Source: an uncultured Lachnospiraceae bacterium (GTDB lineage Bacteria; Bacillota; Clostridia; Lachnospirales; Lachnospiraceae). Taken from it: DNA of 33,146 nucleotides. A program made the position numbers and the translations under genes. Within the stretch, counting starts at the first letter, position 1; every line of letters begins with the position of its first letter. Positions 1-33,146 of the stretch are shown one piece after another. The notes below the pieces were generated by a model. That model was not told the DNA's origin. It worked only from the letters and a program-made list of their open reading frames with translations, and did not search any database. The stretch lies in the NCBI GenBank assembly GCA_947589125.1, contig CANPZZ010000011.1, positions 1-33,146 on the forward strand, given 5' to 3'.

Positions 1-38
1 ACAGGTGTTTATCTAACATATGTTCGATTAACGCCTGT
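1..38. promoter_or_regulatory. 38-bp near-perfect palindrome centred on a DinR/LexA-like box
   Basis: acaggtgtttatctaacatatgttcgattaacgcctgt: 16 of 19 symmetric pairs match. The core at 13-26, CTAACATATGTTCG, is 13/14 to the Gram-positive SOS box CGAACNNNNGTTCG. Confidence 0.5.
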
Positions 39-82
39 TCTTTTATCCTTCCCAAATCTCGGAATTTCCTATAAAGTAAGAA

Positions 83-106
83 AGACGGCCCCTTCCGGAG
101 CCGTCT
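83..106 (-). terminator. Rho-independent terminator for the choline-binding-type protein gene
   Basis: Stem agacggc/gccgtct. On the - strand it is followed by TTTCTTACTTT, just past the 144 stop codon. Confidence 0.6.
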
Positions 107-143
107 CATTTTTATACCGTATTCACTTCTCAGGGAAACAGCA

Positions 144-2576
144 TTACTGGATCCACACACCGTTGGCATCTACTTTGTAGCCATCCGGAGTTGTTCCGTT
201 CACGAACAGGGAGCCCTGCGGGCCGCCGCTCTCCGGACGGAAGTAATACCACTTGCCATCGATCTGCTGCCATCCGGTGTACATATGGCCCTGCGTGCCA
301 TCAGATACCGGATGCAGATAATAACGGTTGCCTTCCCATGTGACCCATCCGGTTACCATGTAACCCTCAGCGTCAAAGTAATACCAGTCGGTCTTGCCTT
401 CCCAAACCAGCTGTGCCCAGCCGTTCGCGGGCCATGTGCCGTCCGCATTCTCATACCACCAACGGATACCGTCAGCAGCCTTCTTCCACTGGCCGACAGC
501 AGCCTTCTTGGCGGAGGAAGAACCTGTGTAGCTTCCACCGGTTATAGTCTGTCTGTATACAAACGTCATACGGAACGGGCTGAAGGAACTCGTTATAAGC
601 TGCGCCATACCATCGGTGATATAAGAGCCGGTGCTGATAAGATCTGTGTAGCCCCATTCGCCGTCAACCTGATGCATCCACTCGACATAATTGCTGTCAG
701 CCGGACGAGCCGCGGGAACCGGAACATTTACAGTCACATAGCTGAAATAGTCTGTAAGAGAACCCTGCCCATCTTTCTTGCCACTCTTGTCAACAACATA
801 TACCTTTACGTCAATGTCCGCTTCCATACTCTCTACAACAGCTTTACCGTCCTCTAAGACCACGTTGATCTTCTGAACCGTAATCTCCGGTTCAACACAA
901 ACATCCTCGCCGTCTTTAAGCGTCAGCTGTTCAAGAAGCGCGTCAGCGTTTATTGCCCCAATCGTTGCTGTACCTTTGGCAATCTCCGCCTCAATAGCGT
1001 CTGCCTGAGCCTTAGTCACACCCTCACCCAGATTAGATGCACCCGGGGCAATCTGCGGGGCGACCGGAACAACTTCCACTTCATTATTGCCATTCACAGT
1101 GATATCAACGACCGCACTCAGCTTTTCAACTGCATACTGACCATCATAGACAACATCCAGCTTCGTCTGACCTGCCATCTTACCGGTAATTGTAACGCGA
1201 ATTACATCGTAATCAGAGACCCCGAAATACGGAGGGAATTCAACATCAACCACTGCCGAATCCATGCCAATCTTCCATTTTCCATCTGTCCAGAACTTTT
1301 CAAAGACTGCCTTTTTCTCATCTTCTTTCGCGTCTTTATCAGAGTACTCGATGAACATTTTTATCTTAGTCGGCTCATCTTTCTCTATCGCCAACGTGTC
1401 TTTTTCAAATCTCATGCCGGAGATTCTCAGTGATGCCTCGGTTACAGTCACCTTACATGTTGCCGTGATACCGTCAACGTTGACCGTCAGATCCGTTTCA
1501 CCCTTGGAAATCGCTTCGATCTCGATCTCAGCCGAATAAGTAGACGGATTCTCTTTCCAATTGATATGGATGACTTTGTCATCGAATGTCGTATTTGCAC
1601 CGCGAACATTCTTATAGAAGGTCGCCCACAGAGCGGCTTTCTGATCATCCTTAGTGACTTCATTGAAATCAACTGTCAGATTCACTGTCGCCCCATCTTT
1701 GCCAACGCTCACTGCAGTTTTGTCGAACTTTGCGGATTTAATAGCAGCTTCTTCAGCCTTATCAACGACGACCTCACAAGATGTCGATAACGTCTTCTCT
1801 GCCTTATCACCCTTGTATCCAACGGTCAGCGTATCTGAACCAACTGCCAAAGCTTTAACCCGAACTTTGAATTCCACTTCCTTACTTTCAAAGCTCTCCG
1901 GTTCGCTCCAACCCACAATCTCCACTGCCTTTAATTTATCGCCCGCATGGACTCCGGTCCAGTTGTCAACATCTTTCCAGAATTCTGTAAATACTGTCTC
2001 TCTCTGTTCTGGCGTAGCATTCTCATTAGTGAATGTCACCTTTATCGGAATGCCCTTTACATCAGTATCGCTTATACTAATGTGACGAGACTCTTGCACA
2101 AACTCCATGGTCGCGATCTTTAACGGTTCTTCTTTGGTTGCGGCCTTCACTGTAATCGTCGCTACACCCTTCACATCTCCATAGCTTACAGTAAGCCTCG
2201 CTGTAGAATCTTCGGTAACATCTTTGCTGGCCGTTACATCAACAATAATGTTCATACCATCTACTTTAACCAACTTCGCTGAAACCACCTCGGGTTTGTC
2301 GACAGTCACCTGCATTGCGTTATACGCACTTGCCAATGCAGCATTCTGATCGGACGCAACAATTGCATCTGAGCTAGTTGCTTTGTCGACGGTGGCTTTA
2401 AACGTAATCGTTTTTGTCTCGCCTGCCGTCATAGTGACTTCCTGGCTCTCATAAGTGATTGCCGTCACTTTCCACAACTCCGCCAGCGCTGAGAACGCAG
2501 ACGACGGCATCATGGTCAGCACCATCGCCGCGCACAGCAGTAAAGCCAGCTTTTTCTTTACTTCTCTTGCCTTCAT
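144..2576 (-). CDS. Secreted surface protein with tandem Ig-like repeats and C-terminal choline-binding/cell-wall-binding repeats
   Basis: Signal peptide (MKAREVKKKLALLLCAAMVLTMMPSSAFS). C-terminal repeats such as GWVTWEGNRYYLHP and GWQQIDGKWYYFRPE. RBS aaggag upstream of the ATG. Confidence 0.85.
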   Translation of the reverse strand: MKAREVKKKLALLLCAAMVLTMMPSSAFSALAELWKVTAITYESQEVTMTAGETKTITFKATVDKATSSDAIVASDQNAALASAYNAMQVTVDKPEVVSAKLVKVDGMNIIVDVTASKDVTEDSTARLTVSYGDVKGVATITVKAATKEEPLKIATMEFVQESRHISISDTDVKGIPIKVTFTNENATPEQRETVFTEFWKDVDNWTGVHAGDKLKAVEIVGWSEPESFESKEVEFKVRVKALAVGSDTLTVGYKGDKAEKTLSTSCEVVVDKAEEAAIKSAKFDKTAVSVGKDGATVNLTVDFNEVTKDDQKAALWATFYKNVRGANTTFDDKVIHINWKENPSTYSAEIEIEAISKGETDLTVNVDGITATCKVTVTEASLRISGMRFEKDTLAIEKDEPTKIKMFIEYSDKDAKEDEKKAVFEKFWTDGKWKIGMDSAVVDVEFPPYFGVSDYDVIRVTITGKMAGQTKLDVVYDGQYAVEKLSAVVDITVNGNNEVEVVPVAPQIAPGASNLGEGVTKAQADAIEAEIAKGTATIGAINADALLEQLTLKDGEDVCVEPEITVQKINVVLEDGKAVVESMEADIDVKVYVVDKSGKKDGQGSLTDYFSYVTVNVPVPAARPADSNYVEWMHQVDGEWGYTDLISTGSYITDGMAQLITSSFSPFRMTFVYRQTITGGSYTGSSSAKKAAVGQWKKAADGIRWWYENADGTWPANGWAQLVWEGKTDWYYFDAEGYMVTGWVTWEGNRYYLHPVSDGTQGHMYTGWQQIDGKWYYFRPESGGPQGSLFVNGTTPDGYKVDANGVWIQ

Positions 2577-2654
2577 TTTTCTCTCCTTTTCCTTTTCCTA
2601 CATCCTGGGGATATGTATTTTGGAAAATTATTAAGATTTCCCCAAGATTTTTTT

Positions 2655-2683
2655 ATTATACCCCCCCAGGCGGTCGGAGTCAA
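2655..2683 (-). promoter_or_regulatory. SigA-type promoter of the choline-binding-type protein with a G7 tract in the spacer
   Basis: - strand TTGACT (2683-2678), 17-nt spacer ccgaccgcctggggggg (2677-2661), TATAAT (2660-2655). Confidence 0.75.
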
Positions 2684-2688
2684 TATGT

Positions 2689-2733
2689 TTTACGAAAACC
2701 TTACGGAAAATATTATGAAAGTCTTACGGAGAT
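2689..2733 (-). repeat. Four direct repeats (TTYCRTAAN-like on the - strand) with 11-12 bp period upstream of the -35
   Basis: + strand: tttacgaaaac (2689), cttacggaaaat (2700), attatgaaagt (2712), cttacggagat (2723); offsets 11, 12 and 11 bp. Confidence 0.6.
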
Positions 2734-2776
2734 AATCACAAAAACTTTCAGTGGGCCGAACAGGCACTGAGTCAGC

Positions 2777-2805
2777 TTGCCCTTCTGCGGATTTCGTGCT
2801 ATAAT
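2777..2805 (+). promoter_or_regulatory. SigA-type promoter for the Rpn-like gene
   Basis: TTGCCC (2777-2782), 17 nt, TATAAT (2800-2805). Confidence 0.6.
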
Positions 2806-3039
2806 GGCATCGTCGGCAGGTGCTCCGTCGCCCGCCCCATATACATTTTCTGGTATCATGCCCCGACGCTCTCGGGCGGATCCCACCATGGACAGTCTCA
2901 GACTGCCTGAGTATTTTTCTCTGGCATGGACGCATTATCTCCATACCTTCCCGCGCGGCAGCCGCGGCACTGTCACGCGGCGGGAACTTTCAGGCCGCGT
3001 ACGCCCCTGCCCGGGGCTGAATTCGAAGGGGGGAATTCT

Positions 3040-4058
3040 ATGGGCATCCAAAATCTTCACGTCAATGAGCTTCTGAAACGCAGGGAAATATTTGCCGATC
3101 TCGTCAATGGCTCCCTGCACAACGGCAGGCAGATCCTGAAACCGGAAGACCTGACTCCTCTGCCGCCTCAGTCCGGCGTCGTCTTCTCCGGCCGCCGCGG
3201 ACGAGACAAAGCCGTCGAACGCACCGGCGACATCCGCATGAAGGCCGACTCCGGCACCTACTCTGTCATTTTCGCCGGCGAGGCCCAGGCCAATACCCAC
3301 TACGCCATGCCTGTCCGTAACATGCTCTACGACGCGCTGGAGTACACCCGCCAGGTGAAAGACCTGGAGAAGCAGCATCGGAGGGCGAAGGATCTGGCGC
3401 AGTCGGACGAGTTCCTTTCCGGCATGGCGAAGCAGGACCGATTCGGCCAGTCGTGAATACGGTGCTTTTCACGGGGGAATCCTGGGACGGCAGCGAGACG
3501 CTCCACGGACTGTTGGACATCAACCCGAAGGACATGAATACGAAAGAACTCCTTAAATACATACCTGACTATCGGATCAATCTGATTCCGGTCAGGGCGA
3601 TAAAAGAACCGAAGAATTACAAAACGTGTTTACAGCAGATATTCTCTATGATAAAATACAAAGATGACAAGGAGAAATTAAGCCGCTATGTGCAGGAGAA
3701 CCGGGAAGCGATCGATCAGATGGACAGCGTGGAACTGTCCGCGGCCCTGGTGATGCTGAACGACCGGCGGCTGGAAGAACAGATCGAACAGCAGAGAGCG
3801 AAGGAGGGAACGAAGGTGCTTGGATTATGTCAGGCTATTACAGATATGTTGAACGACAGTGAGAAAGCCGGCGAAGAACGCGGACTGGAACGCGGCTTAG
3901 AACGCGGCGAAAAGCTCGGACTGGAACGTGGTGAAAAGCGTCTGGCGCAGCTCTGCGACTGCCTCATGGAGGCGGGCCGTCTGGACGACATGAAGCGGAC
4001 ATTCACCGATCAGGAGTTCCGCGAATCCCTGTACGAGAAATTCGGTATCCGGGAATGA
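3040..4058 (+). pseudogene. Rpn family recombination-promoting nuclease/putative transposase (PD-(D/E)XK), frameshifted
   Basis: Two overlapping ORFs (3040-3456 frame 1, 3453-4058 frame 3) together give one Rpn-like protein: ...EAQANTHYAMPVRNMLYDALEYTRQV... then ...RPVVNTVLFTGESWDG.... Start ATG at 3040 follows an AAGGGGGG RBS. C-terminus has an ERGLERGLERGEK repeat. Confidence 0.75.
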
Positions 4059-4119
4059 TATTTCGAAACCCATTGCTTAGAATCCATCATTCCAATTCCA
4101 TTATAGGTGTAATCTCAGG

Positions 4120-4156
4120 CCGCGCCCGCGGGACATTCCCGGCGAGCGCGGTTTTT
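4120..4156 (+). terminator. Rho-independent terminator after the Rpn-like gene
   Basis: ccgcgcccg...cggcgagcgcgg followed by ttttt. Confidence 0.65.
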
Positions 4157-4206
4157 GTCTGCGGCGGTCTCGGAAATATCCCGCATCCATGCGCCAAAGT
4201 TAGCCC

Positions 4207-4235
4207 TTGAATCCCCATGAAAAATACAGTATAAT
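4207..4235 (+). promoter_or_regulatory. SigA-type promoter of asnS
   Basis: TTGAAT (4207-4212), 17 nt, TATAAT (4230-4235). Confidence 0.75.
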
Positions 4236-4296
4236 AATATACAATATGAGTTTATGCCCGCGGCGCAGGCGGGCGAGTCAGCAAAGGAGCATATTT

Positions 4297-5688
4297 ATGG
4301 ATATGATCACAGTAAGAGAATTATATCGCAGCAGAGAGAATTATTTTGACAAAGAGATCACCGTCGGCGGCTGGGTGCGCAGTATCCGCGACTCAAAGGC
4401 GTTTGGCTTCATCGTCGTCAGCGACGGCTCGTATTTCGAGACGCTGCAGGTGGTGTTCCATGATACCATGGCGAATTTCGAGGAGATCCGGAAATTGAAC
4501 GTGGGCGCGGCGATCATCGTGACCGGCACGCTGGTAGCGACGCCGGAGGCGAAGCAGCCGTTTGAGATCCAGGCTTCGGAGATCGCCGTGGAAGGCACCT
4601 CCGCGCCGGATTATCCGCTTCAGAAGAAGCGTCACAGCTTCGAGTATCTGCGGACCATTTCCCATCTTCGTCCCAGAACGAATACATTTCAGGCCGTGTT
4701 CCGCGTCCGGTCGCTGATCGCTTACGCGATCCATAAGTTCTTCCAGGAGCGGGATTTCGTCTACGTCCATACACCGCTTATTACGGCCAGCGACTGCGAA
4801 GGCGCCGGCGAGATGTTCCAGGTGACGACGCTTGACCCGGACAACCTTCCCCGGACCGCAGACGGAGCCGTGGATTATACCCAGGATTTTTTCGGCAAGC
4901 ACACCAGTCTGACCGTCAGCGGCCAGTTAAACGGTGAGACCTACGCCATGGCATTTCGCAATATCTATACCTTCGGGCCCACCTTCCGCGCGGAGAATTC
5001 CAACACCACGCGGCATGCGGCGGAGTTCTGGATGATCGAGCCGGAGATCGCGTTCGCCGATCTGAACGACAACATGGCGCTGGCTGAAAGCATGCTCAAG
5101 TACATCATCAATTACGTACTGGAGAACGCACCGGAGGAGATGAATTTCTTCAACCAGTTTGTGGACAAAGGGCTCTTAGAGCGGCTCCACGGCGTCGTAA
5201 ATTCCGAATTCGGCCATGTGACTTACACGGAAGCCATCGAACTGCTTGAGAAGAATAACGACAATTTTGACTATAAGGTATTCTGGGGCTGCGACCTGCA
5301 GACGGAGCACGAGCGGTACCTGACCGAGCAGATCTTTAAACGCCCGGTGTTCGTCACCGACTATCCGAAGGAGATCAAAGCCTTCTATATGAAGATGAAC
5401 GACGATGATAAGACCGTGGCGGCCATGGACTGCCTGGTACCGGGCATCGGAGAGATCATCGGCGGCAGCCAGCGTGAGGACGACTACGACAAGCTGCTTA
5501 AGAGGATGCGGGAACTGGGGCTTAAGGAAGAGGACTACCAGTTCTATCTGGATCTGCGGAAATACGGCTCCACCCGCCACGCAGGCTTCGGACTGGGCTT
5601 CGAGCGCTGCGTCATGTACCTGACCGGCATGGGCAACATCCGCGACGTCATCCCGTTCCCGAGAACCGTCAAAAACTGCGATCTATGA
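4297..5688 (+). CDS. asnS: Asparaginyl-tRNA synthetase
   Basis: [45 protein letters not shown]; class II motifs [21 protein letters not shown] and [38 protein letters not shown] before the ATG at 4297. Confidence 0.95.
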
Positions 5689-5691
5689 TGT

Positions 5692-5863
5692 CCACGCAGG
5701 CAATGAGCAGTGCGAAATTGGAACTCCTGCAAGCCGTGTCGTGCTTGCACGTAAGCGGCCTGCAGGAGTTCCAATTTCATAGGGCGAAGCCCGTGAGCGA
5801 AAAAGCCGCAGGCTTTTGAGCCACGCACTGCGGACTCGCGTGTCAAGCCATGCCGCGCACTGC
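5692..5863 (+). repeat. Structured interspersed element, copy 1 (E1)
   Basis: Ends gcagtgcg (5707-5714) and cgcactgc (5824-5831) are inverted repeats. 18-bp perfect stem 5714-5731/5761-5778, conserved loop gtcgtgcttgcacgtaagc, then hairpins gggc-gaa-gccc and aaaagcc-gca-ggctttt. A second cgcactgcgg lies at 5856. Confidence 0.85.
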
Positions 5864-5901
5864 GGCCTCGCACACACAAGAAATCAGGAGGCTGATAAGC
5901 C

Positions 5902-6975
5902 ATGAAATTCCTTCACACCGCCGATATCCACTGGGGCATGACGCCGGACGGCGATAAGCCCTGGTGCAAGGAGCGGACACAGGCGATCAAAGACACTTTT
6001 GCACAGATCATCGACCTGGCGCGGACGCGGGAGGTGGATTTCCTGTTCATTTCCGGCGACCTGTTCCACCGTCAGCCGCTTCTCAGGGATCTGAAAGAGA
6101 TCAATTATCTGTTTTCCACGATCCCTTCCATTCATGTGGTCCTGATCGCCGGCAACCACGACCGGATCCGGCCCAATTCCGCGGTTCTCAGCTTTACCTG
6201 GGCTCCCAACGTCACCTGTCTGATGAGCGAGGAGATCGAAAGCGTCTATTTCAGCGACTGCAACACGGAGGTCCACGGTTTCAGCTATCACTCTGCGGAG
6301 ATCCGCGACGGACTGCCCGCGGATAAGCTGGAGATATCCTTCGACGGCCGCATCCACATCCTGATGCTCCACGGCGGCGACACGGCGCATCTGCCTCTGG
6401 ACAAAGGCGCGCTTGCCGCGTCCAATTATTCCTACATCGCTCTTGGACATATTCATCGGCCGGAAGTCGTTGTGGAGAACAAAGCGGCATTCCCCGGCTC
6501 CCCGGAGCCTCTGGATCACACGGAGACCGGTCCCCACGGCGTATTCTTCGGAACGGTCAGTCCGGTAACGCGTCAGGTGGAATCCCTGGAATTCGTCCGG
6601 CTGTGCCGCTCCCAATACATCCCCCTGATCGTCAATATCACGACCCACACGACCAACGCGGAACTGGAGCTTAAGATCACTCAGGAGATCCGGAAACGTG
6701 GCCTTCAGCATATCTACCGTTTCCGCATCCGCGGCATGCGGGATCCGGATATTGAATTTGATTTTGAGAATCTCATTTCCAAATTCCGCATTGTGGAAAT
6801 CACCGACGAGTCGGAGCCACAGTATGATTTCAGCGCCCTGTTCGCCGAGCATCCCAGCGATATGATCGGCTTCTATATCCGGGCCTTCGATAAACCGGAC
6901 CCGAGCCCGGTGGAGAAGAAGGCGCTGTATTACGGCATCAACGCGCTCTTACGTACCACGGACGAAAGGAGTTAA
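5902..6975 (+). CDS. SbcD/YhaO-like metallophosphoesterase (DNA exonuclease family)
   Basis: HTADIHWG, ISGDLFHR, IAGNHDR, LMLHGGD and ALGHIHRPE motifs; AGGAGG RBS; directly followed by an ATPase gene. Confidence 0.88.
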   Translation: MKFLHTADIHWGMTPDGDKPWCKERTQAIKDTFAQIIDLARTREVDFLFISGDLFHRQPLLRDLKEINYLFSTIPSIHVVLIAGNHDRIRPNSAVLSFTWAPNVTCLMSEEIESVYFSDCNTEVHGFSYHSAEIRDGLPADKLEISFDGRIHILMLHGGDTAHLPLDKGALAASNYSYIALGHIHRPEVVVENKAAFPGSPEPLDHTETGPHGVFFGTVSPVTRQVESLEFVRLCRSQYIPLIVNITTHTTNAELELKITQEIRKRGLQHIYRFRIRGMRDPDIEFDFENLISKFRIVEITDESEPQYDFSALFAEHPSDMIGFYIRAFDKPDPSPVEKKALYYGINALLRTTDERS

Positions 6976-6978
6976 TCC

Positions 6979-8844
6979 ATGAAATTCCTAGAACTTCAGA
7001 TAAAAGGATTTGGAAAATTCCACGACCGCAGCATTTCATTTACAGACGGCATCAACGTGATATACGGTAAGAACGAAGCCGGCAAATCCACGATCCACAC
7101 CTTCATCCGCTGCATGCTCTTCGGCTTAAAACCCCAGCGGGGCAAGGCCGCCAGAAAGGACCTGTACAGTCAGTACGAACCCTGGGAGAACAGCGGCACC
7201 TACGAAGGCTCTCTGCGGCTGGAGCACGAAGGACATGTCTACCGTATTGAGCGGATCTTCCGCAAAGATAAGAAGGAACTGCGGATCATCGACGAAACGC
7301 TGGGCCGGGAGATGGAAGCTACCGACGCTTTCATGAATGAACTGCTGGGCGGCTTGAGCGAAACCGCATACAACAATACGATCAGCATCGGCCAGCTGAA
7401 AAGCGCCACAGACGGAGGCATGGTCTCGGAACTGAAGAATTACATAGCCAATATGAACACCTCCGGCAATATGGCCTTAAACATCACAAAGGCTTCCGCG
7501 TTCCTGAAGGCGCAGAAGAAAGAGATGGAAAACCAGCTGGTTCCGGAAGCGGCCCGATCCTACACTACGCTGCTGGGCGAGATCAAAGCCATCGAGAAGG
7601 ATATCGCCGCGCCGGAATATGAGAACCGGCTTCCGGAATTTACGAAACTTAAGATGGATACGCGGGCAGAGATTGAGAAGAAGCAGGCGGAGAAGGAGGA
7701 AATGATCCAGAAGACTGCCAGGGGACGCCAGCTTCTGGAAGAGAACCATTTCCAGGATCTGTCTTCCATCGAGCAGTACGAGCGGAAGACGGAAGACATC
7801 TTTCGGAACTACCGGACTGTGAAGGCCGCCACCGAGAAACGGTCGCGGAAGATAATGACCGCGGTGTTCTTTGTACTGGCTGTGCTTCTGGCTGCCGGAG
7901 CCATCGGCCTGGCCGTTATGGGCAGCAGCATCGCCATTTTGCAGAATGTGAACCTGTCTTCCATCGCTGCCATGGCGGTCGGAGCCGGGATCGCGGCTGT
8001 TCTCTGCTGCGGGGCGGGAATCGCCCTCCTGATGCGAACCAGACGACTCAACAAGGAACTGCTTCTCAGCAGTCAGGCACTGCAGGAGACCTTCCACCGG
8101 CATATCGGCGACTCCGATCTGTCGGAGCAGGCACTTGAGACCTTCCGCACGCGGATGGCGGAATTTAAACGTCTTACCGCAGCCACGGAACAGTCCGAAG
8201 CCGCCTTGGCCAGGCTTTCGGGCGAGATCGCTTCCCTCAATTCGAAGCAGAACGACTGCAGCGACGCCATCGAAAAGCAGCAGAAGCTTCAATGGGATCT
8301 GGAGAAGAAGCTGGAGCTCCTGGGAAACTACAAGAACCAGCTTGAATCGTTAAAGCATACGCTGGCGGAGAACGCGCGGATCTCCGATGAACTGGCTGCC
8401 ATCGACCTTGCCCAGGAGACTTTAAACGATCTGTCCATGTCGATCCGGGATTCCTTCGGCCTGTACCTGAACAAGACGGCCTCCGATCTGATATCCGGGA
8501 TCACCGGCGGCATTTATTCCAGCATGAGCATCGACGAGAACCTGAACGTCTTCATGAACACTCCCACGAAGCTGGTTCCCATCGAGCAGGTGTCCAGCGG
8601 CACCATGGATCAGATCTATCTGGCGCTCAGGCTGGCGGCGGCCAGGCTGATCCAGGGCGATAAGGAAGATATGCCGCTGATCTTCGACGACAGCTTCGTA
8701 CTCTACGATGACGAGCGCTTAAAGAGCGCGCTGAAATGGCTGACCAAATCCTACAGCGGACAGATCATCATTTTCACCTGCCATCAGCGGGAGGCGCAGA
8801 TGCTGACGGCGAACCAGATCGAATATAATTTGATACGGATCTGA
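6979..8844 (+). CDS. YhaN/SbcC-like SMC-type ATPase with a membrane hairpin inside the coiled coil
   Basis: Walker A YGKNEAGKST, signature SSGTMDQIYLALRLA, Walker B-like PLIFDDSF. Two hydrophobic segments, VFFVLAVLLAAGAIGLAVM and IAAMAVGAGIAAVLCCGAGIALLM. Confidence 0.85.
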   Translation: MKFLELQIKGFGKFHDRSISFTDGINVIYGKNEAGKSTIHTFIRCMLFGLKPQRGKAARKDLYSQYEPWENSGTYEGSLRLEHEGHVYRIERIFRKDKKELRIIDETLGREMEATDAFMNELLGGLSETAYNNTISIGQLKSATDGGMVSELKNYIANMNTSGNMALNITKASAFLKAQKKEMENQLVPEAARSYTTLLGEIKAIEKDIAAPEYENRLPEFTKLKMDTRAEIEKKQAEKEEMIQKTARGRQLLEENHFQDLSSIEQYERKTEDIFRNYRTVKAATEKRSRKIMTAVFFVLAVLLAAGAIGLAVMGSSIAILQNVNLSSIAAMAVGAGIAAVLCCGAGIALLMRTRRLNKELLLSSQALQETFHRHIGDSDLSEQALETFRTRMAEFKRLTAATEQSEAALARLSGEIASLNSKQNDCSDAIEKQQKLQWDLEKKLELLGNYKNQLESLKHTLAENARISDELAAIDLAQETLNDLSMSIRDSFGLYLNKTASDLISGITGGIYSSMSIDENLNVFMNTPTKLVPIEQVSSGTMDQIYLALRLAAARLIQGDKEDMPLIFDDSFVLYDDERLKSALKWLTKSYSGQIIIFTCHQREAQMLTANQIEYNLIRI

Positions 8845-8859
8845 GCAATACAGAACGGG

Positions 8860-8913
8860 GTGCCGCTGACGCTCTTTCTGCATCGAAATAAAACCGAGTG
8901 CCACTGGCGCTCT
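8860..8913 (+). repeat. Short imperfect direct repeat pair
   Basis: GTGCCGCTGACGCTCT (8860-8875) and GTGCCACTGGCGCTCT (8898-8913), 14/16 identical. Confidence 0.5.
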
Positions 8914-8933
8914 GCCCGCACGGGAAAAAATAT

Positions 8934-8959
8934 GCCGGAGAATCGCTTCTCCGGCATCT
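8934..8959 (-). terminator. Rho-independent terminator of the rubredoxin gene
   Basis: atgccggaga-atcgct-tctccggcat; on the - strand followed by a T-run (attttttccc). Confidence 0.7.
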
Positions 8960-8968
8960 GTCTGCTCG

Positions 8969-9127
8969 TTACTCTTCTTCAAACTGATCCTTGCCTACAT
9001 AGCACATCGGGCAGACCCAATCGTCAGGAAGATCTTCAAACTCGGTTCCGGGTTCGATGCCGTTATCAGGATCGCCCTCTTCCGGATCATACACATAGCC
9101 GCACACTAAACATACATATTTTTTCAT
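8969..9127 (-). CDS. Rubredoxin (52 aa; absent from the supplied ORF track)
   Basis: - strand translation [52 protein letters not shown]; two CxxC motifs; AGGAGG RBS. Confidence 0.95.
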
Positions 9128-9235
9128 CGTGAGTATCCTCCTTTTTATTTTAGGAAAAGAAATCTTGTTTTCTTTTCCATTTTCTCTAGTCTACCACAAA
9201 AATTTGTAATATACTACTACTTATCTTAGATATTT

Positions 9236-9377
9236 TCACGTAAGCAGGGAGCAGTGCGAAATCATGTGCGCAGGTTCCCGCGTCGTGCTCGCACGTAAGC
9301 GCGAACCTGTGTACATGATTTCATAGGGCGCCAGCCCGTGAGCGAAAAAGCCGCAGGCTTTTGAGCTCATGCACTGC
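9236..9377 (+). repeat. Structured interspersed element, copy 2 (E2)
   Basis: Same conserved blocks as E1. Stem 9258-9277/9303-9322 has a different sequence but is complementary (20 pairs, two of them G-U). Ends gcagtgcg (9251) and gcactgc (9371-9377). Confidence 0.85.
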
Positions 9378-9499
9378 GGAGCCGCTCCACCCGACACCCC
9401 CCACGCGCAAAAAGCCGCCAGGCTTTTAAGCCCGTCCTGCGGAGCCGCTCCACCCGACACCCCCACGCGCAAAAAGCCGCCAGGCTTTTAAGCCCGTCC
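9375..9499 (+). repeat. Tandem duplication of a 62/63-bp unit at the 3' end of E2
   Basis: Unit 1 9375-9437 and unit 2 9438-9499, tgcggagccgctccacccgacacc..acgcgcaaaaagccgccaggcttttaagcccgtcc, differing only in C6 versus C5. Confidence 0.95.
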
Positions 9500-9525
9500 A
9501 CCAACTCAAAAAAGGAGAATACACC

Positions 9526-10041
9526 ATGACCTTCCAAATCGAACGCGCCACCGCCGCAGACTACCAGCTTTTCGCCGACATCATCCAGAGCGTCTGGCGC
9601 GGCATGGATCATAAAGACTGGTACCTGGCAGACAATTCCGACTATACCTACCACATGCTCACCTCCGGCGAAGGCCTGGGCTACAAAGCCATAGAGACCG
9701 AAACCGGCGCCGTTGCCGGCGTCTTCCTGGCTGTGATCCCCGGCCTCTCCGAAGAAAATATGGGCCGCGACGCCGGCTTCCCGGAAGAAGAACTTCCCAA
9801 AGTCGCCCACATGGACACCGCCGCAGTCCTCCCCCAGTACCGGGGTCACCAGCTCCAATACCGCCTGATGCAGGCCGCCGAGGCGGATCTTCGGGCAATG
9901 GGTTTCCGCTACCTGATGGGTACGATCCATCCGGACAATGTGTACAGCATGAACAACGCGATGAAGCAGGGATATCGGATCATCGGTGAGAAGCTGAAGC
10001 ACGGAGGAAAACGGCGGGCGATACTATTAAAGGAGCTGTAG
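9526..10041 (+). CDS. GNAT family N-acetyltransferase
   Basis: AAVLPQYRGHQLQYRLMQAAEADLRAMGFRYLMGTIHPDNVYSMNNAMKQGYRIIGEK acetyl-CoA-binding pattern; AAAGGAG RBS. Confidence 0.85.
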   Translation: MTFQIERATAADYQLFADIIQSVWRGMDHKDWYLADNSDYTYHMLTSGEGLGYKAIETETGAVAGVFLAVIPGLSEENMGRDAGFPEEELPKVAHMDTAAVLPQYRGHQLQYRLMQAAEADLRAMGFRYLMGTIHPDNVYSMNNAMKQGYRIIGEKLKHGGKRRAILLKEL

Positions 10042-10055
10042 TTAACGCGATCAGC

Positions 10056-10102
10056 AAAAAGGCACTGCCATGCGCTCGTCCGCATGCAGTGCCTCTTTAT
10101 TT
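10056..10102. terminator. Bidirectional Rho-independent terminator between the convergent GNAT and trmL genes
   Basis: aaaaaggcactgccatgcg-ctcgtc-cgcatgcagtgcctctttattt; one bulge; T-run on both strands. Confidence 0.8.
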
Positions 10103-10139
10103 CCATGCAGGCAGGGTGCCAGTGACATCCTGCTTGTAC

Positions 10140-10640
10140 TCAAACAGTTTTCTTCCAGTGCAGCCGGTGCAGTTCCCCCTGCAGCGTCATTTTCTCGAAC
10201 CCGTTCTGCCGCAGGGCCTCATAAAGAACAATTGCGACAGAATTAGACAGATTCAGCGAGCGGATGTCGCCCCACATAGGGATCCGCACACAATTCTCCT
10301 GATTCTCCAGAAGGATCTCTTCCGGAATCCCGGCGCTCTCCTTGCCGAACATGATCCAGGCATCCGGGTCGTAATGGACATCCGTGTAAACCTTCCGTCC
10401 CTTCGTCGTCGCCATGTAAATGCGTTCGCCGGGATGACGGGCCAGAAAATCCTCGTAATCGTCATAGACGGTCACATCCAGCTTGTCCCAGTAATCCAGT
10501 CCGGCGCGCTTCAGCATCCGCTCATTTAACTGGAAGCCCAGCGGGCGGATCAGATGAAGCCGTGTGCCGGTGGCGACGCAGGTACGGCCGATATTGCCGG
10601 TATTGGCCGGCATCTCCGGCTCAAGAAGTACGATGTTCAC
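10140..10640 (-). CDS. trmL: tRNA (cytidine(34)-2'-O)-methyltransferase, SPOUT family
   Basis: MNIVLLEPEMPANTGNIGRTCVATGTRLHLIRPLGF; IMFGKESAGIPEEIL; RIPMWGDIRSLNLSNSVAIVLYEALRQNGF. GTG start at 10640 with RBS. Confidence 0.9.
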   Translation of the reverse strand: MNIVLLEPEMPANTGNIGRTCVATGTRLHLIRPLGFQLNERMLKRAGLDYWDKLDVTVYDDYEDFLARHPGERIYMATTKGRKVYTDVHYDPDAWIMFGKESAGIPEEILLENQENCVRIPMWGDIRSLNLSNSVAIVLYEALRQNGFEKMTLQGELHRLHWKKTV

Positions 10641-10686
10641 AGAATTTTCCTTTCCGGGCCGCAGACAGTGACGCGCACGCCGCCAC

Positions 10687-11868
10687 TCAAACGGCCGCCT
10701 GCTCCTTATCCAGCCTCTCCACAAATCTCGCCATCCGCCCCAGCGCCTCCTTCAGGCTCTTGAGCGAATACGCGTAGGAAACCCGCAGGTACCCGTCGCC
10801 GCAGGCGCCGAACGCGCTTCCCGGCACTACAGCCACTTTCTCCTCCTGCAGGAACCGGTTGGCAAATTCATCCGACGACATACCGAACCGCTTGATGCTG
10901 GGGAACGCGTAGAAAGCCCCCTCCGGTTCGAAGCAGTCCAGACCCATTTCCTTAAACGCGTTCAGCACGAACCGGCGTCTCTGGTCGTAGGACTCCCGCA
11001 TCATCTCCACATCCGCGTCTCCGTCGCGCAGCGCGGCCACAGCCGCGTACTGACTGGTCGTCGGGGCGCACATGATCGCGAACTGGTGGATCTTCAGCAT
11101 CTGCTTTAAGATTACCTTCGGCGCGGCCGCGTAACCGAGCCGCCAGCCGGTCATCGCGTAGGATTTGGAAAAACCGTTGATCAGCACCGTCCGCTCCTTC
11201 ATCCCCGGCAGGGATGCGATGGACACATGGCGTTTATCGCCGAAGGTCAGTTCGCAGTAGATCTCATCGGAAATCACGAACAGATCCTTTTCGATCACGA
11301 TCCGTGCGATCTTCTCCAGTTCGTCCCGGCGCATGACCGCCCCGGTCGGATTGTTGGGAAACGGCATGATCAGGATCTTGGTCTTACCGGTGATCTTCTC
11401 CAGAAGCTTCTCCGGAGTCAATTTGAACTGATCCTTCTCCTCCAGTTCGATCGCTACCGGCGTACCTTCCGCCAGGATCGTACACGGCACATAAGACACG
11501 AAGCAGGGTTGAGGAATCAGCACCTCGTCGCCCGGATCCAGCATGGCACGCAGGGCGATGTCAATGGCCTCGCTGCCGCCTACCGTCACCAGGATCTCCG
11601 ACTCCGCCTGATAACTCAGGTCGCAGCGCCGGTACAGGTAGTTCGCGATCTCCCGGCGCAGATCCATAAGACCGGAGTTGGCGGTATAAAATGTGCGGCC
11701 TTTCTCCAGGGAGTAAATGCCCTCCTCCCTCACATGCCACGGCGTATCAAAATCCGGCTCGCCCACGCCAAGGGAGATAGCGTCCTTCATCTCGCTGACG
11801 ATATCGAAGAATTTGCGGATGCCGGAGGGTTCGATCTGAACGATCGTCTCAGAAAGCGGATTTCTCAT
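10687..11868 (-). CDS. PLP-dependent class I/II aminotransferase
   Basis: FPNNPTGAVMRRDELEKIA, FVISDEIYCELTF, INGFSKSYAMTGWRLGYAAAP. Confidence 0.92.
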   Translation of the reverse strand: MRNPLSETIVQIEPSGIRKFFDIVSEMKDAISLGVGEPDFDTPWHVREEGIYSLEKGRTFYTANSGLMDLRREIANYLYRRCDLSYQAESEILVTVGGSEAIDIALRAMLDPGDEVLIPQPCFVSYVPCTILAEGTPVAIELEEKDQFKLTPEKLLEKITGKTKILIMPFPNNPTGAVMRRDELEKIARIVIEKDLFVISDEIYCELTFGDKRHVSIASLPGMKERTVLINGFSKSYAMTGWRLGYAAAPKVILKQMLKIHQFAIMCAPTTSQYAAVAALRDGDADVEMMRESYDQRRRFVLNAFKEMGLDCFEPEGAFYAFPSIKRFGMSSDEFANRFLQEEKVAVVPGSAFGACGDGYLRVSYAYSLKSLKEALGRMARFVERLDKEQAAV

Positions 11869-12347
11869 GGGGTGACCAGCATCCTTTCATCTTGGACTTC
11901 TTCAACCAGGGCGGTGCCGTGGTCTTTGTATTTCTTTAACACGAAATGGGTGGCGGTGCTCAAGACGGAATCCAGCGTAGACAGCTTGCTGGAAACAAAC
12001 AGGGCCACCTCCTTCATGGTCTTTCCTTCGATAAACACTGTAAAATCATAAGCGCCGGACATCAGATAGACCGCGTTCACCTCATTATACTGGTAAATAC
12101 GTTCGGCGATCTTGTCAAAACCCATGCCTCGCTGAGGCGTCACTTTCACCTCGATCAGGGCCATGACCTTTTCCTCGGAGGTATTGTCCCAGTTGATCAG
12201 GGTGTGGTATCCGCAGATAATGTGTTCCTTCTCCATATCGGCGATGGCATTGGCGACAGCGGCCTCGCTCTCGCCCAGCAGCACCGCCAGGTCTTTCAGG
12301 TCGATGCGGGCGTTCTTCTCCAGAATCGCTAAAATCTTTTCTCTCAT
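11865..12347 (-). CDS. Lrp/AsnC family transcriptional regulator
   Basis: N-terminal winged HTH (ILAILEKNARIDLKDLAVLLGESEAAVANAIADMEKEHIICGY) and RAM-like C-terminal domain. 4-bp ATGA overlap with the aminotransferase. Confidence 0.88.
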   Translation of the reverse strand: MREKILAILEKNARIDLKDLAVLLGESEAAVANAIADMEKEHIICGYHTLINWDNTSEEKVMALIEVKVTPQRGMGFDKIAERIYQYNEVNAVYLMSGAYDFTVFIEGKTMKEVALFVSSKLSTLDSVLSTATHFVLKKYKDHGTALVEEVQDERMLVTP

Positions 12348-12530
12348 GATTTCCTTCCTCCTCGGTTTCTGATTCTTCTATGATCATCCGGCGACGGTTC
12401 CTTCCCCGCTCCGGACTGCCCGATCCGGCACAATACCTGCCGCCCGAACTGCCCGGTTTGGTACGAAACCCTCCGCCGTCTCTGACTGCCCGATCCGCCA
12501 CGGCGCCGTTCGCCGCTCCGGCTTACCAAT

Positions 12531-13160
12531 TCATATCACTATTCCCAAGCGGCAGATCTCGTCCTCCCTGGGCCGTTCCATAAAGCCCCGCACATCCCCA
12601 TATGTAACCTCGCGGGTAATACCTTCCCGGACATATCCGATGACCGCGGCCGCGATACCCTCCGCCGCCAGTCTCCGCACCAGTTCTTCCCCGTTGTCCA
12701 CCGCCAGCACGACACAGCCGCAGGACAACAGCCGGTAAGGATTCAATTCATAACGCTCGCAGATCTCAATCGTTCCCTGCTTTACCGGAATCTTCCTGAG
12801 ATCGATGGTAAAACCTGTGCCGTAAGCCCCCGACAGATTCCAAAGGGCGGTATAGATACCGCCCTCCCCTGCTTCTTCCCATTCGGTCGCTCCCCATGCG
12901 GTCCAGTCCGGGACATGCACCGCCGGTGAATTCTCCCGCATACCGGCGCGGCCGCTCTGCCCGGCAGACAATACAGGAACCGCTGCTTCCCGGCCGTCTT
13001 CCTGCAATTTCTCAATATACGCGGAGGAAAACCACTGCGTCAGCTCCTCCGCCCGTTCTGCGGCGATCCGGCAAGAACCTGCGAGTCCTGCGTAACCGGC
13101 TGCGACCAGCGCCTGACCGGGACACATGGTTCCCCGGCTTTCTCTCTCAATATGCCTCAT
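12531..13160 (-). CDS. AIR synthase-related/HypE-like C-terminal domain protein (tentative)
   Basis: CERYELNPYRLLSCGCVVLAVDNGEELVRRLAAEGIAAAVIGYV resembles the C-terminal domain of AIR synthase/HypE-type proteins. Confidence 0.5.
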   Translation of the reverse strand: MRHIERESRGTMCPGQALVAAGYAGLAGSCRIAAERAEELTQWFSSAYIEKLQEDGREAAVPVLSAGQSGRAGMRENSPAVHVPDWTAWGATEWEEAGEGGIYTALWNLSGAYGTGFTIDLRKIPVKQGTIEICERYELNPYRLLSCGCVVLAVDNGEELVRRLAAEGIAAAVIGYVREGITREVTYGDVRGFMERPREDEICRLGIVI

Positions 13161-13163
13161 ATT

Positions 13164-14717
13164 CTATGTCCCCGCCATGCCGGATATCGCCGGCCGCTCC
13201 GAATCGTCCGGTATTTTCGGCTGCTCCGCTTCATCCGGACCCTCTGGTGCCGTTTGGCTGTCTGCAGCTTCATTTGTCTCGGGCTGCTCCGCCGTTTCTC
13301 GCGTTTCCGGTTCCGTCAGGCTCTCTGGCGTTTCCGCCGCGCCAGCCGCATCCGGCATGCTTCCCGACGCCTGTGCCGCTGCCGGACCCACCCGGTAAAC
13401 GGCCGGCGACGCCTCGTAGGTATCTGTGTGAAGCAATGTCCGCTCCACTTCCACGCCGTCAACACGGACACATTTCCACAGGCGGGATTTTCTCCCGGTG
13501 TGGGACGCCTGCACCTTCACTTTCGCTCCCGGAGCCAGCGATCCGTCATACTGACTGATCGCCTTCGGCGGCGGCGTCGTGCCCAGTGTCTCCGATACAT
13601 ATTCAACGGTACGGTTCGCCGGACGGGTCTCCTTCCCATAGATCGTAAATGTCAGCGTCCGTCCCGACGTCCCCGCCTCCACATAAACCGGCGTATCATA
13701 GGGATTCGTGATCTTAATATCTTTATAGGTCCCCGCGATCGCCGCGTCCCTGGACGGCGGAACGTACGTGACGATCATGGAATGGTTCTCCCGCTCGGTG
13801 ATCTCCAGCTCCGCCAGGAGAGCCGCGTTATACAACGTGGTCGCGATCTGGCACACGCCCCCGCCAACGCTGTCCACCACCTGGCCGTTCTCGTAAGCAG
13901 CCGCGGTGGCGTACCCATTAGCCGTAGTAAACGGCTGCATGCACGCGTATCCCGACAGAGTCTCGCCGGGCATCAGCACGGTTCCGTTGATCTTGCCGGC
14001 CCCCACCTGCAGGTTCGCGGCCCGACTCTGGCTGCTGCTCGAGAAATCCGTCGAATACGTCCCCAGCACATCCTGGATCGCGGACAGCATCTCCGTCGTC
14101 CGGGCCGGTGAGACCGTCTTCATCACGGCAGCTACCGTGACCGGCTCTTTCAGTCCTGACCGGGCGGCCTCAAGAACCGCCTCCCGGAGCGCATCACCGG
14201 TCGCCTCCGCGTCCACAGCCGTACCGTCCCGGGACGGTGTCACGACAAAGCTGCCGTTCTCCCGGACAATGGAGGCATCCACCGCCTCCACCGCATATCC
14301 GGCACTCGCCGACTCCACATATTCTTTCACACCGGCAGCCGGAACCTCCAGACTCAGTTCCAGATCCACCGGCGACATCTCCAGATCCTTCTGCTTCACA
14401 TAGCGCTCGATCATATTGCCGGTCTCATATTCCTGTACGGCTCCGGCAACCGCCTGATCATCGGCCAGAACAAGCCCCAGCGCCGCCGCGTCCGTTTCCA
14501 CCGGACTTCCGGCCACATCAAGAACCACCTTCTGACCCGCCATGGAAGCCACATATTCCTGAAGCTTCTTCTCCGCTTCCTCAATCTCCAGGCCGCTTAT
14601 ATCCTGTCCCCCCACAGACAGTCCTTTCGGGACCACCGCGCTGCTTACCAGCGGCGTCAGCATGATCAGTCCGCATATCTGCGCGGCCAAACCGGCGCAT
14701 TTCCAGGCATTCCGCAT
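13164..14717 (-). CDS. VanW family protein with peptidoglycan-binding-like N-terminus, G5 domain and acidic tail
   Basis: MPGETLSGY...VVDSVGGGVCQIATTLYNAALLAELEITERENHSMIVTYVPPSRDAAI and GRTLTFTIYGKETRPANRTVEYVSE. Confidence 0.88.
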   Translation of the reverse strand: MRNAWKCAGLAAQICGLIMLTPLVSSAVVPKGLSVGGQDISGLEIEEAEKKLQEYVASMAGQKVVLDVAGSPVETDAAALGLVLADDQAVAGAVQEYETGNMIERYVKQKDLEMSPVDLELSLEVPAAGVKEYVESASAGYAVEAVDASIVRENGSFVVTPSRDGTAVDAEATGDALREAVLEAARSGLKEPVTVAAVMKTVSPARTTEMLSAIQDVLGTYSTDFSSSSQSRAANLQVGAGKINGTVLMPGETLSGYACMQPFTTANGYATAAAYENGQVVDSVGGGVCQIATTLYNAALLAELEITERENHSMIVTYVPPSRDAAIAGTYKDIKITNPYDTPVYVEAGTSGRTLTFTIYGKETRPANRTVEYVSETLGTTPPPKAISQYDGSLAPGAKVKVQASHTGRKSRLWKCVRVDGVEVERTLLHTDTYEASPAVYRVGPAAAQASGSMPDAAGAAETPESLTEPETRETAEQPETNEAADSQTAPEGPDEAEQPKIPDDSERPAISGMAGT

Positions 14718-14819
14718 AATCTCTCCTCAATATGCCGGTCTGCATTTCCCCCCGCGCCTACTTAAGCCGCTGTCCGACGCGCCGCTGCCGGGCGCCGCCC
14801 GTCTTCAGCACCGCCGCGG

Positions 14820-14930
14820 TCAGAAATTCATCGACCCAAGCACCATGGGAGCTACCATGGCCAGAACCAGCAGAATCACGATGATCGAAGATACGATCTT
14901 CTTCGTCTTCTTATTATTGAAATCAAACAC
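14820..14930 (-). CDS. 36-aa single-TM small membrane protein (absent from the supplied ORF track)
   Basis: GTG start; MFDFNNKKTKKIVSSIIVILLVLAMVAPMVLGSMNF; purine-rich gaggtgagg RBS; polybasic N-terminus plus one TM. Confidence 0.7.
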   Translation of the reverse strand: MFDFNNKKTKKIVSSIIVILLVLAMVAPMVLGSMNF

Positions 14931-14954
14931 AGTTCCTCACCTCTTTATTCTTTC

Positions 14955-15716
14955 TCAAATGTCTCTTCTTATTCTTCCGTACTGTGCAATAATTTTATCC
15001 GTTAATCTTGAAATTTCATTGCGCGAAAGATATTCCATATCCACAGTCAGGTCTATTCTATGATATTTTGCCAATTCGCGCAAGACTTCTTTTTGCCTTT
15101 TTGTGGCCGGCTGCTCTTTTTTCACGCGGCAGATCAGCAGGTTCGGGAGAAATATTTTCGCGGCCGCCGCTCCGGCCGCGCTTTCCGCACTTCCGTACCG
15201 CGCCCGGATCGCCTGATAAAGCTCATGGGCAGCCCTCGCGTCCCCCATGGCGCGATGGGCGTTTTTCAGTCCCACCCGAAAATACGCGCACGCCGGCCCC
15301 AGGCTTTTGGACATCTCCTCCGGCATGAACGCGCGGCACAGTTTCAGCGTGTCAATGCCCTCTTTTTCAAATTCCAGGCCGTGGTTTACCGCCGCGCGTT
15401 TTAAGAAGCTATAGTCGAAAATAATATTATGCCCCAGAAGCGGCAGGCCGCGGGTAAACTCCACATACTCCCCAATAACCTGGCCGATGTCCGGCGCGTC
15501 CTTAAGCTGCGCGTCTCCGATTCCGGTCAGACCGGTTATCCTCTCCTCAAGCTGCTGGTGCGGATTAACAAATGTAGTCTTTTCCCCGGCGATCCGGCCG
15601 TCGATCACCTTAATGGCGGCGATCTCAATGATCTTGTCCGTCTTCGGGTTCAGTCCTGTCGTCTCCAGATCGATCGCCGCATAGGAGTTCGGCGCGGTTC
15701 TGTATTTCTCCATCAT
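14955..15716 (-). CDS. DnaQ/DEDDh 3'-5' exonuclease
   Basis: AIDLETTGLNPKTDKIIEIAAIKV, LLGHNIIFDYSFL, AHRAMGDARAAHELY. Confidence 0.88.
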   Translation of the reverse strand: MMEKYRTAPNSYAAIDLETTGLNPKTDKIIEIAAIKVIDGRIAGEKTTFVNPHQQLEERITGLTGIGDAQLKDAPDIGQVIGEYVEFTRGLPLLGHNIIFDYSFLKRAAVNHGLEFEKEGIDTLKLCRAFMPEEMSKSLGPACAYFRVGLKNAHRAMGDARAAHELYQAIRARYGSAESAAGAAAAKIFLPNLLICRVKKEQPATKRQKEVLRELAKYHRIDLTVDMEYLSRNEISRLTDKIIAQYGRIRRDI

Positions 15717-15723
15717 TCTCTTC

Positions 15724-16224
15724 TTACACCTGGATCTTCATCACGCGCCCTGTAGCGTTATACGAATAGTAACGAACGCCCGCCGCGTCGAACATCCGCT
15801 TGGACGCCCGGGTACCCGGACTGTCCGCGTACTTGTCGTCCGCGTAGATGACCGTCTTGATCCCCGCCTGAATGATGGCCTTGGCGCACTCATTGCAGGG
15901 AAACAGCGTCACATACAGCTTGCTGCCTTCCAGGCTGCCGCCCCGGTAGTTCAGGATCGCGTTCAGCTCGCTGTGGGCCACATAGACATACTTGGCGTTG
16001 TAAGGATCGCCGTCCGCGTTTTCCCGGTTCCAGGGAAATTCGTCGTCAGAACAGCCGATGGGCAGGCCGTTGTAGCCCATGGACATGATCTTGTTGTCAG
16101 CGCTGACGATGCAGCAGCCCACCTGGGTGTTCGGATCCTTGGAACGCATCCCGGACAGCTCCGCCACCCCCATGAAGTACTCATCCCAGGAAATATAATC
16201 CGTTCGTTTTCTGCTTTCAGCCAT
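15724..16224 (-). CDS. ComEB-like dCMP/cytidine deaminase
   Basis: HSELNAILNYRG and FPCNECAKAIIQAGIKTVIY zinc-binding motifs; DPNTQVGCCIVS. Confidence 0.9.
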   Translation of the reverse strand: MAESRKRTDYISWDEYFMGVAELSGMRSKDPNTQVGCCIVSADNKIMSMGYNGLPIGCSDDEFPWNRENADGDPYNAKYVYVAHSELNAILNYRGGSLEGSKLYVTLFPCNECAKAIIQAGIKTVIYADDKYADSPGTRASKRMFDAAGVRYYSYNATGRVMKIQV

Positions 16225-16335
16225 GTTGTTCTCCCTCCTCCTTCTTTATTACTTCGGTTTTATGAAAACCCTTTACCTCGCGCAGGCATACCCCGCAATC
16301 GCCGTCAGTCATTTGCCAAGCGCATTCCATACCCG

Positions 16336-17499
16336 TCATTCAGAGCCTTCGCAGTAAATAATATGGTATCCCGCGGCTTTGGTCAGACGGTTCATGATCG
16401 CCTGCCCCAGATGGTCGCGGGCGAAGCTTTCCGAATAAATATAATCCACGCCCAGGTCGTCGAACTCCCGCAGCACCGCGAACAGGCTGTGGGCAATGGT
16501 CTCCTGGCTGGCCCGCAGCCCCACGCTGCGGATAATACCGGCCGGATAACGGTCTTTTGTCTCGTCGGTACAGAGAATTCCGACGCTGTGACCCTCCGCC
16601 AGGCGCTCGCCAGCCAGGCGATTGATCGTGTCAATGACGGCATCGCCGACGACGCTGCTGCCTGTCTCCGGACCAGCCGCCGCTTTGCCGTCCTCCACCA
16701 GCATCAGTTCCGCCTTCGGCGCGTAATGCCGGTATTTCATGCCGGGAGCCTTCGGCTTCACGTCCGCCGCCATCGGCCCGGCGATCGCCGGATCGACAGC
16801 CACTTCTCCGACCACATCGTGAAGCATCTCCATGGTAACCGCTCCCGGCCGCAGAAGCATGGGAGCCGGACCGGTCACGTCCACGATCGTGGATTCCACA
16901 CCGATCCCCACGGAACCGCCGTCCAGGATCATCTCGATCCGTCCGTTCATGTCCTCGATCACATGCTGGGCTGTCGTCGGACTGGGTCTCCCTGACAGAT
17001 TGGCACTGGGGGCCGCCACCGGCACGCCTGCCAGCGCGATCATCCGGCTGGCGATCGGGTCGCTGGGCATCCGCACCGCTACCGTATCCAGGCCGCCGGT
17101 CGTACCGTAAGGCACGATCTCACTTTTTTCAAATATCATCGTCAGCGGCCCCGGCCAGAACGCATCCATCAGTTTCCGCGCCGCCTCCGGCACCTCCCTC
17201 ACAAGCGGCGCAAGCTCCGCCGCCGCAGAAATATGCAGGATCAGCGGATTGTCCGACGGCCGTCCCTTAGCCGCGTAGATCTTCCTGGCCGCCGCGTCGT
17301 CCAGGCCGTTGGCGCCCAGACCGTATACGGTTTCCGTCGGGAACGCCACCAGACCGCCGCTTCGCAGAATCTGTGCCGCTTCCGCAAGCAGCGCGTCCAG
17401 CTTCTCATTTCCCGCCGCGCTTCCGTCCGAAGCAGTTCCGGCCGGCCGCTCTGTCAGTCCCAGTCTTTTTCTATCTATCAAAACAACCTTTGTATTCAT
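16336..17499 (-). CDS. L-threonylcarbamoyladenylate synthase (Sua5/YwlC/TsaC) with C-terminal Sua5 domain
   Basis: GGLVAFPTETVYGLGANGLDDAAARKIYAAKGRPSDNPLILHI; PGMKYRHYAPKAELMLV. ATG at 17499. Confidence 0.92.
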   Translation of the reverse strand: MNTKVVLIDRKRLGLTERPAGTASDGSAAGNEKLDALLAEAAQILRSGGLVAFPTETVYGLGANGLDDAAARKIYAAKGRPSDNPLILHISAAAELAPLVREVPEAARKLMDAFWPGPLTMIFEKSEIVPYGTTGGLDTVAVRMPSDPIASRMIALAGVPVAAPSANLSGRPSPTTAQHVIEDMNGRIEMILDGGSVGIGVESTIVDVTGPAPMLLRPGAVTMEMLHDVVGEVAVDPAIAGPMAADVKPKAPGMKYRHYAPKAELMLVEDGKAAAGPETGSSVVGDAVIDTINRLAGERLAEGHSVGILCTDETKDRYPAGIIRSVGLRASQETIAHSLFAVLREFDDLGVDYIYSESFARDHLGQAIMNRLTKAAGYHIIYCEGSE

Positions 17500-17740
17500 A
17501 CCATTAAAACCTTTAATCCTGATATTCCGCCCGCCGTTGCCGGCAGGCCGTCCTGTTCCGTTATCGCGAAACGCATCCGCTGTTTCCCGGCTATTGCCGG
17601 CTGACCACAACCGGCCGGCCATTCACTGCCAATATGGACAGTATACTTCCTCCCGGGTTTTATGTAAAGTCAAAAACCTGTTCTTTTTTCCTCTTAATTT
17701 CTCTATAAATAAAGAGAATCTCTCTATCCGGAGCCTTTCC

Positions 17741-18481
17741 TTGAAAACAAATCTGTTCCGCGCGGAATTTTTTATGACAATCCTGATGCTCATTCTGGTT
17801 TTCCAACTGTCCCGGCAGGCGGCGGCGATCGTATCAGCCCCGGCGGCTGTTCTTTCCTCTCCCCAACAGACACTGTCCGCGCCGGCGCAGAAACCGGTCG
17901 TCGTTCTTGACAGCGGTCACGGCGGTTTCGACCCCGGCAAGATCGCGGCAGACGGAACGCTGGAGAAAGACATTAATCTCCAGATCGCCCAACGTGTGAA
18001 GCAATATCTGGAAGCCTCCGACGTAGAGGTCGTCATGACCCGCGATTCCGACACGGCACTCAGTAATGAATCTGACTCCAACAAAAAAACAGCCGACATG
18101 CGAAACCGCTGCCAGCTGATCAACGACGCCTCCCCCGATCTGGTAGTCAGCATCCATCAGAACAGCTACCACGAGGAATACGTGAAAGGCGCCCAGGTAT
18201 TCTATTACAAATCCTCCGAAAACGGAAAACGTCTTGCGGAAATCCTGCAGAAGCGCTTCGACTATGTCTTAGGCGATGAAAACACCCGCGCCGCCAAGGC
18301 CAACGACAGCTACTATCTGCTGCTCCACGTCAAAAGCCCCATCGTCATCGTGGAGTGCGGCTTCCTAAGCAACTGGTCGGAAGCAGCGCTTCTGAACACG
18401 GAAGAATATCAGGACAGGGTAGCATGGACGATCCATATGGGAATTATGGAATATCTGAATTCCCGGGAAACACATTCCTGA
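17741..18481 (+). CDS. N-acetylmuramoyl-L-alanine amidase (Amidase_3)
   Basis: VVLDSGHGGFDPGKIA, VVSIHQNSY, VKSPIVIVECGFLSN. TTG start at 17741 inferred from the GGAG at 17730-17733 and a signal-anchor N-terminus. Confidence 0.88.
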   Translation: MKTNLFRAEFFMTILMLILVFQLSRQAAAIVSAPAAVLSSPQQTLSAPAQKPVVVLDSGHGGFDPGKIAADGTLEKDINLQIAQRVKQYLEASDVEVVMTRDSDTALSNESDSNKKTADMRNRCQLINDASPDLVVSIHQNSYHEEYVKGAQVFYYKSSENGKRLAEILQKRFDYVLGDENTRAAKANDSYYLLLHVKSPIVIVECGFLSNWSEAALLNTEEYQDRVAWTIHMGIMEYLNSRETHS

Positions 18482-18515
18482 CCGGTCTGTTCCGGATCAC
18501 GGATTCCGCCGTCTC

Positions 18516-19955
18516 TCATTCATCATCCCGCTGGAATATATTATAATCGCAGACTGCATCCTCCAGGATCTCCCGCAGATGCGTACTCAAAGGATCGATC
18601 TCGTTATGTTCCTGCAGCACAACATATCCCCAGGAATCCAGCGCCTCCTGCCGGATCTCCACGGCCTTTCCCGCTACGGCGTAGGTATTCAGATACGCGT
18701 AGAAATCCGCCAGAATATCCCTGTCTTCTTCCGTGATATCCTTCTCGCCGAGCATCTCAAACGCCTTATTGTAAAACACCGTCTGAAGATACTCCCTGGC
18801 GTAATTGTCAAAATCCTCCAGATTCACGTCCGGATTGGAATGGCGTTCAGCCCACGCCTTTACATCAAGCTGCTCCGTATGATAATCGTAGGTTCTCGGG
18901 CTGAAATATTTCAGCACTCCAAACTGACAAGGCGACATGGACAGGCTGCCTGTAACGATCTCATCAAGTTCACAGGACTGGGACGTCTTGTAATGCTGAA
19001 CATGAAGATGTCCGCTCAGGAACAGTGTGACATCCCAGCTATCCAGGACACGCACCAGTTCCTCCGCATGTTCGATCGTGCAGTCGCTCTCATAAATGCG
19101 GCTTTCCTCCAGCAGATTATGATGCGCCACCGCGATCACGGGACGGTTGGTATGCCACGCCTCTTCCAGCCAGGTCTCCATCCACTCGTAGGTCTCAGGG
19201 CGGATCATTCCGCCGATCAGGTTCCCGTTCTCGTATTGACAGCTGTCAAGCATCAAAAGCCATGTGCCATCCGGGAGCTCATAGATATAGCTCAGGGACG
19301 CGGGATCCCGGCTCACGGCTTCATCATATCCGTAATCCCCATAAATCTCGGCAAACTGCTCCGCGGATGTGGTCTCCGCGGGCATGATCGTCTCCCCTTC
19401 ATATTCCGCCGCGGACGGATTATTGATATCATGATTGCCGGGTATGACCACCACTTCCACACCGGCCTTCTCCGCACGGGCCAGCTTGCGGGCCAGCGCC
19501 TGATGGCTCAGATACTCCCCCTCCAGGGTCAGGTCGCCGCTCAGGATCAGCGCCTGCGGCTTTCTCTCCACGACCGTATCCAGAAATGTGTCCAGTATCT
19601 CCCACACATAAGGCGTCACCTTGCCGTCGCCGTTCTCAGACATCTGTTCAAACGCCTCGCCGAAGTCCGTCAGCTCCTTGGCCAGATAATGAATATCCGT
19701 CGCGATAAATATCTCCGGATTCATCGCCGTATCCGAAGCGTCAGGCAGTTCCAGGGATTCGACGACCACATTCCCCGAAGTGGGTACGCCGCCTCCCGGG
19801 CCGACAGAATCGCCGATCTCAGGAGCGCCGGTCTGCTCCGGCGAAGCCGCAGCGGACTCTATCGGTTCCTGCCCCGGCTTCGTCTCATAATACCCTGAGC
19901 AGCCCGTCAACAGGACTGCCGCGGCAAGCAGGACAGCAATCTCTCGTTTTCTCAT
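18516..19955 (-). CDS. Calcineurin-like metallophosphoesterase lipoprotein
   Basis: Lipobox LLTGCSG; IATDIHYL, ILSGDLTLEGE, VIPGNHDI, LSGHLHVQH. Confidence 0.9.
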   Translation of the reverse strand: MRKREIAVLLAAAVLLTGCSGYYETKPGQEPIESAAASPEQTGAPEIGDSVGPGGGVPTSGNVVVESLELPDASDTAMNPEIFIATDIHYLAKELTDFGEAFEQMSENGDGKVTPYVWEILDTFLDTVVERKPQALILSGDLTLEGEYLSHQALARKLARAEKAGVEVVVIPGNHDINNPSAAEYEGETIMPAETTSAEQFAEIYGDYGYDEAVSRDPASLSYIYELPDGTWLLMLDSCQYENGNLIGGMIRPETYEWMETWLEEAWHTNRPVIAVAHHNLLEESRIYESDCTIEHAEELVRVLDSWDVTLFLSGHLHVQHYKTSQSCELDEIVTGSLSMSPCQFGVLKYFSPRTYDYHTEQLDVKAWAERHSNPDVNLEDFDNYAREYLQTVFYNKAFEMLGEKDITEEDRDILADFYAYLNTYAVAGKAVEIRQEALDSWGYVVLQEHNEIDPLSTHLREILEDAVCDYNIFQRDDE

Positions 19956-19968
19956 CTGCTCATGCCCC

Positions 19969-21633
19969 TCATTTGTTCACATTTACAATATCCCAGATCT
20001 CTTCCGTATCAAGACCCAGTTTCCATCCGGCCACACCGGCCAGACCGTATTTTTCGATCAGCCCCATCTTAAGCTCAAGGGACCGTTCATCCTCAAGCCA
20101 TATGGTCTGCACGCCGTTCTCCGTCGTCAGTTCTCCATAATACAGCCCAAGTTCATCCTGCCAGTACAGCGGAACGTCATTCTCATCGATCCATGTCTGC
20201 GCCGCCCCAAGGCCCAGGGCTGTGGAACTGACCGTCCCGGCCGTCTCCTCCCATCGCCTCGTATAGAACGGAACCGCGTTGATCACTTTCTCCGCGGGCA
20301 CTTCCGCCAGCGTATCCACGATGCCGTTTTCCACAAACGGCAATGACGCCGTCGGTCCCGGATCACCCCCGGCATAATGCTCGTCGTAGCCCATAATGAT
20401 CACATAATCCGCCACCCGGCCCTGTTCCGCCCGGTTATATCCGCGGGTATAGTCCGACGGTACGTAATTGTCCACCGACAGGATCAGGCCGTTATTCCGG
20501 CAGGCCACGGACAGTTCCCGGATAAACTGGACATAATGCGGCTGGGCTTCTTTGGAAATGCTTTCGATATCCAGGTTAATGCCGTCGAAGCCATACTTCC
20601 CGGCTTCCTCCATCAGCCCATCCACAAGGGCCTTCCGGACCGATGTTCTGGAGAAAAGCACCGCTGAATTCACATTCTCGCCTTTATTGAAATTATCAAG
20701 GACCGCCCATACCTGCAGCCCCATGTCATGGGCTTTGTCCACATATTCCTGACTGGCAAAGGACTCAAAACTGCCGTTATTATCCGTCAGCATCAGCCAC
20801 GTAGGCGCGATCACATTGACCGCTCCCTGCGTACGCGCGATCAGACGTTCCAAACCGTCGTTGTCTTCCGCCTTAAGCGTCTGGTGCCAGGCCAGGCAGA
20901 CCGGCTTCCCCAGAGATATACTGGTGTATTCCGGCGCTGTGAAAGTACTGACCTGCGCCTTCTGCGATGTTCCCAGCATATGCTTATGCTGGATCCAGCC
21001 TATGTATCCGTCCGCCGTCTTCACCCTGGACCACTCTTCGCCGGTCTCCAGAACGGTAAACTCTTCTCCTTCCGCCACCGTGGTAAGGATCGGGCTCTTG
21101 ATGCCGCCCCTGACGCGGACCGGAGCTTCCTTGGCCGCGGTGCCCGCGGTCTGCGGCGCCCAGTCGTCGTACAGGAAAAACCGGTTCACGGGCGACGTAA
21201 AAAGTTCCGAACGGATATCCGTATAACTGGCGACCAGACCGGCCGACAGCCAGACGTCTCCGTCCTCCGCCAGCATAAGCGGCTGACCGCCGCTCCCTAC
21301 CGTCCGCTTATCTGCGTAAACAGTGGTATCCGGCAGCGTATAGACCAGCATCTTCTCCGTATCGTCCCAATAGAACTTCTCGTTCAGGTTCTCATTCACC
21401 CAGGTGATCGGCAGATACGCCTGTCCGTCCCGGACGATCACCTGAACGCCGTTCAGACGCTCATTATTATAATAAAATGCGGTCTCCCCGCCGGTTATGC
21501 CGAGAACTTCTTCCGCATCCGCAAGTTCCTTCGTCGGGATGTAACGTTCTATGTATCGGGCCGCCACGATGCCGCCGCCGATCATAAGCAGCAGAAATAT
21601 CACAACCAGAACCGGTATGACTGTACGTTTCAA
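19969..21633 (-). CDS. SH3-domain glycoside hydrolase family 18-type cell-wall protein
   Basis: TTG start at 21633 after AGGAGG. SH3-like VAEGEEFTVLETGEEWSRVKTADGYIGWIQ; GH18-like FDGINLDIESISKE and ADYVIIMGYDEH. Confidence 0.88.
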   Translation of the reverse strand: MKRTVIPVLVVIFLLLMIGGGIVAARYIERYIPTKELADAEEVLGITGGETAFYYNNERLNGVQVIVRDGQAYLPITWVNENLNEKFYWDDTEKMLVYTLPDTTVYADKRTVGSGGQPLMLAEDGDVWLSAGLVASYTDIRSELFTSPVNRFFLYDDWAPQTAGTAAKEAPVRVRGGIKSPILTTVAEGEEFTVLETGEEWSRVKTADGYIGWIQHKHMLGTSQKAQVSTFTAPEYTSISLGKPVCLAWHQTLKAEDNDGLERLIARTQGAVNVIAPTWLMLTDNNGSFESFASQEYVDKAHDMGLQVWAVLDNFNKGENVNSAVLFSRTSVRKALVDGLMEEAGKYGFDGINLDIESISKEAQPHYVQFIRELSVACRNNGLILSVDNYVPSDYTRGYNRAEQGRVADYVIIMGYDEHYAGGDPGPTASLPFVENGIVDTLAEVPAEKVINAVPFYTRRWEETAGTVSSTALGLGAAQTWIDENDVPLYWQDELGLYYGELTTENGVQTIWLEDERSLELKMGLIEKYGLAGVAGWKLGLDTEEIWDIVNVNK

Positions 21634-21813
21634 ATAAATTCCTCCTGATGTACGCTCCGAAGCGCGCAAAACAGCGCGCTTCACATTTTATATGAACAGT
21701 ATACCACAATTATACCTCATTACTTCTTAAATTTTCTTTAATTCCCACCCGCCCTGTGCCCCGTTTCGCTGGCTGCAGACGGAAGATGATGCTCCCCGGG
21801 GCCCCACTTTGAC

Positions 21814-21854
21814 TGCCGGCGCCGGCTGCCGTACTAAACAGCCCGGCGCCGGCG
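21814..21854 (-). other. Very GC-rich hairpin without U-tract
   Basis: tgccggcgccggct (21814-21827) versus agcccggcgccggcg (21840-21854), 12-nt loop. Confidence 0.6.
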
Positions 21855-21857
21855 TTC

Positions 21858-22082
21858 CTAACGGTTATAGACCCGGTCGAACCGGATCTCCTTCAGACGT
21901 CCCTCCTCGGCTCCCACGTAATCGCACATATAGAAAGATCCGTCTTCATTGACCTGAAATATCTTTTCCCAGTCCCCGTCCTCCGGCACCATGCCGTCGA
22001 TATAGACCGGGATCCCCCTGGCCTCATACTTTTTGAGGCCGTTCACATACTGTTTCTTCTCCTCCTGAAGATATTCATCCAT
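21858..22082 (-). CDS. Small hypothetical protein (74 aa)
   Basis: MDEYLQEEKKQYVNGLKKYEARGIPVYIDGMVPEDGDWEKIFQVNEDGSFYMCDYVGAEEGRLKEIRFDRVYNR, co-directional behind the kinase operon. Confidence 0.6.
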   Translation of the reverse strand: MDEYLQEEKKQYVNGLKKYEARGIPVYIDGMVPEDGDWEKIFQVNEDGSFYMCDYVGAEEGRLKEIRFDRVYNR

Positions 22083-22156
22083 AGCTTTTCCTGTCTCCCC
22101 ACTGTTCCTCTCCCTTCCCGGAGGTTTTTCGTGACACATCGCCGGGAGAGGAGATG

Positions 22157-22756
22157 TCACAGGATCGTCTTCATAAATTCCATCACCTGCTGCGTGACGG
22201 TGAACGCGTCCGCTGAAAGCGGAATCCGCTTCACGGCCGGTCTGCGCCTCTTATTCCATCTGATTCTGGATTCCTCGCTGCCGAAAGCCGCGAGGCATAG
22301 CCAGCCATTTCTCTCCGCGCATTCCTCCCATAACCGCGTCTTCCCGGGCGCCTCCATCTGCCACTCGCTGAAAGAAACCATCAGAAGCACCCTGTGGCAT
22401 CTGAGCAACTCCTGGCTGTCCTGCTCCATAAGGCTTCCGAAATCAATCAGTATCTCTTCGTAGCCCTTATGGAGACATTCAGCCAGTACATCTCCGGCGG
22501 ACTCAGGATAGAAGTCCACCTCCTGGATCCGAAAGCACTTTTCCGCTTCCGATAGTCCCGTGCAGGCGTTTCCGAACCGGGCAAAATCCCCATGGCTGTT
22601 CCATTCCAGCACGGCCGTTGTCCGTCCGCATGCGCCGCACAGATAATTGGCCGCCAAGACGCACAGATGCGTCGTCCCCACGGCGCGGCCCGTACCCGCT
22701 ACGCCGATGATCCTCGGCTTCTCCACGGTATTCTTCTTTTTGTAAATAAATCCCAT
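22157..22756 (-). CDS. ParA/MinD-like P-loop-fold protein with degenerate Walker A
   Basis: IIGVAGTGRAVGTTHLCVLAANYL at the Walker A position; starts inside the 3' end of the kinase gene. Confidence 0.6.
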   Translation of the reverse strand: MGFIYKKKNTVEKPRIIGVAGTGRAVGTTHLCVLAANYLCGACGRTTAVLEWNSHGDFARFGNACTGLSEAEKCFRIQEVDFYPESAGDVLAECLHKGYEEILIDFGSLMEQDSQELLRCHRVLLMVSFSEWQMEAPGKTRLWEECAERNGWLCLAAFGSEESRIRWNKRRRPAVKRIPLSADAFTVTQQVMEFMKTIL

Positions 22757-24147
22757 CGCCCTTTCCGCCTCTCTTCTTTCAGATAACCGGCCATAACGGC
22801 TTCGTAAAACGATTCCGCCTTCTGATCCGGACGAAACGGATCCGGAAAACACGGTACCCTCCAGAAGCGGGACCGCTCCCGCAGGGATGGCCCGCGCAAA
22901 GCGCCTGAAACCGCGTGATTAAAGAGAATGAACACGCCGTCCTGCTGCCGGGCAGACCTTTCCGCCGGCTGCGCCGCGTTCATTTCCCGCAGCTTCTCCA
23001 TGATTCCGGCCAATTCGGGACCGTCCCACCATTTACCGCCGCAGACAGCCAGAAGCACTGTCCGCTCCCCCGCTTCCCGATTGGATGCGGCCGCGCGGGC
23101 CGCCTCCGTTAATTCCGCCCCGTAATCTTTGACGACGAACGGATAGCGGCTTTCCTCAAGCCTCACCGCGCTGCCGTAACGCGGCTTCATAGGCAGATTC
23201 ATGACCGTATGGATGCCGTAGGAATCGGCCGGTACCCCCAGCCGCTCCCCCATAGCCCTCACATCCCCGGAACGGTTATGCTCCTCATAGAGAGCCGGAT
23301 GACCATGCCGGTTCAGCCACACAGCCAGGCCGATGGCGATGTGGGTAACTCCCGCGCCCGGACGAGCCGCGGTGAGAATGATCGTAAGAGATGGTGATCG
23401 TGATTGACGCAGACACTCTGTGTTGGAGTGCAGATTTCCAAGCGCCTCCCCCACTTCCTCCGCCGAAGCGTAACGCATGCGGACGTCATGATTGAGACAC
23501 CTGCGTATAATGGCTCCCAGTTCTCCGGGAACCGGTGTCGATAATCCCTCTTTCTGCGCCTCTCCGGCCGCCATATAGGAAAGCACCGCTCCGATCTGAT
23601 AGACATCCGTGCGGACATCCAGATACCCGCCTTCCCGCTGTTCCGGCGCGGCAAATCCTTCCGTGCCGTAGCGTTCCGCGGCCTCATTGGCCGCGGTAAG
23701 CGTATCGGAGTGATCGAAATCCAACAGCTTCACCTGTTCATGGCACACCAGAAGATTCCTTGGCTGCAGGTCAAGATATAAAATAGGGATCGTTTCTGCT
23801 GAATGCAGATATTGGACCAGGCCGCAGATCTGAATTCCGTATCGGATAACAGCGTCCTGGTTCAGAGGACCTCGCGTTTGCACGAGATCGTAGAGCGAGT
23901 CTCCTTCAAGAAACTCTTCCATGAGATAACTGTACTGACTGTCTTCTTCAAAATCGTATACAATGGGGATGCAGGGATGCCGCAGCCGCTTGAGAAGCAG
24001 CGCCTCCCTGCGGAACTGTTCATAACAGGACGAAGATCTGGGAACCTGCTTGATGGCCCGGTAGGCGTCCAGTTCCAGATGTCTCGCCAGATACACGGTG
24101 CCGCTTCGTCCCTGCCCCAGAATACGGATCAGCTGGTATTTGCCCAA
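22699..24147 (-). CDS. Ser/Thr protein kinase fused to a C-terminal ParA/MinD-like P-loop domain
   Basis: LGQGRSGTVYLARH, AIKQV, LYLDLQPRNLLV, LLDFDHSD, AAPEQ; then LTIILTAARPGAGVTHIAIGLAVWLNRHG. Start codon (TTG) uncertain. Confidence 0.8.
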   Translation of the reverse strand: MGKYQLIRILGQGRSGTVYLARHLELDAYRAIKQVPRSSSCYEQFRREALLLKRLRHPCIPIVYDFEEDSQYSYLMEEFLEGDSLYDLVQTRGPLNQDAVIRYGIQICGLVQYLHSAETIPILYLDLQPRNLLVCHEQVKLLDFDHSDTLTAANEAAERYGTEGFAAPEQREGGYLDVRTDVYQIGAVLSYMAAGEAQKEGLSTPVPGELGAIIRRCLNHDVRMRYASAEEVGEALGNLHSNTECLRQSRSPSLTIILTAARPGAGVTHIAIGLAVWLNRHGHPALYEEHNRSGDVRAMGERLGVPADSYGIHTVMNLPMKPRYGSAVRLEESRYPFVVKDYGAELTEAARAAASNREAGERTVLLAVCGGKWWDGPELAGIMEKLREMNAAQPAERSARQQDGVFILFNHAVSGALRGPSLRERSRFWRVPCFPDPFRPDQKAESFYEAVMAGYLKEERRKGRWDLFTKRRIPWRSRGSSA

Positions 24148-24360
24148 CAGAATGGTGTCCCTGGTAAGTCACCCCCTTCTGTCAATACCACCTCTTACAG
24201 ACTCTATCTTAATATAAACCGCCGTGTTTCGCAACGGAAAAATTAAAAATTCCAAAAATTTTTCAAAAAAATTCTACATAGGAATTGATATTTGACCGTA
24301 ACATATAGTATATTTATTGTGATGTATTTTATTCGCCTGTAAGGAAGGATGTGATCCTGT

Positions 24361-25095
24361 ATGAAAATAGAGCGTATCAATGAGAATCAGATCCGCTGCA
24401 CGCTGACAAGCTTCGATCTGAGCGTGCGCAATCTCAACCTTCGCGAGCTGGCTTACGGCAGCGAGAAGGCGCGCGGACTGTTCCGCGAAATGATCCAGAA
24501 GGCGTCGAATGAGGTGGGCTTCGAAGCGGAAGATATTCCGCTGATGGTAGAAGCGATTCCATTGTCTAACGAAAGCGTCATGCTGGTCATCACCAAGATC
24601 GAGGATCCGGAAGAGCTGGATACCCGTTTCTCCCGGTTCTCGCCGGTCTCAGAGGATGAAACAGATACGTTAAATGAACTGGCAAGCGAACTGCTGGAAG
24701 GCGCCGACGGCCTGGCAAGACTTCTGGGGATCCCGATGGGGCTGGCGGATCAGACCGCATCCCCGGAGGAGAATAACGCCGACACGGAAGAACAGCAGGG
24801 GACGGCTGTCCGCATCTACAGCTTCGACAGCCTGGACCGGGTATCCGACGCGGCCAGAGCCTGCGGGGATCTGTATGACGGTGTGAATACCCTGTACAAA
24901 AAGCCCGATACCTCCCAGTACTATCTGGTCGTGACCCGGGAAGGATCCGATGAACTGAGCTTCAGCCGGGTCTGCAATATTCTGGCCGAATACGGTTCGA
25001 AGATCCGGCATGAATACGCCAGCGAAGCATACTACGAAGAGCATTACCGGACCGTGTGCCGCGGGAAGGCGCTGCAGGTAATGCGGGAACTGTAA
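24361..25095 (+). CDS. mecA: Adaptor protein MecA
   Basis: MKIERINENQIRCTLTSFDLSVRNLNLRELAYGSEKARGLFREMIQKASNEVGFEAEDIPLMVEAIPL; acidic linker and C-terminal domain. Confidence 0.88.
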   Translation: MKIERINENQIRCTLTSFDLSVRNLNLRELAYGSEKARGLFREMIQKASNEVGFEAEDIPLMVEAIPLSNESVMLVITKIEDPEELDTRFSRFSPVSEDETDTLNELASELLEGADGLARLLGIPMGLADQTASPEENNADTEEQQGTAVRIYSFDSLDRVSDAARACGDLYDGVNTLYKKPDTSQYYLVVTREGSDELSFSRVCNILAEYGSKIRHEYASEAYYEEHYRTVCRGKALQVMREL

Positions 25096-25133
25096 TGCTC
25101 CCAATTTTGTACATTTGTATACACTTTTTCCTC

Positions 25134-25162
25134 TTGAATATTTTGTGAATCTGTTATAGAAT
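25134..25162 (+). promoter_or_regulatory. SigA-type promoter of the ferredoxin gene
   Basis: TTGAAT (25134-25139), 17 nt, TAGAAT (25157-25162). Confidence 0.6.
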
Positions 25163-25200
25163 GATTACACATGTAAAGAATATTGAAGGAGGTATTTATT

Positions 25201-25371
25201 ATGGCACGTGTAATCAGTGATGCCTGCGTATCCTGCGGAACCTGCGAGGGTGAGTGCCCGGTTGGCGCTATCTCCCAGGGCGACGGACAGTACGTAGTAG
25301 ACGCTGACAGTTGCATCGACTGCGGCGCATGCGAAGCAGCCTGCCCGACCGGAGCTATCAGCGAGGGATGA
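25201..25371 (+). CDS. 2[4Fe-4S] ferredoxin
   Basis: MARVISDACVSCGTCEGECPVGAISQGDGQYVVDADSCIDCGACEAACPTGAISEG; AAGGAGG RBS supports ATG 25201 rather than 25183. Confidence 0.95.
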   Translation: MARVISDACVSCGTCEGECPVGAISQGDGQYVVDADSCIDCGACEAACPTGAISEG

Positions 25372-25384
25372 TCGAGACCTACAT

Positions 25385-25419
25385 AACGCCCTTCCCATCA
25401 GCCATGGGAGGGGCGTTTT
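25385..25419 (+). terminator. Rho-independent terminator after the ferredoxin gene
   Basis: aacgcccttccca-tcagcca-tgggaggggcgtttt. Confidence 0.8.
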
Positions 25420-25462
25420 GCTGTGAAAAGCTTCCGGGCAGCGGCAGAAAAGGAGGTAAATT

Positions 25463-26323
25463 ATGACGACCAATAAAAAGCCCCTCATTGGCCTCACAAC
25501 ATCTCATGATATCAAGACCGACGAGACCATTCAGGCCCCTTATTCTCCCCGCGCCATCCTGGCGGCGGGCGGCATTCCGGTGATACTGCCTCTGGAAGCG
25601 TCCGAAGATGATCTGCGGCAGCTGGTCTCTGCGCTGGACGGCTTTCTGTTCACCGGCGGTCCGGATGTCCATCCATTTCTTTTCGGAGAAGACACCCGCA
25701 TGGGCTGCGGAAGCGTTTCCGTGAAGCGTGACCGGATGGAACTTACGCTTCTTAAGCTTGCTATGGAACAGAAGAAACCCATTATGGGCATCTGCCGCGG
25801 CATTCAGCTGATCAACATCGGCCTGGGCGGCACCATTTACCAGGATATTCCTTCTCAGGCGGAGAGGGTCTTCCCTATCGCGCACCAGCAGCCTTTCCCC
25901 CACCGGGTGCCGTCGCACACGGTGAATATCGCGGAAGGCAGCCTGCTGGCGGATGTGATCAGCGGAAGATTTCTGGATGAAGAGAACGACAGCGCGCCGG
26001 CAGACACCGTTCAGGCTGCCGCCGATACGCCTGTATCCTCTGCGTCTTCTCTCTTCGGAAACGCCTCGGAACCGGTTCTCCGCGCGGACCGGCCGCATGG
26101 CCAGACAGTCATCCGCGTCAACAGCACGCACCATCAGGCGGTCCGGGACGTGGCGCCGCAGCTTACGGCGTGCGCTTTCGCTCCCGACGGCATCATCGAG
26201 GGCGTAACCATGAAAGATTATCCGTATCTGATCGGCGTACAGTGGCATCCGGAATATCTCTGGGAAGAGGATCCGGCCGCCATGAATCTGTTCAGGGCGT
26301 TTGTGAAAGCGGCAGCGGTATAA
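25463..26323 (+). CDS. Class I glutamine amidotransferase, gamma-glutamyl-GABA hydrolase (PuuD/peptidase C26) type
   Basis: FTGGPDVHPFLFGE, IMGICRGIQLINIGLGGTIYQDI, VNSTHHQAV, GVQWHPEYL. Confidence 0.9.
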   Translation: MTTNKKPLIGLTTSHDIKTDETIQAPYSPRAILAAGGIPVILPLEASEDDLRQLVSALDGFLFTGGPDVHPFLFGEDTRMGCGSVSVKRDRMELTLLKLAMEQKKPIMGICRGIQLINIGLGGTIYQDIPSQAERVFPIAHQQPFPHRVPSHTVNIAEGSLLADVISGRFLDEENDSAPADTVQAAADTPVSSASSLFGNASEPVLRADRPHGQTVIRVNSTHHQAVRDVAPQLTACAFAPDGIIEGVTMKDYPYLIGVQWHPEYLWEEDPAAMNLFRAFVKAAAV

Positions 26324-26435
26324 TGCGCATATGCGCACGGCAGAAGGTCGGGCGGCTGCGCGCTGTATTATGAAGAGAGCATCAGCCGATACAGTATGCC
26401 GCGCCGAAGGCGCGGCGCATCCCGGCAGGCACGCC

Positions 26436-27410
26436 TCAGAACAGCTTTCTTCCGCTCCTGCCGAACCTCTTTTTCCTGAAAAACGGAGTCTTCGCGGCCG
26501 CGGCTTCTGCCCGGCCTTTTCCTTTATTCTGATAAGCACGGATCGTCTCGTCCAACTGCTTAAAACGCTCTTCCTCTTTCTCATCGCTGACCCGCAGCAG
26601 ATATTCCACTTCCTTCATGACACGGTCGGTCACATTTTCGCTGACCGCGTCGCTGACATCCTCCGTGATCTCCCGGCTGATGCGGGCCATATTCGCCTCG
26701 ACAGCCTGTCCGATAATATGATTCATGATATCCTGAAAGCGGGCCATTTTCTCTTCCGCATCCAGAAGTGCCGGCTTCTGTTCTCCGGCAGGAACCAGAC
26801 TTCCGCCGGCCTGTCCATCGGCATCCGCGTTTTCATCCGCCGGAGAAACTTCCGGCCCCTCTGTCTCTCCGTCATATTCCACCCGGAGTTCCTGATCCGC
26901 TTCACCGCCCTGACCGCATTGCCTGTCCTGGCTTCCGGTCTTTCCGCCGCCGCGCGCCGCCTGCCCGGCTCCGCCGTTTCGCGGGTTCTGACCGCCCGCA
27001 GACTCATTTCGCCCGGCTTGTCCATCCGCCGTCTGACCTTCCCGCCGCTCCGCCTCATTCTGCCGCTCCGCTCCGCCTGCGGCCTTCTCCTTGGTCAGCT
27101 CCGCTCTCGCGTGATTTTCCTTCCAGGCTGCTTTCATCTCTTCCTCCATAAGATCTTCGGTGATGGTAATGTTCTCCATCGCGCCCGACATTTTGTTCAA
27201 GGCGTTCCTGATCGCCTTCAGCTGGTATCCCCTGTCCTTCAGATCCCTGATCTGGCAGAACAGGCGGATATGGTAGTCCGTGTAATACCGGTGTCCCATA
27301 TCATTGCGTGGAATGGCAAGCTCCAGCTCGTCCTCCCAGTAGCGGAGGACATGCGTTTCCACTCCAACCTGCCTGGCCGCGTCCGATATCAAGTAACGTG
27401 CCTCAGCCAT
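26436..27410 (-). CDS. MerR-type HTH protein with long disordered/coiled-coil region (RacA-like architecture)
   Basis: YLISDAARQVGVETHVLRYWEDELELAIPRNDMGHRYYTDYHIRLFCQIRDLKDRGYQLKAIR; basic C-terminus FFRKKRFGRSGRKLF. Confidence 0.75.
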   Translation of the reverse strand: MAEARYLISDAARQVGVETHVLRYWEDELELAIPRNDMGHRYYTDYHIRLFCQIRDLKDRGYQLKAIRNALNKMSGAMENITITEDLMEEEMKAAWKENHARAELTKEKAAGGAERQNEAERREGQTADGQAGRNESAGGQNPRNGGAGQAARGGGKTGSQDRQCGQGGEADQELRVEYDGETEGPEVSPADENADADGQAGGSLVPAGEQKPALLDAEEKMARFQDIMNHIIGQAVEANMARISREITEDVSDAVSENVTDRVMKEVEYLLRVSDEKEEERFKQLDETIRAYQNKGKGRAEAAAAKTPFFRKKRFGRSGRKLF

Positions 27411-27575
27411 TCAAACCTCTCCTTTAGGCGACGTGATTTCCGTACCTTGTTACTATACATATGCGTTGAGAATGGATATTATGCCTGAATGAAGCAGAAT
27501 AGAGTGAAAACGAAAACATCCGCAAACCACCGCAGGACGCTGGCAGCAGTGCGCAGGAAACGGGGCATCTGAATC

Positions 27576-27603
27576 AAAAAGGCCGCCGGATGGTCCCGGC
27601 AGC
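27576..27603 (-). terminator. Rho-independent terminator downstream of dnaB
   Basis: - strand gctgccgg-gaccat-ccggcggc followed by cttttt. Confidence 0.65.
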
Positions 27604-27734
27604 CCCGCGTATTCTCTGTATCGTATGTTCCGGTGCGTCTGCTGAAACGCGCCCGATTCATATTTCCGTGCGGACAGAGTTCCAATAACGCTCCGCTCGT
27701 ATTGCTGTCGCGTTACTATCCGGCTCCCGTCCGG

Positions 27735-29075
27735 TTACTGTCTCGCCACATTCAAAAATCTTGTGATATCCGGCCGCCACAGCAGGTTCACCGTCCCGAT
27801 GGGGCCGTTGCGCTGCTTGGCAATGATCACTTCCGCCGTATCCTTGGCATCAGAATCTTTATTATAGTAATCGTCACGGTAGAGGAACATAACCACGTCC
27901 GCGTCCTGCTCGATGGCCCCGGACTCGCGCAGATCCGAAAGCATGGGCCTGTGATCCTGGCGGCTCTCGCAGGCACGGCTCAGCTGGGACAGAGCCACCA
28001 CAGGAGCCTTGATCTCACGGGCCAGCGCCTTAAGTGACCGGGATATCTCAGAGATCTCCTGCTGCCGGTTATCGCTCATACGCCCGCTGCCGCTCATCAG
28101 CTGCAGGTAATCGATGATCACCATATCCAGTCCCCGCTCCAGCTTCATCTTCCTGCACTTGGAACGAAGTTCCGTCACGGTGATGCCGGGCGTGTCGTCA
28201 ATGACCATATTCGAACTGCCGATCAGCCCGACCGCTTCCACGACCGCGTCCCACTCGGCGTCCGTTAAGTTGCCGGTGCGCAGTTTCTGGGTATTCACAT
28301 TGGATTCCATGGCGATCATACGCTGCACCAGCTGCTCCTTGGACATCTCAAGACTGAAGACCATACAGGGCTTTTCGCGCCGTACCGACACGTAATCCAA
28401 TATATTCAGCACAAACGCCGTCTTGCCCATCGAAGGCCGGGCCGCCAGCAGGATCAGATCCGACGGCTGGAACCCGGACGTCTTATAATCCAGATCCACA
28501 AAGCCGGTAGGCACGCCGGTCACGACGTCCTTCGAACGGGACGCCTCCTCGATCTTGTCAAGCACGTCCAGCGTCACCTGACGGATCGGCACCAGATCCC
28601 GGCTCGTCCGGCTCTGAAGCAGGTCAAAGATCCGCTTTTCCGTGTCTCCGAGAATATCGTCCATGGGCTCCCGCCCCAGATAGCAGTTATTGGAAATGTC
28701 CTCGTTAATATGGATCAGCCGCCGCAGGATCGCCTTCTCCCGGACAATATTCGCGTAATACCGCACATTGGCCGAGGTCGGTACCGTGGTAATGATATCG
28801 CGTACAAACTCCAGGCTGGACACCTCCGGAGGCACGTCCTTCTCCTTCAAACGGTCCTGGAGCGTCACCAGATCCACCGGCTTGCCTTCATTGAACAGCT
28901 CCACCATGGCTTCGAACATGACGCCATACTGGTGCTGATAAAAATCTTCCGCCGCCACTGCTTCCGTCGCGGTGATGATCGCTTCCCGATCCATCAGCAT
29001 CGAGCCAATCACTGACTGCTCGGCCTCAATACTGTGGGGAAGCACACGTTTGATCAATGCGTCATCCATCGGCAT
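27735..29075 (-). CDS. dnaB: Replicative DNA helicase DnaB
   Basis: PHSIEAEQSVIGSMLMD, LILLAARPSMGKTAFVLNIL, VIIDYLQLMSG, KALAREIKAPVVALSQLSRACESR. Confidence 0.97.
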   Translation of the reverse strand: MPMDDALIKRVLPHSIEAEQSVIGSMLMDREAIITATEAVAAEDFYQHQYGVMFEAMVELFNEGKPVDLVTLQDRLKEKDVPPEVSSLEFVRDIITTVPTSANVRYYANIVREKAILRRLIHINEDISNNCYLGREPMDDILGDTEKRIFDLLQSRTSRDLVPIRQVTLDVLDKIEEASRSKDVVTGVPTGFVDLDYKTSGFQPSDLILLAARPSMGKTAFVLNILDYVSVRREKPCMVFSLEMSKEQLVQRMIAMESNVNTQKLRTGNLTDAEWDAVVEAVGLIGSSNMVIDDTPGITVTELRSKCRKMKLERGLDMVIIDYLQLMSGSGRMSDNRQQEISEISRSLKALAREIKAPVVALSQLSRACESRQDHRPMLSDLRESGAIEQDADVVMFLYRDDYYNKDSDAKDTAEVIIAKQRNGPIGTVNLLWRPDITRFLNVARQ

Positions 29076-29167
29076 ATTGATCTGCCTCCGTTTCTCTTAC
29101 TCGTACCGGTCTCCGTTCGCGCCTCCGGATCCCGCCGCCTGATGCCTCTTGCCCAGCCGGTCTCTTC

Positions 29168-29614
29168 TTACTCCGCCACGACCTCCACCGTCAGCTTCGC
29201 CGTCACATCCTTATGCAGCTTCACAGGTACGTCGTAAGTTCCCAGGGCCTTGATCGGCTCCGGCAGCACCAGCTTCTTCTTGTCCAGATCCAGCCCCAGC
29301 TGGGAAGCGGCCGCAGCCGCGATCTCCTTGCCGGACACAGATCCGAACGCCTTGCCGTTCTCTCCGGCCTTGATCGCCAGCGTCACCTTCGCCGCATTCA
29401 GCTTCTCTCCAAGCGCTTTCGCGTCCGCCAGCTGTCTGGCCGCCACGCGCTCCTCGTTCGCCTTCTGCAGTTTCAGTTCATTCAGATTCTTCGGCGTAGC
29501 CTCCACACCGAGCTTCTTCGGCAGGATGAAATTGCGGGCATATCCGTCGCTCACCTTCACGACCTGTCCTTTCTTCCCTAACGCCTTCACATCTTCAAGC
29601 AATACGATCTCCAT
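29168..29614 (-). CDS. rplI: 50S ribosomal protein L9
   Basis: [44 protein letters not shown]. Confidence 0.97.
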
Positions 29615-29746
29615 AGTCTTAATCCTCCTGTCATATATCTGATACCATTCTATATTTCTCCGTGGGATGCCCGCAGTCTGATCCGGAGTTCTGTACCCGC
29701 TGCATTCCGGCGCCGAACCGCGCCGCATCCCGGCGAATCCTGCTTT

Positions 29747-31831
29747 CTACTTCACATCCCCGGTCTCGATCATTTCCCGGATCACCGTCTTCAGCTTCTC
29801 CTTCGCCTCTTCCATCGTCACGCCCTTAAGCTGCGCTCCCGCGATGGAACGATGGCCGCCGCCGCCCAGTTTCTCCATCATCACCTGCACGTTCACTTCG
29901 TCCATGGAACGGGCGCTTAAGAAAATGATTCCGTTATATTCAGAAAGCACCACCGATGCCTTAATGCCCTTGATCCCCAGCAGTTCGTTGGCCGCCTGGG
30001 CCGCCACGATCGTCGGATTCTCGATGCCCTCTGCCGGACATTCGCTGATGGCGAACGCCCCCTCGAACACCTCCGCCTGGCCGACCGCATGGGCGCGGGC
30101 CTGGTAATTCACCATCTCCTCGCGGAACGCCTTGCGCACACGCGTCACATCCGCGCCGCTGCGCCGCAGATAAGCCGCCGCCTCGAAGGTCCTGACGCCG
30201 GTCTGATTATTGAAATAATTCGTATCGATGATGATACCCGCATACATAGCATCCGCTTCCTGAGGCCGGATCTTGATGCCGTCGGCGATATACTGCACCA
30301 CCTCAGCTACCATCTCGCAGGCGGAGGAGGCGTTCGGTTCCACATAAGACAGAACCGCGTTGTCGATGATCTCGCTGCTCTGGCGGTGATGATCCAGCAC
30401 GACGATGGTCTTCACCCTCTTAAGGAGTTCCGGCTCTTCCGTGATAGCCGGACGGTTCACGTCCACCACCACCAGAAGCGTTCCCGCGTCCACTTTCTCA
30501 AGCGCCTCGCTGCCCGTAAGGAACATATCCTCCGGATATCCCGCCGCCGGCGTGAACCGCTCAAACATGGGCCTTACCGACGAAGTAACGTCGTTGATCA
30601 CAATATGGGCCTTGCGGTCCAGCGCCGCGGCGATCCGATAGATTCCCACGGCCGCGCCGAAGGAATCGATATCGCCGAGCCGGTGGCCCATGATCAGCAG
30701 CTTCTCCTTCGTGCCGATCAGTTCCCGCAGGGCATGAGCCTTTACACGGGCCTTTACGCGGGTCGTCTTCTCCTGCTGCTGGGACTTGCCGCCGAAATAT
30801 TCGATCTTTTCATTGCTCTTGATCACCGCCTGGTCGCCGCCGCGGCCCAGCGCCATATCGATGGCCATGCGGGCGAACTCATAGTTCTGCCCGTAGGAAT
30901 CGCCGTCCATTCCCAGGCCTATGCTCAAAGTCACAGCCATCTCATTGCCGATATTCACAGATTTCACGTCTTCCAGAATAGAGAAACGCTGCTCCCGCAG
31001 TTCCGCTACATACTGCTGCTTGATGACGAAGAAATATTTGTCCTTCTCCATCTTCTTCACAACGCCGTTAAAGCCGGTGATGTATTTGTTGATGCGGCGC
31101 TCAATCAGGGCCATCAGGAGGGAACGGCGGACCTCCTCCACGCTCTCCAGGGCCTCGTCATAATTATCCAGATAAATAAGTCCGGCCACCATCTTCTGAT
31201 CCGTGATCTCTTTCTGGAAACGCAGGATCTCCGTCTCATCGAAGAGATAGACCGCGATCAGATCCGGCGTCGTGGATGTTGAAGTGATCAGCTTCGTCAC
31301 GCTGCCGCCGTCCGTACCCGTTCCATCGTCCTGTTCCGGCTCCAGATCCGCCATCGGCACCAGTTTCAGATCCATCCGGTAACTGCGTTCGCCGAACGTG
31401 GTATGAATACTGGTCTTCTCTTCCACGCCCTGAAGGATCTCCTTCGTGACCTCCGGGAACATGGCGATAAGGGAATTGTTCCTGCCGTGGGCTTCCCGCA
31501 TCATCTCCGTGAACAGATCGTTCATCCACAGCAGCCGGCCGCTCTGGTCCGTGACAACATATGGAATATCCAGGTCAGACAAAAGCTTCTTCTGAATCCA
31601 AGCGTAATCCGCGGAGAACTCCACCATGCCAGCCAGAAGCTTCCGCCGCGAAAATACATACAGCAGGATAGAAAGCAGCAGATACACGATCGTAAAGCCG
31701 CTCATAGCCAGGGCCGCCCCTACATCGATAAAACCGATGACTATGTTCGTGACGATCACCAGGACCGCGAGAAAGATCGGCCACTGCATATACAGGCCCA
31801 ACTGGCCGGTCAATGTTTTTCTGGGTTTCAT
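29747..31831 (-). CDS. gdpP: DHH/DHHA1 cyclic-di-AMP phosphodiesterase, GdpP
   Basis: N-terminal TMs, PAS-like region, degenerate GGDEF-like domain, MGHRLGDIDSFGAAVG, VVLDHHRQ, GGGGHRSIAGAQL. Next to rplI and dnaB. Confidence 0.93.
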   Translation of the reverse strand: MKPRKTLTGQLGLYMQWPIFLAVLVIVTNIVIGFIDVGAALAMSGFTIVYLLLSILLYVFSRRKLLAGMVEFSADYAWIQKKLLSDLDIPYVVTDQSGRLLWMNDLFTEMMREAHGRNNSLIAMFPEVTKEILQGVEEKTSIHTTFGERSYRMDLKLVPMADLEPEQDDGTGTDGGSVTKLITSTSTTPDLIAVYLFDETEILRFQKEITDQKMVAGLIYLDNYDEALESVEEVRRSLLMALIERRINKYITGFNGVVKKMEKDKYFFVIKQQYVAELREQRFSILEDVKSVNIGNEMAVTLSIGLGMDGDSYGQNYEFARMAIDMALGRGGDQAVIKSNEKIEYFGGKSQQQEKTTRVKARVKAHALRELIGTKEKLLIMGHRLGDIDSFGAAVGIYRIAAALDRKAHIVINDVTSSVRPMFERFTPAAGYPEDMFLTGSEALEKVDAGTLLVVVDVNRPAITEEPELLKRVKTIVVLDHHRQSSEIIDNAVLSYVEPNASSACEMVAEVVQYIADGIKIRPQEADAMYAGIIIDTNYFNNQTGVRTFEAAAYLRRSGADVTRVRKAFREEMVNYQARAHAVGQAEVFEGAFAISECPAEGIENPTIVAAQAANELLGIKGIKASVVLSEYNGIIFLSARSMDEVNVQVMMEKLGGGGHRSIAGAQLKGVTMEEAKEKLKTVIREMIETGDVK

Positions 31832-31988
31832 AAATAATCTCCTTACAGGGATACTCCGGTTAAGGCTTTCCTAAACGTAAATAGTATATCACATATCTCC
31901 CTTTTCGTCCAGCATCCCCGCAAATCTCTGTTTCCGGCATGTTAAAAGCGCCAAGAGAATTTATTTTCTCATGCCTGCACAGTACAAA

Positions 31989-32072
31989 AAGCTGCTGCTC
32001 GCGTCTTTCCCGCCCGTTCGCGCAGCATAAAAGACCACCGTCCGCGCTCTTCCCCACCTGTTCACACGATAT
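31989..32072 (+). repeat. Imperfect ~43-bp tandem repeat in an intergenic region
   Basis: aaaagctgctgctcgcgtctttcccgcccgttcgcgcagcat followed by aaaagaccaccgtccgcgctcttccccacctgttcacacgatat. Confidence 0.35.
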
Positions 32073-32107
32073 AAAAAGGCCGCCGCACCACTTCTGATGC
32101 GGCAGCC
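32073..32107 (-). terminator. Rho-independent terminator of the symporter gene
   Basis: - strand gctgccgca...tgcggcggc followed by cttttt. Confidence 0.75.
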
Positions 32108-32153
32108 GCTCGAATTTCCATCCGTAATACACGCAAACCCCGGATCGCGGTTA

Positions 32154-33146
32154 TCATCCCAGCGCCGTCTTCTGTGCGACTACATTCTCCTTCTCATAGC
32201 AGGCAAACGCGTCGTCCACCAGCTTCTTGTCGGGCTTGGGCGTCAGCCAGCTTACCACCGGCACGATGACCAGGCCGGCCAGCATCGCGATGGAACCGCA
32301 GTTGATCGGCGACTTCATGATCGCCGGGAAAATGCCGGGAACCAGCATATTTAACAGCATGATGCCGGAACCGAAGATGAAGCAGACCCAGCAGGACGCC
32401 TTCGTGGTCTTCTTCCAATACAGAGAGTACATGAACGGCGCCAGGAAAGAGCCGGCCAGAGCGCCCCAGGAGATACCCATCAGCTGGGCGATGAAGGTTA
32501 CGGAACTCTTGTACTGGATCAGGGCGATGATCGCGGAGATCGCGATGAAGACTACGATCAGGCCGCGGATATAGAGCACCTGCTTCTTATCGTCCATTTC
32601 CTTGATGACCAGGCCCTTCAGGAAATCGATGGTCAGCGTGGAGCTGGACGCGATCACCAGGGAGGACAGGGTGGACATGGACGCCGACAGCACCAGGATC
32701 ACCACCAGAGCGATCAGCGCCGGGCTTAAATTCTGAAGCATGGTCGGGATCACGGAGTCATAACCGTTGGCCGCGATGTCGATCTGGTCGGAGAACAGAC
32801 GTCCGAAGCCGCCCAGGAAATAGCATCCGCCGGCCACGACCAGCGCGAACAGCGTGGAAATGATCGTGCCTTTCTTGATGGCTTCCTCATTCTTGATGGC
32901 GTAGAATTTCTGCACCATCTGGGGCAGGCCCCAGGTTCCCAGGGATGTTAATATCACGACAAACATCAGGTTCAGCGGATCCGGGCCCAGGAAGGAATTG
33001 AAGACGCCGGGCGTCTCGGACACGGTCGGATCAGAGACCTTCGCCAGTCCGTCCATAGCCGCCATCAGACCGCCCTTGCTGCCGATGACCGCCGCGATGA
33101 CCGCGGAAATGCCCACCAGCATGATGATGCCCTGGATGAAATCGTT
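32154..33146 (-). CDS. Sodium:solute symporter family protein, truncated by the window edge
   Basis: Open to the window end (NDFIQGIIMLVGISAVIAAVIG...). SSS-like LVVILVLSASMSTLSSLVIASSSTLTIDF and LTSLGTWGLPQMVQKFYAIKNEEAIKKG. Confidence 0.85.
   Translation of the reverse strand, partial: NDFIQGIIMLVGISAVIAAVIGSKGGLMAAMDGLAKVSDPTVSETPGVFNSFLGPDPLNLMFVVILTSLGTWGLPQMVQKFYAIKNEEAIKKGTIISTLFALVVAGGCYFLGGFGRLFSDQIDIAANGYDSVIPTMLQNLSPALIALVVILVLSASMSTLSSLVIASSSTLTIDFLKGLVIKEMDDKKQVLYIRGLIVVFIAISAIIALIQYKSSVTFIAQLMGISWGALAGSFLAPFMYSLYWKKTTKASCWVCFIFGSGIMLLNMLVPGIFPAIMKSPINCGSIAMLAGLVIVPVVSWLTPKPDKKLVDDAFACYEKENVVAQKTALG

Follow-up and report, generated by a model that had tools for sequence, protein, structure and literature searches.

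The promoter at positions 2655-2683 on the minus strand of the window (the whole stretch of 33,146 nucleotides analysed here, contig C11 of a 2.5-Mb genome in 219 contigs, with named relatives that are mostly Lachnospiraceae) is a member of a class of promoters, recurrent in Lachnospiraceae, with a run of non-template-strand Gs occupying the 3' portion of the spacer between the -35 and -10 hexamers. Comparison of copies within this class points to a mechanism in which replication slippage would change the length of the G run, and hence the -35/-10 spacing, and so tune or switch transcription. With seven Gs and an optimal spacing of 17 nt the window copy is predicted to be ON, and the gain or loss of a single base, giving 18 or 16 nt, would be expected to result in graded, weaker expression. 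We give this scenario, with rare and graded change in the window copy, roughly even odds (about 0.5); slippage as the cause, its effect on expression and any variability of the window copy are the parts of it that we infer from sequence. As we read the evidence, the G-tract promoter of the window is genuine, is in its optimal-spacing state and is at most slowly phase-variable.

The window promoter and the gene downstream

The sequence-only reading had placed TTGACT and TATAAT on the minus strand upstream of a choline-binding-type gene, with a spacer of exactly 17 nt that includes a G7 homopolymer, and both parts of this description were confirmed. TTGACTCCGACCGCCTGGGGGGGTATAAT matches exactly at 2655-2683, occurs once in the window and in none of 100 shuffles, and reads on the minus strand as TTGACT-CCGACCGCCT-GGGGGGG-TATAAT, the last 7 of the 17 spacer bases being G. 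Among promoter-like sites in positions 1-5000 this one scores best, with 11 of 12 consensus bases. Based on these matches to the two boxes, we regard it as a promoter of the housekeeping type (sigma-A-like) serving a gene for a choline-binding surface protein. Its homopolymer lies between near-consensus -35 and -10 hexamers, as in promoters of the porA/opc/fetA type. The features are listed below; the position of +1 follows from the standard -10 to +1 spacing.

2690-2735, plus strand: four ~11-bp units of the TTACG type, arranged as two 23-nt direct repeats; the array stops 6 bp short of the -35 on its upstream side and is a putative binding site for an activator
2678-2683, minus strand: -35 hexamer TTGACT, a 5/6 match to TTGACA
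2668-2677, minus strand: 10-nt non-repeat part of the spacer (leader), CCGACCGCCT
2661-2667, minus strand: G7 homopolymer, which closes the 17-nt spacer at its 3' end, directly next to the -10
2655-2660, minus strand: -10 hexamer TATAAT
2648-2654, minus strand: A7 run between the -10 and the predicted +1 (~2648)
2577-2590, minus strand: ribosome-binding site region, AAAAGGAGAGAAAA
144-2576, minus strand: gene under control of the promoter; the 810-aa product has a signal peptide and, towards the C-terminus, choline-binding repeats (PF19127, 3.4e-12; PF01473, 9.1e-7)
82-107, minus strand: strong intrinsic terminator directly past the 810-aa gene

The distance from the promoter to the ATG of the 810-aa gene is 78 nt, and the terminator beyond the gene suggests a single-gene transcript. 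The signal peptide and the choline-binding repeats mark the product as an exported or surface protein, presumably located at the cell wall. No ortholog of its N-terminal 545 residues was found in 25 genomes of the genus. Pfam searches with the neighbouring ORFs 2690-2944 (minus strand), 2926-3456 (plus strand) and 3453-4058 (plus strand) gave no match. The two plus-strand ORFs are adjacent and in different frames with a 4-nt overlap, and the C-terminal end of the second is a charged ERG-rich repeat, which we take to be typical of Rpn-type nuclease/transposase proteins.

The repeat array upstream of the -35 is common to the window promoter and the region of a licC-like gene, which suggests an added layer of regulation. 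We found the half-array TTACGNAAANYTTACGNAAA in 23 of 26 genomes of the genus, with about one copy in each (0 matches for the reversed control). There are only two copies in the window's genome, one of them at the window promoter, and apart from this copy and two odd cases the half-array is located before the licC-like gene, which in our reading resembles a phosphocholine cytidylyltransferase/choline kinase fusion (licC/licA-like). On the opposite side of the licC-like box, where the contig extends that far, is a divergent gene for a small surface protein, a signal-peptide protein of the 418-aa type. Positions of the ~11-bp direct-repeat box (TTACGTAAAACTTACGAAAA type) are 2690-2735 in the window, L067:225-244 and L153-L176. 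Units phased at 11 bp are suggestive of a regulator of the OmpR/PhoB type, which would couple the decoration of the wall with choline to the proteins binding it, and a regulon for choline decoration and choline-binding proteins is possible.

Poly-G spacers across the Lachnospiraceae

When 397 genomes of the same family were searched with the pattern TTGA-N2-12-G7+-N0-10-TATAAT, we obtained 45 matches versus 2 for the reversed control and 10 for the poly-C equivalent (G versus C, p=2e-6). The G run abuts TATAAT, as it does in the window, in 20 of 40 G-tract promoters of other genera, where run lengths are mostly G8-G11 and spacings range from 14 to 20. The usual spacing of 16-17 nt was found in 22% of 18 abutting G-tract promoters as opposed to 70% of 148 ordinary TTGACA/TATAAT pairs (p=1.4e-4). 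Genes after G-tract promoters frequently encode exported proteins, lipoproteins or choline-binding proteins; by a simple signal-peptide rule, 22 of 37 such genes passed versus 5 of 25 genes behind ordinary promoters, a background taken from the window's own genome alone (p=0.004). Choline-binding repeats were scored downstream in four other genomes of the window's genus (G007, G009, G016 and G020) and in proteins of two other genera (G073 and G293), and further genes under G-tract promoters encode a GGDEF protein, an ABC transporter ATPase and an acyltransferase.

In an unbiased sample of 30 G9+ runs many were in coding frames and one was a clear promoter case; promoter tracts are therefore a minority of long G runs, albeit enriched over controls. 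Some genomes of the family (G085, G132, G143, G054 and G109) have G9+ matches by the dozen. Long open frames contain many of the runs sampled, which suggests rich coding phase variation in these genera.

Length differences between near-copies support slippage-driven variation of promoter spacing in the class. The comparison is between paralogs and between neighbouring species, in collections with one genome per species, and we found that: (i) in the clearest case, two copies from a recent duplication in G103 are nearly identical over ~240 bp of promoter, leader and signal-peptide sequence, and the sole indel between them affects the G run (G9-TG in one and G7 in the other, with spacers of 20 and 16, respectively); (ii) G377 and G061 have G10 and G9, respectively, before homologous genes; (iii) paralogs in G129 have G9 and G10 with conserved flanks and (iv) paralogs in G073 also vary in tract length between conserved flanks. 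Genus-limited searches for length variants turned up no additional species with the tract near G377 and G073. From these comparisons, surface-protein promoters with longer G runs are probably slow genetic dimmer switches.

The suggestion from the sequence-only reading that this is a phase-variable surface-protein promoter can thus be upheld in part. What stands is that a choline-binding-protein promoter with a G homopolymer in its spacer, analogous to porA and fetA, falls in a recurrent Lachnospiraceae class, and that neither tract length nor spacing is constant among near-identical copies of its longer members. For the window copy itself the claim has to be scaled back: the tracts that vary in other genera are longer than G7 (mostly G8-G11), which counts against slippage here, and length changes should be rare because the run is short. 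Moreover, the window's genome contains no G run of 9 or more, and any switching of the window promoter should therefore be slow, in keeping with the earlier remark that seven Gs fall short of the classical tracts and the rate may be low.

Fixed or variable Gs

The principal competing scenario is of a fixed element of the promoter and not a switch, with selection maintaining the length of the G run. Gs upstream of the -10, or a stiff G-tract, would determine basal promoter strength or dependence on an activator; an example of such an element is the extended -10 position, with which sigma region 3 makes contact. We consider this possible, with the odds against it. It draws on a second G-run promoter in the window's genome, TTGACA-TTTC-G7-CATA-TATAAT with a spacer of 15 (contig C23), which precedes a gene for a 1107-aa signal-peptide protein with InlB-type and choline-binding repeats. 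Orthologs of this gene within the genus provided 12 aligned promoters from 12 species (loci L238, L233, L234, L239, L241, L244, L247, L250, L253, L258, L259 and L262). The core TTGACW-TTNC-G7-YAYA-TATAATAATA is conserved over the 12 species amid diverging surroundings, with G7 in 10 of 12 and a spacer of 15 in 11 of 12. The G013 promoter has G6 plus an A and keeps the spacer of 15, that of G014 has G6 and a spacer of 14, and in G016, G019 and G020 the spacer of 15 is retained despite a one-base shift of the run. In an orthologous promoter of the G019/G020 pair G7 is unchanged, with flanks that otherwise diverge. That the spacer is held at 15 despite shifts of the run argues for a fixed element in this sub-class, unlike a hypermutable tract. 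The strong bias for G over C (45 versus 10) also favors a fixed element; it is not predicted by slippage alone. Given this bias and the near-invariance of the sister family, the Gs may have a role beyond setting the spacing.

Two further observations concern promoters of this design. The sister family, whose members are choline-binding proteins of ~940-1140 aa, keeps a tandem -10 (TATAATAAT) across the 12 species. At L254 and L257 (G019:C46 and G020:C147) a promoter with G7 and a 15-nt spacer stands before an ABC transporter ATP-binding gene, and the design is therefore not restricted to surface proteins.

A fixed element leaves unexplained both the G8-G11 runs with spacings of 14-20 in other genera and the length differences between near-copies, and the window spacer is 17, not the conserved 15. 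The window promoter shares its abutting geometry and gene type with the variable class and its run length of 7 with the fixed class. On balance, we think that slow variation in spacing is somewhat more likely for this promoter than a purely fixed element.

It is improbable that the run is a chance homopolymer without a role in an ordinary promoter. The run is short and the exact window promoter was found in one genome only, as might be expected by chance, but the 232 TTGNNN-N16-18-TATAAT sites and ~21 distinct runs of at least seven Gs in the 2.5-Mb genome lead to an expectation of only ~0.011 promoters per genome with G7 in the spacer. We inspected all ~21 runs; most are in coding frames and three (in the window, C23 and C63) are within promoter-like spacers before surface-protein genes. 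The C63 promoter, TTGACG-N10-G7-TATTTT, has the 10+7 geometry of the window promoter with a weaker -10, and the downstream gene encodes a signal-peptide protein with the N-terminus MKRRVMSVVLSAAMALSLAVPTMAA. Together with the enrichment of poly-G spacers across the family, these counts speak against coincidence, and the G-run promoter of the window is not a chance occurrence. More improbable still is that the run is recognized, within a larger binding site, by a dedicated regulator common to surface-protein promoters: the core conserved in 12 species and the likeness of the genes controlled would fit, but neither a palindrome nor a direct repeat surrounds the run, and the classes have only the G run in common, its position and the spacer differing between them.

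Relation to known phase-variable systems

Phase variation in gut Firmicutes is known mainly through invertible promoters (see also PMC11892184). If slippage does act as we propose, control of wall-bound proteins through promoter spacing in many Lachnospiraceae genera would give major commensals a second way of generating surface differences between cells. It would also be simple to read, since tract length in metagenome reads already available could reveal the state of a promoter. We found no report of poly-G spacer promoters in Lachnospiraceae in the open-access literature. A wider proposal, which has a reasonable chance of being correct but which we put forward tentatively, is that poly-G spacer promoters before choline-binding and other exported proteins form an undescribed, family-wide set. 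They would serve as hypermutable rheostats of surface display in most genera, and in the window's genus the run would have contracted to G7 and become a fixed, distinct promoter element, in some cases with a 15-nt spacer.

There is precedent in Neisseria for the kind of control envisaged here. In fetA and porA the length of a spacer homopolymer sets spacing and expression (PMC5320596), and high expressers of Opc have C12 where the parent has C11 (PMC3447861). As in these promoters, the window homopolymer lies between the -35 and -10 of a surface-protein gene. Neisseria belongs to another phylum, however, and its tracts are mostly longer (C10-C14 in fetA), although those of gonococcal porA, where the gene is not intact, are given as G6-G8 (PMC5320596). 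Neisseria also uses both poly-G and poly-C, whereas the Lachnospiraceae spacers are dominated by poly-G, 45 to 10. Within-species variation and a change in expression have been demonstrated in Neisseria, whereas the Lachnospiraceae case is built on sequence comparison.

A further parallel is found in Cutibacterium acnes, a Gram-positive commensal in which the promoter of the putative adhesin gene PPA1880 has 11, 13 or 15 Gs with reported spacers of 18, 20 and 23 and strain-specific secretion, for which a spacer mechanism was proposed (PMC3224659). The G tract is again in the spacer; it differs from that of the window in being longer, in belonging to the Actinobacteria, in its observed strain variation and in concerning one gene as opposed to a family-wide set. 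In Bifidobacterium breve, a gut Gram-positive, G-tract slippage likewise controls a surface structure, the pili (PMC9187656), but the tract there is in coding sequence and acts by frameshift, whereas that of the window is in a promoter spacer. Set against these systems, the promoter-spacer homopolymer is of a known kind, and novelty appears to lie in the lineage, in choline-binding proteins as targets and in the bias towards the G strand.
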